NCBI RefSeq assembly: GCF_004364345.1
Contig: NZ_SOCA01000001.1
Location: 620,001-684,000, forward strand
DNA: 64,000 nt
Reading direction: 5' to 3'
DNA from: Prosthecobacter fusiformis
GTDB lineage: Bacteria; Verrucomicrobiota; Verrucomicrobiia; Verrucomicrobiales; Verrucomicrobiaceae
Shown here: piece by piece, positions 1 through 64,000 of the stretch
Layout: every line of letters starts with the position of its first letter
Numbering within the stretch: the stretch's first letter is position 1
Notes under the pieces: generated by a model
Told to the model about the DNA's origin: nothing
Databases searched by the model: none
The model's input: only the letters and a program-made list of their open reading frames with translations
Position numbers and translations under genes: made by a program

Positions 1-1122
1 AAGGGTCTGGCGCAGATTGAGTTCTTTAGCGGTGCCACGGCATTGGTCGAAGGCGCGGCCGAGATCGAAGTCATCTCCGCCTGGGAGGCCCGTTGCGTAA
101 GCGGTCGCGTGCGTGTGCATGTCCCACCCGCAGCGAAGGGCTTCCTCATGCATGCGCCTGGAATGAAACTCGAGGATCTAGGCACCGAGTTTGCCCTCAA
201 TGTGAAGAATGATAGCAGTGCCGTGCACGTTTTTGAGGGAGAAGTCATTGCCCACACCAACCTGGCACCTACCAGCCTCACGCAGGGCATGACATTGGGA
301 AATACCACGGATGATTTTCTCCGCATCAACGAGCTGCAAGGTCTTGTGAAGGAACGTCAAGCACATCGTTTTGCAGACTGGCAGGCATGGTCTGCACGGA
401 CCGAAAAAGACCCGCGTCTCATCGCTTACTACACCTTCAAACACCGGCCCGAGGACCAATGGGACCGCATGGTGAACAACCTGGCGCAGCCTCCACAAGA
501 ACAACGTCATGGTGGGGCTGTGGGTGCACGCTGGACCCAGGGCCGATGGCCGGAGAAGGAAGCGCTGGAATTCAAACGCCCGGGCGACCGCGTGCGCATG
601 AATCTGGACGGCACCTATGCCGCAATCACCCTGGCCTGCTGGGTAAAGGTGGACAGTGTGGACAAAAAGTACAATTCCCTGCTCCTCACCGATGGCTACG
701 ACAATGGCGAGCCTCATTGGCAGATTTATGAGGACGGAAGCCTGATGTTTTCCATCATGTACCGCCCCGCCAGCGCACCAAAAGGCGGAAAACCTAACCA
801 GATATACCACTCCAATCCCGTCTTCACCGCAGACAGCCTGGGCCGCTGGCACCATCTGGCCGTGACGTATAACAATCAATCAGGCCAGGTCATCCAATAC
901 TTCGATGGTCAGGAAGTCAGTCGTGAAGTGTCAGCCCTGCACCAGCCCGGAAGAGACATCTCCTTGGGCCCCTGCGAGATCGGTAACTGGGGGCTTCCCA
1001 CCGCTGGTCACCAGTTCCCCATCCGCAATCTCAACGGAGCCATTGATGAATTCGCCATTTATAGCGCGGTGCTGTCGGCAGAGGAGGTGAAGGCAATGTT
1101 TGAGACGGGAAAGGTGGAATGA
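1..1122 (+). CDS. FecR-LamG domain protein (5' end missing)
   Basis: The frame is open from base 1 and no start is visible, so the N-terminus lies outside the window. The first ~80 visible residues look like the second half of a FecR domain (FFSGATALVEG, then a stretch ending GTEFALNV and VFEGEV). From about residue 135 (LIAYYTF) to the end there is a LamG/concanavalin-A-like beta-sandwich (ITLACWVKVDS, WHHLAVTYN, IDEFAIY). In Planctomycetes and Verrucomicrobia such FecR-LamG proteins usually follow an ECF sigma gene and act as membrane-anchored anti-sigma or sensor proteins. That sigma gene would lie upstream, outside the window. The next gene, a DUF1553 protein 155 bp downstream on the same strand, fits this arrangement. 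Family call is good; the signalling role is inferred. Confidence 0.8.
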   Translation, partial: KGLAQIEFFSGATALVEGAAEIEVISAWEARCVSGRVRVHVPPAAKGFLMHAPGMKLEDLGTEFALNVKNDSSAVHVFEGEVIAHTNLAPTSLTQGMTLGNTTDDFLRINELQGLVKERQAHRFADWQAWSARTEKDPRLIAYYTFKHRPEDQWDRMVNNLAQPPQEQRHGGAVGARWTQGRWPEKEALEFKRPGDRVRMNLDGTYAAITLACWVKVDSVDKKYNSLLLTDGYDNGEPHWQIYEDGSLMFSIMYRPASAPKGGKPNQIYHSNPVFTADSLGRWHHLAVTYNNQSGQVIQYFDGQEVSREVSALHQPGRDISLGPCEIGNWGLPTAGHQFPIRNLNGAIDEFAIYSAVLSAEEVKAMFETGKVE

Positions 1123-1277
1123 AGCCCCAAATGACCCATGAGTTATAGCGCCCCATTGAGCCCGCAGGCTCATCCACCCTTCATGGTAAATTAACTGGAG
1201 CGAATGAAATATTCATTTGGCACTCCACAACCGATGGACGGGAATAAGTAGGTAGCCTTTTACGCATCGTCCCAGCC

Positions 1278-4148
1278 ATGACATCTCGCCTGATCCTCAT
1301 TGCCCTGTCCGTCATTTCTTCGCTCCATGCAGAAGATACGGAGGCGCTTTTTGTTCGCCGCGTGTGGCCTATGTTTCAGGAGAAATGCCTGGCCTGTCAT
1401 GGCAATGATGAAACGAAAATCAAAGGTGGACTGGATATGCGTACCCTGGCCCTCACCCTCAAAGGTGGAGACAGCGAAGTCGCTGCCCTGGTGGCAGGGA
1501 AAGCAGATGAAAGCCCCTTGTATCTGGCATCCACACGCACTCATGATGACTGGGAGCCTATGCCTCCAAAGGAGAATGATAGGTTAACCGATGAACAACT
1601 TGGGTGGCTAAAAGAGTGGATCAACGGAGGGGCACCCTGGCCCGATGAAGCCCGACGCGTGGAGGTGGCTAAAGCTTCCTCTGACAAATGGAGCGCTGAG
1701 GATGGCATCACCGTAAAGACAGTAGGAGCACTCTCCCCCGACTGGGCCAACAGGCGTTACAAGCCAGAATCCCTATGGGCTTATCAACCGGTAAAAAAAC
1801 CGGCGCTGGAGGTGTCACCCTCCAGGCATCCCATTGATGCCTTGATTGAAAAAAAAATCCCTCAAGGTGTACTGCCCGCTCAGCCAGCGGATGCCTGTGC
1901 ATTCATCCGGCGAGCGACTTTTGATCTGACCGGCCTGCCCCCTACCCCCGAGGAGGTGAATGCTTTTGTCAGTCAGATGGAAACGGGCGGAGGCTCCAAC
2001 GCACCCTATGTAAATCTGATCAACCGATTGTTAAACTCTCCTCATTATGGTGAAAGAATGGCGCGGCACTGGCTGGATGTGGCGAGGTATGCGGACAGCA
2101 GCGGCTTTGCCAATGACTATGAGCGGGGCAATGCCTGGCGCTACCGTGACTACGTGGTGCGGAGCTTCAATGAGGACAAACCGTATCACCAATTCATCAA
2201 GGAACAGGTCGCTGGAGATGAGATGGCTGGAGAGGACGCGCTGATTGCGACGGGTTTTCTACGCATGGGCCCTTGGGAACTGACTGGCATGGAGGTGGCA
2301 AAAATCGCCAGGCAGCGTTTCCTGGACGATGTGACGAACAGCGTCGGAGAAACTTTCCTGGCGCATTCCCTGCAATGCGCGCGCTGCCATGATCACAAAT
2401 TTGATCCGGTGCCGACCCATGATTATTATGCAATGCAGGCCTGCTTCAGCACGACGCAACTGGCGGAAAGACCCGCGCCTTTTACCGTGAAGGAAAACAC
2501 GGCGGGCTTTGAGGAAAGGAAGTATCTGGAACAGCGGTACGAAGGGCATCTGGCAGCACTCCGTGATCTGGATAACAAAATGCTTATCAATGCAGAAAAG
2601 TGGTTTGCTGAGAAAAAACTGGACCGTAGCGACTGGGACTCAGCAGTGGCCAGTGCCCGTGCTTTTATTCAAGGCGGTGGCAAACCGCAGGGCAAAGTGA
2701 AAAGCAAGGGCAAGACAAAGAACTTCGCCGGGGTGTTTGAGATAGCTCGTGGCACCTTACAAAAACGGGGTGTGCCTGAAGACCAGTATCCGCCAAAGCT
2801 GGTGGGCTTTGAACCAGTGGACTTTGGCAATGAGCGTGTGGCACGCAAAGGGCTGGAGAGGCTGAAGTGGGAGCTGGAGAGGTATGAGCCGTTTGCCTTC
2901 AGCGTTTACAATGGGCGGACTCCGCAGATGACCTCTGTGAACCAGCCGATGCGTATACCCGAAGGGCGCATGAGCCAGGGTGAGCTGGAACAAACAACCA
3001 TTCTAGGCGGGGGCGATCCCTTTTCACCCACGAAGCACGTGCAACCAGGAATCCTGACCGCATTGTTTGAAACCGCAGATCTCCCCGCTTCCATTCCCAC
3101 AGAGATCGAAGGCCGACGCACAGCCCTGGCGGACTGGATCGCCAATGAAAAGAATCCCCTAACCACCCGTACTATCGTCAACCGCATCTGGCTGTGGCAT
3201 TTCGGGCAAGCTCTGGCGGGCAACCCCAACAACTTTGGTAGCACTGGGAAAAAACCAACCAACCCCGAGCTCCTAGACTGGCTGGCGGCGACATTTGTGG
3301 AGAAGGGCTGGTCATTCAAGGAGATGCACCGGATCATGATGACCAGTGATGCTTATAAACGAAGCGCTGAGTTAACCACAGCCAGCGCATCATCAGCCAT
3401 GAGCCGTGAAGAACTGGAGGCAAGCTACGCCGTTTTCAAACCACGCAGGCTCACTGCCGAAGAACTGCGGGACACCATGCTGAAGGTAACTGGTGAATTG
3501 AATCCGACACTCGGGGGCATACCCAACCGGCCTGAGATCAATCTGGAAGTTGCCCTGCAACCCCGTCAAGTAATGGGCACCTTTGCCTCCGCCTGGGTGC
3601 CAAATCCCCTGCCCGCGCAGCGGCATCGCCGCAGCCTTTATGCACTGAAAATTCGTGGCGTCCGAGATCCTTTCATGGAGGTGTTCAATGAGCCCGGTCC
3701 TGACTTCTCATGTGAAGCACGGGAGATATCCACAGTGACCCCACAAGTCTTCAGCCTGTTTAACGGACAGGCCAGCTATGACCGTGCACTGGCCCTGGCA
3801 AACAGGGTTGTGAAAGAGGCCCCGGTGGATGTCATCGGACGGGTGATTGAACTGGCGTATGGCCGACCCGGGACGGCAGATGAAAAGGCTGCATGTGATA
3901 TTCACTGGAAGCAGATGCAGACGAAACACGACACATTAGTCTTTACCCCCAAACAACCACCGTTGGAGATCATCCGCGATGCCGTGGAAGAAAATACAGG
4001 AGAGAAATTTAGCTTTCGTGAAAAGCTCCATGCCTATGCAGATTTTGTTCCTGACCTCCAACCCGGTGATGTAGATGCCCGCACTCGTGCGCTCGCAGAC
4101 GTGTGCTTGGTATTGCTGAATTCCAATGAGTTTGCCTATGTCTATTGA
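1278..4148 (+). CDS. DUF1549/DUF1553 protein with planctomycete-type cytochrome c domain
   Basis: 956 residues. A signal peptide (residues 1-18, ending SSLHA) is followed by a heme-c site CLACH at 37-41 in a planctomycete-type cytochrome c domain. A DUF1549 region follows (FDLTGLPPTPEEV; YGERMARHWLDVARYADS) with a second CARCH motif near residue 367. The C-terminal DUF1553 domain contains NRIWLWHFG, RRLTAEELRD and RRSLYALKIR. Length is normal for the family. These secreted proteins are abundant in Planctomycetes and Verrucomicrobia and usually sit beside DUF1501 and sulfatase genes; their biochemical function is not established, though a redox role in glycan breakdown is often proposed. Here it is the first gene of a tight three-gene run with a sulfatase and a DUF1501 protein. 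Confidence 0.92.
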   Translation: MTSRLILIALSVISSLHAEDTEALFVRRVWPMFQEKCLACHGNDETKIKGGLDMRTLALTLKGGDSEVAALVAGKADESPLYLASTRTHDDWEPMPPKENDRLTDEQLGWLKEWINGGAPWPDEARRVEVAKASSDKWSAEDGITVKTVGALSPDWANRRYKPESLWAYQPVKKPALEVSPSRHPIDALIEKKIPQGVLPAQPADACAFIRRATFDLTGLPPTPEEVNAFVSQMETGGGSNAPYVNLINRLLNSPHYGERMARHWLDVARYADSSGFANDYERGNAWRYRDYVVRSFNEDKPYHQFIKEQVAGDEMAGEDALIATGFLRMGPWELTGMEVAKIARQRFLDDVTNSVGETFLAHSLQCARCHDHKFDPVPTHDYYAMQACFSTTQLAERPAPFTVKENTAGFEERKYLEQRYEGHLAALRDLDNKMLINAEKWFAEKKLDRSDWDSAVASARAFIQGGGKPQGKVKSKGKTKNFAGVFEIARGTLQKRGVPEDQYPPKLVGFEPVDFGNERVARKGLERLKWELERYEPFAFSVYNGRTPQMTSVNQPMRIPEGRMSQGELEQTTILGGGDPFSPTKHVQPGILTALFETADLPASIPTEIEGRRTALADWIANEKNPLTTRTIVNRIWLWHFGQALAGNPNNFGSTGKKPTNPELLDWLAATFVEKGWSFKEMHRIMMTSDAYKRSAELTTASASSAMSREELEASYAVFKPRRLTAEELRDTMLKVTGELNPTLGGIPNRPEINLEVALQPRQVMGTFASAWVPNPLPAQRHRRSLYALKIRGVRDPFMEVFNEPGPDFSCEAREISTVTPQVFSLFNGQASYDRALALANRVVKEAPVDVIGRVIELAYGRPGTADEKAACDIHWKQMQTKHDTLVFTPKQPPLEIIRDAVEENTGEKFSFREKLHAYADFVPDLQPGDVDARTRALADVCLVLLNSNEFAYVY

Positions 4149-4164
4149 AGCCGGTGCCACTGTC

Positions 4165-5460
4165 ATGAAACACCTTTTATCCTGCCTTTGTTTACTCACG
4201 TTCGGCCACTTGCATAGCGAGGAAAAGCCTAACGTCATTTACATCAATTGCGATGATCTGGGTTATGGTGATCTCGCGTGTTATGGTGCCAAGGACATCC
4301 GTACGCCGCACCTAGACAAGATGGCCCATGAAGGCACTCGGTTTACCGATTTCTCCGTCACCTCAGCACTCTGCACACCATCGCGAGCATCTCTAATGAC
4401 CGGGCGGTATCCTGGACGGAGTGGACTGGCCGTCGGAGTGCTCAGACCGGATGCGGACAAAGGCTTGCCTAGCAATGAAGTGACACTCGCCGAAGTTGCC
4501 CGACAGGCCGGTTATGCGACGGGTTGCATTGGCAAATGGCACCTCGGTTTCAAGCCAAGCCTGAGGCCGATGGATCAGGGATTCGACAGTTATTTTGGGG
4601 TGATGCATAACCTGGACCATTTTGAAACGGTGGTTTTCGAAAAGGAAGGGGGCATGCCTGTGCTGAGAGGCAATGAGGTGGAAAAGCGCCCGGCTGTGCC
4701 CGCCGAAATGACAGGGATGTACACCACAGAGGCGCTGAAGTTCATCGAAGCCCATCGCGAAAAGCCCTTCTTTTTATACCTGGGTCACGCCATGCCGCAT
4801 CTGCCCTTTGATGCCTCTGAGAAATTCAAAGGAAAATCTGCCCGGGGTCTTTATGGCGATGTGATCGAAGAACTGGATGACAGCACGGGACAAATTTTGG
4901 ATAAACTCAAGGAGCTGGGCCTCGCTGAAAAAACACTGGTCATCTTCACCAGCGACAACGGACCGGAACGCAAAACACCAGGCTCGGCAGCACCCTTGAG
5001 CGGAGGCAAGCACACAGTTTTCGAAGGCGGACTGCGCGTACCCTGCATCGCCTGGTGGCCCGGCAATATCCCGGCAAATCGAGTCTGCGATGAATTTATC
5101 TCCACGCTGGATGTCTTGCCTACCCTGGCCGCAATAACGGGTGCCAGCCTCCCTCAAAATCTAAAACTGGACGGAGCCGACATCAGTGAAGTGCTGCTGA
5201 ATGCATCTGGGAAGTCCCCTCGCAAAACCCTTTACTCTCTCTACGGCCTGAAAAAGAACCGCAAGGAATCCATGCGTGAAGGCCCCTGGAAACTGCACCT
5301 CACCCAGCCGCCCACGCTTTTCAAGCTAACCAACGATGTGACCGAGTCATCCGATGTGGCAGTGCAAAATCCTGAGATGGTCAAACACCTCACGGATTTG
5401 GCGGTCCAATACCGTGAAGACACCCGCTCCATGCAACCCATCACCCCTGCAACACCATGA
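4165..5460 (+). CDS. secreted type I sulfatase
   Basis: 431 residues from the ATG at 4165, chosen because it gives a short signal peptide (residues 1-18, hydrophobic LLSCLCLLTF). An in-frame ATG at 4126 would overlap the upstream gene and bury that peptide. Metal-binding CDDLGYGD is near residue 29. The formylglycine signature CTPSRASLMTGR starts at Cys70, the residue converted by an FGE-type enzyme. FTSDNGPE gives the second metal-site cluster. The family hydrolyses sulfate esters, usually on glycans, in the periplasm or outside the cell; substrate cannot be read from sequence. It lies 16 bp after the DUF1553 gene and its stop overlaps the next start (ATGA), so it is probably translated from the same mRNA. 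Confidence 0.92.
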   Translation: MKHLLSCLCLLTFGHLHSEEKPNVIYINCDDLGYGDLACYGAKDIRTPHLDKMAHEGTRFTDFSVTSALCTPSRASLMTGRYPGRSGLAVGVLRPDADKGLPSNEVTLAEVARQAGYATGCIGKWHLGFKPSLRPMDQGFDSYFGVMHNLDHFETVVFEKEGGMPVLRGNEVEKRPAVPAEMTGMYTTEALKFIEAHREKPFFLYLGHAMPHLPFDASEKFKGKSARGLYGDVIEELDDSTGQILDKLKELGLAEKTLVIFTSDNGPERKTPGSAAPLSGGKHTVFEGGLRVPCIAWWPGNIPANRVCDEFISTLDVLPTLAAITGASLPQNLKLDGADISEVLLNASGKSPRKTLYSLYGLKKNRKESMREGPWKLHLTQPPTLFKLTNDVTESSDVAVQNPEMVKHLTDLAVQYREDTRSMQPITPATP

Positions 5461-6881
5461 ACCGCCCCTTCTTTCCCTGCCCCGGAGCACGGGCGCTGCA
5501 TGCACCGACGCGGCGTGAATTTGTCTATGGGCTAGGCACCTCCCTGGGCAGTGTGGCGCTCACATCACTGATGGCATCCGAGAAATCAGGCCCCCTGGCA
5601 CCCAAGTCCCAGCAAATACCAGCCAAAGCAAAGAACTGCATCTTCTTGATGATGGAGGGCGGGCCGAGCCACATCGATTGCTTTGACCCAAAACCTGCTC
5701 TGGAGAAACTGCACCTGAAGGAATTTGTGCGGGAGGGAGCGATGAAATCCGCCATGGAAAGCGGGAAGCGTTATTATGTCCGCAGCCCCTTTAAATTTGC
5801 GCAGCATGGCCAAAGCGGAGCTTGGATGAGCGAGCCTTGGCAACACCTCAGCAAAGTAGCGGATGAGCTGTGTTTTTTCCGTGGCTGCCAGGTGGACAGC
5901 GTGAACCATCCTACAGCGATGTACCAGATGAACTGCGGCAACCGCTTTGGCGGAGATCCCGCCATCGGAGCGTGGGTATCCTACGGGCTAGGTTCGATGA
6001 ACCAGGACCTGCCAGGCTTTGTGGTCCTGCCAGAGATCAGCTACCCGCAGGGTGGCAGCGCGAATTGGAGCAATGGTTACCTGCCTGCCCACTTTCAAGG
6101 CACTCCGCTCCGGCCCAAGGGCAGCCCAATTCTAGACCTGAAGCCCCCCCAGGGAATCACCGAAGAACATCAGCGCGCCAACTTGGACCTCTTGGGCAAG
6201 CTTAACCAAAAGCATGCCAACGACCATCCCTGGCATGATGAACTGAAGGCCCGCATGAACAATTATGAGCTGGCCTTCCGCATGCAAATGCAGGTGCCGG
6301 AGGTCATCGACATCGAGCAAGAGGATGCCAAGACCAAGGAACTCTACGGCATCGGCAATGATGCCACGGATGCCTTTGGCAGAAAGTGCCTGCTGGCACG
6401 CAAGCTGGTGGAAAAAGGAGTGCGCTTTGTACAACTCTATGCTGGCACCTGGGATAGTCACGATTACATCGAAAGAGCCCATGGAAATCTCATCCGCCAA
6501 GTGGATCAACCCATCGCTGCCCTGATTGCTGACCTCAAACAACGCGGCATGCTGGAGGATACGCTCATTGTCTGGTGCGGTGAATTTGGCCGCACTCCGG
6601 ACAATGGTGTGCGCGGTGGCACCCAGTATGGCCGCGATCACAATCCAAAAGCAATGACCGTCTGGTTCGCCGGGGGGGGCGTAAAGGCCGGGCACACCAT
6701 CGGGGCCACCGATGACCGAGGCATGGAGGCCATCGAGGATGTTCATCACGTCCGCGATGTCCATGTCACTCTTCTGCGCCTTCTCGGCCTGGATGACAAC
6801 CGGCTGACGTTTTATCACGCAGGCCGCTTTAAGCAGCTCAGCCAGTTCGGTGGTCAGGTCATTGACAAGCTGATCGCCTAA
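5457..6881 (+). CDS. DUF1501 domain protein, Tat-type signal
   Basis: 474 residues, starting in the ATGA overlap with the sulfatase stop. The N-terminus carries a twin-arginine-like signal (TRREFVYGLG followed by a small-residue hydrophobic stretch), so export is likely. Typical DUF1501 landmarks are present: FLMMEGGPSHIDCFD, TLIVWCGEFGRTP and GRDHNPKAMTVWFAGG. DUF1501 proteins share the alkaline-phosphatase/sulfatase-like fold and nearly always accompany DUF1549/DUF1553 proteins; their activity is not established. It is the last gene of the cluster. Its TAA overlaps the TAG of the convergent kinase gene, leaving no spacer for a terminator. Confidence 0.9.
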   Translation: MNRPFFPCPGARALHAPTRREFVYGLGTSLGSVALTSLMASEKSGPLAPKSQQIPAKAKNCIFLMMEGGPSHIDCFDPKPALEKLHLKEFVREGAMKSAMESGKRYYVRSPFKFAQHGQSGAWMSEPWQHLSKVADELCFFRGCQVDSVNHPTAMYQMNCGNRFGGDPAIGAWVSYGLGSMNQDLPGFVVLPEISYPQGGSANWSNGYLPAHFQGTPLRPKGSPILDLKPPQGITEEHQRANLDLLGKLNQKHANDHPWHDELKARMNNYELAFRMQMQVPEVIDIEQEDAKTKELYGIGNDATDAFGRKCLLARKLVEKGVRFVQLYAGTWDSHDYIERAHGNLIRQVDQPIAALIADLKQRGMLEDTLIVWCGEFGRTPDNGVRGGTQYGRDHNPKAMTVWFAGGGVKAGHTIGATDDRGMEAIEDVHHVRDVHVTLLRLLGLDDNRLTFYHAGRFKQLSQFGGQVIDKLIA

Positions 6882-8806
6882 TTTTCGTTATTCAAAGGAT
6901 CCAGCGGACGTGGCGGCAGCGCCTTGGCCTCCAGGTCCAGCACGACGCGAAATCCAAAGGTCGGTTGGGCAGTGGTCCTCCGCGCATGCATGCGGGCTTC
7001 AGGCCTCATTTTCAAAAGCCTTCCCGTGGCCCAGGAGCCACCACGTAAAAAGTATAGATCGGGAGGAAACCCACGCCTATCCTCCACACGGCTGGCCGTC
7101 CATTCCGCCACATTTCCATGCATATCATAGAGCCCATGCGGATTGGGCGGAAACGCACCCACAGGTGCAGTGCAGACATGCATGTCCTCAGGCGCATCCG
7201 TCGTCCAGTAAACGGGCCACAGAGGATACTGCCGCACCTCAGGCCCCGCGAAATTGCCAGTCGGCAAAATGTTGGGCAGCAGCGGCAGAGCATCCCTGGA
7301 GTAAGGGCCGGGATCATCTTCAATGCACGCGGCTAGACTCCACTCCGCATCCGTGGGCAGCCGGTAAACTTGGCCAGGTTTCAACCACCCGGTCTCCACC
7401 TCATGGTTGGTTAGCCATGCACAGAAGAATCGGGCATCCAGCTGGCTCATGCCGCAGACCGGGTGATCCGGCCCTTGGGCGAAACCGGGATTAGCCCAGC
7501 TAGTGGGCGTTTGGATACTGTCTGCTGCGGATTTGTCATTTTCGGCCAGGGCCACAGCACGCCAGTTCGGGAGGAACTCACTTTCCACTTTGCCAAAAAC
7601 AACATAGTCCTTCACCCGGGTCTCTTGGGTACAAAAAAGCAGCGAGGTCCCGGCGAGCGGCACGAATTTCATACCCAGGCTATTCTCCCAGGGCTTTTCA
7701 GGCACCGCCGCCCGGGCATTGTCCAGGCCCAACAAGGGCTGATAAGAAGGCAGCTTCCCACTGGATATCCACGCGCCTGCAGCCACCCCCAGCCCCATCA
7801 TGGTCAGCACTGCTGCGACAGCAAGCACACGCCTGCTCCAGGCCTTTTTCTCATGTCTCCGCCGGTAATCATTGGCGATCTTTTCCACCGTGTTCGCCAG
7901 CTCAGAGACAGAGGCCAAACGACGTTGAGGATCATCCGCCAGCGCCTGGCAGACAATGCTGTCGATTTTTTTATTTAGGCCAGTCTTTGCGGATAAAGGA
8001 GTGAATTGCCCCATCGGCACCGTGCCTGTCAGTAGCTCATAAAGCAAAACGCCGAGGGCATAAACATCCGCCCTTTCATCCGCAATGCCCGCACTGCGGG
8101 TCACTTCGGGTGCCACATAATACGGAGTGCCAAAGGTATCCCGGGTCTGCGTAAAACTGTAGCCAGTGGAGTTTTCCACCAGCGTTTTAGCCAGCCCGAA
8201 ATCCGCCACTTTAACCGTCCCATCCGCGCCGATGAGGATATTCGCAGGCTTGATGTCCCGATGCACCAGCCCCCGCTGATGCGCATGACTGACACCGGCG
8301 CAGACCTTCAGAAAGATATCCAGCCCCCTTTCCATGTCCATGCGTTGGGCACGCAGCAGGCGTCGCAGATCACACCCATCCACATATTCCATGACCAAAA
8401 AGTGGCGTCCATTCACCGTCTCCCCATGATCCAGCACCCGCACCACATTATGATGGCTGAGCTGGGATAATGCGGCCACCTCAGCCTCAAAACGGGCGGT
8501 CACTTCAGGGTCCCGTGTCAACCTGCCGGAGACAACTTTCATGGCCACCACCCGTCCTCGCGCAGTGAGGATGGCCCGATACACCTCCCCCATTCCACCC
8601 CCGCCAATCAGCTCCTGAATTTCATACCCCTGCACATTCAGGGACAGCGGTTCTTTCTCTTCGATCTCGGCCTCGATCTGCGCGAAAAAATCCTTCTTCA
8701 TGGTCCTCGCCACACAGGAAGAACAAAGCCCCCCCACCATCAGCTTGGGGGACTGCTGTTTCCCGCAACGAGGGCAGGCAACCAGACTGGAAGTGGAGTC
8801 ACTCAA
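6878..8806 (-). CDS. Ser/Thr protein kinase with zinc ribbon and FGE-like domain
   Basis: 642 residues. Order: an N-terminal zinc ribbon (CPRC at 11-14, CSSC at 28-31); a kinase domain with glycine loop GGGGMGEVY (68-76), Lys90, HRDIKPAN (182-189) and DFG (202-204); one transmembrane helix about 326-347; then an extracytoplasmic FGE/SUMF1-like domain from about 375 (NSLGMKFVPL, RLPTDAEWSLAA, YDMHGNVAEW, FLRGGSW). The kinase residues look complete. The C-terminal end reads GFRVVLD where catalytic FGEs have a cysteine after GFR, so the FGE module is probably a sensor and not a sulfatase activator. Start overlaps the stop of the upstream ECF sigma gene, indicating coupled translation and a shared pathway. 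Confidence 0.93.
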   Translation of the reverse strand: MSDSTSSLVACPRCGKQQSPKLMVGGLCSSCVARTMKKDFFAQIEAEIEEKEPLSLNVQGYEIQELIGGGGMGEVYRAILTARGRVVAMKVVSGRLTRDPEVTARFEAEVAALSQLSHHNVVRVLDHGETVNGRHFLVMEYVDGCDLRRLLRAQRMDMERGLDIFLKVCAGVSHAHQRGLVHRDIKPANILIGADGTVKVADFGLAKTLVENSTGYSFTQTRDTFGTPYYVAPEVTRSAGIADERADVYALGVLLYELLTGTVPMGQFTPLSAKTGLNKKIDSIVCQALADDPQRRLASVSELANTVEKIANDYRRRHEKKAWSRRVLAVAAVLTMMGLGVAAGAWISSGKLPSYQPLLGLDNARAAVPEKPWENSLGMKFVPLAGTSLLFCTQETRVKDYVVFGKVESEFLPNWRAVALAENDKSAADSIQTPTSWANPGFAQGPDHPVCGMSQLDARFFCAWLTNHEVETGWLKPGQVYRLPTDAEWSLAACIEDDPGPYSRDALPLLPNILPTGNFAGPEVRQYPLWPVYWTTDAPEDMHVCTAPVGAFPPNPHGLYDMHGNVAEWTASRVEDRRGFPPDLYFLRGGSWATGRLLKMRPEARMHARRTTAQPTFGFRVVLDLEAKALPPRPLDPLNNEN

Positions 8807-9527
8807 AACTCAGGACACTCATGAGGTAACGCAACTCTTCGTCCGTATCCGAATCAGGCGAAAGCGTGATCGCCACTTCCGTCCGCAGCTCTTCAGCGAA
8901 ACGGCGGCGGGCACGATGCACTTCCAGTTTCACCTGGTTTTCCGTCATCCGCAGCGCCTCACCGATCTCAGCATAGGGCTTGAGCATTTCCGGGCAGATC
9001 AGACCTTCTTTCAGCGCTGCAAAAACAGCGGTGCGGTTGCGACGGTGATACCTCTCCTCCAGTCGGTCCATCGCATGCCTAACCACTGCCCAGGCCCAGC
9101 GACGGTCAAACCATTCGTCCGCCGCATCCGGCTGACTGGGTACATCGAAGACCTCCACATCATCCATGGAGACAAATTTTTTTCCTCCGCCTCTCTTCTG
9201 GCGGGCCGCATCACGCCGCACCGTCGTCAGGTGATTGCGCAGGGATTGCCTCAGGTAACTGCGCAGCCGCCCACGCTCGGGGGACACATTGTGCAGCCCC
9301 CCACCCTGGATGAAATGCGTCATGAATTCCTGCGTCTCATCCAGCGCTTCCTCACGATCACAACCTAACGCCCGAAGGTAGGTATAAATGGCCGGCCAGT
9401 AGCCTTTGCAAAGCTCTTCCAACGCAGCTTTGGAGGCAAGCTCATCGCCCTCCCGTGCCGCCACCACCTGAGTCCAGGCAGTGACAGGAAACGAGGCACG
9501 AACAGTGGATGCTGGACGAAGAGACAT
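8799..9527 (-). CDS. ECF-type RNA polymerase sigma factor
   Basis: 242 residues. A sigma-70 region 2 is recognisable (YWPAIYTYLRALGCDREEALDETQ and RGRLRSYLR, seen as separate stretches), and the C-terminal part around 190-220 (YAEIGEALRMTENQVK, VHRARRRF) is a region 4 helix-turn-helix. It belongs to the sigma type common in Planctomycetes and Verrucomicrobia next to kinase genes. It overlaps the kinase start by 8 bp, so the pair is probably co-transcribed, and a kinase-to-sigma signalling link is a reasonable inference. No anti-sigma gene adjoins it. The C-terminal ~20 acidic residues (SPDSDTDEELRYL) extend past region 4. Confidence 0.9.
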   Translation of the reverse strand: MSLRPASTVRASFPVTAWTQVVAAREGDELASKAALEELCKGYWPAIYTYLRALGCDREEALDETQEFMTHFIQGGGLHNVSPERGRLRSYLRQSLRNHLTTVRRDAARQKRGGGKKFVSMDDVEVFDVPSQPDAADEWFDRRWAWAVVRHAMDRLEERYHRRNRTAVFAALKEGLICPEMLKPYAEIGEALRMTENQVKLEVHRARRRFAEELRTEVAITLSPDSDTDEELRYLMSVLSFE

Positions 9528-9733
9528 TCAGATAAAAAGTGCACGACCCATCCTGAAAGCTTCAAATTTACTCCTTCGAGAATGGATCTTCACTTTTATT
9601 GGCCCTTCTCAACCACTTTGGCAAGCGTCAGGGGACCAATTGTCACACAGTTCGTTTTTAAAATAAGCATGCCAATTACATCATCAAAATGGGCCAACCA
9701 ACTTTAATGATGCAGATTGAGACCAATCCAGGA

Positions 9734-10156
9734 CTACGCCCCGGTGCTGCCAATGCTTGCCTCAGCGAATTCACGAAGGCGGGTACGTACCGCTGCAAGG
9801 CCGTTCATACGCGTGGGTGACAAAACCTTATGAAACATGCACCCGGCCCAGATCTCAGGTTCCACTGCGATGACTTCCGCAGGCTCCGAGTCTGTGTAAA
9901 GGTGACACAATAAAGCCACCAATCCGGCGACCATGGGTGAATCCGCCGCACAGCGAAAATGGCAGCGTCCTTCACGAAATTCCCCCAGCACCCAGACACG
10001 GGACACGCAACCCGGGACCAAGAGGGCATCGCTGCGTTCTGCTTCCGGTAAAGCCACCCGTGGAATATAGGAATTCAGCACGGCCAGACGCTCCTGCACG
10101 TTTTCGATCAGGTTCAGATCTTCGATGAGTTCGGCTTGTTTTTCCTGCAGGGTCAT
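9734..10156 (-). CDS. sufE: SufE-like sulfur acceptor
   Basis: 140 residues from the ATG at 10156 (MTLQEKQAELIED). The longer frame starting at 10243 would run into the divergent neighbour's upstream region and adds residues unlike SufE. The active-site cysteine is Cys50 in LLVPGCVSRVWV, the usual SufE context; ADSPMVAGLVALL and LSPTRMNGL match the conserved second half. SufE accepts persulfide from a SufS cysteine desulfurase and passes it to the SufBCD scaffold during iron-sulfur cluster assembly in the cytoplasm. No other suf genes are in the window, so it is a detached copy. Confidence 0.9.
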   Translation of the reverse strand: MTLQEKQAELIEDLNLIENVQERLAVLNSYIPRVALPEAERSDALLVPGCVSRVWVLGEFREGRCHFRCAADSPMVAGLVALLCHLYTDSEPAEVIAVEPEIWAGCMFHKVLSPTRMNGLAAVRTRLREFAEASIGSTGA

Positions 10157-10236
10157 GAGTTCCCCAAAGTGAACCGGCTTTGACCGCATGCCACTCGTTT
10201 CACTGGCAACCCGCTCTGAAGCAGGTAAAAACCCGC

Positions 10237-10938
10237 ATGTCATGGAACCGGGATGAAGCCGAGGAAAATCAGGAACGCGTGCAACGCGAGATCACCAAAA
10301 GGCGAGCTCGGGGCGAGCTTTTGACTGCACTCGAAGTCCCTCAAAAAAGCCGCAAGCTGTGCCAGAGCTTCTGGGGCCAGGCCTGGTGCCGAAACCTGGA
10401 ATCTTATCAGCATTATGAAGCGCGCCTGCCAGCGGGACGCAGTTACCTCCGCCATGGCAAGGTGCTAGACCTCACCCTTGAACCGGGCACCGTCAGCGCC
10501 GTGGTGGCTGGCAGCGAGCTTTATGACACACTCATCCATATCCGTCCCCTCGCCCCAGATCAATGGCAGGAAACCGTGCACGCCAGCCAGGGGCAGGTGA
10601 ACTCTTTGTTAGACCTGCTCAGCGGCCAGCTCGGGGACGGGCTCATGAAAATCCTCACCGACCCAGATCAAGGCCTGTTTCCTAAACCTCAGGAGATCCG
10701 CTTCGACTGCTCATGCCCAGATCATGCGGACCTGTGCAAACATGCATCCGCCGTTCTCTATGGCGTGGGTGTGCTGCTGGATACCCGGCCGGAGCTGCTT
10801 TTCACCTTGCGCGGAGTGGACCAGACAGATCTGCTTTCTTCAGCCAGTTCTTCCTCCGCTGCCACACTGGGAACTAATGATGGTGAGCTAAAAGGCACAG
10901 ACCTCTCGGCCCTTTTTGGCATTGATTTGGCAGAGTGA
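10237..10938 (+). CDS. SWIM zinc-finger protein
   Basis: 233 residues from ATG 10237; an in-frame ATG at 10180 would add 19 poorly conserved-looking residues, so the start is uncertain. The middle has the motif FWGQAWCRNLESY and RLPAGRSYLRHGKVLDL, typical of bacterial SWIM proteins that partner with SNF2-type helicases. The SWIM finger itself is C-x-C-x6-C-x-H at residues 158-169 (CSCPDHADLCKH). The C-terminus is Ser/Ala-rich and variable. The domain binds DNA or protein; here no SNF2 helicase is adjacent, so the partner is unknown. It is divergent from sufE and convergent with folP with only 21 bp between stops. Confidence 0.85.
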   Translation: MSWNRDEAEENQERVQREITKRRARGELLTALEVPQKSRKLCQSFWGQAWCRNLESYQHYEARLPAGRSYLRHGKVLDLTLEPGTVSAVVAGSELYDTLIHIRPLAPDQWQETVHASQGQVNSLLDLLSGQLGDGLMKILTDPDQGLFPKPQEIRFDCSCPDHADLCKHASAVLYGVGVLLDTRPELLFTLRGVDQTDLLSSASSSSAATLGTNDGELKGTDLSALFGIDLAE

Positions 10939-10959
10939 ATACCCCTCACTCTCACCTGC

Positions 10960-11826
10960 TTATCTCAGCCCCCACAATACCTTCACCGCCTGCGCGGCAG
11001 CCGGGACATTGTGCACGCGGAAGATTTGAGCCCCCCTGCTCATCCCCGCCGCAATGCAGGCCAGGGTTCCAGCATCACGCTCCGTCGCATTTGGAAGGCC
11101 GAGCACCTGACCAATCACCGTTTTACGTGACACCGGCAGCAGCACCGGACGCCCCCAACGCTGAAGCTGGTCCGCATAACGATAGAGAGTCAGGTTGTCC
11201 TCACGCTGCTTGGCGAAATCAATCCCTGGATCCAGAATGATCTGTTCTGGCGAAAGTCCCGCAATTTCAGCAAGAGCCATCTTCTCATCGAAGAACCGGC
11301 TCATCGTCTCCAAAACATCCGCATATCCCACATGCGTATGAGGCACTTTGGGTTGGCCGATGCTGTGCATGATGAGCAGGCTGGCACCGTATTCCGCACA
11401 AAGCCGCGCATTCATCGCGTCCGGTAGCGCGCTGATGTCATTGATGAGATCACCGCCGTGAGGCAGGATAGCTTCGATCACATCCGAACGCCACGTATTA
11501 ATGGAAAGCATAGGTGGCCACAGTTGCTGGTTGTCCCAGGGCGCTTCGTTCAGCCGCGCCAGCAAGTCCGGCCACGCAGCCATGAAAGGCAGCAGTCGCT
11601 GGATTTCCTCCTCCACGCTGATAGGGCCGCGATTGGTGCGGGCGCTTTCCGCGCCGATGTCAATGATGTCCGCCCCTTCCCTTAGCATAGCTTCCGCCTG
11701 AGCCAGCGCCTTCACAGGATCCAGCGTGCCATCGCCACAGAACGAGTCGTCATTGATGTTCACGATGCCCATCACCAGCGGGCGGCGGGGAAACTCGATG
11801 ACATGATAACGGGCTTTCCAGATCAT
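10960..11826 (-). CDS. folP: dihydropteroate synthase
   Basis: 288 residues. Motifs in order: GIVNINDDSFCGDG near residue 20 (pterin-binding barrel start), ADIIDIGAESAR, INDISALP, LLIMHSIGQPK, IILDPGIDFAK, and LLPVSRKTVIG. This is the expected pattern for the enzyme condensing hydroxymethyl-dihydropterin pyrophosphate with p-aminobenzoate in folate synthesis. The first motif has Asn-Asp where many DHPS have Thr-Pro, a mild divergence. Start overlaps the stop of the upstream PHP phosphatase gene by 4 bp, suggesting one transcript. Confidence 0.9.
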   Translation of the reverse strand: MIWKARYHVIEFPRRPLVMGIVNINDDSFCGDGTLDPVKALAQAEAMLREGADIIDIGAESARTNRGPISVEEEIQRLLPFMAAWPDLLARLNEAPWDNQQLWPPMLSINTWRSDVIEAILPHGGDLINDISALPDAMNARLCAEYGASLLIMHSIGQPKVPHTHVGYADVLETMSRFFDEKMALAEIAGLSPEQIILDPGIDFAKQREDNLTLYRYADQLQRWGRPVLLPVSRKTVIGQVLGLPNATERDAGTLACIAAGMSRGAQIFRVHNVPAAAQAVKVLWGLR

Positions 11827-12632
11827 AGCGGCCAGGTCTCCGGCAGCGGCACCACCGTGCGCTGACGTTGGTTAAACCGAATCGTTTCCCGGTATCCCAC
11901 ACTGCGCACAAATTCGAGTGCATGCGCAAAATCCGCACCCACATCAGTCGGCTTGTGCGCATCAGAATTGATGACGATGGGCACTTTCGCACTAAAAGCC
12001 ATCTCCAGCATCGCACGCGCCGGATAGCATTCACTCAGCCCTTTCCGCAGGCTCGCCGTGCTCACTTCCAGGATACCTTTCGTATCCACCAGCGCCTGGA
12101 TCACCGGCTCATAATACGGCCGCAAATCTCCCGCAGGCAACGCTCCAAAACGTTTCGCCAGGTCCGGATGCGCATGGAAATCATACTGCTTTGTACGGAT
12201 CATTTTCTCATACAGACGCCAGTACAGTTTCCACATCTGCTCGATCTCGGCAGGCGTCTTGAAGTGGTTCATATACTTCGGATCATCCACCGCCAGATCC
12301 TCCTGAATGTAATGCACACTGCCGATGAGGTAATCCCAATTTCCCAACTTCGCCGTCTCATCCGTCCAGGCCTCGCGCCCTTCCAGATAATCACACTCCA
12401 GCGCCAGCCTCACCGGAATACCCACCCCCTGCCGCGCCTCTTCCACCAGATCAAAATATCGTGGAAGCTGCTCAATGGACATCCTCCATTCATCCAGATG
12501 CTCCCTCATCGGGTTATGGTCCGAAAGACCAATCTCCGCCAGCCCGATGCTCTCCGCATGCCGCGCATATTCGATAGGATTCCCCTCAGCATGATGACAA
12601 AGGGGCGTATGGTTGTGATAGTCAGTCAGCAC
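11823..12632 (-). CDS. hisJ: PHP-family histidinol-phosphatase
   Basis: 269 residues from a GTG at 12632, chosen because the PHP domain begins immediately (VLTDYHNHTPLCHHAEG) and AGAGG lies just upstream; the frame stays open to 12761 but those residues run into a repeat element. Metal-binding motifs: HNH near residue 6, GLSDHNPM, ECDYLEG, IGSVHYI, DFHAHPDL and INSDAHKP. The pattern matches the HisK/HisJ family that dephosphorylates L-histidinol phosphate in histidine synthesis. Other PHP phosphatases cannot be excluded because no his genes are near. It overlaps folP by 4 bp. Confidence 0.85.
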   Translation of the reverse strand: MLTDYHNHTPLCHHAEGNPIEYARHAESIGLAEIGLSDHNPMREHLDEWRMSIEQLPRYFDLVEEARQGVGIPVRLALECDYLEGREAWTDETAKLGNWDYLIGSVHYIQEDLAVDDPKYMNHFKTPAEIEQMWKLYWRLYEKMIRTKQYDFHAHPDLAKRFGALPAGDLRPYYEPVIQALVDTKGILEVSTASLRKGLSECYPARAMLEMAFSAKVPIVINSDAHKPTDVGADFAHALEFVRSVGYRETIRFNQRQRTVVPLPETWPL

Positions 12633-12731
12633 CCCTCTTCTTGGCGGCAAAGAGGCCCCGGTGCAAGTGTCTCTGCACCCTCCACAACCTTTGCGACTAA
12701 TCAGCCGAATCGATAGAAGCATAGCACGCTT

Positions 12732-12925
12732 CAATCCCATCCAACCCCAATTCTCTGCCACCTCCGCCTCTCCGCCCCTCTGCGGTTAATCCCATCTTCC
12801 CAACATCTGTCCTAAGGCAGTTCGTTTTCACCGCAGTGGTGCAGAGTAGCAGAGGGGCAAAGAAGCCTGAGTTCCTCATTCTATTCAACCTAATTCTCCG
12901 CATCTCCGCCCTTCTACAGTGAATC
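12732..12925. repeat. GxxExxY-flanking repeat, left copy
   Basis: A compound repeat: a ~65-bp unit beginning near CATCCAACCCCAATTCTC and ending in CCGCCCCTCTGCGG, a spacer with TTCACCGCAGTGGTGCAGAG, then a degenerate second unit. The arms GCCCCTCTGC (12774-12783) and GCAGAGGGGC (12849-12858) are exact inverted repeats. The same compound unit recurs on the other side of the GxxExxY gene (13393-13605). Confidence 0.8.
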
Positions 12926-12932
12926 CATTGAA

Positions 12933-13343
12933 TCACACATCATATGTCGCACTGCCATTCACCACACGATGAACACCATCCTTGAGACGTTCCACATTGA
13001 AATTGATCAACAGGCCAAGTCTTCTGTTAGCCAGTTTCAAATAACTTCGAAGCTGGGCTTTGTGAAGAGGCAGGACCGCATCCACCACTTTATTTTCAAT
13101 GATGATCACGTCATTCACAAACACATCCAGTCTAAACGGATCATCAAAGATGATGTCATTATAAACAATAGGCTGACGTTTCTGCCTCAAGACCTTCATT
13201 CCGGCCTTGGCAAGCTCATGGCAGAGGCACGTTTCGTAAACACTTTCGATCAACCCCGGCCCGAAATGCCGATGCACAATCATCGCACAGCCGATGATCT
13301 GAGTAGCAAGATCGTTCTCCTGTAAAGTCGGTTCGATAAGCAT
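12933..13343 (-). CDS. GxxExxY family protein
   Basis: 136 residues from ATG 13343 (MLIEPTLQENDLATQII); the frame is open to a TTG at 13382, which I consider less likely. The name-giving motif GLIESVYE is near residue 30, followed by RQKRQPIVYND, FRLDVFVNDVIIIENK (a PD-(D/E)xK-like core with D, E and K) and YLKLANRRLGLLINF. The family is widespread and usually single-gene; its role is not established, though the fold suggests nuclease ancestry. The gene sits alone between two ~200-bp copies of the same repeat, a layout suggesting a repeat-bounded cassette. Confidence 0.88.
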   Translation of the reverse strand: MLIEPTLQENDLATQIIGCAMIVHRHFGPGLIESVYETCLCHELAKAGMKVLRQKRQPIVYNDIIFDDPFRLDVFVNDVIIIENKVVDAVLPLHKAQLRSYLKLANRRLGLLINFNVERLKDGVHRVVNGSATYDV

Positions 13344-13392
13344 CTGATTGTTGTGTGATTCGTTGATAACCCAATGACGCAAGAAAACCTAA

Positions 13393-13605
13393 GTTTCAAT
13401 CTCATCCAACCCCAATTCTCTGCCCCCTCCGCCTCTCCGCCCCTCTGCGATTAATCCGAGCTTCCAAACATCCATCCTATGGTAGTTCGCTTTCACCGCA
13501 GTGGTGCAGAGGAGCAATGAAGCAAAGAAAGCCCGTCTCAAGCCCATCCAACCTCAATTCTCCGCCCCCTCCGCCTCTCCGCCCCTCTGCGTTAATCCGA
13601 TCTTC
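13393..13605. repeat. GxxExxY-flanking repeat, right copy
   Basis: Same order as the left copy: unit (CATCCAACCCCAATTCTC through CCGCCCCTCTGCG), spacer with TTTCACCGCAGTGGTGCAGAG, and a second well-kept unit from about 13540 to 13600. Both units run in the same orientation as in the left copy, so the gene is bounded by direct repeats. The right end touches the 3' end of the AraC gene at 13614. Confidence 0.8.
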
Positions 13606-13613
13606 CCTCCCAA

Positions 13614-14513
13614 TCACTTCCCCGCCCGATACCTGCTCGGGCTGCATTTCATCACACGTCTAAAGAGCCGGTTAAAAAACGAGACCTGCGTGAACCCGCA
13701 CCTCAGGGCAATCTCCAACACACTGCGATCACTCTCTACCAGTTCCCGGCAAGCAGCCTGAATCCGCAGATGGTTGAGAAATTCGCTCATCGTACGCCCG
13801 GAATGTTTCTTGAACTGCCGCGCAAAGGTAGGTCGGCTCAGATGCGTCAGCTTCAGCACCTCCTCCAGCCGCACCTCCTCACGATAATGCGCCACCAGAT
13901 GCCTCACCGCCTTAGCAATGGCCTGCTGATAATGCGACTCCGCCGCCAGCGCAAAGGAGCGTCCTGAGAGCGGCCGATGTTCCCCTGCCGCCGCCTGCTG
14001 GATGCAGGAAAGAATGCGCAACAGCAGCGCCAGTTGTTGCAGCCCATCCGCCTGAGTCATCTCCTGCAGCCACCCTGAAACCGCCTCTGCCGTCTGCCCC
14101 CGCAGGTGCAGCCCATGCCCAGCACGCCGGAAAACATCCGCCAGCGCCGCCGTCTCAGGGAATGACCAGAACGCATGGCCTAACGGAAAGTACCACTGCA
14201 CCGAAATGCCACTGGAAGCCTGCCGTGTATGCCAATAATGCGGCAGCCTCTCCCCCAGCAAAACCAGATCACCAGGCGCAAACGCACCGATGTGGTCCCC
14301 CACAAACCGCGTCCCCTCTCCAGCGATAAAGAGCGTCAGCTCCATCTCCACATGGAAATGCCAGTGCGTCCCTTCCCCCGTTACTCGCTCCGCTTGATCC
14401 GGTCCCAGCACACACTCCACCTCCCTCAGTGAGCGCGACCAACGCAGCACCCGAAAGGAGTGCCCGCTGGGAATCTGGATCTGCTCGCGCTCCACCTGCA
14501 TGACCACTTTCAT
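13614..14513 (-). CDS. AraC-family transcriptional regulator
   Basis: 299 residues from ATG 14513 (MKVVMQVEREQ); the frame extends to 14576 but would cover most of the divergent promoter region. N-terminal half: a cupin-like sensor domain (THWHFHVEMELTLF, GDLVLLGERLPHYW). C-terminal ~100 residues: two helix-turn-helix units (VLKLTHLSRPTFARQFK; EIALRCGFTQVSFFNRLF). It is divergent from the four-gene sugar operon 105 bp away and is the obvious candidate regulator, presumably sensing a sugar or pathway intermediate. A CTCATT-N10-AATGAG inverted repeat sits at 14527-14548 between them, but AraC proteins more often bind direct repeats. Confidence 0.9.
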   Translation of the reverse strand: MKVVMQVEREQIQIPSGHSFRVLRWSRSLREVECVLGPDQAERVTGEGTHWHFHVEMELTLFIAGEGTRFVGDHIGAFAPGDLVLLGERLPHYWHTRQASSGISVQWYFPLGHAFWSFPETAALADVFRRAGHGLHLRGQTAEAVSGWLQEMTQADGLQQLALLLRILSCIQQAAAGEHRPLSGRSFALAAESHYQQAIAKAVRHLVAHYREEVRLEEVLKLTHLSRPTFARQFKKHSGRTMSEFLNHLRIQAACRELVESDRSVLEIALRCGFTQVSFFNRLFRRVMKCSPSRYRAGK

Positions 14514-14617
14514 AGCACCTTTACGCCTCATTTTCAAAGATGAATGAGATGATAGTGCCAGTTTTAGAGACGGCACACGTAGAACCCGACCTGCATTTCA
14601 GTTAAAACAACAGCCGC

Positions 14618-15661
14618 ATGAGCACCCCTACCAACTACCGTTTTTCCTTTGGCCCCTGGAACATCAGCGAAGGAGCCGACCCCTTTGGCACTGAAGTCCG
14701 CCCCGTTTTCCCTCATGAGGAAAAGTTCGCCCTCTACCGCCCGCTGGGTTTTGAAGGCGTCCAGTTCCACGATGACGATGTCGTCCCCGGCATGGACGGA
14801 TTTAACCCTGCTCAGCTCACTGAAAAAGCCACCGAGGTAAAGACCATGCTGGCTAACAACGGCCTCACGCCCGAGTTCGTCGCCCCCCGCCTCTGGTTTG
14901 CTGAGCAGACCACCGATGGCGCTTACACCTCCAACAGCGCCTCCGACCGCCAGTATGCCTGGGACCGCACCAAAAAGTGCATCGACATCGCCCGTGCCCT
15001 GGATTGCAAAGCCATTGTCCTCTGGCTTTCCCGCGAAGGCACCTACATCCGCGAAGCCAAAGATGCCCGCCTGGCCTACCAGCGCATTTTGGAAACCGTC
15101 AACGCCATGCTGGATTATGACAAAGAGATCGAAATCTGGATCGAGCCAAAACCGAATGAGCCGACCGACCAGGCCTACGTTCCAACCATCGGCCACGCCA
15201 TCGCCCTTTCCTTCGCCTCTAGCGATCACACCCGCGTCAAAGGCCTCATCGAAAGCGCCCACGCCCTCCTCGCTGGTCTCGATCCGAGCGATGAAATGGC
15301 CTTTGCCCTCGCCCATGACAAACTGGGTAGCGTCCACCTCAATGACCAGAACGGCCTCAAATACGACCAGGACAAAAACTTTGGCGGAGCCAATCTGCGC
15401 GTAGCTTTCAACCAGGTCCGCGTCCTCGAAGAAGCCGGCTACGGCCAGCGTGGCGAATTCATCGGCCTCGACATCAAGGCCATGCGCACCCAGCGCGGCT
15501 GCCCCGTCACCGCACATCTCAGCAACAGCCGCGAGTTGTTCCTCAACATTCTGGAAAAAGTCCGCACTGTGGATAACAACCTCGTCCAGCAGTTCCGCGA
15601 TGCCCGCGACTACGAAGCGTTAGAATTGTACATCATGAAGCACTTGATGGGAGTTAAATAA
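14618..15661 (+). CDS. xylose-isomerase-like sugar isomerase
   Basis: 347 residues, shorter than typical XylA (~390). By eye it aligns with the actinobacterial-type xylose isomerase: FHDDDVVP (catalytic His and Asp), EPKPNEP (metal Glu and Lys), IESAHALLAGL (Glu-x-x-His), KYDQD (two Asp) and FIGLDIKAMR (Asp). One metal ligand differs: the HIDLN segment of XylA appears as SVHLND, putting His where Asp is expected. This suggests an aldose-ketose isomerase with an altered metal site or substrate. It heads an operon with an aldolase (22 bp downstream), a dehydrogenase and a PfkB kinase, so it probably supplies a ketose for phosphorylation and cleavage. Confidence 0.85.
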   Translation: MSTPTNYRFSFGPWNISEGADPFGTEVRPVFPHEEKFALYRPLGFEGVQFHDDDVVPGMDGFNPAQLTEKATEVKTMLANNGLTPEFVAPRLWFAEQTTDGAYTSNSASDRQYAWDRTKKCIDIARALDCKAIVLWLSREGTYIREAKDARLAYQRILETVNAMLDYDKEIEIWIEPKPNEPTDQAYVPTIGHAIALSFASSDHTRVKGLIESAHALLAGLDPSDEMAFALAHDKLGSVHLNDQNGLKYDQDKNFGGANLRVAFNQVRVLEEAGYGQRGEFIGLDIKAMRTQRGCPVTAHLSNSRELFLNILEKVRTVDNNLVQQFRDARDYEALELYIMKHLMGVK

Positions 15662-15683
15662 TCGCGGAACGACCTCTTCTTCC

Positions 15684-16517
15684 ATGAAACAATACCGTCT
15701 CAACCGTCTCTTCAATGCCAAGTCCGGCCGCTGCTTCGATGTAGCCGTGGACCATGGTTTCTTCAACCAGCCAGGTTTTCTCCAGGGCATTGAGGACATG
15801 CGCGTGGTCATCAAGACCCTCGTGGATGCCGCCCCGGATGCCATCCAGCTCACCGTCGGCCAAGCCCGTCATTTGCAAGAAGTCCCCGGCCGCTTCAAGC
15901 CCTCCCTAGTACTTCGCACGGACGTCGCCAACATCTATGGCAAAGAGCTGCCGGAAAGCCGCTTCAGCCTCATGCTGGAAGAGACCATGCTCCAGGCCGT
16001 CCGTCTGGACGCAGCCTGCGTGTGCGTGAATCTTTTCCAGATCCCCGGTGCCCCAGAAGTGCATGAGCAGTGCGTGGAAAACATCCTCCGCCTCAAGCCT
16101 CAGGCCGACTATTACGGCATGCCGATGATGATCGAGCCCCTCGTCTTCCAGGCCAACAGCATCGCTGGCGGCTACATGGTAAACGGCGATGAAACCGCCA
16201 TCACCTACCTCGTCCGTCAGGCCGTGGAACTGGGTGCCGATATCGTCAAGGCCGACCCCACCGATGACGTCAGCGTTTATCACAAGGTCATCGCCGCCGC
16301 TTCCGGCATCCCCATCCTCGTCCGTGGCGGTGGCCGCGTGAGCGATAAGGAGATCCTGGAGCGTACCCAGGGCCTGCTCGCCCAGGGTGCCGCAGGCATT
16401 GTCTATGGCCGCAACGTCATCCAGCATCCCAATCCGAAAGGCATCACCCAGGCTCTCATGGCCATGGTGCATGACAACGCCAGCGTGGATGAAGCCCTCA
16501 ACCTGGTCACCGCATGA
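15684..16517 (+). CDS. class I aldolase, LsrF/DhnA-like
   Basis: 277 residues, a TIM-barrel aldolase of the DeoC/FbaB/LsrF group. FDVAVDHGFFNQP at the start, MIEPLVFQ in the middle, a candidate Schiff-base lysine in ADIVKADPTDD, and the phosphate-binding loop LVRGGGRVSD followed by GAAGIVYGRNV all fit. The family cleaves phosphorylated ketoses or acyl intermediates through a lysine imine in the cytoplasm. Position between a sugar isomerase and a PfkB kinase suggests it splits the phosphorylated ketose made by those enzymes. Its stop overlaps the next start (ATGA). The exact substrate is not readable. Confidence 0.85.
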   Translation: MKQYRLNRLFNAKSGRCFDVAVDHGFFNQPGFLQGIEDMRVVIKTLVDAAPDAIQLTVGQARHLQEVPGRFKPSLVLRTDVANIYGKELPESRFSLMLEETMLQAVRLDAACVCVNLFQIPGAPEVHEQCVENILRLKPQADYYGMPMMIEPLVFQANSIAGGYMVNGDETAITYLVRQAVELGADIVKADPTDDVSVYHKVIAAASGIPILVRGGGRVSDKEILERTQGLLAQGAAGIVYGRNVIQHPNPKGITQALMAMVHDNASVDEALNLVTA

Positions 16518-17635
16518 AAGACATCCGCATCGGCATCATCGGCGGCGGTCTCATGGGCCGCGAAATGGCCAGCGCCTTCGCCCGCTGGTGTGCGCTCACA
16601 GATGTGAGCGTGCGCCCCGTGCTCACCTCCGTCGCAGACCTGAACCCGGCCACCCTGGCCTGGTTTGACTGCATTCCCTCCTGCACCCAGAAGACCACGG
16701 ACTATAAAGAACTCCTCGCCAATCCCGAGGTGGACGTGGTCTATGTGGCCGTTCCACATAACCTTCATGAGAAGCTTTATCTCGACGTCCTTGCCGCTGG
16801 TAAAGACCTCTTTGCAGAGAAACCCTTTGGCATTGACCTCCCCTCCGCCCGCCGCATTCTCGATGCCGTGAAGTCGAGCGGAAGATTCGTCCGTTGCAGT
16901 TCCGAAATGCCCTTCTTCCCAGGGGCCCAGCGTGCCTTTGAAATCGCCAAAAAAGGCGAAATCGGCCGCATCCTGGAAGTCGTCTCCGGTTTCCATCACA
17001 GCAGCGACCTGGACCCAACCAAAGCCGCTAACTGGAAGCGTCTCAACGCCACTTGTGGCGAAGGCGGTGCTCTCAATGACCTCGGCATGCACTCCTGCCA
17101 CCTGCCCCTGCGCCTTGGCTGGAAGCCCACCCGCCTTTTCGCCCAGCTTCAAAAAGGCTATGCGCAGCGTCCAGATGGCAAAGGCGGTATAACTAATTGT
17201 GATACCTGGGACAATGCCATGCTACACACCTGGGCACACATCGGCGGTCAGGAGACTCCTCTCCGCCTGGAAATGAAACGCCTCGCTCCGGGAGCCACCA
17301 ACACCTGGTTCATCGAAATCCTCGGCACCGATGGCGGCGTGCGTTTCAGCACCGCAGAACCCAAGACCCTGTGGATCTTCGAACGCGGCAAGGAACAGTG
17401 GTGGAAACGCACCGAGCTCGGCTTTGGCACCCCCTTCAAAGCCGTCACCGGCGGCATCTTTGAGCCTGGTTTCCCAGACGTCATTCAGCAGATGTGGGCC
17501 GCCTACCTCATGGAACGCGAAGGGCTGCTAGAAGGCCGCTTCGGCTGCGCCACACCTGAAGAGGCCGTCGCCACCCATGAGATCTTCGCCGCCGCACTCG
17601 AGTCGCAGCGCGCAGGCACCGTCGTCAGCCTCTGA
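16514..17635 (+). CDS. Gfo/Idh/MocA oxidoreductase (cytoplasmic)
   Basis: 373 residues. N-terminal Rossmann fold with GIIGGGLMG at residues 7-15; the family motif AEKPFGIDL follows, with the conserved lysine that acts with NAD(P). The C-terminal domain has the expected GGALNDLGMHSCHLPL segment with a catalytic-type His. There is no signal sequence, unlike the three oxidoreductases at 37.7-44.2 kb, so it acts in the cytoplasm. As third gene of the sugar operon it probably oxidises or epimerises a sugar or inositol-like intermediate before isomerisation. It ends 9 bp before the kinase start. Confidence 0.9.
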   Translation: MKDIRIGIIGGGLMGREMASAFARWCALTDVSVRPVLTSVADLNPATLAWFDCIPSCTQKTTDYKELLANPEVDVVYVAVPHNLHEKLYLDVLAAGKDLFAEKPFGIDLPSARRILDAVKSSGRFVRCSSEMPFFPGAQRAFEIAKKGEIGRILEVVSGFHHSSDLDPTKAANWKRLNATCGEGGALNDLGMHSCHLPLRLGWKPTRLFAQLQKGYAQRPDGKGGITNCDTWDNAMLHTWAHIGGQETPLRLEMKRLAPGATNTWFIEILGTDGGVRFSTAEPKTLWIFERGKEQWWKRTELGFGTPFKAVTGGIFEPGFPDVIQQMWAAYLMEREGLLEGRFGCATPEEAVATHEIFAAALESQRAGTVVSL

Positions 17636-17644
17636 TCCCTCATC

Positions 17645-18652
17645 ATGACCACCCCTCGCTCAGGCATCCTGGCCGCTGGCAACTTCATCGTGGACTACGT
17701 GAAGATTGTCGATCATTACCCCCAGCAGGACATGCTTGCCAGCATCCTGAGCGAGTCCCAGGCCAATGGTGGCGGCCCCTATAACGTCCTCAAAGACCTC
17801 GCCGCCATGCAGGCCGACTTCCCCCTCGCCGCTTGCGGCTTGGTCGGCGATGACGCCAATGGCCGCTGGATCCGCCGGGATTGCGAGGAGCACGGCATCG
17901 ATACCTCCCAACTTCACAGCACCGCACTAGGCTCCACCTCCTATACCGATGCCATGACCGTCAAGAGCACCGGCAGGCGCACCTTTTTCCATCAACGCGG
18001 AGCCAATGCGCTCTTCGATGTCGCCCATTGCGATTGCACACAGACTAACGCCAAGATCCTGCATCTCGGTTACCTTATGCTGCTGGATCACATGGATAGC
18101 TTCGCTTCCGATGGCCAGACCCACGCCTCCCGCCTCCTGGCCCTTGCCCAGCAGGCCGGCCTGGAAACCAGCGTGGACATGGTCAGCACAGAGAATCCCC
18201 AGTTCCGCGAGATCGCCCTCAGCGCCCTGCCCTTCACAGACCATCTCATCATCAATGAGATCGAAGCCTCCCGCGTCCTTTCACGCACCGTGAAAGCCGA
18301 TGACTTCGATGCCCTCCTTTCCGCCGCCCAAGAGATCCTTCACCTCGGCGTCACCCAGAGCGTCACCATTCATGTGGAGCACGGCGCCGCCGCCTGCACC
18401 CGCGCAGGCACCACCCACATCCAGCCCTCACTGGATCTCCCCCCAGGCTACAGCCAGGGCGCAACAGGTGCCGGAGATGCCTTCGCTGCCGGACTCCTCT
18501 ACGGCCTGCATGAGCACATGCCCCTCCCAGACCGACTCCGCCTCGCCGTCTGCACCGCCGCCGCCTCCCTCTCCCACCCCACCCCCTCCGGCGGCATGAA
18601 ACCCGTCGCCGATTGCCTCGCCCTCGCCGAGCAATTCCCGTTCCGTTTTTAA
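17645..18652 (+). CDS. PfkB-family carbohydrate kinase
   Basis: 335 residues. N-terminal GNFIVDYV and NGGGPYNVLKDLA form the sugar-binding start of the ribokinase fold; the ATP-site signature GATGAGDAFAAGLLYG near residue 275 contains the catalytic Asp. The family phosphorylates sugars (fructose, ribose, tagatose-6-phosphate and others) using ATP. Last gene in the operon. Together with the isomerase and aldolase it completes an isomerise-phosphorylate-cleave scheme. Which hydroxyl is phosphorylated cannot be decided. Confidence 0.9.
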   Translation: MTTPRSGILAAGNFIVDYVKIVDHYPQQDMLASILSESQANGGGPYNVLKDLAAMQADFPLAACGLVGDDANGRWIRRDCEEHGIDTSQLHSTALGSTSYTDAMTVKSTGRRTFFHQRGANALFDVAHCDCTQTNAKILHLGYLMLLDHMDSFASDGQTHASRLLALAQQAGLETSVDMVSTENPQFREIALSALPFTDHLIINEIEASRVLSRTVKADDFDALLSAAQEILHLGVTQSVTIHVEHGAAACTRAGTTHIQPSLDLPPGYSQGATGAGDAFAAGLLYGLHEHMPLPDRLRLAVCTAAASLSHPTPSGGMKPVADCLALAEQFPFRF

Positions 18653-18761
18653 AAAGCCTCCAAAGCTCCCCAAGATCACCCTGTGGAGCAAGGTTCGAGG
18701 CGGAGGAAATGCGATTGGAATCTTGTCAAACTGACGTATGTTCAAGCAGACAATTCCTGCC

Positions 18762-19013
18762 ATGACCATCACCAAAGAGATTCCATCTGAGCAGATGCGA
18801 AATCTTGATTTACATCAAGGGGACAGCCTCCGCGTCGTGGCTGAAACGGACTCCACCCTCTTGATTCAGATTGTGAAAGCTGCAATCCAACCCCCGAAAC
18901 CTACAAAGGGACGGGCAGGTGATTGGGCTCGCAAGTATGCAGGGGCGGCACAAGGCACCGAGACCACGGAGGATGTGCGCATGGCCCACTTCCAAGAGAA
19001 GTACGGCGTTTAA
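18762..19013 (+). CDS. VapB-like antitoxin
   Basis: 83 residues from ATG 18762 (MTITKEIPSEQMRNL); an in-frame ATG at 18738 is also possible and neither has a clear Shine-Dalgarno. The N-terminal half resembles an AbrB-type swapped-hairpin DNA-binding domain (LDLHQGDSLRVVAETDSTLLIQI, seen as two adjoining strands). The C-terminal half (DWARKYAGAAQG, VRMAHFQEKYGV) would wrap the toxin. It precedes a PIN-domain gene by 12 bp, the standard antitoxin-toxin order, and probably represses its own promoter. Confidence 0.75.
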   Translation: MTITKEIPSEQMRNLDLHQGDSLRVVAETDSTLLIQIVKAAIQPPKPTKGRAGDWARKYAGAAQGTETTEDVRMAHFQEKYGV

Positions 19014-19025
19014 ACCCAGGGCTGA

Positions 19026-19433
19026 ATGCGCATCTTTTTGGATACCAACATCCTGCTGGACATCATTGAGCAGCGGATGCCTCACTACACCGCGAGCCAG
19101 ACCGTGCTCGACGAATGCGACCAACGAGGCTTTGAAATTTTCGTGGCCTGGCATGGGCTGGCCACAGTCTTCTACATCACCGCAAAAAAGCGCGGTGAAC
19201 CTTATGCTTTGCAGATGATTCGCGATCTTCTCACCTGGGCCACCGTCGCCACCGTAGGCCAGGACGAAGCTCAAGAGGCCCTTGGTTATGGCATCCCAGA
19301 CTACGAAGATGCCTTGATCGCTGCCGCAGCATCCGCCGCCAATGCCGATTGGCTGATCACTCGTGACGAAGCCGGATTCTCCAAAGGCCCGATAGCTGCC
19401 ATCAATCCTACAGACTTCCTTCGCAAACTATAG
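19026..19433 (+). CDS. PIN-domain toxin, VapC-like
   Basis: 135 residues. The PIN fold is clear: MRIFLDTNILLD with Asp6 at the start, YGIPDYEDALIAAAA with acidic residues near 98-102, and ADWLITRDEAGF with Asp near 118. These acids would coordinate magnesium for RNA cleavage; VapC toxins cut tRNA or rRNA. The length is normal. It follows the AbrB-like gene by 12 bp. A tRNA-Arg gene lies 84 bp downstream on the other strand, but nothing shows it is the target. Confidence 0.85.
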   Translation: MRIFLDTNILLDIIEQRMPHYTASQTVLDECDQRGFEIFVAWHGLATVFYITAKKRGEPYALQMIRDLLTWATVATVGQDEAQEALGYGIPDYEDALIAAAASAANADWLITRDEAGFSKGPIAAINPTDFLRKL

Positions 19434-19517
19434 TGCCCCAAATCGGCAAAGCCAAAGGTGCTCAAACCCATGCGACATACCCGTGAGGAGAATTCATCCC
19501 GCCGCTGCAAGAAAGAG

Positions 19518-19589
19518 TGCGCTCGCCAGGAATCGAACCTGGATATGCGGCTTCGGAGACCACCATTCTATCCGTTGAACTACGAGCGC
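19518..19589 (-). tRNA. tRNA-Arg (anticodon CCG)
   Basis: Read on the minus strand, the acceptor arms GCGCTCG/CGAGCGC pair fully. The D arm is GTTC..GAAT, the anticodon stem GTGGT/GCCGC with loop CTCCGAA gives anticodon CCG, and the T arm is CCAGG-TTCGATT-CCTGG. The discriminator base is A and CCA is not encoded. The transcript reads CGG arginine codons. 72 nt without CCA. Confidence 0.95.
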
Positions 19590-19727
19590 GTTCAGGGTTG
19601 GACGGTATGTGTCGCATGGTCCTTGATGGGCAGCAAGTGAGTTTTCATTCGGCGATGGAGATGCTGGCAGTCCGGGCTTCCACTTTCGGCGGTGGCGGGG
19701 CAGGAAATGTGAGGGCATATTGGCCAC

Positions 19728-20810
19728 GTGCCCGTTTTTCTCCATGACCTGACCTTCGATGAACTCCGCGACCTCCTCGTGGCAGACGGGCTGCGGCCCG
19801 TGCATGTGAAGGCCGTATGGAATGCACTGCACTTCCGCGCAGAGACAGACCTCACAGCTCGCTTTGATTGGGTCCCCCCGCTCCGCCGTTGGGTGGCGGA
19901 AAAAGTGACCCCAGAAGGCGGATACAGGCTGGACCATCTGGCGGTGGCATCCCACATCCCCAGTGGCGACGGCTTGACCCAAAAATTTCTGCTCCGCCTC
20001 CAGGATGGCCAGGAGATCGAGACCGTGATCATGGGCTACACCGGCCGTCACACCGTCTGCGTCAGCACCCAGGCCGGCTGTGCCATGGGTTGCGTCTTTT
20101 GTGCCACCGGCCAGATGGGATTTGTGCGTCACCTGCGGCCAGGGGAAATCGTTGGCCAGGTCTTGCATGCACAGCGCATCCTCCGGGCACGCGGAGAGCG
20201 CCTCCGCAACATCGTCCTCATGGGCATGGGCGAGCCGCTTCACAACTATGCCCATGTCATGAAGGCGCTGGACCTCATCAGCGATACACGGGGCTGCAAC
20301 ATTGGCCCCAGCAAGATCAGCGTCAGCACCGTCGGCGTCGTTCCTGGCATCCTCAGGCTGGCAGAGGAAAACCGGCCCTACAATCTCGCCATCAGCCTCC
20401 ATGGCAGTACCGAAGAGGAACGCGCCGCACTCATCCCCGCCAACCAGCGCTGGCCTCTCAGCGAACTCATCGCCGCCTGCCGGACCTATGGCGAAAAGAC
20501 CGGCCGTCGCATCTTCTTTGCCTGGACGCTCATCGCCGGGGTCAATGACACCCCCGACCATGCCCAGCGCGTCGTCGCCCTTTTACAGGGCCTGGATGCC
20601 CACCTGAACCTCATCCCGCTCAATGAAACAGCCGGCTACAGCGGACGCGAGAGCGCAGAAAAAGCAGGCGATGTTTTCCAGCAAATCATCTTGGCCGCAG
20701 GAATCCCCTGCACCGTCAGGCAGCGGCGCGGCATCGATGTAGCCGCCGGCTGCGGCCAGCTCAAAGCAGAAAAAAACCGCCCGCGTCGCGAGCAGCCCGT
20801 CCTCACTTAA
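19728..20810 (+). CDS. rlmN: 23S rRNA (adenine2503-C2)-methyltransferase
   Basis: 360 residues from a GTG start at 19728. Radical-SAM cluster motif CAMGCVFC in the middle (three cysteines spaced CxxxCxxC), then GEIVGQVL, NIVLMGMGEPLHNY, SVSTVGVVPGI, NLAISLHG and a C-terminal RQRRGIDVAAGCGQL carrying the second catalytic cysteine that is methylated during the reaction. The enzyme methylates A2503 of 23S rRNA and A37 of some tRNAs. Length is typical. A tRNA gene lies just upstream on the opposite strand; the spacer downstream carries a dispersed repeat. Confidence 0.95.
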   Translation: MPVFLHDLTFDELRDLLVADGLRPVHVKAVWNALHFRAETDLTARFDWVPPLRRWVAEKVTPEGGYRLDHLAVASHIPSGDGLTQKFLLRLQDGQEIETVIMGYTGRHTVCVSTQAGCAMGCVFCATGQMGFVRHLRPGEIVGQVLHAQRILRARGERLRNIVLMGMGEPLHNYAHVMKALDLISDTRGCNIGPSKISVSTVGVVPGILRLAEENRPYNLAISLHGSTEEERAALIPANQRWPLSELIAACRTYGEKTGRRIFFAWTLIAGVNDTPDHAQRVVALLQGLDAHLNLIPLNETAGYSGRESAEKAGDVFQQIILAAGIPCTVRQRRGIDVAAGCGQLKAEKNRPRREQPVLT

Positions 20811-21145
20811 AAAGCCACGCCAAATCCCCACCCTCCCAAAGGCACACCGGAAGCCCCCCAAAGTCGCGCCTCAAACATCGCCCCCATCCCATCCCCCGCT
20901 CCCAGAGGGAGCACGGAAAATAGCCAGGGGTGAAAGAAGCGCAGCTACTGACAACCACCGGACACCCCAACCCCACCGATGCTCCGCATCGCGCCCCGGA
21001 GGGACGCCGGAAACACCCCCGCCCAACATCGCCTCCCCTTCTCTTCCGCACCGCTGCCCACCATCTCTCCTCCCTCCCCCCATTTGTTTCACAAACATAA
21101 CATTATCCATTTGCTGATTTTTCATCAGCTTTTATTATTTCTATA
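20811..21145. repeat. Spacer with dispersed repeat, copy A
   Basis: The 335-bp gap after rlmN holds no convincing gene. From about 20894 to 21016 there is a ~120-bp element with the palindrome GCTCCCAGAGGGAGC near its start and CCGGAGGGACGCCGG near its end. The same order of elements recurs at 23963-24088 (copy B) with substitutions, so this is a member of a dispersed family. Its function is unknown. Confidence 0.65.
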
Positions 21146-21577
21146 ATGAAAGCCACTTTTCAGGCAGCCGAGCCTCAGCCTTTGATCAGCCCCCGCGTCA
21201 GAAAAGCACGCCATCACCCGCGTGCAGGCCGGATCCTCTCCGTAGCTTTGCTATTAGGCCTGTCTTGGGTCGGCCTCATGCTTTTCCTGGGCGGTGCCAT
21301 GGCCCTCTGGCAGGCAGGCGGTAGCCTCCCAGGCTGGATTGCATTGGCCGGTTTGCTCTTTTTCACACTCGGGCGCGCAGCCGCCTTTGTCCTCAGTCGG
21401 CACCTGAACTGCACCCTCTGCCACGGCCCGGTGCTCCAGGAAAAAAGCTGTCACAAGCATTCTGAGGCCGTCCGCATCCCTCCTCTTTCATACCGCAGTT
21501 CCACGGTGCTTAGCCTGCTCACCAGCGCCGCATTCCGCTGCATGTACTGCGGCACACCTTACAGGTTAAAGAAATAG
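21146..21577 (+). CDS. Small membrane protein with cysteine pairs
   Basis: 143 residues, no recognised family. The N-terminal ~30 residues are basic (RVRKARHHPRAGR). Two hydrophobic segments follow, about 31-52 and 62-82, predicted as transmembrane helices. The C-terminal part has CTLC near residue 92 and CMYC near 133, four cysteines that could bind one zinc. It sits 104 bp upstream of ftsH on the same strand, but a promoter-like sequence between them suggests separate transcription. Function unknown. Confidence 0.7.
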   Translation: MKATFQAAEPQPLISPRVRKARHHPRAGRILSVALLLGLSWVGLMLFLGGAMALWQAGGSLPGWIALAGLLFFTLGRAAAFVLSRHLNCTLCHGPVLQEKSCHKHSEAVRIPPLSYRSSTVLSLLTSAAFRCMYCGTPYRLKK

Positions 21578-21617
21578 TGGCTCGACAGATGGCAAAAAAC
21601 GCCTGAGGAATCGGTTT

Positions 21618-21645
21618 TTGCAAAAGATGGCGTGGCGTGTATGCT
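21618..21645 (+). promoter_or_regulatory. Sigma-70-like promoter for ftsH
   Basis: TTGCAA (21618-21623), 16-bp spacer, TATGCT (21640-21645). Transcription would start near 21652, about 30 nt before the ftsH ATG at 21682. The match is by eye only. Confidence 0.4.
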
Positions 21646-21681
21646 CGACATTCGTAATTAGTTCCGTCCCCAATTTTAAAC

Positions 21682-23769
21682 ATGTCAGACGACTCCACCC
21701 CCAAACCCGAAGGCCCGAACCGCCGCAATCAAGAGCCGCAGTTCAATTGGAGAGGCTTTCTATTGCTCGCCATGGCCATCCTGCTCATGGGTTCGGCCTA
21801 TCTGGCCAGCAGCCAGGCCACCCGGTCCCAGGACATCTCGTACAAAGAGTTCAAGGAACTGGTGGAAAAAGACCAGATCGACAAGACCAAGAATCTGGAA
21901 CTTATCCAACAGGATACCACCACCGCAGAATACATCGAAGGTTATGCAGTGAGTTCCGCAGTGACCACTGAGACCGCTCCAAAACCTGTCCTGGCTCCAC
22001 CATCCGGCACGGATGAAAAGACCACCCCAGGCTCGGTGAAGTTCCGCGTCCCCGTCAGCATCCAGTATCAAAAGGAAGAGCTTCAGGCACTCATGACCGC
22101 CAAAGGTCTGACGCTGATCCCCAAGTATGAGAACAACCAGTGGGGCACCCTGCTAGTCTCCATGCTGCCCATTTTGCTGCTTCTGTTCCTCCTCTATTTC
22201 CTCGTGCGCCAGCAGATCAAAAGCGCCGGTCGCGGTGCCTTGAGCTTTGGCAAAAGCAAGGCCAAGATGCTGTCCCAGGACCGCAACAAGGTCACCTTCA
22301 AAGACGTCGCCGGCGTCGAGGAAGCCAAGGAAGAAGTGCAGGAGCTCGTGGAGTTCCTCAAAGATCCGAAGCGCTTCCAGCGCCTGGGTGGTAAGATCCC
22401 CAAAGGCGTCCTCATGGTCGGCTCCCCTGGTACGGGCAAGACCCTCCTGGCCAAGGCCATCGCGGGTGAGGCTGATGTTCCTTTCTTCAGCATCAGCGGT
22501 TCTGACTTCGTCGAAATGTTCGTCGGCGTCGGGGCCAGCCGTGTGCGCGACATGTTTGAGCAGGGTAAAAAGAATGCCCCTTGCCTCATCTTCATTGATG
22601 AAATCGACGCCGTTGGCCGTCATCGTGGCCACGGCATGGGCGGTGGTCATGACGAGCGCGAGCAGACCCTGAACGCCCTCCTTGTGGAGATGGACGGCTT
22701 CGACACCCAGGAAGGCATCATCATCATCGCCGCCACTAACCGTCCGGACGTGCTGGACCCTGCACTCCTTCGTCCAGGCCGCTTTGACCGCCAGGTCACC
22801 GTCAGCCTGCCCGATGTGAAAGGCCGCGAGGAAATCCTCAACGTCCACGCCAAGAAAGTGAAGCTCAGCGAAAACGCCGACCTCACCAAAGTGGCCCGTG
22901 GCACCCCCGGATTCTCCGGTGCTGAGCTGGCCAACGTCATCAACGAAGCCGCTCTCCTCGCTGCACGTAAGAACCTTAAATCCATCGGCACCCCCGAGCT
23001 GGAAGAAGCCCGCGATAAAGTCCGCTGGGGCCGTGAACGCCGCAGCCTGGCCCTGAGCGAGAAGGAAAAAGAAAACACCGCCTACCATGAGGCCGGCCAC
23101 GCCATTCTTATCGAGGTTCTGGAGCATACCGATCCCCTTCATAAGGTGACCATCATCCCCCGTGGCCCTTCCCTCGGCTCCACCATGTGGCTGCCGGAAG
23201 AAGATAAATTCACACACCGCAAGAGTGAGCTCCTGGATGACCTCGTCGTCGCCATGGGCGGCCGTGTGGCTGAAGAAATCCAATTTGGTGACGTCACCAA
23301 CGGAGCCATGGGCGACATCCGTCAGGCGACTGCCATCGCTCGCAACATGGTTTGCGCCTGGGGCATGAGCGACAAAATGGGCATGGTAGAATACGGTGAA
23401 GGTGAGCAGGCCATCTTCCTGGCCCGCGACCTCGCTCGCAACCGCAACTACAGCGGCGCGACAGCCCAGAAGATCGACGAAGAAGTGAAAAACTTCATTG
23501 ATCAGGCATACGCCAAGGCCAAAGAAATCCTCATCCATCACAAAGACAAGCTGGATGCCATCTCCGCCGCCCTGCTTGAATACGAAACCCTCGACGGTTC
23601 CCAGATCAAAGAGATCATGCAGCATGGCTACATGATCAATCCGCCGAAGGATAAGCCCAAGCCACCCGCACCCCCGCCGATCCCAAAGGCCGTTGAAACC
23701 CGTCCTGTAGCCCAGGATGAGGAAGACCTCGGTGGCCTCCCCGGCGGCCTTGCAGGAGTGCCAGCCTGA
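21682..23769 (+). CDS. ftsH: ATP-dependent zinc metalloprotease FtsH
   Basis: 695 residues. Two transmembrane helices (about 24-43 and 156-175) flank a periplasmic loop. The AAA+ domain has Walker A GSPGTGKT at 247-254, Walker B IFIDE around 303-307 and [17 protein letters not shown]. The protease zinc site is HEAGH at 469-473. The C-terminus after the protease is Pro-rich. FtsH forms hexamers in the inner membrane and degrades membrane and regulatory proteins. The periplasmic loop carries an extra segment around 80-120. It has its own promoter-like sequence and a strong terminator. Confidence 0.97.
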
Positions 23770-23785
23770 TCTTAATCATTCCAAA

Positions 23786-23820
23786 GCGGTGTCTGGCGCA
23801 AGCCGGGCACCGCTTTTTTT
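23786..23820 (+). terminator. Rho-independent terminator of ftsH
   Basis: GCGGTGTCTGGC and GCCGGGCACCGC pair (two G-U) around a GCAA loop, followed by seven T. It lies 16 bp after the ftsH stop. Confidence 0.9.
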
Positions 23821-24466
23821 GGCTTCAGCCTAGCTGATCACTGCCTCCAGATGGCACCACGGTATCATCCAACCTAAAACGGGAATTGAAAAGTTGTCGG
23901 AGCACACGAGATCGGTTGGATGCGCAGAGGGTGGCCAAAACGCTGCTTTAACAAGATCGTTTCCCCCGCTCCCGGAGGGAGCATGGAACATAGCCGGTGG
24001 TGGAGGTCGCGCAGCGGCTGGGAACCGCCGGAGAGACGACCCCCGATGTGCAAATCCGCAGGGCGTCCCGGAGGGACGCTGGAGCTATGCCCTGACCCCA
24101 GATGTGCCTCCTTCACACCACCCTTCCGGCGGCCCTCCGGAACGCGATGCCCCGTGGGGGCGACGTTTCCCGCATTCGGTGGTTCTCAACGGCTTCGCCG
24201 TTTCCACCTTGCGCATAGGGGAAGGTTCCTTCTCATTCCTGTTTTTAGGTCCAATCTTTTCGAACGAATGATCCCCCATGCCAGCTTCCCAGCCGCAGAG
24301 CGGAGTCCATATTTTAGCAGCGCCTTTCAAGGCGCGGTTCTCCCCCCAGTGCCGCATTCTCTCATTGCGTCGCAGCGCGACGCCCGAACTGCCGACCATC
24401 CTCCAGTCCATAACCCAAACGTATATCGGTGAATGCGCCCGATCATCCCCCAGAGCCAAAAGCCAT
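23821..24466. repeat. Gene-poor spacer with dispersed repeat, copy B
   Basis: About 650 bp with no convincing gene; open frames here lack domain-like sequence. 23963-24088 holds copy B of the repeat seen after rlmN: GCTCCCGGAGGGAGC, then CCGCCGGAGAGACG, then GCGTCCCGGAGGGACGC, a near-perfect palindrome. Further GC-rich palindromic bits follow to ~24400 (for example GCGTCGCAGCGCGACGC). It looks like a sink for repeat insertions. Confidence 0.6.
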
Positions 24467-24781
24467 CTACTTCTTACCAACCAGACCAAAAAGCCGCTTC
24501 AGGAAACCACCCCCAGGCCCAGATTTGTCACCTCCGCCCGGCGCTAGCGGGGTGAGACCCCTTGGCCCCCCTTCGCTTTTGGCTGGCTTCGCTTTTGCGG
24601 GCACGGCAACCGCAGGTTTCCACCAGGCAGGGGAAACCACCTCCACTTCATCCCAAGTAGCCGCTCCAGGATGCCACACAAGCGTCCGCGCATGAATGCG
24701 CTTCTGGGCCAGAAGCGCTCTCATGGCATCATCCTCGTGTGGGCCATCGGCAGTCCCCTCGTTATTGAAGTACCAGGTCAT
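24467..24781 (-). CDS. GYF-domain (DUF4339-type) small protein
   Basis: 104 residues from ATG 24781 (MTWYFNNEG), chosen because GYF_2 domains begin with W-Y near the N-terminus; the frame runs to 24811. Residues 1-50 form the GYF_2 domain (WYFNNEGTADGPHED, RTLVWHPGAATWDEV). The rest is Ala/Pro/Lys- and Gly-rich and ends in a basic amphipathic tail (FLKRLFGLVGKK) that could touch membrane. GYF domains bind proline-rich peptides. Downstream of and on the same strand as the SbcD-like gene (29-60 bp gap). Function unknown. Confidence 0.7.
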   Translation of the reverse strand: MTWYFNNEGTADGPHEDDAMRALLAQKRIHARTLVWHPGAATWDEVEVVSPAWWKPAVAVPAKAKPAKSEGGPRGLTPLAPGGGDKSGPGGGFLKRLFGLVGKK

Positions 24782-24840
24782 GTTTCGTTTAGACGCGGAA
24801 GCGTGGCTCAAGGTTAAGCAGAAGCCAGGGTTTGCAAAGG

Positions 24841-26028
24841 TTATGCAGTCCCATTCAACGCTCCAAACAGCACACGCAGCCCCTGGCGGGCGGTTTCGGA
24901 TACTTCAGCATCTGGAGACAGCGTTTCCTGCAATAACCGCTCCGCCACCCGCGCCGTGAGAGGTGCATCCGTGCGACTGACCAGCGCGCTCATTTCGGCC
25001 TCCGTCGGTGCCGTCGTCACGCTCGAATGCAAGCGCAGCCGCAACAGGCGGGAGCGCCAGGTCTCCAGGCACAAATCCAGGCGAGCCCACGCGGCGATGC
25101 CCAAACTGCCGCTCAATGTCAGACGCAGCAGGTCTTGCCCTGTGCGCCCCTGAAACATCCCGTTTAGAGCCTCATCCAGTCGGCTGACAGCCTCATCTTC
25201 AGTGAAGTGAAATTCCAGTTCATGCCAGCCCAGCCGCGCAGTCTTCACAGGCTCGATCAATGCAGGCTGATTACGGCCCAGCGAAACAACCAGCACATGG
25301 CCAGGCGTATTCCCCACCCCGCGCGGGAAACGGTCTGGCTCAGGTGTACCGGAATACCAAGCAGGCAATTTTCCCCCGGTCGTCACAGAAACATCCTTCA
25401 TCCCGTGCCAGTCACCCAGCGCGATGTAGTCAAACTCGCCCCCAGGCAAACGCGATAGATCAAGGTGATTGCTTGAGGCAAAGTCCTCCTCATCATCAGC
25501 CACAGGGCCAAAATCCTGGACACTGCCATGGGCAATGACAATGCGTGGTTTATCCCCGAAACCATGGGTATCCACACTCCTCAGCCACGCTGTCGTGTCA
25601 CTGGAATCATGGCGGCGTAAAAGGGGACAGGGCAGCAAAACCGCATGTTCCAGTTCCACCGGCTCCGGTTTTAATAGGACCCGCAGATTCGGCGCTAGAG
25701 CCGCGCATTCTTGCAGGAAAAAAGTCTGCTCCCAAAGACTGCCTGGCCCCCCATGATCATGATTCCCAGGAATGACAAAGACAGGCACTTTCAACGCCCC
25801 CATCGCCGCACAGGCGGCTGAAACCGTGGCCTTGTCCGGCGTGGTGGAATCAAAGAGATCCCCGGCCACAATGATGAACTGCGCATGCCTCTCATGCGCC
25901 ACAGCACCCAGCCGCTGAATCGCCTGCAGCCGCTCCTGACGGGCCAGCACACGCTTCTGCTCATCCAGGATCCGTGCATACGGCTTGCCTATCTGCCAGT
26001 CAGCAGTGTGGAGAAAAGTTAGAGACAT
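24841..26028 (-). CDS. SbcD-like DNA repair exonuclease
   Basis: 395 residues from ATG 26028 (MSLTFLHTADWQIG); the frame runs 10 codons further. Calcineurin-like phosphoesterase motifs: HTADWQIG near residue 7, AGDLFDS, IPGNHDHGG, and later IVIAHGSV and DYIALGDWHG. These bind two metals. The C-terminal third resembles the capping domain of SbcD/Mre11-type nucleases. Such enzymes normally pair with an SbcC/Rad50 ATPase encoded next door; none is adjacent in this window. It could be a stand-alone nuclease or have a distant partner. Confidence 0.88.
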   Translation of the reverse strand: MSLTFLHTADWQIGKPYARILDEQKRVLARQERLQAIQRLGAVAHERHAQFIIVAGDLFDSTTPDKATVSAACAAMGALKVPVFVIPGNHDHGGPGSLWEQTFFLQECAALAPNLRVLLKPEPVELEHAVLLPCPLLRRHDSSDTTAWLRSVDTHGFGDKPRIVIAHGSVQDFGPVADDEEDFASSNHLDLSRLPGGEFDYIALGDWHGMKDVSVTTGGKLPAWYSGTPEPDRFPRGVGNTPGHVLVVSLGRNQPALIEPVKTARLGWHELEFHFTEDEAVSRLDEALNGMFQGRTGQDLLRLTLSGSLGIAAWARLDLCLETWRSRLLRLRLHSSVTTAPTEAEMSALVSRTDAPLTARVAERLLQETLSPDAEVSETARQGLRVLFGALNGTA

Positions 26029-26131
26029 GGAGACAGCGGACAGGATTGATTTCGGCACTTTGCGGCGGGCAAAACTCCCCGCTGGCTCAGCCCGGATGGC
26101 ATCATCACCCTTTCCATTCTCTATTCAACCG

Positions 26132-26221
26132 TCAGCCCTCCAATTTCCTTTTGGAAAGCAAAGCCTCCTTCATCCATTTCCTCCGCAGCCACGCCAGCAG
26201 TGCGATGGCCAGGATGCACAC
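26132..26221 (-). CDS. Possible 29-residue membrane peptide
   Basis: A GTG-started frame 17 nt after the AraC stop, with GAGGGAG about 8 nt upstream and an in-frame TAG just before it. The product would be a single hydrophobic helix (ILAIALLAWL) followed by a strongly basic tail (RRKWMKEALLSKRK). This shape is common among real small membrane proteins, but composition alone could produce it. Unsupported by any homologue I recognise. Confidence 0.3.
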   Translation of the reverse strand: MCILAIALLAWLRRKWMKEALLSKRKLEG

Positions 26222-26237
26222 ATCCAGCTATCTCCCT

Positions 26238-27083
26238 CTATCTTCCCCGACGGCGATGTTGCCGTGCACGGAATTCAGCAGGGCCACATCCGAACTGGCG
26301 GGTATAAAGACGGGTGAAGTAGTGCCGGTTGGGGAAACCATGTTCAATGGCGATCTGGTCTATCGTTTTGTCTGTTAAGGCCAGAGCTTCTCCTGCCAGG
26401 CGCAGACGGGTGGCCGTCACGTAGGCTGCGGGGGTCTGGCCGGTGTGCTGACGAAAAGCCCGGATAAAACGTTCCAGGCTCATCCCGGAGCGGTCGGCCA
26501 GAAAGGGATTCGAAAGGTCGGCATGGGGGGCCTTTTGAATCAGCGCCAGCACTTCTAACAAATGATCCGGCATGGCAGGGACCGCTGGAAGATCCATTTG
26601 CGCAAACGCCGCATGAAGGAGGGCCGCACTGTGATGATGCAGACGCTGATCGCGCGCTTCACCCACCGGCTCACCATGCGTGCGCAGGAGTGCCTGGACC
26701 AGAACACGCAATGTTTCATCCATCGCAATGACTACCGGTTCCTGCGGCGCGGGACCGACCAGACGCGTCACAGTAAAATGCAGCCAGCAATGGCAGGCGG
26801 GCACCGGTCCGCAGCAGTCAAAAATCGTGTTGGCCGGAATAAGAACACAGTTGCCCGGTTCCAGGGGAATACGCTCCCCCTGGTGCAGGAGATGGCAGCC
26901 CGGTTCAGGATTGTGGTAAAAGCGCCAGAAAGGGCTGTCCACTCCTGGATGATTCCAATTTTCCAAAGCTGCCTGATACCCGCATTCATGAATAAGAAAA
27001 GCCGGCCATCCCGCACGGGCCACAGGTGAAAGGCTGATGCCCAAGGCCGTGGTGTAATTGAGGTACTTTCGGTTGGCTTGCAT
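26238..27083 (-). CDS. AraC-family transcriptional regulator
   Basis: 281 residues. N-terminal cupin-like arm-binding domain (YHNPEPGCHLLHQGERIPL, LIPANTIFDCCG). C-terminal helix-turn-helix pair: FLADRSGMSLERFIRAFRQ and IDQIAIEHGFPNRHYFTRLY. It is divergent from the second DUF1553/DUF1501 cluster, about 100 bp away, and is the natural candidate regulator. Two exact copies of AATCCGACAC in the shared intergenic region (27097-27106, 27162-27171) could be its half-sites. Ligand unknown. Confidence 0.9.
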   Translation of the reverse strand: MQANRKYLNYTTALGISLSPVARAGWPAFLIHECGYQAALENWNHPGVDSPFWRFYHNPEPGCHLLHQGERIPLEPGNCVLIPANTIFDCCGPVPACHCWLHFTVTRLVGPAPQEPVVIAMDETLRVLVQALLRTHGEPVGEARDQRLHHHSAALLHAAFAQMDLPAVPAMPDHLLEVLALIQKAPHADLSNPFLADRSGMSLERFIRAFRQHTGQTPAAYVTATRLRLAGEALALTDKTIDQIAIEHGFPNRHYFTRLYTRQFGCGPAEFRARQHRRRGR

Positions 27084-27096
27084 GCAAGAGTTTTAG

Positions 27097-27171
27097 AATC
27101 CGACACGCCCTGATAGACATCAAGAGACGATCCATGGAGGATTCTACCCCCGCCATCTCACAATCCGACAC
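27097..27171. promoter_or_regulatory. Direct repeats between AraC gene and DUF1553 gene
   Basis: AATCCGACAC occurs exactly at 27097-27106 and 27162-27171, same orientation, 65 bp apart (about six helical turns). AraC-type proteins bind direct repeats and may loop DNA. The second copy ends 14 bp before the DUF1553 start at 27186. Confidence 0.45.
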
Positions 27172-27185
27172 ACATTTATCATGGT

Positions 27186-30100
27186 ATGGCACAGCCCCGG
27201 CCCGTAAGATACCTCATGACCTGGAAGGCCTCCACCACGCTGCTGATTTTGCTGCCCGCACTCCCCTGCGTTGCCGCCAAGATGGAGTTTAACCGTGATA
27301 TCCGCCCCATCCTTTCGGACAAGTGCTTCCATTGCCATGGCTTCGACCCGAAAACCCGCGAGGCAAACCTCCGTCTGGATGAACGCGAGGCCGCAGTCGC
27401 AGATGGGCACATTGTCCCTGGAGATGCGGGCAAAAGCCTCATCATCCAGCGGGTGCTTTCTCATGATTCCGATGAGGCCATGCCACCGCCCGAATCAAAA
27501 CTTGGCCGCCTAACCGAAAGTGAAATCGAAAAACTGAAACAGTGGGTCAATGAAGGAGCCGAATACCAGCAGCACTGGAGCTTCATCGCCCCCGATGCCT
27601 CCCGCCTGCAAGAATGGAAACACCAAGCCCAGTCGTCCGGCGCACACACAGCGATTGATCCACTGGTGAAAAAAGGCTTGGCCGCCCGAGGCCTCGCCCT
27701 GCAACCCCGGGCCGATGCCCACACCCTCATCCGCCGCCTCAGTTTTGATCTCACCGGCCTGCCTCCCACCCCGGAGGAAGTACAGGCTTTTACAGCAAAC
27801 GCCCTTTTCGAGAAAGCCTACGAGGCAGCCATCGACAGGCTCCTTTCTTCCCCAGCTTATGGTGAAAGGATGGCCGTCGATTGGCTGGATGTGGCCAGGT
27901 ATGCAGATAGCTACGGCTTCCAAGTGGACCGCCCGCGCGATGTCTGGATGTGGCGTGATTGGGTCGTCCAGGCATTCAACCGCAACCTGCCCTTTGACCA
28001 GTTCATCACCTGGCAGGTCGCCGGGGACCTTCTCCCCAATGCCACCGATGAACAGATCCTCGCCACCGCATTCAACCGCCTCCATCAGCAGGAGAGCGAA
28101 GGTGGCTCCGTGGAGGAGGAATACCGCATCGAATACGTGGCAGACCGTGTACAGACCTTCGCCACTGCCTTTCTGGGACTCACCTTCGAATGCTCCCGCT
28201 GCCACGACCATAAGTATGATCCCATCAAACAAACGGAATACTATGGCCTCTCCGCCTTCTTCCAAAACATTGATGAAGCCGGGCTGTATTCCTTTTTCAC
28301 CCCCTCCGCACCCACCCCTGCTCTGGCACTCCTAGATCCAGCGCAAAAGGAACAAAAAGCAGCTCTGGAAAAACGAATCATCTCACTGGAGCAGGAACTC
28401 AATGCATCATCTGCCGCCGCCACGAAAACGATCCAATTACAAGATGGAGCCCCCACCTCGCAGGAAGGCCTGATTGCCCACTACACCTTTGACGAAGTGG
28501 AAAAAAACAAACTCGCTGACTCCGCTCCCCCCGCCCAAAATCCTGCCCCGTCTGCAAAAGACAAGCCCGCCCCCGCCCAGACCACCACCGTAAAAGGGGA
28601 AAACAAATTTGTGAACGGCCGGTTAGGCCGCGCCATTGAGTTCACCGGTGATGACCCTGTGGATACCCCCGTGGGAAACTTCCCCAGACATCAGCCCTTC
28701 AGCATCTCCCTCTGGATTCAGACACCCGATGTCAAAGATCGCGCCGTAGTCTTGCACCGCTCCCGCGCTTGGACGGATGCCGCCAGCCGCGGCTATGAAC
28801 TCCTCATTGAAGAAGGCAGGCTGAAGTGGTCCCTCATCCATTTCTGGCCTGGGGATGCCATCTCCATCCGCGCCAGGGATCCCCTGCCCCTCCATACCTG
28901 GGTGCATGTCGTCGTTACCAATGATGGCAGCAGCCGCGCCGCTGGCCTCCGCCTTTATCTCAATGGCCAGCTCGCCACAGTCGATGTTATTCGCGACAAT
29001 CTCACACGCGACATCACCGGTGGCGGCGGTGATCACATCAGCCTCGGCGAACGCTTCCGCGACCGTGGTTTCAAGGGCGGCATCATAGATGACTTGCGGG
29101 TCTATGATCGCGATCTTTCCCGTCCCTACGATGCAGCCACCATCCCCCTTCTTGATGAGCTAAAAGCCGCCCGTGCAGAACTCACCACCTTCTCCTCCGC
29201 CCAAAAGGAAATCATGGTCATGAAGGAGTTGCCCCAGCCCAAAAAAGCCTACGTGCTTCAGCGGGGCGAATACGATAAACGTGGCGAAGAAGCCCCCCCA
29301 GTCACCCCTGCCTTCCTTTCCCCCTTCCCCAAAGAGGCCCCCATGAATCGCCTCGGCCTCGCCCGCTGGCTGACCGACCACACCCACCCCCTGACAGCCC
29401 GCGTCACCGTCAACCGCGTATGGCAAAGTTTGTTCGGCAGAGGTCTTGTGAAGACCAGCGAGGACTTCGGCAGCCAAGGGGAAAAACCCCTTTACCCGGA
29501 CCTGCTGGACTACCTCTCCCTCCGTTTGATCGAAAGCCACTGGGATATCAAGGCCCTCATCAAGGAAATCGTCAGCAGCCAGGTGTATCAGCAGCGCAGC
29601 ATTGCCGATGCCGCCACCATGGCAGATGACCCAGATAACGAATGGCTCGCCCGTGGCCCCCGCTTCCGCCTGCCTGCAGAGATGATCCGGGACAACGCCC
29701 TGGCCAGCGCCGGATTGCTAAAAACACAGCTCGGCGGCCCACCCGTGAACCCTTATGAAATGACGGAGGCCTTCAAGCCGGTGGAAATCGTCAACGACGG
29801 CAGCGTCCACCGCCGCAGTCTCTACACCACCTGGCGCCGCACCAGCCCCCCTCCCGCCATGGTCGCCTTTGATGCCCCCCGCCGTGCCGTTTGCTCCGCC
29901 AAACGCGAGCGTACAGACAGCCCCCTCCAGGCCTTGATCCTCCTCAACGGCACCCAATATGTCGAAGCCGCCCGCATCCTCGGGGAGAAACTCCACACCG
30001 AATCCGCTGGCGATATTAACCACATGATCACTCAGGCATTCATCCGTTGCCTCAGCCGCCCGCCGGATGCGCAGGAAGAAGCCATCTGCACCCACCTTTA

Positions 30101-30263
30101 TGCAGACCAGCTAGCCCACTACCGCACCCATTCAGCCGAAGCCGCCGCCCTTTTGAAAACCGGCCACAGCCCCCCGCCTACTGCCGACCTCCCCGAGCTC
30201 GCCGCCGCCACCATCCTCGCCCAAGCCCTCCTAAACCACGACGCCGCCATCGTGAAACGCTAA
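27186..30263 (+). CDS. DUF1549/DUF1553 protein with cytochrome c and internal LamG domain
   Basis: 1025 residues; an in-frame ATG at 27216 would place the signal peptide (ILLPALPCVAA) closer to the N-terminus. Heme motif CFHCH at 47-51, DUF1549 (FDLTGLPPTPEEV; YGERMAVDWLDVARYADS), a second CSRCH near residue 336, then a LamG domain (about 427-640; LIAYHTF-like LIAHYTF, DDLRVYDRDL) inserted before DUF1553 (RVWQSLFGRG, RRSLYTTWRR). The first cluster's homologue lacks the LamG insert; this module probably binds carbohydrate. It leads an operon with a GxxExxY gene and a DUF1501 gene. Confidence 0.92.
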   Translation: MAQPRPVRYLMTWKASTTLLILLPALPCVAAKMEFNRDIRPILSDKCFHCHGFDPKTREANLRLDEREAAVADGHIVPGDAGKSLIIQRVLSHDSDEAMPPPESKLGRLTESEIEKLKQWVNEGAEYQQHWSFIAPDASRLQEWKHQAQSSGAHTAIDPLVKKGLAARGLALQPRADAHTLIRRLSFDLTGLPPTPEEVQAFTANALFEKAYEAAIDRLLSSPAYGERMAVDWLDVARYADSYGFQVDRPRDVWMWRDWVVQAFNRNLPFDQFITWQVAGDLLPNATDEQILATAFNRLHQQESEGGSVEEEYRIEYVADRVQTFATAFLGLTFECSRCHDHKYDPIKQTEYYGLSAFFQNIDEAGLYSFFTPSAPTPALALLDPAQKEQKAALEKRIISLEQELNASSAAATKTIQLQDGAPTSQEGLIAHYTFDEVEKNKLADSAPPAQNPAPSAKDKPAPAQTTTVKGENKFVNGRLGRAIEFTGDDPVDTPVGNFPRHQPFSISLWIQTPDVKDRAVVLHRSRAWTDAASRGYELLIEEGRLKWSLIHFWPGDAISIRARDPLPLHTWVHVVVTNDGSSRAAGLRLYLNGQLATVDVIRDNLTRDITGGGGDHISLGERFRDRGFKGGIIDDLRVYDRDLSRPYDAATIPLLDELKAARAELTTFSSAQKEIMVMKELPQPKKAYVLQRGEYDKRGEEAPPVTPAFLSPFPKEAPMNRLGLARWLTDHTHPLTARVTVNRVWQSLFGRGLVKTSEDFGSQGEKPLYPDLLDYLSLRLIESHWDIKALIKEIVSSQVYQQRSIADAATMADDPDNEWLARGPRFRLPAEMIRDNALASAGLLKTQLGGPPVNPYEMTEAFKPVEIVNDGSVHRRSLYTTWRRTSPPPAMVAFDAPRRAVCSAKRERTDSPLQALILLNGTQYVEAARILGEKLHTESAGDINHMITQAFIRCLSRPPDAQEEAICTHLYADQLAHYRTHSAEAAALLKTGHSPPPTADLPELAAATILAQALLNHDAAIVKR

Positions 30264-30292
30264 CCCATCCGCTTCCCTCAACCGTCCCCTCA

Positions 30293-30694
30293 ATGAAACG
30301 CACCGTTATCACCCAAACCCTCGACGGCCCCCTTCAGGAAGAAGGCTACAAATTCATGTCCGCAGTGTTTGAAGTGCACAATGAAATCGGCGGCGGCCTC
30401 AGTGAAGAAATCTACCAGGAAAGCCTGCAGCATGAGTTAGAAAGTCGCTTGATCCCGTATCAGGCCAAACAAGAACTGCCCATCCACTACAAAGGGCTTC
30501 AACTCAATACCCGCTACACACCAGATCTCTATGTTTATGGAGCCATCATCGTAGAACTCAAAGCCGTTTACCAACTGCTCCCCGAGCATGAAACAGAGAT
30601 CTTCAATTACATGCGCCTCACCCAAAAACGCGTCGGCTACCTCATCAACATGGCAGCCATCAAAAAAGTCGAATGGCGGAGGTACGTACTGTGA
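30293..30694 (+). CDS. GxxExxY family protein (second copy)
   Basis: 133 residues from ATG 30293. Motif GLSEEIY at 35-41, then LIPYQAKQELPIHYKG, TPDLYVYGAIIVELK (acidic/lysine core) and QKRVGYLINM. Same family as the gene at 12.9 kb but clearly diverged in sequence, so not a recent duplicate. It sits 29 bp after the DUF1553 gene and 77 bp before the likely DUF1501 start, inside an otherwise standard two-gene pairing. The long flanking repeats of the first copy are not seen here. Confidence 0.88.
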   Translation: MKRTVITQTLDGPLQEEGYKFMSAVFEVHNEIGGGLSEEIYQESLQHELESRLIPYQAKQELPIHYKGLQLNTRYTPDLYVYGAIIVELKAVYQLLPEHETEIFNYMRLTQKRVGYLINMAAIKKVEWRRYVL

Positions 30695-30771
30695 AAACCC
30701 CGGATGCATCTCCAGAAGGACCTCGGATAAATCCCGCCACCGGCACGAATAACAAACATTCCGGTACGCCC

Positions 30772-32196
30772 ATGACCATGAATGAAACAGCCCTTTCCCG
30801 CCGCAGTTTGTTAAACCGTTTTGGCATGGGTCTTGGTGGCGTTGCCTTGGCTGAAATGCTTGCCAAGGAACAAGCCCGCGCCGCAGATTCCGGCATTCTC
30901 GGTGCCCCGCATGCTGCCCCCAAGGCCAAGCGCATCATCTATTTATTCATGTCCGGTGGCCCCTCCCACCTGGACCTCTTTGATTACAAACCCCTCCTCA
31001 ATCAAAGGCATGGCGAGCAACTCCCAGACAGCGTCCGTGGCGCCCAGCGGCTCACGGGCATGTCGGGAAACCAAAGCTCCATCCCCATGGTGGGCTCCCC
31101 CTTCAAATTCACCCGCCACGGCCAGGCAGGCGGCTGGTACAGCGAGCTACTTCCTCACACCGCCAGCATCGCGGACGACATCTGCGTCGTCCGTTCCATG
31201 TTTACAGAAAGCATCAACCACGGCCCTGGCGTCACCTTTTTTCAGACCGGTTCACAGATCGCTGGCCGGCCCAGCATGGGTTCCTGGTTAAGTTACGGCC
31301 TAGGCGCACAAAATGAAAACCTGCCCGCCTTCACCGTACTCATCACCAAAGACAAAAGCGGACAACCCCTCGGCGCACATCTCTGGGGCAGCGGCTTCCT
31401 TCCCACCAAGCACCAGGGCGTCCTCTTCCGCGCGGCCAAAGATCCCGTTCTCTATTTGGGCAATCCCGAAGGCGTCAGCCCCAGCAGCCGCCGCCTCATG
31501 CTGGACCGCCTCAAGGAACTGCATGAGCACCAGTTCGCCGGCACTCCCGATGTCGAAATCTCCAGCCGTATCGACCATTACGAAATGGCCTACCGCATGC
31601 AAAGCAGCATCCCCGAGGCCACCAACATCAGCGATGAACCCCAGCACGTACTCGAAATGTACGGCCCCGATGTCAAAACACCCGGCACCTTCGCCGCCAA
31701 TTGTCTCCAGGCCCGCCGCCTGGCCGAACGTGGCGTACGCTTCATCCAGCTATATCATCAGGACTGGGATCATCACGGCGGCCTACCTGGAAACATCCGC
31801 AAGCTGACCAAAGAGACAGACCAAGCCTCCGCCGCCCTTGTCAAAGATCTCAAACAACGCGGCCTACTGGACGACACCCTCGTCGTCTGGGGCGGCGAAT
31901 TCGGCCGAACCAATTATTGTCAGGGAAAAATCAGCGAAAACTTTGGTCGTGACCATCACCCCCGCTGCTTCACCGCCTGGATGGCCGGGGGCGGCGTCAA
32001 GCCCGGCAGCCTCCATGGGCAGACAGATGATTTTGGCTACAACATCACCCAGGACGGCGTCCACATTCATGACTTCCACGCCACCCTGCTCCATCTCCTC
32101 GGCATTGACCATGAGCGCCTGACATACAAATTTCAAGGCCGCCGTTACCGCCTCACAGATGTGCATGGGCATGTCGTGAAAGGGTTGTTGGCATAG
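30772..32196 (+). CDS. DUF1501 domain protein, Tat signal
   Basis: 474 residues from ATG 30772; the open frame begins at 30673 inside the preceding gene, but a start there would put the Tat motif 40 residues in. Signal: LSRRSLLNRFG followed by a Gly/Ala-rich hydrophobic stretch. Family landmarks: YLFMSGGPSHLDLFD, TLVVWGGEFGRTNY and GRDHHPRCFTAWMAGG. Same family as 5457-6881 and of matching length. Its partner DUF1553 gene lies two genes upstream. Exported; activity not established. Confidence 0.9.
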   Translation: MTMNETALSRRSLLNRFGMGLGGVALAEMLAKEQARAADSGILGAPHAAPKAKRIIYLFMSGGPSHLDLFDYKPLLNQRHGEQLPDSVRGAQRLTGMSGNQSSIPMVGSPFKFTRHGQAGGWYSELLPHTASIADDICVVRSMFTESINHGPGVTFFQTGSQIAGRPSMGSWLSYGLGAQNENLPAFTVLITKDKSGQPLGAHLWGSGFLPTKHQGVLFRAAKDPVLYLGNPEGVSPSSRRLMLDRLKELHEHQFAGTPDVEISSRIDHYEMAYRMQSSIPEATNISDEPQHVLEMYGPDVKTPGTFAANCLQARRLAERGVRFIQLYHQDWDHHGGLPGNIRKLTKETDQASAALVKDLKQRGLLDDTLVVWGGEFGRTNYCQGKISENFGRDHHPRCFTAWMAGGGVKPGSLHGQTDDFGYNITQDGVHIHDFHATLLHLLGIDHERLTYKFQGRRYRLTDVHGHVVKGLLA

Positions 32197-32307
32197 GAAG
32201 ACGCCGGCTCTCGGCCAGGAGTTTCATCCAGAGGCAGCCTGTTGTGGATCTCAGGGAAGTGTTTGCAATGCGCAGATACTGCCATAATTTCCATAACGAA
32301 ATAGCCT

Positions 32308-33753
32308 ATGTCATTCCTCCTCCCCCGCGTCATGTACCTGGGCTTCCTTTGCTTCACCGCAATCCAGGCCACAGCCCAGACCAGCATCCCTTCTCACCAG
32401 CGGCAGGAGACCGGGCGCGAAGCCACAGATTTCGAAGACCGTGCCGAACATGATGATCTGCAAGCCGCCGCCCGCTACTGGTATGAAAGCCGGAATCCAA
32501 AGCAGCTGCCCGATATGGAAGAGGCGCTCGCCGGGGTCCTTCCCAAGGCGCTCACACAGTCTCCCTGGGTGACCAGCCTGCCCACATGGGAAGAGGCTCA
32601 CCATCATCAGGCCTATCATGATGCCGGGGCCATCCTTCTGGCCAAATGTTATGCCCTCCTCTATTACGGCCGCGTGCAGGAAGCACGGTCCGCGCTGGAT
32701 TTGGTGGATACCAAGTTTCCTCATTCTCTAATGTTGTATAAGGACCGTACAGTCATCCAGGTTCGCAAATCGCTTCGTTATCACGAACAAGCCTGCGCTC
32801 TTTATGCAGGCATTGTCTCGAAGAAAATGGACGTTTTTGTCTTCCCTCCAGAGCGGGATGAATTCGATGCCCACGCACAACGCAAGGCCTGCGAAGACAT
32901 GGCCATGCTGCGGTTAAAAGAAGGCGACTACGATTCGCTGGAACACTACGCCATGCAGGCACGGGTCCGTCAGTTAAAGACCGCCTCCGGCCAGTGGGTC
33001 TCGGAGATGATTTACCGGGGTATGCACCCGCTTCAGGATGAACAATGGTCATACACTGCCTGGGAGGAAATGGGTGACCGCATCAAGGAGTGGCGAAAGC
33101 GCAAGCCCTCCTCCATAGACGCGCGCATAGGTGAACTGGTCTATGAGATCTCCCGCATGATAAAGTTTCCATCGGACTCACAGTCCATGAGCGCTTTACT
33201 GGCTCGCCTCAGGGCCTCGCTGGATGAACTCGGCCCAATGAGCCCGATCATCCCCGAATTGCAGATGCTTATCAGCTTCTCCCTCAATGAGGATTTCAGC
33301 ATCGCAGCAAGACACTTCCATGAAGGTTATGAAAAGTTTCCGGATTACCCAAACAATCTGGTCACCATGTTTTTGCGCCTCATTAGAGATCCCAAAGGCA
33401 AGGTCCTGGGCACGGATTTTTTGGATAACTTGGCCACCTCAGATCATCCTGAAACCATGGCACTGGTTTTGGGCGCTTTGCCTCCTGAACTCGTCATTTT
33501 GTTCAGCGACGGAATGGACGTTCCCAAACTGGAAGCCGCCATCCGCCGCACACTTGAACTGTATCCTCACAGTTTTGAAGTGCGCAACGACCTCGGCCGT
33601 CTGGCCGTGCTCATGAAAATGCCCGAACTCGCCCGCGAGGTCATGCGGCCGGTTGGCCAGCGGTGGGACCGCATCAAATGGAAGGGCCTGGAAGAACAGG
33701 CCGCCGGCGTCACCGAAGATCGCTCCAAACAAGTCAGAAGAGCCAGGACCTGA
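32308..33753 (+). CDS. Secreted helical-repeat protein, function unknown
   Basis: 481 residues. N-terminal signal peptide (LGFLCFTAIQATAQT). The rest is helix-rich with TPR-like pairs, e.g. ILLAKCYALLYYGRVQEA, and near the C-terminus LYPHSFEVRNDLGRLAVL. No catalytic motif seen. It lies 111 bp after the DUF1501 gene, same strand, and may be part of that cluster or transcribed separately. I do not recognise the family. Confidence 0.7.
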   Translation: MSFLLPRVMYLGFLCFTAIQATAQTSIPSHQRQETGREATDFEDRAEHDDLQAAARYWYESRNPKQLPDMEEALAGVLPKALTQSPWVTSLPTWEEAHHHQAYHDAGAILLAKCYALLYYGRVQEARSALDLVDTKFPHSLMLYKDRTVIQVRKSLRYHEQACALYAGIVSKKMDVFVFPPERDEFDAHAQRKACEDMAMLRLKEGDYDSLEHYAMQARVRQLKTASGQWVSEMIYRGMHPLQDEQWSYTAWEEMGDRIKEWRKRKPSSIDARIGELVYEISRMIKFPSDSQSMSALLARLRASLDELGPMSPIIPELQMLISFSLNEDFSIAARHFHEGYEKFPDYPNNLVTMFLRLIRDPKGKVLGTDFLDNLATSDHPETMALVLGALPPELVILFSDGMDVPKLEAAIRRTLELYPHSFEVRNDLGRLAVLMKMPELAREVMRPVGQRWDRIKWKGLEEQAAGVTEDRSKQVRRART

Positions 33754-33793
33754 GTTGACACGTGGCCCCCTGGCAGCCTGACACGTCAGTCGG

Positions 33794-35356
33794 TCACAGC
33801 AGATTCTCCCACGGCATGTGCAGCAGCATCCAGTAAGAAATGCGTTTTCGCAAAGGCACATCCGGGTCCCGGTAATGCCTCACCGGCGGCTTCCCTGGCA
33901 TCTCGCAGGTCCAGCAAAAGCGCCCATCTTCTTCACAGGTCACCTGCCAGCAGTTCTCAGGTTGCATATCCTCCAGCAGATATCCCTTCAGCCGTTTTGC
34001 AAAGCCACCACTGTTGATGATCACCCCCGTCTCCGTATTGATGTACTTGGAGCGCGGATCCATGTTGTAAGAGCCGATGAAAGAGATGCGGTTATCCACC
34101 ACCAGCCCTTTCGTATGCATGCCCAGCAGCGTGTCCTCGGATACCCGCACATACTCTTTCTTCACCGGTGCATCGCTTTTCAGTTCATAATACTCCGCAC
34201 CCGTTTCCAGAATGTCTTTTCGCCGGTTGGCGATGCCCGTCATCGCCAGCAGCCCGTCGATGGAGGAGAGGGAATTCGTCAGCATCCGCACCTTCACCCC
34301 CCTGTCACTCGTCTCTTTGAAAAGCCCCAGCACCTCTTCCTGCGGGATCAGGTACGCCGCATGCATCAGCACCTCCTTCTTCGCCCCTCGGATCGCCCCC
34401 TCCTTCGTCCGCCACACAGGCGATGCCTCCTTGGTTCGGCTCAGCATGCGCTCAGGGGGATCCGCCACAAATTCATAATCATCCCAGACCATTTTTCCTG
34501 AAAGCTCATTCAGCCGTTGCAGCGCCTCTACTCGCGCCATCTTCAGGGGAAAAGGAAAGTCACCTTTCCGGGCCAGTCGTAGTTTTTTGTCTCGCAGCTC
34601 TCTCCGCAGGCTAACCAATTTTTCTTCATTTTCGTCACCCGTTTCACTCGGCCCCACCTTCCGTGTCAGTGGGGACTCCCAGTAAAGATTAAAGGATTTC
34701 GTCGCCGCATTCACCACCGGCCCGCTCGCGATGTAGTCCAGGTCCCGCATGTTATGCTTCCGGTCCACACCAAAGTAGGTGTCCCCCAGATTCCGCCCTC
34801 CACCGATCAGGATGGCATTGTCTGCGATGAGCATTTTGTTATGCATCCGGCTCTGCATCCGGTCGATCTCGCCAATGATCGGCAGCGGATTCCCCGCAAA
34901 AAAACCTTGGAAGGCGGTCATCGGATTAAACAATGCCACCTCAATGTTCGGGTGGCTCGCCAGCACGCCCTTCTTCACTTCCTTTTGTGCCCCTTTAGTG
35001 ATGTCCAGCAGCAGCCGCACCTTCACCCCCCGGTCCGCCGCCGCCAGCAGCCGCTCAGCAAAGATCGTCCCCGTCGCATCATCCGCCCAGATGAAATACT
35101 GAAAGTCCAGCGTCTGCTGCGCCGCCTCCACCGCCGCTAGGCGCGCCAGATACGCCTCCTCCCCTCCCGCCAGCATTTCAAAACCCGCCGTACCCTTCCG
35201 GTGCACCGTCCGCTCCCGTGTCGCTTGTTGGATCGTTTTCTGGCACGCCAGCACAGATGTCGGCACCGGAGATTCCGGAGTTGGCGCAGTGCCACTGCAA
35301 GCCATCAGCTTCAGTAAAAAACAGCCCGTCAGCAGCAGTCGTAGCGCAAAGTGCAT
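33794..35356 (-). CDS. Phospholipase D-family lipoprotein
   Basis: 520 residues from ATG 35356, which yields a lipoprotein signal with lipobox LMAC (Cys20); the frame runs 10 codons further upstream. Two HKD motifs: HNKMLIADNAILIGG near residue 172 and HTKGLVVDNRISFIGS in the C-terminal half, each with downstream GG/GS and N residues. This is the PLDc-type pattern of cardiolipin synthase-like proteins. A periplasmic or outer-membrane lipoprotein location is predicted, which is unusual for a cardiolipin synthase; a phosphodiesterase role on lipids is possible. Convergent with the helical-repeat gene, 40 bp apart. Confidence 0.9.
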   Translation of the reverse strand: MHFALRLLLTGCFLLKLMACSGTAPTPESPVPTSVLACQKTIQQATRERTVHRKGTAGFEMLAGGEEAYLARLAAVEAAQQTLDFQYFIWADDATGTIFAERLLAAADRGVKVRLLLDITKGAQKEVKKGVLASHPNIEVALFNPMTAFQGFFAGNPLPIIGEIDRMQSRMHNKMLIADNAILIGGGRNLGDTYFGVDRKHNMRDLDYIASGPVVNAATKSFNLYWESPLTRKVGPSETGDENEEKLVSLRRELRDKKLRLARKGDFPFPLKMARVEALQRLNELSGKMVWDDYEFVADPPERMLSRTKEASPVWRTKEGAIRGAKKEVLMHAAYLIPQEEVLGLFKETSDRGVKVRMLTNSLSSIDGLLAMTGIANRRKDILETGAEYYELKSDAPVKKEYVRVSEDTLLGMHTKGLVVDNRISFIGSYNMDPRSKYINTETGVIINSGGFAKRLKGYLLEDMQPENCWQVTCEEDGRFCWTCEMPGKPPVRHYRDPDVPLRKRISYWMLLHMPWENLL

Positions 35357-35386
35357 CGTGCATTTTTCGGAAAAAAATTCAAACAC

Positions 35387-35769
35387 GCAAGTAAAAGCAC
35401 TCTTTCCCCATCCACCCCTCCTCCAAAAAATCCTGTCAATCCTGCCATCTTGTGAATCCTGTTAAAAAAAGCCCTCTTCCACCCCCAAGCCCCGTCCCCC
35501 CAAATACCCTCCACTACCCACCAAAAGTAGCCCGCTCAGTCCCCTGAGCGGAAAGCCACCTCGAAGCCACCTCGAAGCCCCCTCCCGCCCTCCTCCAATC
35601 TCCGCCTCCTCTGCCCTCTCCGCCCCTCTGCGGCCAACCAATCACAGTATAAAGCCCCGCTCTTGCCGCAAAAGAGTCCACCCCACCCCTCCACCCCACC
35701 CCTCCACCCCCTTCCCTCACTCCCCGCCCTTGACGTGCCCCCCCGTCCGCGCCACTGAGTGCGCCCCCC
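35387..35769. other. Gene-free spacer with three repeat types
   Basis: No credible gene. It holds a copy of the TCCTGTCAATCCTGCCATCT repeat (35424-35471), a degenerate GxxExxY-type unit ending CCGCCCCTCTGCGG (about 35585-35635), and a 13-bp tandem CCACCCCACCCCT, about 2.5 copies, at ~35679-35711. The last makes the minus strand rich in GGGG runs just upstream of the ABC-F gene. Confidence 0.7.
35424..35471 (+). repeat. TCCTGTC-type dispersed repeat, copy 1
   Basis: AATCCTGTCAATCCTGCCAT then CTTGTGAATCCTGTTAAAAA. Same core as 40192-40234 and the inverted copy at 50847-50885. All three lie in gene-free spacers. Confidence 0.8.
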
Positions 35770-37635
35770 ATGCTATCCGTTTCGAATGTCAGCAAGACCT
35801 ATGCAGGCCGCACTTTGTTCAGCGGCGTGTCTTTTCACATCAACCGGGGTGAAAAGATCGGCCTCATTGGCCCCAACGGCGCAGGAAAATCCACCCTCTT
35901 CTCCCTCCTCCTTCGCGAGACCACCCCGGATGACGGCCTCGTCACCATGGAGAAGAACCTCGAATTCGGCTTCCTCCCTCAGGAAAGCGCCCCGGTCGAT
36001 GACATGACCGTGCTGGAGCTGGCCACCAGCCACTGCCATGAGCACAGCCGCTGGGAGGCCGAGCCAAAGGCCAAACGCATCCTCAAAGGCCTCGCCTTCC
36101 GCGAGACCGATTTCGACCGCAATGCCCGCACCCTCAGCGGCGGCTGGGTCATGCGCGCCCACCTCGCCCGCCTGCTCGTTCAGGAGCCAGATCTCCTCCT
36201 GCTGGATGAGCCGACCAACCATCTCGATCTCGAGTCCCTCATCTGGTTCCAGGATTACCTCCAGGGTTATCCCGGTGCCATCCTCATGATCTCCCATGAC
36301 CGTGAATTCCTGAATGCCCTCACCGATGCCATTCTCGAAATCGCTCACAGCAAGGTCAACCGCTACCGGGGCAACTACGATGCCTACCTTCTGGAAAAAG
36401 TGGCGCGTGAGGAGCAGATGAAAGGCGCCTTTGAAAATCAGCAAAAGGAAATCGCCAAGCTCCAGCAATGGGCGGACCGCTTCAAGGCCAAGGCCAACTT
36501 CGCCTCCCGCGCCCAGGATAAGCTGAAGATGATCGACCGCATGGAAAAGCTGGAAGGCCCAGCCACCGCAGCCAAGACCGTCAAATTCCGCTTCCCCCAG
36601 CCCCAGCGCAGCGGCCAGCGCGTCCTCACCCTCAAAGGGCTGGACTTCTCCTATGGCGAGACCCCCGTTTACAACGGCCTGGATTTCGAGATCGAGCGCG
36701 GCCAGCGCATCGTCCTCGTCGGCCCCAACGGTGCCGGTAAATCCACCCTGCTGAAGCTTCTCGCCGGAGCACTCACACCTCAGGCTGGCAAGCGCGACCT
36801 CGGCCATAACGTCAAGCAGGGTTACTTCGCCCAATATCGTGGGGATGTGCTCAACATGAAGCACACCGTCCTCCAGTCCGCCATGGACCTCCCCAGCCGT
36901 CCGGGGGAAAACATGTGCCGCACCTTGTTAGGCTCCTTCCTCTTTCACGGGGACGATGTCTTCAAGCCCGTCGGCGTCCTCAGCGGTGGGGAAAAGTCAC
37001 GTCTCGCCCTCGTCCGCCTCCTCCTGGACCCACCAAATCTCCTCCTCATGGATGAGCCCACCACCCACTTGGACATGGGCAGCATCGATGCACTCATCGG
37101 CGCATTGGAGGACTATGAAGGCACCCTCGTCTTCATCAGCCATGATGTTCACTTCATCCGCGCCATGGCCAAAGGCGTCATCCACATCGCTGGCGGCGTC
37201 CTCACTCCCTACAGCGGTGACTACCAGTACTTCCTGGATAAAACCAAGGCCACCTCCGCTCGCGAGGCCCTCACCGCCACCCTGACCAATAGCCAGCCCG
37301 GTGCCTGGGATACCCCGAAAAAAGCCTTCTCCCCGCCTAAATCCAAAGAGCAAAAACGCCTCGAAGCCGAAGCCCGCAACAACCGCGCCAAAGGCAAAAA
37401 GGACCTCGAAAAAAACGTCACCCGCATTGAGGAGGAACTCGCCGCCCTTGATAAGCGCAAGATGGAACTCGTCGAGCTTCTTCAAGACGGAGCCACCTAT
37501 TCCGACGCCGCCCGCTTCAAAGCCCTCAGCAAAGAACTCGAGGAGATCGAGCCACGCGTCGCCACCAAAACCGCCGCTTGGGAAAAAGCCGCAGGCGAAC
37601 TTGAAGCACTAATCGCCAAAGAAGCCGCTTCCTGA
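35770..37635 (+). CDS. ABC-F family ATP-binding protein
   Basis: 621 residues, two ABC domains in tandem without transmembrane segments. Domain 1: GPNGAGKST near residue 36, [15 protein letters not shown] and [12 protein letters not shown]. Domain 2: GPNGAGKST near residue 320, [15 protein letters not shown] and [13 protein letters not shown] charged linker separates them, and a coiled-coil C-terminal domain (about 525-615) follows, as in Uup-type members. ABC-F proteins act on ribosomes as translation factors or antibiotic-protection proteins; which applies here is not clear. Confidence 0.92.
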
Positions 37636-37673
37636 CGCCGCAAGAGACTCCGGCACAGGCACGTTTCCCTCGT

Positions 37674-39083
<1,410 letters not shown>

Positions 39084-39170
39084 CAAGAAGCACCCCCAAA
39101 ATCACCGTCGGCACCCCCCTATCCCACAACGGCGGCGATGCCCCCCGTCCGCCCCACTAAAACGATTCCC

Positions 39171-39270
<100 letters not shown>

Positions 39271-39325
39271 CCTCCGCCCCCATCTCCCCACTTGCCCCCA
39301 CCCCCATCTCCCCCCACCTTCCCTC

Positions 39326-40018
39326 ATGCTCGCCCTCTTCATCCTGGTCCTCCTCTTTTGCTTCGGCGTATGCCAGTGGGCGGCCGGTCGTTACGCTCAG
39401 GTCCAGGGTCCCGGCATGAAAGAACGCGCCCCCACCGCCCACACCGGCGCTGAAATCGCCCGCCTCTTTCTCGCTTACGAAGACGCCACCGATGTCGAAA
39501 TCATCGAGCACGACAGCATGGCCTCCGATTACTTCGATCCCCGCCGCCGACGCCTCTTCCTCCAGCCTAAAGTTGCCCGTGGCACCTCCATGGGCGCTTG
39601 GGCCATCGCCCTCCACGAAGCCGCCCACGCCACCCAGACCGAAGCCGCCCTCGGCGACCTCAAATGGCGGCAGAACGTCATCCGCCTCAACCGTTACGGT
39701 CCCATCTTCGGCCTCGTCGGCGTCGCCGCCATGATGTTTCTGCGCTTCCCACCCCGCTTTGCCATCGCCGCCCTCGTCGCCGTCTGCGTCATGCTCCTCC
39801 TCCTCAACATCGGCACCCTCGCCGTTGAATACAACGCCAACGCCCGCCTCCGCCGTTTCCTGGAAAACCACCTCGAACGCCACCCCGATGCCCACGAGCG
39901 CCTCACCGGTTACCTCTCCCGCGTCGCCGTTCGCGAAGTCGGCGACCTCCTCCGCTCCCCCCGTTACTTCCTCTTCAGCGCCCTCCCCGGCAGCGGCAAA
40001 ATCCGCCCCGTGAAGTAA
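39326..40018 (+). CDS. Membrane zinc metallopeptidase, YugP-like
   Basis: 230 residues. N-terminal membrane helix (LFILVLLFCFGVCQW), then the zinc site HEAAH at 97-101 within ALHEAAHATQ, then two hydrophobic segments around 125-165 (FGLVGVAAMMFL and AVCVMLLLLNIG). A Glu in LAVEYNAN could be the third zinc ligand. Order and length fit the Zn_peptidase_2 family. Substrate unknown. It starts 55 bp after the heptamer array. Confidence 0.85.
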   Translation: MLALFILVLLFCFGVCQWAAGRYAQVQGPGMKERAPTAHTGAEIARLFLAYEDATDVEIIEHDSMASDYFDPRRRRLFLQPKVARGTSMGAWAIALHEAAHATQTEAALGDLKWRQNVIRLNRYGPIFGLVGVAAMMFLRFPPRFAIAALVAVCVMLLLLNIGTLAVEYNANARLRRFLENHLERHPDAHERLTGYLSRVAVREVGDLLRSPRYFLFSALPGSGKIRPVK

Positions 40019-40191
40019 GCCAGCACCTCTGCAAACCGTAGGGCGGGATTGTTCTGCGCCCCACAGTACCCGCAGCCACAATCACCCACCCGCAGAATAT
40101 CCCGCCTCTCCCCGAAGGCCCCCTGCCCTGCCTTCACCTCCCCATCAACACGCCCAAAGGATAGGAAACCTCCACCCCACATTTCCTCTCC

Positions 40192-40234
40192 CAAAATCCT
40201 GTCCATCCTGCCATCTTGTTAATCCTGTAAAAAA
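40192..40234 (+). repeat. TCCTGTC-type dispersed repeat, copy 2
   Basis: AAAATCCTGTCCATCCTGCC then ATCTTGTTAATCCTGTAAAA. Near-identical to 35424-35471 and, inverted, to 50847-50885. The surrounding spacer (40019-40295) has no gene. Confidence 0.8.
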
Positions 40235-40295
40235 GGGCCCCCACTACCCTTCACCGCCTCCCTCCCTCAACGCCCTCCCTATTTTCCCCGTGTCC

Positions 40296-41348
40296 ATGAA
40301 CCGCCGCCACTTCCTCACCACCGCCGCCGCCCTGGCTGCCGCCTCCAGCCACGCCGCGCCCCCTTCCCGCCTCCGCATCGGCCAGATCGGCACCGCCCAC
40401 GCCCACGCAGCAGGAAAGATGGCCGCCATGCGCAGCCTCACCGACCTCTGGGAAGTCACAGGCATCGTCGAACCCAACCCTGCCACCCAGTCCACCGTCA
40501 CCAGCACAGACCCTTACCAAGGCCTCCCTCTCCTCACCGAGGAAAAACTCCTCGCCACCCCCGACCTCAAAGCCGTCGTTGTAGAGACCCGTGTCGAGGC
40601 CTCCTGCGCCACCGCCCTCCGCTGCATCCAGGCGGGCAAGCACGTCCATTTGGACAAACCCGGTTCGTTAGACCATACCGAGTTCAAGACCATGCGCCTC
40701 GAAGCCGAAAAACGCGGCCTCACTGTCCAGATAGGCTACATGCTCCGCTACAACCCCGCCTTCACCCTCCTCTTCAAAGCCGTGCGCGAAGGCTGGCTTG
40801 GCGAGATCACCGAGATCGACGCCGTCATGGGCAAGCTCGCGGATCCCCTCACCCGCAAGGACATCGGTGCCCTGCCCGGTGGCGGCATGTTTGAGCTCGG
40901 CTGCCACGTCATGGATGCCGTACTCACCCTCCTCGGCAAGCCGGATTCCGTCCATCCCTTCTCCACGCCTAACGGCAAGGATGGGGTCAAAGACAACCAG
41001 CTTGCCATCCTCCAGTATCCCAAGGCCACCGCCGTCATCCGCGTCAATCACACCGACCCCTTCGGCGGCCCCCGCCGCCGTTTCAACGTCACCGGCACCC
41101 AGGGCACCTTTGAAATCCTCCCCCTCGAATCCGGCCGGGTAAACCTCTCTCTCACCCTGGCCCAGGGCGGTTATAAAAAAGGCGCCCAGTCCTTCCAGCT
41201 CGAAGTGCCCAAAGGCCGTTACGACCTCGAATTCGTGGACCTCGCCCAAATCCTCCAGGGAGAGAAAAAACTCGCCTGGGATGCTGCCCACGACATCGCC
41301 CTCCATGAAACCGTCCTCCGCGCCTCCGCCACCTGGCCCGGCGCATGA
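40296..41348 (+). CDS. Gfo/Idh/MocA oxidoreductase, exported
   Basis: 350 residues from ATG 40296; a GTG at 40290 is also in frame. The Tat-type signal is at the very start (NRRHFLTTAAALAAASSHA). The Rossmann loop GQIGTAHAHA replaces the classical GxGxxG and is unusual. HLDKPGSLDH stands where EKP is typical, with the lysine kept. GALPGGGMFELGCHVMDAVL is the substrate-side helix. It resembles the exported sugar-oxidoreductase group. Downstream, 160 bp away, is the PQQ-type propeller gene. Confidence 0.88.
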   Translation: MNRRHFLTTAAALAAASSHAAPPSRLRIGQIGTAHAHAAGKMAAMRSLTDLWEVTGIVEPNPATQSTVTSTDPYQGLPLLTEEKLLATPDLKAVVVETRVEASCATALRCIQAGKHVHLDKPGSLDHTEFKTMRLEAEKRGLTVQIGYMLRYNPAFTLLFKAVREGWLGEITEIDAVMGKLADPLTRKDIGALPGGGMFELGCHVMDAVLTLLGKPDSVHPFSTPNGKDGVKDNQLAILQYPKATAVIRVNHTDPFGGPRRRFNVTGTQGTFEILPLESGRVNLSLTLAQGGYKKGAQSFQLEVPKGRYDLEFVDLAQILQGEKKLAWDAAHDIALHETVLRASATWPGA

Positions 41349-41508
41349 TGTCGCCTTGTTGCATCCGGGCATCCCGCCAGAAGCCACTTTCCAAGACCCA
41401 CATCCTGCACGATAGTGTTAAAAGCGTCGGGGCGATTTTACTCGCAATCACAGGTCATATCCCGTTCAATGCCAACATTCTGGCTTTCCGTTTCGTTGAC
41501 TCTATTCC

Positions 41509-42738
41509 ATGAAGACTTTCCTTTTTCCCGCCTGCCTCCTCATCAGTCTCACCGCCCAGGCTGCCGACTGGCCCACCTTTCGAGGTGCTGACCGCAAAGA
41601 CATTTCCAGCGAAACCGGCCTCCTCAAAAAATGGCCCGCCAATGGCCCCAAGCTTGCCTGGCTGAATGAAGACGCCGGTCTCGGATACGCCGGTTATTCC
41701 ATCGTCGGCGGCACCCTCTATACCCTTGGTGCCCGCGATGCCGTGGAATACGTCATCGCCATTGATACCGCCACCGGCAAAGAAAAATGGTCCGCCGAAG
41801 CCGGAGCCCTCCTCACCAATGGCTGGGGCGACGGCCCCCGCAGCACCCCCACCGTGGATGGCGATAAAATCTACGCCCTCTGTGGCAAAGGCACCCTCGT
41901 CTGCCTCAATGCTGCCGATGGCAAAGAAATCTGGCGCGTCACCATGGACAGCCTCGGTGGCAAAGTCCCCGGCTGGGGCTACTGCGAAAGCCCCTTGGTG
42001 GACGGAAACCTCGTCATCGTCACACCCGGCGGTTCCCAGGGTACCCTCGCCGCCTTTGACAAAACCACCGGCACCAAAGTCTGGCAGTCCTCCGAATGGA
42101 CCGACCCCGCCCAGTATGCATCCATCATCGCCGCCGACCACAACGGCCAGCGCCAGTTCATCCAAATCACCCAGCAGAGCGTCGCCGGAGTGAATGCCGC
42201 CGACGGCAAACTCCTCTGGAAGACCGACTTCCCCGGCCGCACCGCCGTCATCCCCACCCCCATCTTTAAAGATGGCCAGGTATTCGTCGCCGCCGGATAC
42301 GGCATCGGCTGCAAGTCCTTCAAGATCGGTCCCGATAACGTCATCGAACCCCTTTATGAAAGCACCGACATGGTCAACCACCATGGCGGTGTCGTCCTCG
42401 TCGGTGATCATCTTTATGGTTATTCCGACAAAGCCGGCTGGAGCTGCCTCGACTTCAAAACCGGCGTCGTCCAGTGGACCGAAAAGAAGGCCCTCGGCAA
42501 AGGAGCCATCCACAGCGCCGACGGCATGCTCTACCTTCTCGAAGAAAAGACCGGCACCGTCGTCCTAATTGAAGCCAGCCCCACCGCCTGGGAAGAGCAC
42601 GGCCGCTTCACCCTCCAGCCCCAGACCACCCAACGCAACGCCAAAGGCATGATCTGGACCCACCCCGTCATCAGCAACGGCAAACTCTACCTCCGCGACC
42701 AAGAACTCCTCTTCTCCTTCAACGTCAGCGGCATGTAA
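41509..42738 (+). CDS. Secreted PQQ-like beta-propeller protein
   Basis: 409 residues. Signal peptide ends LTAQA near residue 18. Repeated blade motifs follow: GKEKWSAE, GTLVCLNAADGKEIWR, GTLAAFDKTTGTKVWQ, and AADGKLLWKTDFPG, each about 40-60 residues apart, as in PQQ_2/outer-membrane-type propellers. No catalytic residues are evident; such proteins often serve as scaffolds or sugar-dehydrogenase relatives. It lies between two exported oxidoreductases. Confidence 0.88.
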   Translation: MKTFLFPACLLISLTAQAADWPTFRGADRKDISSETGLLKKWPANGPKLAWLNEDAGLGYAGYSIVGGTLYTLGARDAVEYVIAIDTATGKEKWSAEAGALLTNGWGDGPRSTPTVDGDKIYALCGKGTLVCLNAADGKEIWRVTMDSLGGKVPGWGYCESPLVDGNLVIVTPGGSQGTLAAFDKTTGTKVWQSSEWTDPAQYASIIAADHNGQRQFIQITQQSVAGVNAADGKLLWKTDFPGRTAVIPTPIFKDGQVFVAAGYGIGCKSFKIGPDNVIEPLYESTDMVNHHGGVVLVGDHLYGYSDKAGWSCLDFKTGVVQWTEKKALGKGAIHSADGMLYLLEEKTGTVVLIEASPTAWEEHGRFTLQPQTTQRNAKGMIWTHPVISNGKLYLRDQELLFSFNVSGM

Positions 42739-42843
42739 CGGGCGAAACGTTTCAATGGCGCAAACCGGCACATCACAAACCTTCCAGATCCGATCACCAA
42801 TTGGCGAAAGGACGGGGGCTGCCTGGACGATTACTTCACTTCT

Positions 42844-44172
42844 ATGACCTCTGTTTTGACCCGTCGCCAATTCGCCCAGACTACCGGCTCCGCCGCCATT
42901 CTCACTGCTGCAGGCACTCTGCGGGCGCAGCAGAAAGCTGATTCGCAAGAGACTCTGCGCATCGGCCTTGTGGGCTGTGGCGGTCGTGGCACCGGGGCGG
43001 CATCCCAGGCCTTGGGGGCGGACTACAATGCCAAGATCGTGGCGATGGCGGACATTGATGACAAGCAGATCGAAACCAGCATCAACAGCCTGTCCCAGAA
43101 ATATCCGGACCGGGTGGATGTGAAGCCGGACAAGAGGTTCATCGGTCTGGATGCTTATCAGAAGCTCATTGATTGCGGCGTGGATGTGGTCCTGCTCGCC
43201 AGCCCTCCAGGATTCCGTCCAGTGCACCTCATGGCAGCGGTGGATGCTGGGAAGCACATCTTTGCCGAGAAGCCGATGGCTGTGGATACCATCGGTTACC
43301 ACCTGGCCATGGCCGCTGTGAAGAAGGCGGCGGAGAAGAAGCTGAACCTGGTCGCCGGCTTCTGCTGGCGCTACAGCACCTCCCGCAAGGAAGCTTTCTC
43401 CCGCATCCAGGACGGCCAGATCGGTGATGTCACCAGCATCCTCGCGACCTATCACACCGGCCCTGTGAAACCGATGCCGCCCGCCAGCGCTCGTACTCCG
43501 GAGATGAGCGATGTGGAGTGGCAGATCCGCAACTGGTATAACTTCTCCTGGCTCAGTGCCGACAGCATCGCCGAACAGGCAGTACATAGTATAGATAAGA
43601 TCTGCTGGGCGATGGGAGACAAACCGCCAGTCAGTTGCATTGCAACGGGCGGCCGTCAGATTCCATCCGAAGGGGGCAACATCTATGACCACTTCCACGC
43701 CGCCTTTGAGTGGGGCAACGGCCTTATGTGCCACCTCGCGAACCGCCAGATCAAGGGCTGTGCCGGGCATAACCAGGACATCATCCGTGGGGATAAAGGA
43801 GTCCTCATCATTGGCAAAGGCAATGCCCCCTTCATCGACGGACCGAAGCGCTGGCGCTTCCGGGACGAGGAAAAGAACATGTATGACCTGGAGCATGAGG
43901 CCCTGTTCAATGCCATCCGCAAGGGCGAGGTCATCAATGACGGAGACCGTATGATGCTTTCCACCCTTGTAGGAATCATGGGACGGGAGGCGGCTTATAC
44001 AGGGCAGCTTCTCACCTGGCAGCAGATGCTGGATTGCACCCAGGATCTGGCCCCGGATGACCTCAAGTGGGAAGACAGCTTCACTCCGACCCCGATGCCG
44101 ATGCCTGGGGTGACGCAGTTTCAGCTCCCGGCTCCCAAGAAACCTGAAGATCAGGACCAAGGGAAGAAGTGA
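42844..44172 (+). CDS. Gfo/Idh/MocA oxidoreductase, Tat-exported
   Basis: 442 residues. Tat signal LTRRQFAQTTGSAA at 5-18. Rossmann GLVGCGGRGTGAA about residue 41. FAEKPMAVD holds the conserved lysine. LSADSIAEQAVHSIDK gives the substrate-domain His. The C-terminal 20 residues are Pro/Lys-rich (PAPKKPEDQDQGKK). This gene has less C-heavy third positions than its neighbours at 38-42 kb, by visual impression only. Third member of the exported oxidoreductase group here. Confidence 0.9.
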   Translation: MTSVLTRRQFAQTTGSAAILTAAGTLRAQQKADSQETLRIGLVGCGGRGTGAASQALGADYNAKIVAMADIDDKQIETSINSLSQKYPDRVDVKPDKRFIGLDAYQKLIDCGVDVVLLASPPGFRPVHLMAAVDAGKHIFAEKPMAVDTIGYHLAMAAVKKAAEKKLNLVAGFCWRYSTSRKEAFSRIQDGQIGDVTSILATYHTGPVKPMPPASARTPEMSDVEWQIRNWYNFSWLSADSIAEQAVHSIDKICWAMGDKPPVSCIATGGRQIPSEGGNIYDHFHAAFEWGNGLMCHLANRQIKGCAGHNQDIIRGDKGVLIIGKGNAPFIDGPKRWRFRDEEKNMYDLEHEALFNAIRKGEVINDGDRMMLSTLVGIMGREAAYTGQLLTWQQMLDCTQDLAPDDLKWEDSFTPTPMPMPGVTQFQLPAPKKPEDQDQGKK

Positions 44173-44204
44173 GCTTGATGCGGCGGCCATAACGGCGCTT
44201 CAGT

Positions 44205-44816
44205 TTATAGGGTCAGTTCGCTGATCCGCTCCATGACTTCGTCGGCCAGGGCCTGGTATAGGTCCCGGCCGGCGGCGGAGTGGGCTTTGAGGTCAGGATG
44301 GTATGGCTTGCCGACGACGAGGCGGATCTGGGCGGGGCGGAGGAACTTGGCCCCACGAGGGTAGGCCTCATAGCTGCCGAAGATACGGACTGGCAGGACT
44401 GGGGCGCTGCTCTTGGCAATGAAGAGGCCAACCCCGGCTTCTGCCTTCTGTGGCAGGCCATCAAAGCTGCGGGTGCCTTCGGGAAACATGAGCACTTTCT
44501 TGCCGCTCCTGAGAAGGCGGATGGTGGACTTCAAGCTGGAGGCATCGGGCTTGTCTCGGTCCACCGGGATGGTCTGCCAACTGCGCAGGAGCTTGCCTGC
44601 CATGGGGTGGTCAAAGAGGCTTTTGCGGGCGAAGAAATAGAGAGGTTCATCAAAGGCCTGGCCGATGAATGGAGGATCCAGAAAGCTGACATGATTGGCC
44701 ACGATGAGGGCGGGGCCAGTCTGATTCAGGTTCTCTTCGCCAATGACGCGAAAGTCATAGAAGCTTCTCGCGACGGCGCGGAAGATCGTGTGACCGATGC
44801 GGTAGGAAAGGTTCAT
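44205..44816 (-). CDS. plsC: 1-acyl-glycerol-3-phosphate acyltransferase
   Basis: 203 residues. Acyltransferase motifs: NHVSFLDPPF (His42, Asp47), then SFLDPPFIGQAF; FPEGTRSFDG about residue 115; and SAPVLPVRIFG later. PlsC adds the second acyl chain to lysophosphatidic acid in the inner membrane. Short length is normal for bacterial PlsC. It overlaps the cmk stop by 4 bp and is last in the tyrA-aroA-cmk-plsC run. Confidence 0.92.
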   Translation of the reverse strand: MNLSYRIGHTIFRAVARSFYDFRVIGEENLNQTGPALIVANHVSFLDPPFIGQAFDEPLYFFARKSLFDHPMAGKLLRSWQTIPVDRDKPDASSLKSTIRLLRSGKKVLMFPEGTRSFDGLPQKAEAGVGLFIAKSSAPVLPVRIFGSYEAYPRGAKFLRPAQIRLVVGKPYHPDLKAHSAAGRDLYQALADEVMERISELTL

Positions 44817-45460
44817 GGGTGAACAGGAATGGCTGGTAGGCGATCGAGGACGGCCTGGACGGCACCTTCGAGGGTAAGGTGGCTATTATCAATGACGACC
44901 GCACCTTCTGGAATCACTAGAGGAGAAGCCTTGCGGGTGGAGTCCAGGCGGTCACGCTCAGCCACCTGATCGGTATGGCCTTGGGCCTGACGGCGGGCAG
45001 CGCGGACTTCCTCGCTGGCATCGATATAAAACTTCAGGGGGCTGTCTGGGAAGACGACGCTGCCGATGTCCCGCCCTTCCATAACCAGAGGGCCGAGGCT
45101 GGAGAGGGCACGCTGATCGGCGACGAGGCGGGCGCGGACTTCCGGCACACGGGCGACGAGGGATACGCCACGGTTTACCGGATCGCTGTTGAGGTCTTCG
45201 GCGGTCAAGCGGCGACCGTTGACGGATACCTGGGTCTGGCCATCGGCGACGGGTGAATCAATGAGTATACCCTCGGCGGTACTGCGGACCGTATCCATGT
45301 CATTGGGGTCTATACCCGTCTGGAGTACGGCCCAGGTCATGGCGCGGTACATGTTGCCGGTATTCACATAGATATACCCCAGGCGTTGGGCGAGTATGCG
45401 GGCGACACTGCTTTTGCCGGAGGCAGCAGGGCCATCAATGGTGATGACGGTATTCATCAT
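44813..45460 (-). CDS. cmk: Cytidylate kinase
   Basis: 215 residues. P-loop GPAASGKSS near residue 10; NTGNMYRAMT binds CMP; MEGRDIGSVVFP and FYIDASEEVRAARR are the LID and NMP regions; ERDRLDSTR completes the active site. Phosphorylates CMP and dCMP with ATP. Overlaps both aroA (upstream) and plsC (downstream) by 4 bp, indicating translational coupling. Confidence 0.96.
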   Translation of the reverse strand: MMNTVITIDGPAASGKSSVARILAQRLGYIYVNTGNMYRAMTWAVLQTGIDPNDMDTVRSTAEGILIDSPVADGQTQVSVNGRRLTAEDLNSDPVNRGVSLVARVPEVRARLVADQRALSSLGPLVMEGRDIGSVVFPDSPLKFYIDASEEVRAARRQAQGHTDQVAERDRLDSTRKASPLVIPEGAVVIDNSHLTLEGAVQAVLDRLPAIPVHP

Positions 45461-46815
45461 TTCAGTTTGCGGGGTGCCCGGGAGATGACGGGGATGGGGT
45501 ATTCGCCATTTTCGTTCTTTTGAAAAAGGGCGAGGTCATGCTCGAAGCCAGGATAGCTGGTGCCGATGCATTCGGAGCCTTCAATGACAGTTTCACCTTC
45601 AGCAAATAGACCGGCGATGGCGAAGGCCATGGCGATGCGGTGGTCGTGATAGGTGGTGATGGTGGCACCTTGCAGCTTGGCACCGCCCTGGATTTCCATC
45701 CCGTCTTCGAATTCCGTGACGGTGACGCCCATGCGGCGGAGGTTTTCAGCGACGGCGGCGATACGGTCCGTTTCTTTAACACGAAGCTCATGAGCATCCT
45801 GGATACGTGTGGTGCCACGGGCGAGCGCGGCGGCGACGGCGAGGATAGGCAGTTCGTCAATAACGTTGGGGATTTCGGCCCCGCCGATGACGGTGGCATT
45901 GAGGTCGCCGCCCTTGACGGTGACGTTACCACGAGGTTCGCCATCGGTGGTTTCCTCGGAATTGTGGATGTGGGCACCCATGCGTAGGAGGACGTTGATG
46001 ACGCCTGTGCGGGTGGGGTTGAGGCCGACATTCTTGAGGGTGATCTGCTGGCCGGGGCTGGCAGCGGCGGCGACCATCCAGAAAGCGGCGCTGGAGATGT
46101 CCCCGGGGACGACAATGTCGGTAGCGCGGGCGGACTGGCCGCCATAGACGGAGATGGCATTGCCTTCTCGGAGCCACTTGATGCCGAAGTGGGACATGAT
46201 GCGCTCCGTGTGGTTGCGAGTGGCGACAGGCTCAATGACCGTGGTTTTGCCAGGGGCAAAGAGGCCTGCCAAAAGGATGGCGGACTTTACCTGGGCGCTG
46301 GCCATGGGCAGAGTGTACGTAATGGCCTGGAGGGAGCCGCCGGTGACCTTGAGCGGGGCGCAGATCTTTTCTCCCTGACCTTCGACTTTCGCACCCATGA
46401 GGCGGAGGGGATCGGCCACGCGTTTCATGGGGCGCTTGGAAAGGGAGGCATCCCCGAACATTTCAGTGGTGAATTCCTGGCCGGCAAGGATGCCGGAGAG
46501 AAGGCGGATGGTGGTGCCGGAGTTTCCGCAGTCCACAGGGCCAGAGGGGGCTTTGAGCTGGGGGCCATTGCCCGTAATGGCGAGCTTGGTCAGGCCGATG
46601 CCGCCGGTTTCTTCGAGAGGATCGACGGTGGCACCCATGGCTTCCATGGCCTTGACTGAGCAGAGGCAATCCTCACTGGGCAGGAAGCCATCAATGATGG
46701 TCGTGCCGGAGGCCATGCCGGCAAACATGGCGGCGCGGTGGCTGATGCTTTTATCCCCTGGAACGGAGATTTCAGTGGGGAAGGATTTGAGCTTTCGGAC
46801 TTTCAGTGTGGCCAT
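45457..46815 (-). CDS. aroA: 3-phosphoshikimate 1-carboxyvinyltransferase (EPSP synthase)
   Basis: 452 residues. PGDKSISHRAAMFAG at the start binds shikimate-3-phosphate and PEP; CGNSGTTIRLLSGIL and KRPMKRVADPLRLMGA follow; ELRVKETDRIAAVAENL and YHDHRIAMAFAIAG are the late signatures. Sixth step of the shikimate pathway. The gene starts 2 bp after tyrA and overlaps cmk, so aromatic synthesis and nucleotide/lipid genes share a transcript. Confidence 0.97.
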   Translation of the reverse strand: MATLKVRKLKSFPTEISVPGDKSISHRAAMFAGMASGTTIIDGFLPSEDCLCSVKAMEAMGATVDPLEETGGIGLTKLAITGNGPQLKAPSGPVDCGNSGTTIRLLSGILAGQEFTTEMFGDASLSKRPMKRVADPLRLMGAKVEGQGEKICAPLKVTGGSLQAITYTLPMASAQVKSAILLAGLFAPGKTTVIEPVATRNHTERIMSHFGIKWLREGNAISVYGGQSARATDIVVPGDISSAAFWMVAAAASPGQQITLKNVGLNPTRTGVINVLLRMGAHIHNSEETTDGEPRGNVTVKGGDLNATVIGGAEIPNVIDELPILAVAAALARGTTRIQDAHELRVKETDRIAAVAENLRRMGVTVTEFEDGMEIQGGAKLQGATITTYHDHRIAMAFAIAGLFAEGETVIEGSECIGTSYPGFEHDLALFQKNENGEYPIPVISRAPRKLK

Positions 46816-46817
46816 GA

Positions 46818-47936
46818 TCAGGAGACGGCCGCCGGGACGGTCCTTCGGAGGGTTTGGGCCTCGGCGAGGAAGCGGCGGAGTTCTTCTTCGTCCGGCTTGC
46901 CGAGGATTTCAAGAAGCTCTGTCAGGGTGGCCGAGGCTGCCTGGAGCTGAGAGAGGAGGGCGGTGCGATTTTCCAGGGCGATGCCTGTCCAGAGACCAGG
47001 GTCGCCACCTGCGACGCGGGTGGTATCACGGAAGCCGTTGGCGACGCAGGAGACAGCAGTGGGGTCGGTGCGGAGGGCGGCCAGGGTGGTGACTGCGGCC
47101 ATCATGTGGGGCAGGTGGGAAATGCGGGCGACTTTTTCGTCGTGCTCGTCCGGGGACATTTCGAGGACGTTGCAGCCGAGGGTTTGCCAGAAGGTACGGA
47201 GGCGGGTGAGGGGGGAAGCGGACGGGGTCGTCCGCGCTCCGGTTGCTTCTGGTGAGGATGCGGACGGGGGCGTCCGAGCTCCGGTTACTTCTGGTGAGGA
47301 TGCGGACGGGGGCGTCCGCGCTCCGGTTACTTCTGGTGGGGAAGCGGACGGGGGCGTCCGCGCTCCGGTTACTTCTGGTGGGGAAGCGGACGGGGGCGTC
47401 CGCGCTCCGGTTACTTCCGGTGAGGAAGCGGACGGGGGCGTCCGCGCTCCGGTTACTTCCGGTGAGGAAGCGGACGGGGGCGTCCGCGCTCCGGGGGTGA
47501 TGAGGCAGGTGGCGTTTTGGAAGAGGGAGGCGCGGGCGGTTTCGATGCCGGCTTTTTCAGATCCGGCCATGGGATGGCTGCCGATGAAGCGGGGGCCGAG
47601 GATGGGGTCGAGAGCGCGGACGACGCTGCCTTTGACGCTGCCAACATCGGTGATCAAGGTATCTGGGGAGAGGTCGGCCATGGCGATCTGCGCGGCCAGG
47701 GCAGGCATGGTCTCTACTGGAGTGCAGAGAATGATGAGGGAGGCCCCGGTGGCTGCGGCGGTGGCATCCGTATAAAACTCAGCCTGGATGCCGCGTGCGA
47801 GAATGGCCTCTTGGGCGGATTCCCGCCGGGCCCAGAGCCGGAGAGAGGAACCCGGTAAACGCTCCTGGATGGCGAGCGCAAGGGAACCCCCGAGAAGGCC
47901 GGGGCCGTAGATGGCGATGGTTGTCTCTGAACTCAC
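46818..47936 (-). CDS. tyrA: Prephenate dehydrogenase with internal tandem repeat
   Basis: 372 residues. The N-terminal NAD-binding loop GPGLLGGSLA starts at residue 11; GSVKG (99-103) and SHPMAGSEKAGI (120-131) line the active site; the C-terminal helical domain (SPDEHDEKVARISHLPH) follows. Between residue ~149 and ~242 six full and one partial copies of a 14-residue unit (GARTPPSASSPEVT) are inserted in a loop that in ordinary TyrA is short. Without the insert the protein would be about 280 residues, the usual length. The repeat stays in frame and all core motifs are kept, so the enzyme is probably active. Confidence 0.92.
   Translation of the reverse strand: MSSETTIAIYGPGLLGGSLALAIQERLPGSSLRLWARRESAQEAILARGIQAEFYTDATAAATGASLIILCTPVETMPALAAQIAMADLSPDTLITDVGSVKGSVVRALDPILGPRFIGSHPMAGSEKAGIETARASLFQNATCLITPGARTPPSASSPEVTGARTPPSASSPEVTGARTPPSASPPEVTGARTPPSASPPEVTGARTPPSASSPEVTGARTPPSASSPEATGARTTPSASPLTRLRTFWQTLGCNVLEMSPDEHDEKVARISHLPHMMAAVTTLAALRTDPTAVSCVANGFRDTTRVAGGDPGLWTGIALENRTALLSQLQAASATLTELLEILGKPDEEELRRFLAEAQTLRRTVPAAVS
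47218..47494. repeat. 42-bp palindrome-bearing tandem repeat inside tyrA
   Basis: Six complete 42-bp units start at 47218, 47260, 47302, 47344, 47386 and 47428; a seventh partial unit starts at 47470. Each begins with GCGGACGGGGGCGTCCGC, an inverted repeat with 7-bp arms and a 4-base loop. Units differ by only a few bases. Length divisible by three keeps tyrA in frame. Confidence 0.95.
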
Positions 47937-47945
47937 GTGCCTGGC

Positions 47946-48449
47946 TTAATAGGGCACGCGGAAGATATCACCCGTTTCCGGGTCGCGGGCTTTTTGACCG
48001 GCGCGGAGGCCTTCGACGCTGATGATCTTCTTGGAGTCCTTGGGGCTGTAAACGAAACCGGGTTTGCCAGGGACGGCACGGGCAAAGGGCACATCACTGC
48101 TTGGAGGCGGGGTGACGGGCGTGGTAGGTGTCGTGGTGGTCGGCGGAGGAACGACCACAACGGGCGGGGTTTCCGTGCCGCCAGGAATGGTGGGCGGCTG
48201 GGGGCTCAATGTCAGGCCAGGGTCCACAATGGGGGCACCGGAGGAATCGAGGACGGGGGGATTGATGGGGCCGATGGGCGCATCCAGGGGACCGGGGGCG
48301 ATGGGCTCCACGTAACGATTGGAATCACCATAACGAGGGGGCTGATCGAGGGACCGGCCCTGGCCTGCAAATGGGCGGGGTTCCGGGCCATAACAGCCAG
48401 CGAGGGTGACGGCCAGAGCCGTGAGGAGGAGATGCGTGAAGCGTGGCAT
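47946..48449 (-). CDS. Proline-rich lipoprotein, function unknown
   Basis: 167 residues. Lipoprotein signal with lipobox LAGC (Cys19). The body is low-complexity, Pro/Thr/Val-rich (VVVVPPPTTTTPTTP about residue 97-111), and the C-terminal 35 residues (KPGFVYSPKDSKKII, ARDPETGDIFRVPY) look folded and conserved-like. Such proteins are common as small cell-envelope lipoproteins. It lies 9 bp upstream of tyrA and 18 bp downstream of dnaN, so may share their transcript. No known family recognised. Confidence 0.75.
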   Translation of the reverse strand: MPRFTHLLLTALAVTLAGCYGPEPRPFAGQGRSLDQPPRYGDSNRYVEPIAPGPLDAPIGPINPPVLDSSGAPIVDPGLTLSPQPPTIPGGTETPPVVVVPPPTTTTPTTPVTPPPSSDVPFARAVPGKPGFVYSPKDSKKIISVEGLRAGQKARDPETGDIFRVPY

Positions 48450-48467
48450 CGGAGGGGGATTTTGGGG

Positions 48468-49565
48468 TTAGCTGTTCACACGCATGGGCATGAGAACGTA
48501 AAGGAAATTGGTGCCGGTGCGAAGGACGCCAGGGCTGATCTCATCAATGAGGTGAAGGTGGACTTCATCGGCACTGAGATTGCGCAGGGGAGCCATGGTG
48601 AACTCCGGGTTGAAAGCGATGGTGATGGACGCGCCTTTGTAATTGATGGCGATGGTTTCGCGGGCTTCACCGATGTCCGGGCTGCTGGCGATGATTTCGA
48701 CCTGGCCGGGTGTGAACTGGAACTTCACGGAGTTCGATTTTTCACTGGCGAGAAGAGAGACGCGGCTGATGGCTTTCAGGAAGACTTCACGCTCCAGGGC
48801 GATGCGCTCTTTGGCCTCGCCGGGGATGACCTGGCGATAGTTGGGGTAATTGCCGTCGATGAGCTTGCTGATGAGGAGGCCGTCGCCGAGGTCGAAACCG
48901 ACCTGACTGTTGGTGACGCGGATGATGACTTCCCCCAGATCCCCGAGGAGACGGGCGAGTTCGTTGACGGCCTTGGTGGGGACGATGATGTCCACTTCCT
49001 GGCTCTGCGGGAATTCGAGTTCCTGCTCCACCATGGCAAGACGACGGCCATCCGTGGCCACCATGGTCAAGGTGTTGTTCTTGAAGGAAAAGAGGATGCC
49101 ATTGAGCACGTAACGAGTTTCGTCCGTGGAGATGGCATAGGATGTTTTTTTCAGACAATCACGAAGGATCTGCTGATCAATGCGGAACTCGCGTGCGTCG
49201 TCAAAGCGGGGCAGTGCTGGGAATTCCTCGCTGGTGAGGCCGAGGACCTTGAAGTAGGAAGGGCCGCTGCGAATGGAGGCGACGTTTTTTTCGTCCACGC
49301 TGATCTCGATGTTTTCAGCCGGAAGCTCGCGAACGATGGTGGCAAGACGGCGGGCAGGAAGCGTGGTGGCCCCTTCTTCTTCGACGTCAGCGGCGACGCT
49401 GCAAGTGACACCGACATCCAGATCCGTGGTGGTGAGTTCCAGGACGCCATTTTTGGCGCGGAGCAGGACGTTGGAAAGAATGGCCAGGGTGGTGCGGGCA
49501 CTGACGACGTGCTGCACCTGCTGGATGGCCTGCTGGAGAGATTCCTTGCTGATCGTGAACTTCAT
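48468..49565 (-). CDS. dnaN: DNA polymerase III sliding clamp (beta subunit)
   Basis: 365 residues, normal length for the clamp. Starts MKFTISKESLQQAIQQV; LELTTTDLDVGV in domain 1; TRYVLNGILF and MVATDGRRLAMVE at domain 2; the C-terminus ends YVLMPMRVNS, matching the usual VMPMR ending. It forms a dimeric ring tethering the polymerase to DNA. dnaA, gyrB and recF are not next to it, so it is detached from the classical origin cluster. Confidence 0.96.
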   Translation of the reverse strand: MKFTISKESLQQAIQQVQHVVSARTTLAILSNVLLRAKNGVLELTTTDLDVGVTCSVAADVEEEGATTLPARRLATIVRELPAENIEISVDEKNVASIRSGPSYFKVLGLTSEEFPALPRFDDAREFRIDQQILRDCLKKTSYAISTDETRYVLNGILFSFKNNTLTMVATDGRRLAMVEQELEFPQSQEVDIIVPTKAVNELARLLGDLGEVIIRVTNSQVGFDLGDGLLISKLIDGNYPNYRQVIPGEAKERIALEREVFLKAISRVSLLASEKSNSVKFQFTPGQVEIIASSPDIGEARETIAINYKGASITIAFNPEFTMAPLRNLSADEVHLHLIDEISPGVLRTGTNFLYVLMPMRVNS

Positions 49566-49724
49566 ATAAAAAGGCGTGCCTGCTGCTTGTACGAACGGCC
49601 TTTTTTATCAGAGGCGAGACGAACGGCAAGGAGTATTGGCGGGGAAATGTGTGGTGGGGTCGCTGGCACCTATGTCCCAAAAAGCTCACCAGTCGCGCAA
49701 CAATGAACTTTTTAGCGTGGTTTT

Positions 49725-50621
49725 TCAAGCGGCAGAGCTGCTTAAACGCTGTCTGAGCCCCTGCTTGCGGGTGGTACTGAGAAGTGACAGCGAGGGAGCG
49801 GTGAGGGGTGGGGGAGCTGAGAATGGGGAGCCGGGGACGATGGATGAATTTTTCCCCATTTGGGGATTTGGGGGTGTTTTAAGTTGAGGCTCAACGGGTT
49901 GGGATGGGGATGGAGTTTCCCCATGGGGGGATGCGGCTTCCTCATCTGGGGAGGTGGCGGATTCTTGAGGGAGAGTTTCCGGGGTGGATTCAGGCGCAGT
50001 CGGGGCTGGCGGTGCCACTGAGTTTTTCGGCTTGGCCAAGGGCGAGGGGTGCAGCAGGGGGCGCTCTTTAGGGAAGTGGACACAGGCGAGCAGGGCGGTA
50101 TCCGCCATGTGGGCGTGGTAGGTGATGAGGCTGCTGGGATCGCTGGGGCGGGCGGAGAGGTCCTGGGTGAGGGTGTGCTGGTTGAAGGTGGCGAGGATGT
50201 GACGCTCCTCTTCCATGAGAGGGATGGGCGGGGCCTGCTGCTCTGCGGGGATGGGCTTGAGGAGGTGCCAGCCTTTGAGGCGACAGAAGAGGGTGGCGGC
50301 GCGGAGCTGGAGGGGGAGGACTTTGCGGGTGCCGTTCATGACCTGCCAGAGCCAGGCGAGCATCTGGTCCTGGGTCTCGGGCATGAGGAGGAGGGAGGGA
50401 GCGAAGCGATCCCGCAGACGAGTGGTGTTAGGGAGGGTGGATTTGAGGTGGTTGACGCGGTCCTGGATGTCGGGGTCCTGGGCGAGTTCTTCGGCGCGGG
50501 CTTTGGCGTTGTTGGGACTGAAGCCGGCGAAGTGGTAGGCGTTTTTAGGCTCGAGACCTGAGGCGAGGTGGAAGGCGAAGGATTCGTGGCGGGGCTCTTT
50601 GAGGGTGAGGGGTGGGATCAT
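49725..50621 (-). CDS. Terminase-small-subunit-like N-terminus with Pro-rich tail
   Basis: 298 residues. The first ~60 residues (FAFHLASGLEPKNAYHFAGF, then RAEELAQDPDIQDRVNHLK) resemble the DNA-binding N-terminus of phage terminase small subunits, where an A-x2-G-x-A-Y-x2-AG-x pattern precedes a loss-of-phase helix. Residues 60-160 are helical without known motif. From about 185 on the sequence is low-complexity Pro/Ser/Thr. No large terminase or other phage gene is nearby, so it may be a domesticated relative or an unrelated helical protein. Family call is tentative. Confidence 0.5.
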   Translation of the reverse strand: MIPPLTLKEPRHESFAFHLASGLEPKNAYHFAGFSPNNAKARAEELAQDPDIQDRVNHLKSTLPNTTRLRDRFAPSLLLMPETQDQMLAWLWQVMNGTRKVLPLQLRAATLFCRLKGWHLLKPIPAEQQAPPIPLMEEERHILATFNQHTLTQDLSARPSDPSSLITYHAHMADTALLACVHFPKERPLLHPSPLAKPKNSVAPPAPTAPESTPETLPQESATSPDEEAASPHGETPSPSQPVEPQLKTPPNPQMGKNSSIVPGSPFSAPPPLTAPSLSLLSTTRKQGLRQRLSSSAA

Positions 50622-50846
50622 GGCGATGAATGGTGTTTAATGATGTTCGGGGGTGTGAAGATGGGGACGGGGTGGGGGGAGAATGGGGTAACATCGGGGA
50701 GGGGCGATGGGGGATGCAAGGGGGTGAGGGGGCGACTTGGGCTAAGTGGGGAAAAAAGATGGGAGTGGTGGAGTTTTGGTGGGGGATTTGGGCAGAGGGT
50801 AGAAAGATTTTGGGTAGAAAGATTTCTTTGGGGGTTGGGTGAGGGG

Positions 50847-50885
50847 TTTTCTACAGGATTAACAAGATGGCAGGATGAACAGGAT
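50847..50885 (-). repeat. TCCTGTC-type dispersed repeat, copy 3 (inverted)
   Basis: The plus strand reads TTTTCTACAGGATTAACAAG then ATGGCAGGATGAACAGGAT, the reverse complement of the other two copies with few changes. Confidence 0.8.
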
Positions 50886-50920
50886 GGTGAGAGGTATGAA
50901 CCTTAATTGATTATAACAAC

Positions 50921-50965
50921 GCAGCGCCAGCCTCGCGTATTGGAGACTGGCGCTGCTGGTTTTTT
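50921..50965. terminator. Hairpin after the giant-protein gene
   Basis: GCAGCGCCAG (50921-50930) pairs with CTGGCGCTGC (50947-50956), a perfect 10-bp stem. TGGTTTTTT follows on the plus strand; on the minus strand, the direction of the adjacent gene ending at 50987, the U-tract is weak. It probably ends minus-strand transcription, but orientation is uncertain. Confidence 0.5.
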
Positions 50966-50986
50966 CAGCTTTCGGCTGAGGAAGGG

Positions 50987-53986
50987 TTATTCGATGATTA
51001 CTCCACCGGAGAGGGTGGGGAGTACGGTGGGGGCGGGATAGATGTCTGTGGGGAGTTGCTGGAGCAGGAAGTATCCCTGGCCGATCTGGCCGCTGGAGGT
51101 GGGAATGATCAATCCCTGGAATGTGCTTGTACGTTTGATGGGGGCGGCACCGAATAGGAAGGGATGGCTATCCAAGAGCGTGAAGCCGCCACTAAAGATG
51201 CCGGTGGCGCTGGCGACCTTCAGTGAGGTGAGGGTGGGGCCTGTGGCTGGAAGGGTGAGAGAGGCACTGGAAGTGAGCGTCAGATAACGATCCGCCGGTG
51301 ATGGGGGGCCTGTGATGCGGGCATCAAAGAAGGCGAGCCTGGCGTTGTTAGGCCCGGCGATTTTGTTCATCACGATGGCTGGTGCGACGGGAGCAATGTA
51401 ACGCCCGCCTTCAACCGTGAGGGGTATAGGATCAAACCCGTCTTTGTAGAGATTCACCTTGGTCGGGATGGAAGCGGGGCGCGACCAAGTGAGCGTGGAT
51501 CCTGTCAGTGCGTTGTCTGTGTAGGCGGGACCGGTACCAAGACTGACCTGGAGGGTACCAACAAGGGTGCCTTTGGAAGGGAGGGTGGAGAATACTGCGA
51601 GGTCGCCATCGGGGCCGATGAAGGCACTGCTGGTGTAGGAATCGCCATCGGCAAGCTTGCCGGCTAAGGGGAATGCCGCACCATTGACTGGAACTGTGAG
51701 TGAGCCGAAACCAAGCCCCTGAGGGATGTAATTGATGCTCTCAAACTCGACAGGCACATCAATGGCGAAGGTGTAGTAGCCGCGATAGTTGGCCGCCTGG
51801 GCGGTGGCGGTCCAGACGTTGCGCCAGCCTGTGAAGGGACTGCTGTCTGCGCCGATGGTGACGGTGCAATCCGAGAGGGTGAAGCGACGGGTCAGCGTAT
51901 CAATGACAAAGCTGACGGTGACGGGATCCAGCTTTGGACGCGGGACCAGGATGGTGCCAGTGACGAGGTCACTATCGAGACTGGAGGTGATGCTTCCTGC
52001 CGGGAAGGTGATGGCTTTATCGGCACCGAGGGTGATCTTGCCCGTATAACTGCCAGTCGGAGTAATCGTGAGATCAATACGCCCCCCGAGGCCTTGAGTC
52101 ACGGGTCCACGCGGGATGATGCCGATGTAGCTGCCTGCGGCATCGGGCGTGAGAGGACTAACCAAAAGGGTGGCAGGGGCAATCGAGGAGCCGATGGCGT
52201 TTTTTGCCGTGATGGTGAATGCATACGGGGCGGCTTGGCTGATGGTGGGTTTACCGGAGATTTCACCCGTGGTGGTATTGAGGGCTAATCCGGCAGGGAG
52301 CTTCGTGCTGGTGAAGCTGGTGGCGGTGCCCTGAGCGGGATCCAGCGGGATGAAGAAACTGTAGCTGCCCGCGATGATGGCGGGGGGCAGGACGAGCGGG
52401 TTGGGGGTGATGACGGGGGCCGCAGAGAAGACTGTCAACACGTTGGCGCCACCGCTGAGGGTGCCACCGGGACCGGTGACCTGGCAGGTGTAGGTGCCTG
52501 CATCTGCAGCTTTGAGACTGCTGATGATGAGTGCATTTGTGGCACTGATTTCATAAATCAATTCGTCAGGTAATGGCTCTCCATCTTTCCTCCATTCATA
52601 AGTCAATTCACTGCTGCCTGCGGCGACAATGGTGAAGGTGGCGGTGGCCCCTGCAGCGAGGTTTACGAGGCTGGCTTTGCGATCCACGACGGTGAGCGCT
52701 GCCGATGCACTTTCAGCAAACTGGCCGCCGGTGGTTTGGGTGGCGAGGATTTGGTAGAGGGACTTGGCATCAATGAGCTTCACGGCGGGGATGCTGAAAG
52801 TGGGGACGGTGGCTCCTTTGATCACGGCGATGGCGCTGCCGGTGATCTTTCTCCACTGCTGGGTCATGGCGACTGGTGAGCTAACGGTAGCGCTAAAGGT
52901 GACGGGCTGCCCCAAAGCGATGATCTGGCTCTGAGGATCTGGCGTGATGGTGGGAGGTGCGGCTTCGATGCCTTGACCCGTGATGCCAATCACGAAATTT
53001 GTTTCATCGTTGTCATTGCTGGTGATGGTGATGCCACCCGAGTGAACAGCGACGGCATCAGGTGTATAGGTGACGGTGAACGTTGTGGTGCCTTTGACCG
53101 CGAGAGTATCGGGAAGGACGGAGACGGCGAAGCGGGGAGAGTCACTGCTGAGGGCCAGCCCGGAGAGCGGCGCATTTCCCAGATTTTTCAAGGTGAAGGT
53201 GCGCACGGCAGTGGAGCCTGTGGTCACTGCACCGAAGTCGATGCTGCTGGTCTGGCTCACGAGCAGGACTTTGACCGGTTGCTCAATGCTGATCTCTGAA
53301 CCGATGGCGGTGCCGAGGAGCTTGATGTCAAAGGGGGACTCATTGGCATCGTTGCTGATTATGTGCAGAGCAGCAGTGCGCGGGCCAAAGGATGTGGGTG
53401 TAAAGGTCACCGAATATTCGGCGGATTGACCAGGTGCCAAGCTAGAGGGCAGGACACCGGATTGAAATTCTGAGGCATGAAGGCCATCGACCACGAGATT
53501 GCTAAAGGTCAGGTCCGTCGTGCCTGAGTTGGTCAGGGTGAAACTACGAATCACGGATTCTCCGACAGCTACGGTGGTGCCAAAGTTGACGGTGCTTTTG
53601 CCATCGGCCATGGCGAGTGTGCTTTGGGTGATATCAAGCTCTGGCGCGGTACCTGTGCCGCTGACATTGATGCGGAAGAAGGGCTGTCTGGTGGCGTCAT
53701 TGCTGGCGATGCGCAGAACAGCGGAGCGCGGTCCCAGGGCACTGGGACGCAGTGTGACGGTGAAAGTTGTGGTATCCGCCGCACCGAGGATGCCGACAGA
53801 TGGAGCGCTGATGATGAAGTCCTTGGCATGAGTGCCGAAGGCGGTCAATGCGAGGCCGGTGAGGTTTTGTGTGCCGCTGTTGCGGAGAGTGAAGGTGATC
53901 GTCTTGTTTGCGCCTTGCACGACATTTCCGAAGTCCACCCCACTGTCATTGTCCGTTAAAGGAATCGTCGGTCCCTCACGCTGCAC
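50987..53986 (-). CDS. C-terminal part of giant extracellular protein (anchor-D and Ig-like domains)
   Basis: 999 residues with no signal peptide and a doubtful GTG start. About three choice-of-anchor-D (ASPM/SPD-2/hydin-like) domains open it (VDFGNVVQGANKTITFTL, VNFGTTVAVGESVIRSFTL, IDFGAVTTGSTAVRTFTL). Ig-like domains around 370-530 follow (TYEWRKDGEPLPDE; AGTYTCQVTG), then a putative-Ig He_PIG domain (LPAGLALNTTTGEISGKP) and a ~400-residue beta-rich tail. Frame upstream of the start stays open and encodes TLLTGTGVESSPAIITV, finishing an anchor-D domain begun in the gene above. The two were almost certainly one gene; a frameshift with apparent loss of ~35 residues separates them. Confidence 0.75.
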   Translation of the reverse strand: MQREGPTIPLTDNDSGVDFGNVVQGANKTITFTLRNSGTQNLTGLALTAFGTHAKDFIISAPSVGILGAADTTTFTVTLRPSALGPRSAVLRIASNDATRQPFFRINVSGTGTAPELDITQSTLAMADGKSTVNFGTTVAVGESVIRSFTLTNSGTTDLTFSNLVVDGLHASEFQSGVLPSSLAPGQSAEYSVTFTPTSFGPRTAALHIISNDANESPFDIKLLGTAIGSEISIEQPVKVLLVSQTSSIDFGAVTTGSTAVRTFTLKNLGNAPLSGLALSSDSPRFAVSVLPDTLAVKGTTTFTVTYTPDAVAVHSGGITITSNDNDETNFVIGITGQGIEAAPPTITPDPQSQIIALGQPVTFSATVSSPVAMTQQWRKITGSAIAVIKGATVPTFSIPAVKLIDAKSLYQILATQTTGGQFAESASAALTVVDRKASLVNLAAGATATFTIVAAGSSELTYEWRKDGEPLPDELIYEISATNALIISSLKAADAGTYTCQVTGPGGTLSGGANVLTVFSAAPVITPNPLVLPPAIIAGSYSFFIPLDPAQGTATSFTSTKLPAGLALNTTTGEISGKPTISQAAPYAFTITAKNAIGSSIAPATLLVSPLTPDAAGSYIGIIPRGPVTQGLGGRIDLTITPTGSYTGKITLGADKAITFPAGSITSSLDSDLVTGTILVPRPKLDPVTVSFVIDTLTRRFTLSDCTVTIGADSSPFTGWRNVWTATAQAANYRGYYTFAIDVPVEFESINYIPQGLGFGSLTVPVNGAAFPLAGKLADGDSYTSSAFIGPDGDLAVFSTLPSKGTLVGTLQVSLGTGPAYTDNALTGSTLTWSRPASIPTKVNLYKDGFDPIPLTVEGGRYIAPVAPAIVMNKIAGPNNARLAFFDARITGPPSPADRYLTLTSSASLTLPATGPTLTSLKVASATGIFSGGFTLLDSHPFLFGAAPIKRTSTFQGLIIPTSSGQIGQGYFLLQQLPTDIYPAPTVLPTLSGGVIIE

Positions 53987-54009
53987 GGTGATGATGGCGG
54001 GAGATGACT

Positions 54010-57000
54010 CTACACCTGTGCCTGTGAGCAGAGTAAGATGCGTGGCGAGATCTGGATGTTACCGACAGTGAACTCTGCCGCATTGGCCCCGACAAGAGAG
54101 GCCGTGAGACCTGTGAGCGGGGCGATGCCGGTGTTGCGTATGATCAGGGTCCGGGTCTTCGTCGCACCGATGGCTGCGTCACCGAAGGCGAATGTGGTGT
54201 TGTTTTCGATCGCTGTGCCGGAGCTTTCGCTGACCTGGATTCTGGGCAGGGCGGCCAGGGTGGTGAAGGTCATCACCGGGCTGTAGCCGCCATTGGTGGA
54301 ATAAGAGCGGTAGCTGTAGCTGGTGGAGGAAAGAAGGCTGGTGACTGGCAGGGTGAACGCACCAGTGGTGCCGACTGCACTCACACGGAAGACGCCGGGA
54401 CCGCCGACCAGCGGAGCCGCATTGGTGGATGTGCGGGCATAGACGAAACCACGCTCCGTGATGACGAGATCTGTATCGCTGGAAACATCGGCTGACAATG
54501 TGACGCTGGAGGCAGTGATGTCCGTGCTGGTCGGCAGGCTAAGCTGACGATGGATAAGGAGGGTGTAGGTATTGCTCACCACGCCATCCTGTGCAGTGAC
54601 AAGGACCGTCACTTTATTGAGGCCAAGACTGAGGGGAAGCGGCGTGTCCGCGCTGCCGAAGCTACCGGAGTTTATTTTGACCTGCACGGTCGCGCTCACT
54701 TGTGCCACCGCCGGTGTGACGGTGAGGGCAGTGACACTGCTGTCCACAGTGGCGGAGTAGGCCTTAGTCTCTGGGGTAAAGGCTGGTGATAGCTCCCCGC
54801 TGCTGAGGGCCAAGCTGCTGAGATTGGCATTGGTGTTGGGCAGCACATTGATGGTGAAGGTCTTCGGCTCACTGGTGTCCACACCGCCATTGGCTGTGCC
54901 GCCGTCGTCTTGGGCAATCACGGAGACGATGGCGCTGCCAAAGGAAGTGCTGGGGGTGAAGGACAGTGTGCCATCATTGGCAATGGAAGGCTGCACGCTG
55001 AAGAGATCTTCATTGTCATTCGACACGATGAATGAGGTCAGCGCTTGTGCGGACTCATCCACGGGGCCGGGGGAAAAGTTGCTGGTGATGCCGCCTGCGG
55101 TGTAAGGACCCGAGTTGGAATTGGCATTGATGGAGAAGGGGCCGGGAGGGGCGATCGAGGTATAGATTTTGCTACCTGAAATGGCCATGCGCTTGCCATC
55201 GGCTGAGCTGATGACGTAGCCTTGATAGATGCTATCAACATCCGGTGGCGCTGAAGGTTCGTTCCAGGTTTCTCCAGAGTCGTTGGAGAAAACTATGCTG
55301 CCACCCAGTGAGGAACCTGCCATTGTTTTACCATCACTGGAAATCGTGACACTGGTCCAGCTTCCTTGCGGATCTCTCTCTGTCCAGGTCAAGCCGGAGT
55401 CAGTAGAAGTGAAAATAGAACCCGACTCGGCCCCCGCGACGAGCTTGGTGCCATCGGCTGAGACGGCGACGGATTTCCAGCCAATATCCGGACCTCTGGC
55501 AGTCCAGGTCAGACCAGAGTTCGTTGAAACGTAGAGATGCCCGTCGTAAGGCTGATCGTTTGTGGTTTCGCTATCTGTGTCGCCAGCCACCAGGATGGTG
55601 CCATCCGCAGAGGAGGCGATGCATTGCCAGAAGCGTTTCGGTCCACGAGCCGTCCATGTGAGGCCTGAGTTGCTGGAAGTGTAAATTTGAGCCGGTTTTG
55701 AATTTCCCAACGAATCTTGAGTAATGGCGACTGCCGCAGCCAGCTTGGTGCCGTCCGCCGAGGAGGCGATGCCACTCCAATAAAGGGGGCTAGCCCGCTT
55801 GGTCCAGGTGGTCCCTGCATCGGCGGAGATGTAGATGCTCTCCCCAGATGATGTCGCGGCGAGTTTGACGCCATCGGCGGAGGACGCCAGCCTGGATAAT
55901 GAGGGGCGGGGACTCCCGGAGATCTCCTTGGTGGACCACGACGCGCCAAAGTCGGTCGAAGTGTAAAGCAAGGAGCCGCCATTGACGTCATCTGGGCCCA
56001 AAGCCAGTAACTTGTCAGCATTGGGGGAGGAAGTGAACCCGGTGAAGTAATTGTAAGACTGCCCCGGGGCCGTCCATACATCCCCCGCAGAAGTGATCGG
56101 AGGACCACCAATCAACGAGAAATCTGGAGGTGAATTCACGGGATTGACCGTGAGCGTGAAACTGGTGCTGGCTGTGGCCGAGCCATCGTTCACCTGTACG
56201 GTGATGACTGCGGTGCCGTTTTGATTAGCCGCTGGGGTGACGAGCAGGAATTGACCGCCGCCACTGCCATCGCCGCCCAAGCTATAGGCATCAGCAGGTA
56301 CCAGGGTGGGATTGTCCGAAGTGATGGTGTAGGAAAACGCATTGGGGTTTTCACCATTGAGCGTCAGGGGGATCTGGTCGGTGGTGGCGTTTTCATAGAT
56401 GCTCTGGTCCGAGATGGCACCGATGGTTGGCTGGATCTTGGTGCGCAAGGCGAGGGCGACCAGAGCCCAGTCCTTACCGGTCTCCTCATCTAATAAGCTG
56501 ATGAAACGTGTCGCCGTAGTTGCCGTGAAGGCATAATCAACGCGGATACCGTTGTTCTCGCCAAAAGCGTTCTCATTGACTGTCTGGCTCACACCGAGGA
56601 CAGAAAAAGTCACATCGCGAACCCCTTCAGCATCGATGCCCATGCCATAAAAAGAGGCCACATAATCTTGGCCTTCTGTCAGACCTCTAAGAGTGATTAT
56701 GTTGGACGTTCCAGAAGGCAGAACATAACCGCCTGCCATGACCGCACTGCCGCTGCCGCCCGCCGCAGTGAGATTGTTGGTGTCTGTCGAGAATACGGGT
56801 GACGCACTGAGCGAAAACTGTGTCGTTGACGGAATCGCACCCGAGGTCGCGATGCCGGGGACGCTGACTCCATTGACCGCGGCCGTCTCTGCTGTGCCAA
56901 AGTGATAAGCCCACACCGTGTTGCCTGAGATGATGTTGCTGGTGGCGTCTCCCGTCCAAGCGGCTGAGGACCAGGTGGCGGCGAACAGGCTAGGCCCGAG

Positions 57001-57054
57001 CAGTTGAACGGCTAGAAGAATAACGGCGAGCGTCAGCGGGCGGTGGGAGTTCAT
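54010..57054 (-). CDS. N-terminal part of giant extracellular protein (BNR-type and cadherin-like domains)
   Basis: 1014 residues from ATG 57054, giving a signal peptide (LAVILLAVQLLGPSLFA). Then a beta-rich N-terminal domain, an Ig-like repeat (VITVQVNDGSATASTSFTL), a run of about eight sialidase-type repeats with SADGTKLAA and TSTDSGLTWT (about 380-640), a cadherin-like beta-sandwich (LALSSGELSPAFTPETKAY) and the start of an anchor-D domain. That last domain breaks at about 54031-54050 and the frame ends in a short odd tail (ILLCSQAQV). The remainder lies in the next frame. Secreted adhesin-like or surface protein. Confidence 0.75.
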   Translation of the reverse strand: MNSHRPLTLAVILLAVQLLGPSLFAATWSSAAWTGDATSNIISGNTVWAYHFGTAETAAVNGVSVPGIATSGAIPSTTQFSLSASPVFSTDTNNLTAAGGSGSAVMAGGYVLPSGTSNIITLRGLTEGQDYVASFYGMGIDAEGVRDVTFSVLGVSQTVNENAFGENNGIRVDYAFTATTATRFISLLDEETGKDWALVALALRTKIQPTIGAISDQSIYENATTDQIPLTLNGENPNAFSYTITSDNPTLVPADAYSLGGDGSGGGQFLLVTPAANQNGTAVITVQVNDGSATASTSFTLTVNPVNSPPDFSLIGGPPITSAGDVWTAPGQSYNYFTGFTSSPNADKLLALGPDDVNGGSLLYTSTDFGASWSTKEISGSPRPSLSRLASSADGVKLAATSSGESIYISADAGTTWTKRASPLYWSGIASSADGTKLAAAVAITQDSLGNSKPAQIYTSSNSGLTWTARGPKRFWQCIASSADGTILVAGDTDSETTNDQPYDGHLYVSTNSGLTWTARGPDIGWKSVAVSADGTKLVAGAESGSIFTSTDSGLTWTERDPQGSWTSVTISSDGKTMAGSSLGGSIVFSNDSGETWNEPSAPPDVDSIYQGYVISSADGKRMAISGSKIYTSIAPPGPFSINANSNSGPYTAGGITSNFSPGPVDESAQALTSFIVSNDNEDLFSVQPSIANDGTLSFTPSTSFGSAIVSVIAQDDGGTANGGVDTSEPKTFTINVLPNTNANLSSLALSSGELSPAFTPETKAYSATVDSSVTALTVTPAVAQVSATVQVKINSGSFGSADTPLPLSLGLNKVTVLVTAQDGVVSNTYTLLIHRQLSLPTSTDITASSVTLSADVSSDTDLVITERGFVYARTSTNAAPLVGGPGVFRVSAVGTTGAFTLPVTSLLSSTSYSYRSYSTNGGYSPVMTFTTLAALPRIQVSESSGTAIENNTTFAFGDAAIGATKTRTLIIRNTGIAPLTGLTASLVGANAAEFTVGNIQISPRILLCSQAQV

Positions 57055-57078
57055 GAGTAAAGAAAATCGAGGAGGCAA

Positions 57079-57515
57079 AGACTAGATAAAGTCACCTGAA
57101 ATGGCCTAACGGCATAGGCCGATGGCAGTTCTGTCAGCATTTGACAGTTGTAAGGAAGCAACAAAACTCCGGCACCTTATGGGGAGCTTTTACAGCCGTG
57201 CGATGAATGTATAACTTTGTTATGTGGGGATGCGCTCAGGACATAAAGCTGAGCCATCATCATTCACCGAAATGGCAGATGCGTGTCTTCGCCAAAAGAC
57301 TGGCGCTTATAGTCTTATAAGACTAGTGCGTCAATCATCATGTGGCAAAAACGAACTCATTTATAAGGAAGTACGCATCACTCCTTGAATAATCTTTAGC
57401 ACTCTATCGCTAAATCCGCACAGACAGTGGAGCTGGTGGCATGTAATGAGATTTCAAACTTGGGTGACCGAATGAGGGGAATAGGACTCCTTTTAAATCA
57501 TCACACATTTCCTCC
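57079..57515. other. Spacer upstream of the P-ATPase and giant-protein genes
   Basis: 437 bp between divergent genes, AT-richer than its surroundings. It holds a 14-bp perfect palindrome AGTCTTATAAGACT (57311-57324) and an inverted repeat GGCCTAA-cggca-TAGGCC near 57101-57120. These are candidate regulatory sites, possibly for metal control of the ATPase, but nothing ties them to a regulator. I see no gene or RNA. Confidence 0.5.
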
Positions 57516-59888
57516 ATGAGCACTCATTCCCATGCACCGAAGACAGAGGCCTCCTGCTGCCATGCACCACCGAAGCCGGTGAAGGCGAGTTGCTGCGGAC
57601 ATGAACATCACGGGCATGGGGAAGCAGTGATGCCCATGGCGACATCCAAGTATTTTTGCCCCATGTGCCCTGGGGTGGAATCTGACAAGCCGGGAAGCTG
57701 TCCCAAATGCGGCATGGCACTGGAACGCAATCCTGTCTGGAAAGCGGAGAAGAAGACCGTTTATACCTGCCCGATGCATCCTGAGGTACAGGAGGATCAT
57801 GCTGGCAACTGCCCAAAGTGTGGCATGGCGCTGGAACTGTTACAGACGGCTGATGGCGATGATGAGGATGAAAATGCGGAGCTGAAGGACATGACCTGGC
57901 GTTTGCAATGGAGCGGGCTGCTGACGCTGCCGGTGTTTGTGACGGCGATGGCGCACTTGGTTCCGGCCTGGAGTCATGCGGCCTGGGCGAATGGTGAAAC
58001 GACGCGGTGGATGCAGCTTATCTTTTCCACCCCTGTTGTTTTTGCCGCTGGAGAGCCCTTTTTTATACGAGCATGGCAATCGCTGCGGCATCGCAGTTTA
58101 AACATGTTTACCCTCATCGCCCTGGGGGTGGGTGCGGCTCAAGGATTCAGCATGGCGGTGATGCTGGTGCCGGGGTGGTTCCCGGATTCCATGAGGGATG
58201 CCCACGGGCAATTGCCGTTGTACTTTGAGGCTGCGGCAGTCATTATCGTCCTGGTGCTGTTGGGGCAGGTCCTAGAATTGAGGGCCCGTGCTCGTACGGG
58301 CAGTGCCATCCAAGAACTGCTGGGACTGCAACCGAAGACTGCCCGGCTGGTGACTCCTGACGGAGACGAGGATGTGGCTATCGACACCCTGAAGCCGGGA
58401 CAAAAGGTGCGTGTACGCCCAGGTGAGAAAGTGCCGGTGGACGGGGTCGTGGTGGAGGGTGCAAGCCACGTGGATGAATCCATGATCACGGGCGAGCCGG
58501 AGCCTGCTATGAAGAAAAGCGGTGACCAGGTGACGGGCGGGACGCTAAACCAGCATGGCAGCCTAGTGGTGAAGGCGGAGCGTGTGGGAGCGGATACGAT
58601 GCTGGCGCAGATCGTGAATCTGGTGGGGCAGGCACAGCGCAGCCGGGCACCGGTCCAGGCGCTGGCGGACAAAATGGCGGCATGGTTTGTCCCAGCGGTA
58701 CTGGCAGCCTCCGCGTTGACTTTTATTCTATGGTTTTTGTTAGGCCCGGAACCGGCACTGGCCTATGCCATCGCCAATGCGGTGGCGGTTTTGATCATTG
58801 CGTGCCCTTGTGCGCTGGGGCTGGCAACGCCGATGAGCGTGATGGTAGGCATCGGACGCGGAGCGAAGATGGGGGTGCTGATCCGACAGGCGGCGGCGAT
58901 TGAAGAGCTGGCGGCGCTCACCACGCTGGCGGTGGACAAGACGGGAACGCTGACCGTGGGAAGACCCGAGGTAACGGAGGTGCTGCTGGTCGCCGGAAGT
59001 GCATTCAACGCGGATGATGTATTGGGCTTAGCCGCAGGGCTGGAAAGACAAAGCGAGCATCCGCTGGCCTATGCCATCGTGCAGGCGGCGGAAGCCAGGA
59101 AGCTGGCGCTGCCTGAAGTAAACGGCTTTCAAGCGACGCCTGCTGGAGGGGTGGTGGGAAACGTTTCAGGCAAGTCTGTCGTCATTGGAAAAGTGGACTT
59201 CCTACGAGAACAAGGGGTGGCACATATCGAGGCTCTGGAGAGTCTGGGAACACCGCATCAGGCGGAGGGCAAACCGGTCATCTTTGTGGCCGTGAATGGC
59301 CAGGCTTGTGCGGCCATCGTGGTGAGTGACCCGATCAAGTCCACGACACCGGAGGCACTGGCACAATTGAAAGCGATGGGCATCTCCGTGGTCATGCTGA
59401 CGGGTGACAATGAGCGCACGGCAAAACGGATCGCGCAGACGCTGGGCATTGAGCATGTGCATGCAGGAGTGACGCCGCAGGACAAGCATCGTTTGATTAG
59501 CGATATGAAACGTCCCGGCAGTGTGGTGGGCATGGCGGGGGATGGCATCAATGATGCGCCTGCGCTGGCTGAGGCGGATGTGGGCATGGCCATGGGGACA
59601 GGAACGGACATCGCCATGGAAACGGCCCCTGTGACGCTGGTGAAAGGGGATCTAAGGGGGATCGTACATGCTATTCAGTTAGGCCGGGCAATGATGAGAA
59701 ACATCCGGCAGAACTTGGTCTTTGCCTTTCTTTACAATGCGCTGGGCATCCCCCTGGCGGCGGGTGTGCTGTATCCGTGGACGGGCTGGCTGCTGAGTCC
59801 AATGATCGCAGGGGCAGCGATGAGCCTGAGTTCTGTCTCCGTGATCGGCAATGCACTAAGGCTGCGAAATCTGGATTTGTCCAAATGA
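57516..59888 (+). CDS. Copper-type P1B ATPase with two heavy-metal binding domains
   Basis: 790 residues. A Cys/His-rich leader (SCCHAP at 13-18, [11 protein letters not shown] at 26-36) precedes two zinc-ribbon-like heavy-metal domains ([10 protein letters not shown] at 47-57 with CPKCGMALE, and [10 protein letters not shown] at 84-93 with CPKCGMALE). The ATPase core follows: TGEP (325-328), the ion-binding CPC at 430-432, phosphorylation site DKTGTLT (474-480), SEHPLA (513-518) and GDGINDAP. This pattern indicates monovalent copper or silver export. The gene stands alone downstream of a 437-bp spacer; no CopZ or CueR gene is adjacent. Confidence 0.93.
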
Positions 59889-60004
59889 GTCCGCAGTGAT
59901 GGAGGGCTCCAGGTGGGGTTAAGAACTTCTCTGGCGTTGCGTCATAATTGGCTTGCCGCGCTTGGTGGGAATGCTAAGCATCGGGCAGGTTTTTTCCTGT
60001 ACAT

Positions 60005-60496
60005 ATGCATTATTCCATTGCCCGAGAGGGCCAGCACCTGGGGTCATTCCCTGAACAGGCACTTCGTGAGGGTATGACCGACGGGAGGTTTCGTTATCAG
60101 GATCTGGCCTGGACAGAGGGTCTGGCTGAATGGAAACCGCTAGGGCTGTTGCTGGGATTCGCCCCTCCTCTACCAGACACCGTTTTCATGCCGCAGCATG
60201 CCCAGCCCAAGGCAATGAAGGATGATGCGGGAATGCGACTGCTGCTGCCGGTAGGCAGATCCGCGTGGGCCATCGCGGCCGGGTATTTGGGGCTGTTTTC
60301 GCTGTTGATCATCCCGGCTCCGGTGGCGGTCATTATCTCCCTCATTGCCATCCAAGACATCCGGAAGAGCAAACTCTCCTCCAAAGGCCCCAAGTATGGC
60401 ATGGGACGGGCCATCTTTGGCCTGATCATGGGATTGGCAGGCACGGTTGGCATTATGTTTCTGGTGTATGCATTGCTGAACCAGCCGCGTTACTAA
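60005..60496 (+). CDS. GYF domain and DUF4190-like membrane protein
   Basis: 163 residues. Residues 1-50 are a GYF_2 domain (HYSIAREGQHLGSFP, DLAWTEGLAEWKPL). Two transmembrane segments follow (WAIAAGYLGLFSLLIIPAPV around 87-107 and AIFGLIMGLAGTVGIMFLV around 134-153) with the DUF4190-style ISLIAIQDIRKSK turn between. First of three small membrane-protein genes on the plus strand, 116 bp after the ATPase gene. Function unknown. Confidence 0.8.
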   Translation: MHYSIAREGQHLGSFPEQALREGMTDGRFRYQDLAWTEGLAEWKPLGLLLGFAPPLPDTVFMPQHAQPKAMKDDAGMRLLLPVGRSAWAIAAGYLGLFSLLIIPAPVAVIISLIAIQDIRKSKLSSKGPKYGMGRAIFGLIMGLAGTVGIMFLVYALLNQPRY

Positions 60497-60524
60497 TTCC
60501 CTTCTCACTCACATCACTACTCCT

Positions 60525-61049
60525 ATGAACTGGTATTACAGCAAAGATGGCGCCCAACTGGGGCCGGTGTCTCAAGATGAACTGGCAGGCATGATCGCCG
60601 AGGGCAGCATCCAGCCGAATGACCTGGTGTGGAAGGAAGGGATGTCCGGCTGGACACCGGCCGCCGCCATTCCTGAATTGCGCGGTGCGACTACGATGAG
60701 TGCACCAGGAGGAGCCCCGGCTCTGCCATCTCCGCCGCTGTTTTCGAATCCCTACCAAGCCCCCGTATCCCCAGTGGGCAGCACTTATGGTGAGCCGATT
60801 CCGAATTACCTCTGGCAGTCCATCACGGTGACGGTGCTGTGCTGTCTGCCTTTTGGCATTCCGGCGATCGTCTATGCGTCCAAGGTGGATGGACTGGCTT
60901 CTTCAGGGAACTACGCAGGAGCAAAACAGGCGTCTGAGAAAGCCAAAATGTGGTGCTGGGTGTCCTTCGGACTTAGTATGGCGGTCTTTGTTTTTTATGT
61001 GATCATGATGATCATCGGCGGGGCGGCCCAGGCGACAGGAGGATTCTAA
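60525..61049 (+). CDS. GYF domain and CD225/dispanin-like membrane protein
   Basis: 174 residues. GYF_2 domain at 1-55 (NWYYSKDGAQLGPVSQDEL, LVWKEGMSGWTPAAAI). The C-terminal part (about 90-170) has the CD225/dispanin layout: a hydrophobic segment CCLPFGIPAIVYASKVDGL, a small-residue loop with AGAKQASEKAKMW, then a second helix (AVFVFYVIMMIIGG). It follows the previous gene by 28 bp; together they look like paralogues sharing the N-terminal domain. Function unknown. Confidence 0.85.
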   Translation: MNWYYSKDGAQLGPVSQDELAGMIAEGSIQPNDLVWKEGMSGWTPAAAIPELRGATTMSAPGGAPALPSPPLFSNPYQAPVSPVGSTYGEPIPNYLWQSITVTVLCCLPFGIPAIVYASKVDGLASSGNYAGAKQASEKAKMWCWVSFGLSMAVFVFYVIMMIIGGAAQATGGF

Positions 61050-61059
61050 AATCCGCCTC

Positions 61060-61467
61060 ATGCACTGGCATCGCCTGGCGTTGGTTGCGGGTCTCGTGAC
61101 GATCCTCGTCTGGGGTGCCTGGCAGCTTCGCGAGCATGGGCCAGGCGGGGTGCCCTTCCTGCCTGGCTGTCACTTCCGCCGCTGGACCGGCCTGGACTGT
61201 CCAGGCTGTGGGATGACGCGGGCGACTGCAGCCAGTTTAAACGGTCGCTTTCTGGAGGCGTTTGCCCTGAATCCGCTGGGCATGATCCTGCTTCCACTGG
61301 CGCTGGTGGGCCTGCTGCCGGAAACTTATAACTGGGTATCCAAGAAACCCATCCGTTGGCAACTGCGACCGGGAATTAAAACGACGCGGCTGATCGTGAT
61401 CAGCATTTTTGTCTTCTGGTTCGTGCGAAATCTGCCGTGGTGGCCGCTACGCGCTGGGATGGAATGA
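61060..61467 (+). CDS. DUF2752 membrane protein
   Basis: 135 residues. DUF2752 hallmark TGLDCPGCGMTRATA around residue 46 and EAFALNPLGMILLP after it, with flanking transmembrane segments (LALVAGLVTILVWGAWQ at the start; LIVISIFVFWFV near the end). Ten bp after the CD225-like gene, so the three form an operon. DUF2752 and CD225-like genes are often neighbours; roles are unknown. Confidence 0.88.
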   Translation: MHWHRLALVAGLVTILVWGAWQLREHGPGGVPFLPGCHFRRWTGLDCPGCGMTRATAASLNGRFLEAFALNPLGMILLPLALVGLLPETYNWVSKKPIRWQLRPGIKTTRLIVISIFVFWFVRNLPWWPLRAGME

Positions 61468-61503
61468 TGGGGGGGATTTCCCCCCATAGTCGGCGAGAGT
61501 CTC

Positions 61504-61881
61504 TCAGGATGAAGGGACCATCCTGGCTTCGGTACCCGGCTCCCATTTCAAGCCCCAGTCGCGGATGGCTCGCAGCACGGGAATCAATGACTGGCCCTTT
61601 TCCGTGAGTTCATAGGCGAGCCTGCGGCTACCTACAGAGGAAGGCACCTGGATGATGAAGCCCTGGGTGAGGAGGCGCTCCAGACGGTCACTGAGGATGT
61701 TGGTGGGGATCTTCTCCGGTGACGAGGCGAAGTCCTTGAACCGGTTACGGCCCAGGACCAGATCCCGCACAATGAGGAGCGTCCAACGGTCCCCAAAAAT
61801 ATCCAGGGAGCAGGCCACCGGACAGTGTGACCTGCGAGATGGGGGATTTGAGCCTGGAGGGGACAAGGAGGCTTTGGCCAT
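61504..61881 (-). CDS. HxlR-family transcriptional regulator
   Basis: 125 residues, winged helix-turn-helix. Cys in CPVACSLDIFGDRWTLLIV near the start, then the HxlR segment FKDFASSPEKIPTNILSDRLERL and YELTEKGQSLIPVL. The family usually represses a divergent gene and responds to reactive aldehydes or disulfide stress. It is divergent from a DinB-like gene with two matching inverted repeats between them. Confidence 0.9.
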   Translation of the reverse strand: MAKASLSPPGSNPPSRRSHCPVACSLDIFGDRWTLLIVRDLVLGRNRFKDFASSPEKIPTNILSDRLERLLTQGFIIQVPSSVGSRRLAYELTEKGQSLIPVLRAIRDWGLKWEPGTEARMVPSS

Positions 61882-61902
61882 AGGGTATGATTACCGGTCA
61901 AC

Positions 61903-61943
61903 ACTTGCATTCCACAAGTATTTTCACTTGTCTTTTGCAAGTG
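61903..61943. promoter_or_regulatory. Paired inverted repeats, likely HxlR operators
   Basis: ACTTG-N7-CAAGT at 61903-61919 and CACTTG-N7-CAAGTG at 61925-61943, centres 23 bp apart, about two helical turns. Same half-site, same spacing, sitting between the divergent start codons. Two dimers binding side by side would block both promoters. Confidence 0.7.
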
Positions 61944-61961
61944 TTTGTGAGATTACCGGGC

Positions 61962-62546
61962 ATGGATTTCAACGCCGAACCTCAATTGGCTCCTCCGGGA
62001 GCGGGTCTCCCTTTCCCGGAACTGATGGTGGCCAAGTTAATCTTTAAATGCCGACTGCAGCTTGGCAGCCGGGCTTCTTTCAGCGCGAGTTTCCAAAGCG
62101 AGCGACGGAAGATCCAAGAGCTGGTGAAGACCTGCGAGGAGAGCAAGGGTGCAGAGCCGATCCTCATCCCGAGGTTAACGGGCATGGAGGACAGCAGCCG
62201 CCACTGGTCCGTTTGGATGACGCTGGAGCATCTGCGCATGGTCCATGATTCCATCACAAAGGTTATCACAGCACTCACCTCTGGCGTGGCGATGGAAGGA
62301 GCGGCGAGCACCGCGTCCGTCAAGCCCCGGAAGGAAGTGACGGCGCGGGTGTTGAGGCATTATGAAACTTCCTGCGACGGGCTTCAAAAGGCAGTGGATG
62401 ATGCACCGGATCTGAATACAAAATTGAAGTTTACGCATCCCTGGTTTGGCCCGTTGAATGCGGCAGGGTGGCATGCAATGGCCGGTCAGCATCTGGGTAT
62501 TCACCGCAGGCAGATCGAGCAGATTTTGAAAAGGCTGGAAGCGTGA
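61962..62546 (+). CDS. DinB-like/DUF1569-like protein
   Basis: 194 residues from ATG 61962 (MDFNAEPQLAPP); the frame runs upstream across the operator region, so that extension is unlikely. Helical bundle with SVWMTLEHLRMVHDSI, and near the C-terminus HPWFGPLNAAGWHAMAGQHLGIHRRQIEQIL, giving several His residues (H-x3-H-type) that could bind a metal as in DinB/YfiT proteins. These often act as thiol-dependent S-transferases. Likely controlled by the divergent HxlR protein. Confidence 0.75.
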   Translation: MDFNAEPQLAPPGAGLPFPELMVAKLIFKCRLQLGSRASFSASFQSERRKIQELVKTCEESKGAEPILIPRLTGMEDSSRHWSVWMTLEHLRMVHDSITKVITALTSGVAMEGAASTASVKPRKEVTARVLRHYETSCDGLQKAVDDAPDLNTKLKFTHPWFGPLNAAGWHAMAGQHLGIHRRQIEQILKRLEA

Positions 62547-62595
62547 GCTGGGGTCTGCACCCCGAGTTTTATGCCATAACACAGACCGATTCCGG

Positions 62596-63525
62596 TTATA
62601 GATCGACGCCAGTATGCTGCCCTTCAGCGCGGATGCCTTTGCGGATGATGCACTGCTTTAAATGGGCACCGGTAGTGATGGTGGATTCCGGCCAAAGGAT
62701 GCAGTCTTCAAGAACAGCGCCAGCTTCCACCACGGCTCCGGCACCGATGACATTGAGGCCGAGGAGGACGGCCTGAGGGGATACCTGGGCGGTGGGGTGG
62801 ATGGCAGGCGCGGGGGCGGTGCCAAGCTGATGAAGGGCCTGATGAGCCTCCAGATATGCGGCGCGGCTGCCGAGGTCCCACCAATGGCCTTCATCAATGA
62901 CGACGGCACCGAGGCGAGCGCCTTCCTGGATCATGCGCAGGAAGATGGGGATGACGGATTCCACCTTACCGGGGGTGAGCCATTCGTGAATCTCCGGCTG
63001 GCAGGCATAGATACCCGTGAAGAGGTATTCCCCTTCCCTGCCGGTGCCTAGCTTGTTGCGGATATCGGTGACGAGACCTGTCGTTTCATCATAGGAGATG
63101 TGGAGAGCGGGGCCGCTGCTGCGCAGGACGAGGGTGACAAGATTGCCTTTTTCCTGGTGCTCTTTTAATAAGGGCTGCAAAGGCAGGTCGGTGAGAATGT
63201 CGCCATTATAGACGATGAAAGGCTGGTCAGCGAGGAGGTCGCGCACGTTGGCGATGCCGCCGGCGGTTTCCAGACGGACGGGGCTTTCATTGCGAAAGGC
63301 GATAGGCGCGGCACGATGACGACCCTCTGGGAAGGCCTGGGCGTAGGCCTCCGGGATGTGATGGGTATTCACCACAAAATCCGTCACTCCGGCTGCCAGC
63401 AGGTGATCGAAGGCATACGTAATGAGAGGCTGATGGAAGACGGGAATGAGCGGCTTGGGCAGTTGCGCCGTGAGAGGACGCAGACGCTCACCCAGGCCAG
63501 CACCGAGAACGAAAGCTTTTTGCAC
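62596..63525 (-). CDS. Sugar-phosphate nucleotidyltransferase with left-handed beta-helix
   Basis: 309 residues from GTG 63525, chosen because the Rossmann-type nucleotide-binding motif starts at once (VQKAFVLGAGLGERLRPLT); the frame continues to 63579. KPLIPVFHQPLI, FIVYNGDILTD (metal-binding Asp) and, from about 255, hexapeptide repeats (IHPTAQVSPQAVLLG, VIGAGAVVEAGAVLED) follow. The pattern matches mannose-1-phosphate guanylyl-, MurNAc-1-phosphate uridylyl- and related transferases; which sugar is not readable. Solitary gene, convergent with the DinB-like gene. Confidence 0.88.
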   Translation of the reverse strand: MQKAFVLGAGLGERLRPLTAQLPKPLIPVFHQPLITYAFDHLLAAGVTDFVVNTHHIPEAYAQAFPEGRHRAAPIAFRNESPVRLETAGGIANVRDLLADQPFIVYNGDILTDLPLQPLLKEHQEKGNLVTLVLRSSGPALHISYDETTGLVTDIRNKLGTGREGEYLFTGIYACQPEIHEWLTPGKVESVIPIFLRMIQEGARLGAVVIDEGHWWDLGSRAAYLEAHQALHQLGTAPAPAIHPTAQVSPQAVLLGLNVIGAGAVVEAGAVLEDCILWPESTITTGAHLKQCIIRKGIRAEGQHTGVDL

Positions 63526-63645
63526 GCGCGGCCTGTAAGCAGGAGGAAGGCGGGTGCAAACGGGAAAGCGATGGATCACCGTTTCTTCCTGACCGTAGGC
63601 ATGAAATCAGGGAGAAAAAGTGACCTCAGAGGCAAGGCGGGCGGA

Positions 63646-64000
63646 TTATTCCAAAGTATCCAACCAGTCCTGGAGCTGGCTTTTGATCTCTCCAGGGCCG
63701 TCCTCTGGAAAGTTTTCCGTGAGCCAGCGAACGTCCTCAGCGGCCTCCTGTTTCAGCCCCAGGCGCTCCTTCATGCGGGCGCGGTTGATGCGCTGAATGG
63801 CGGCATCGGGATCCAGGGCGATGGAGAGATCCAAATAAGGCATCGTCTCTTTGATGGCCGTGGCATCATCCAGGGTGCTGCTGAGGAGGTTGTTCAGCAT
63901 GCGTAGGACGATGGCACGCTTGGTGGAGGGCTCCAGGGACTCTTCGGCAAATTCACCACGCTCGGTCAGCTCCAGGGCGGCTTCTTCCACAGAGAGGGTC
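63646..64000 (-). CDS. Partial gene, TPR-like C-terminus (SirB1/transglutaminase-like?)
   Basis: The frame is open to the window edge, so the N-terminus is missing. The visible ~118 residues are helical and TPR-like (YLDLSIALDPDAAIQRINRAR, RLGLKQEAAEDVRWL). This resembles the tail of SirB1/transglutaminase-fold proteins, but the catalytic part is outside the window, so the family is only a guess. Separated from the nucleotidyltransferase gene by 120 bp. Confidence 0.45.
   Translation of the reverse strand, partial: TLSVEEAALELTERGEFAEESLEPSTKRAIVLRMLNNLLSSTLDDATAIKETMPYLDLSIALDPDAAIQRINRARMKERLGLKQEAAEDVRWLTENFPEDGPGEIKSQLQDWLDTLE

Follow-up and report, generated by a model that had tools for sequence, protein, structure and literature searches.

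The tyrA gene of Prosthecobacter fusiformis carries, within its reading frame, a tandem array of short palindromes, and the locus raises the question of what these repeats are, how they came to lie in the gene for prephenate dehydrogenase, and whether this gene is an isolated case. The array is located in the window (the whole stretch of DNA analysed, 64,000 nt in length), and the features discussed are collected in Table 1. A tandem repeat with a period of 42, 6.7 copies and 96% matches was reported by TRF at nt 47214–47494, and the hairpin GCGGACGNNNNCGTCCGC occurs seven times at nt 47218–47487 when up to 2 mismatches are allowed (six perfect, one with one mismatch), relative to a shuffle expectation of 0.34, and a largest value of 3, over the whole 64-kb window. 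These two results bear out the initial annotation, which had described six full and one partial 42-bp hairpin units. On the coding strand, each unit consists of a 23-nt palindrome, GGAGCGCGGACGCCCCCGTCCGC, followed by a 19-nt linker. The six full units show pairwise differences of only 0 to 4 of 42 nt, with 3 of the 5 variable positions being synonymous. The insert was also correctly described as being in frame, but its length is about 92 residues (149–240) rather than about 94. The copy number is that of one assembly, and since the array is repetitive over about 280 bp, an assembly artefact, with the true array being shorter or longer, has a slight chance of being correct; it is opposed by the distinguishing variants borne by the units and by the presence of a copy at the same site in a separate assembly, that of G057 (see below).

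Table 1. Positions of the tyrA features (window coordinates) and of the REP-flanked RAYT on contig C11.
Feature	Position (nt)	Strand	Remarks
tyrA, prephenate dehydrogenase, 372 aa, holding the in-frame REP array	46818–47936	−	ORF, Pfam, phmmer; AF2 model matches PDB prephenate dehydrogenases
REP array: six 42-bp units (23-bp REP + 19-bp linker) and a seventh REP	47218–47492	−	residues 149–240, GARTPPSASSPEVT repeated
REP 1, GGAGCGCGGACGCCCCCGTCCGC	47470–47492 (unit 47451–47492)	−	DNA hairpin −8.8 kcal/mol, unpaired GGAG foot
REP 2	47428–47450 (unit 47409–47450)	−	unit identical to unit 1
REP 3	47386–47408 (unit 47367–47408)	−	
REP 4	47344–47366 (unit 47325–47366)	−	unit identical to unit 3
REP 5	47302–47324 (unit 47283–47324)	−	
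REP 6	47260–47282 (unit 47241–47282)	−	one stem mismatch
REP 7	47218–47240	−	host sequence SPLTRLRTFW directly after
aroA-like gene (name presumed from the protein)	45457–46815	−	ORF; starts 2 nt past the tyrA stop
RAYT flanked by tyrA-type REPs	C11:29120–29677		REPs at 28899 (+), 29763 (−) and 29795 (−)

The Pfam domains of the protein are PDH_N (residues 19–154) and PDH_C (residues 261–358). When compared by phmmer with a solved TyrA (4wji), residues 5–155 and 243–368 were matched to parts that adjoin in the PDB chain (156 and 158), and an AF2 model (7 sequences, mean pLDDT 75.8) places the insert between a strand (143–148) and a helix (242–252), with residues 160–235 having pLDDT values below 50. 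The best Foldseek matches of the model are prephenate dehydrogenases. Since its flanks adjoin in 4wji and it falls between a strand and a helix, the insert lies in a loop, as had been proposed initially. The 92 extra residues most likely form a floppy surface loop on a TyrA that is predicted to be still active.

The palindrome is not confined to tyrA. At up to one mismatch, the 18-mer hairpin has 56 matches in the 5.83-Mb genome (control 0), and the 23-mer that includes the foot has 62 (reversed control 0; two hairpins are counted in both orientations), rising to 118 at up to three mismatches (control 11). It folds into a 7-bp stem and 4-nt loop with an unpaired GGAG+1 foot. GGAG is found one nt from the stem beside most of the hairpins found by hairpin alone; in the 48 exact copies it is present by construction of the search pattern. 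The foot of classical REPs is GTAG, and cleavage has been shown for GTAG in other systems, as against GGAG here. The three hallmarks of REPs are all seen, these being a short palindrome dispersed in many copies (23 nt, where about 20–40 bp is expected), a conserved tetranucleotide at the 5' foot (GGAG instead of GTAG), and a RAYT gene flanked by inverted REPs. Judged by its sequence, the tyrA hairpin therefore qualifies as a REP element of the RAYT (TnpA-REP, HUH) kind.

The REP has no stop codon in any of its six frames, unlike the full 42-nt tyrA unit, which has stops in two of six, and its three sense frames (GARTPPSA, ERGRPRP and SADALVR) are all present in long ORFs of this genome. REPs occur singly or in arrays, and the other arrays, including some between genes, differ from that of tyrA in linker and period, as expected of local amplification. 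Spacings below 100 nt are divisible by three in 10 of 11 cases classed as genic versus 12 of 24 others (Fisher one-sided p = 0.022, with six correlated tyrA spacings counted). A VWA/BatA-like gene contains three in-frame REPs, and roughly 60 REP residues are missing from its counterparts in 12 of 12 relatives, including G057. In-frame REPs are also present in genes that we take to be HEAT-repeat, DUF4175-like and squalene-cyclase-like. A KAS gene (C3:59318) was not counted as a clean insertion, as its two in-frame REPs sit in a linker of variable length in relatives.

The history of the array can be followed in TyrA matches from 66 genomes (53 of 56 in one search, the own genome included, and 13 of 14 in another). 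Among named TyrA proteins, that of a Phragmitibacter MAG is nearest (57%). By TyrA, the closest relative is G057 (pieces 87 and 91% identical); it reads CLITP-GARTPPSTSK-LLLRLRTFW, and the DNA, GGAGCACGGACGCCCCCGTCCAC, is one decayed REP at the same codon and in the same frame. In the other 64 genomes the flanking matches are no more than 30 nt apart, which leaves no place for an array; the 11 of these that were read residue by residue have short loops, and in the rest a single REP could still hide in the short gap. The 19-nt linker bears no resemblance to the G057 flank. The simplest history suggested by these sequences is one REP insertion before the split from G057, with amplification later; it is also possible that the single copy of G057 is a contraction of a former array. 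The initial reading of a palindromic element amplified in tandem, with a probably recent expansion, is upheld by the near-identity of the units and by the comparison between species, in which the condition named for its refutation, an equal copy number in all close relatives, did not hold.

These data also bear on whether the repeat is an ordinary coding minisatellite, in which slippage of the gene's own sequence gave rise to the 42-bp unit and the hairpin is a coincidence. The units are indeed head-to-tail, near-identical and in frame like those of any VNTR, but the GGAG-footed hairpin also occurs, joined to different linkers, at many unrelated places in the genome, and G057 has one copy at the same codon without a linker repeat. 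On these grounds the minisatellite was ruled out as extremely improbable. A second alternative is that the array is a selected functional insertion, providing allosteric, regulatory or translational speed control of tyrA and the next gene. Seven copies have been kept in frame, and the position of the aroA-like gene (Table 1) puts the array upstream of a probably co-transcribed gene, so that mRNA hairpins could modulate both. Against this, the array is present in this genome alone, which leaves nothing conserved in which to seek selection, the loop is of low confidence in the AF2 model, and comparable arrays exist between genes. A functional role is therefore distinctly unlikely, and the array may well be neutral.

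We consider it highly probable that a REP was inserted into the TyrA loop and then amplified, and that this is one case of REPs and REP-RAYT-REP elements living in frame in host genes of the phylum. This reading is based on the sequence, site and frame of the array, the single copy of G057, the dispersal of the REP, and a RAYT flanked by the same REP. In the proposed mechanism, a 23-nt REP (GGAG foot and hairpin), presumably mobilised by a RAYT of the same genome, would have entered by transposition, in frame, into the loop that joins the last NAD-domain strand to the helix after it; the simplest timing is in an ancestor shared by this species and G057. As the REP is stop-free in six frames, it is tolerable in a loop if its length fits. 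The REP and its 19-nt linker (42 nt, or 14 codons) would then have multiplied in tandem to seven copies in this lineage, probably by slippage or unequal exchange, with each step being frame-neutral. More generally, slippage may multiply REP-only copies whose unit is divisible by three, as in tyrA.

The RAYT flanked by tyrA-type REPs is itself located within a gene. A 669-aa frame (C11:28736–30742) encodes a family 4 glycosyltransferase that encloses a complete RAYT in frame, the Pfam domains being Glyco_transf_4 (29–69), Y1_Tnp (232–311) and Glycos_transf_1 (480–632). Among the RAYT matches listed for this genome (G000), it is the sole one within 5 kb of any of the stronger REP matches listed. 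Glycosyltransferase orthologues were matched in 24 of 24 genomes, four of them outside the alignment; at the site in the 20 aligned genomes of the genus, the RAYT is present in G000 and G011 and absent in 18, including the near relatives G018, G019 and G034. G057 and G056 also have a RAYT at this site. Genome G023 has a lone REP, GGAGCGCCGACGAATCGTCGGC, where G011 has REP-RAYT-REP, suggesting that a REP is either the entry site of the element or what stays after its departure.

Nested RAYTs also occur elsewhere in the order. A RAYT query over 112 genomes spread evenly across it gave at least 150 matches, and among the matches listed there were 32 with frames of at least 500 aa. All 32 were read, some in excerpt, and 26 had host protein on both sides of the RAYT. 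The hosts were LeuRS (9), CarB (4), glycosyltransferase (4), type IIG restriction-modification (2), adenosine deaminase (2), HsdR (2), ClpB (1), MetH (1) and a DUF5107-TPR protein (1); in two of the 26 the frame starts at a contig end, and in two it extends into masked sequence. The other six, comprising four NUDIX cases and two with an unrecognised host, were excluded as N-terminal or uncertain. Beyond that list, nested RAYTs were found in LeuRS of G072 and a Zn-dehydrogenase/Gfo-Idh protein of G009, with partial cases in HsdR of G083 and a MetH-like fragment of G045. A phylum search gave a RAYT match in 45 of 194 genomes. In other classes the hosts were PriA, XseA, mevalonate-PP decarboxylase, HypF and again the same type IIG gene, and a different order within the class contributed ValRS. 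Of 15 long-frame loci read from this search, four (L249, L255, L258, L270) look nested on reading, and five (L244, L251, L256, L265, L269) are not clearly so. Frames at G028:C45, G001:C83 and G023:C5 were dismissed as plain RAYTs or chance frames, and the 890-aa frame listed for G002:C141 was not reproduced, 224 aa being read.

Pfam searches of 21 fusions (E up to 0.001 for part of them, up to 1e-6 for the rest) listed host families on both sides of the RAYT in 16. L140 and L257 have a two-stretch host match with only one stretch listed, in L153 the host families are confined to the C side, and the remaining two, L154 and L156, belong to the NUDIX cases. Four fusions (L132, L150, L252 and L254) had no Y1_Tnp listed at the stricter E of up to 1e-6; HUH motifs are present in these. 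No intein/Hint domain was among the Pfam families listed for the 21 fusions. Inteins are in-frame mobile protein-coding inserts of essential genes, patchy in distribution, with one lineage per site. The nested RAYTs, unlike inteins, lie in variable loops with no Hint domain listed, and splicing would not be expected.

The 33 in-host RAYTs used for tree construction were chosen by the motif NH[VAFI]H, and so contain HUH (NHVH/NHAH) by construction; seven are uncertain or partial (nudix 3, x 2, y 1, and hsdR of G083). The catalytic Tyr is in the expected place in 33 of 33. Three cases missed by the motif search (L132, L150 and L155) have NHVH, NHVH and NHTH, respectively, with the Tyr, and L132 and L150 have lost the NP after it. 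Nested copies thus display the HUH motif and catalytic Tyr of RAYTs. Perfect 7-bp-stem hairpins occur within 200 nt on the left of 28, the right of 26 and both sides of 25 of the 33, relative to 40 of 263 control host windows, so that REP-like flanks are the rule even though eight have no hairpin on one or both sides; the foot is often GTAG, GTGG or GGAG. By simple Nei-Gojobori counts, the three closest pairs with a recognised host have RAYT dN/dS values of 0.133, 0.125 and 0.079 (host parts 0.049–0.204), which, as far as such counts go, shows purifying selection on the nested RAYTs of these pairs. A fourth close pair, of unknown host, has a RAYT value of 0.194, and five more distant pairs are near saturation. 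Since RAYT dS is about 1.4 to 2 times host dS in the three pairs, these values fall short of proving strict co-inheritance.

In a tree built from 55 RAYTs, the labels of the seven host groups change 7 times, where 6 is the lowest number possible and shuffling gives a mean of 16.0 (0 of 200 as low), and in-host versus free-standing likewise requires 7 (shuffled 17.6, 0 of 500 as low); the free-standing rows, 22 in number, were sampled by convenience, and near-copies favour such label tests. The glycosyltransferase (84/89), type IIG, HsdR and adenosine deaminase RAYTs each form one group, the last three spanning different families, and the label changes are 3 for LeuRS, 2 for CarB and 2 for NUDIX.

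The most frequent host, LeuRS, was examined with a LeuRS-RAYT query against 60 chosen genomes (a biased sample, as known carriers were put in), of which 59 gave a match. In nine genomes a single match runs across the insertion, and in G072 two overlapping matches lie in one 1299-aa frame; among the matches listed, none of the 10 carriers has a second LeuRS. The insert is found between HDERDFEFAKKFELPIVQVV and AVNSGFLDG, a position inside the editing domain or at its end (in L130 the editing domain is at 257–400 and Y1_Tnp at 520–595). As the assemblies are separate, chimerism is unlikely. G050 is outside these counts because it has an inserted partial leuS and an uninserted leuS on another contig; of its two leuS contigs (L170, L171), one carries part of an insertion and the other an empty site, from contamination or two alleles. 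Extra residues without a RAYT are seen in leuS of G090 (L182) and G085 (L183) at the RAYT site, and further on in G037 (L180) and G092 (L178); they may be remnants, or inserts that consist of REPs alone.

A host tree built from 27 hand-chosen LeuRS rows (10 inserted, 17 empty) requires 9 insertion-label changes, at least 7 of them forced by well-supported branches, and the label is not clustered (423 of 500 shuffles as low). From the two trees, insertion into the LeuRS loop has been gained or lost many times, and the RAYT lineages largely follow the host gene. Part of this pattern can be produced by any one of three processes: homing-like transfer, repeated targeting, or old insertions followed by many losses.

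What the nested RAYTs represent is more tentative. One reading, to which we give slightly less than an even chance, is that a class of REP-RAYT elements in Verrucomicrobiota has adopted a gene-internal niche, in which it would be read through unspliced with LeuRS, ValRS, CarB, ClpB, MetH or PriA. RAYT lineages would be bound to one host gene and site, would spread between species in a homing-like manner, and would gain free expression and protection from deletion, while REP-only copies, such as those in tyrA, would be their non-autonomous offspring. The stop-free frames of REP and RAYT would let an element, presumably arriving by transposition, land in loops of essential genes, where those that survived were in frame. 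Residence there would provide RAYT expression and protection; it is likewise presumed that host and RAYT are made as a single polypeptide and that either half is active. The nested RAYTs could instead be domesticated host domains that give LeuRS, CarB and others a new function, as might be argued from the low dN/dS of the three close pairs and from the retention of Tyr in the 33 in-host rows and of HUH and Tyr in three nested or fused cases outside them. However, their distribution is patchy, with the seven or more changes on the LeuRS tree, the hosts are unrelated to each other, and flanking hairpins have been kept on both sides in 25 of 33, all of which makes domestication unlikely.

The initial annotation had compared the tyrA element to the palindromic elements of Rickettsia. 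We know of no RAYT link for those elements. That a mobile palindromic element resides in the gene is confirmed, but it is a REP of the RAYT kind, and membership of the Rickettsia family was rejected on length (23 nt versus about 150 bp), organism and RAYT link. The analogy is that the Rickettsia elements (Ogata 2000, 2002, cited in PMC10969869), at about 150 bp, are also palindromic and lie in frame in many genes.

Closer precedents exist among REPs. According to the available portions of PMC3733652, intragenic GTAG/CGTC REPs are known in ORFs, in frame and often as dimers or groups, Opitutus terrae (Verrucomicrobia) having the highest number of the GTAG type, and REP clusters encode 43 to 82 aa in Thauera and R. 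conorii. Like these, the tyrA array consists of footed palindromes in frame within an ORF; unlike these, it has a GGAG foot, 92 aa, a regular 42-bp period and a single-copy state in the closest relative. As intragenic and clustered REPs are already published, the tyrA array alone adds a member. In the same portions, no host ORF is described as enclosing a whole RAYT gene. REPtrons, as described in the parts available of PMC2817692, PMC8266576 and PMC6006769, have an HUH-Tyr transposase flanked by inverted REPs, as do the nested elements, but are separate genes, whereas here the whole unit forms one open frame with the host gene. In PMC6006769, in-frame REPs are noted inside tnpA-REP itself, and proteins that were too long were dropped as fusions or errors. 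No report of whole RAYT genes nested in host genes was found among openly licensed PMC papers.

The tyrA series shows mobile DNA becoming protein sequence, from a short loop in most relatives, through one REP in G057, to seven here. The nested RAYTs point to a lifestyle unreported in the literature searched, of motif-intact transposases in loops of essential enzymes, with a lineage-to-host-gene link like that of inteins and no splicing domain listed. They make it possible to ask whether LeuRS-RAYT is one working protein and whether the RAYT homes, which bears on how REPs spread, and they advise caution against discarding long RAYT-fusion proteins as annotation errors.

Other repeats were observed in the same genome. 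In L013 (C2:71900–75900), units about 97 bp apart combine a GCCGACG/CGTCGGC hairpin with other repeats. Two unlinked arrays (L022:2540–2815 and L024:2066–2330) have nearly the same 35–36-bp unit, linker included, so that an array may have been copied between loci. Heptamer tandem repeats, CCACCAA (×9) and ACTGAGC (×5.4), occur in the window (nt 39170–39270) and in L022 (C12:1–20000), and ACTGAGC-type heptamers on contig C12 also adjoin REPs.
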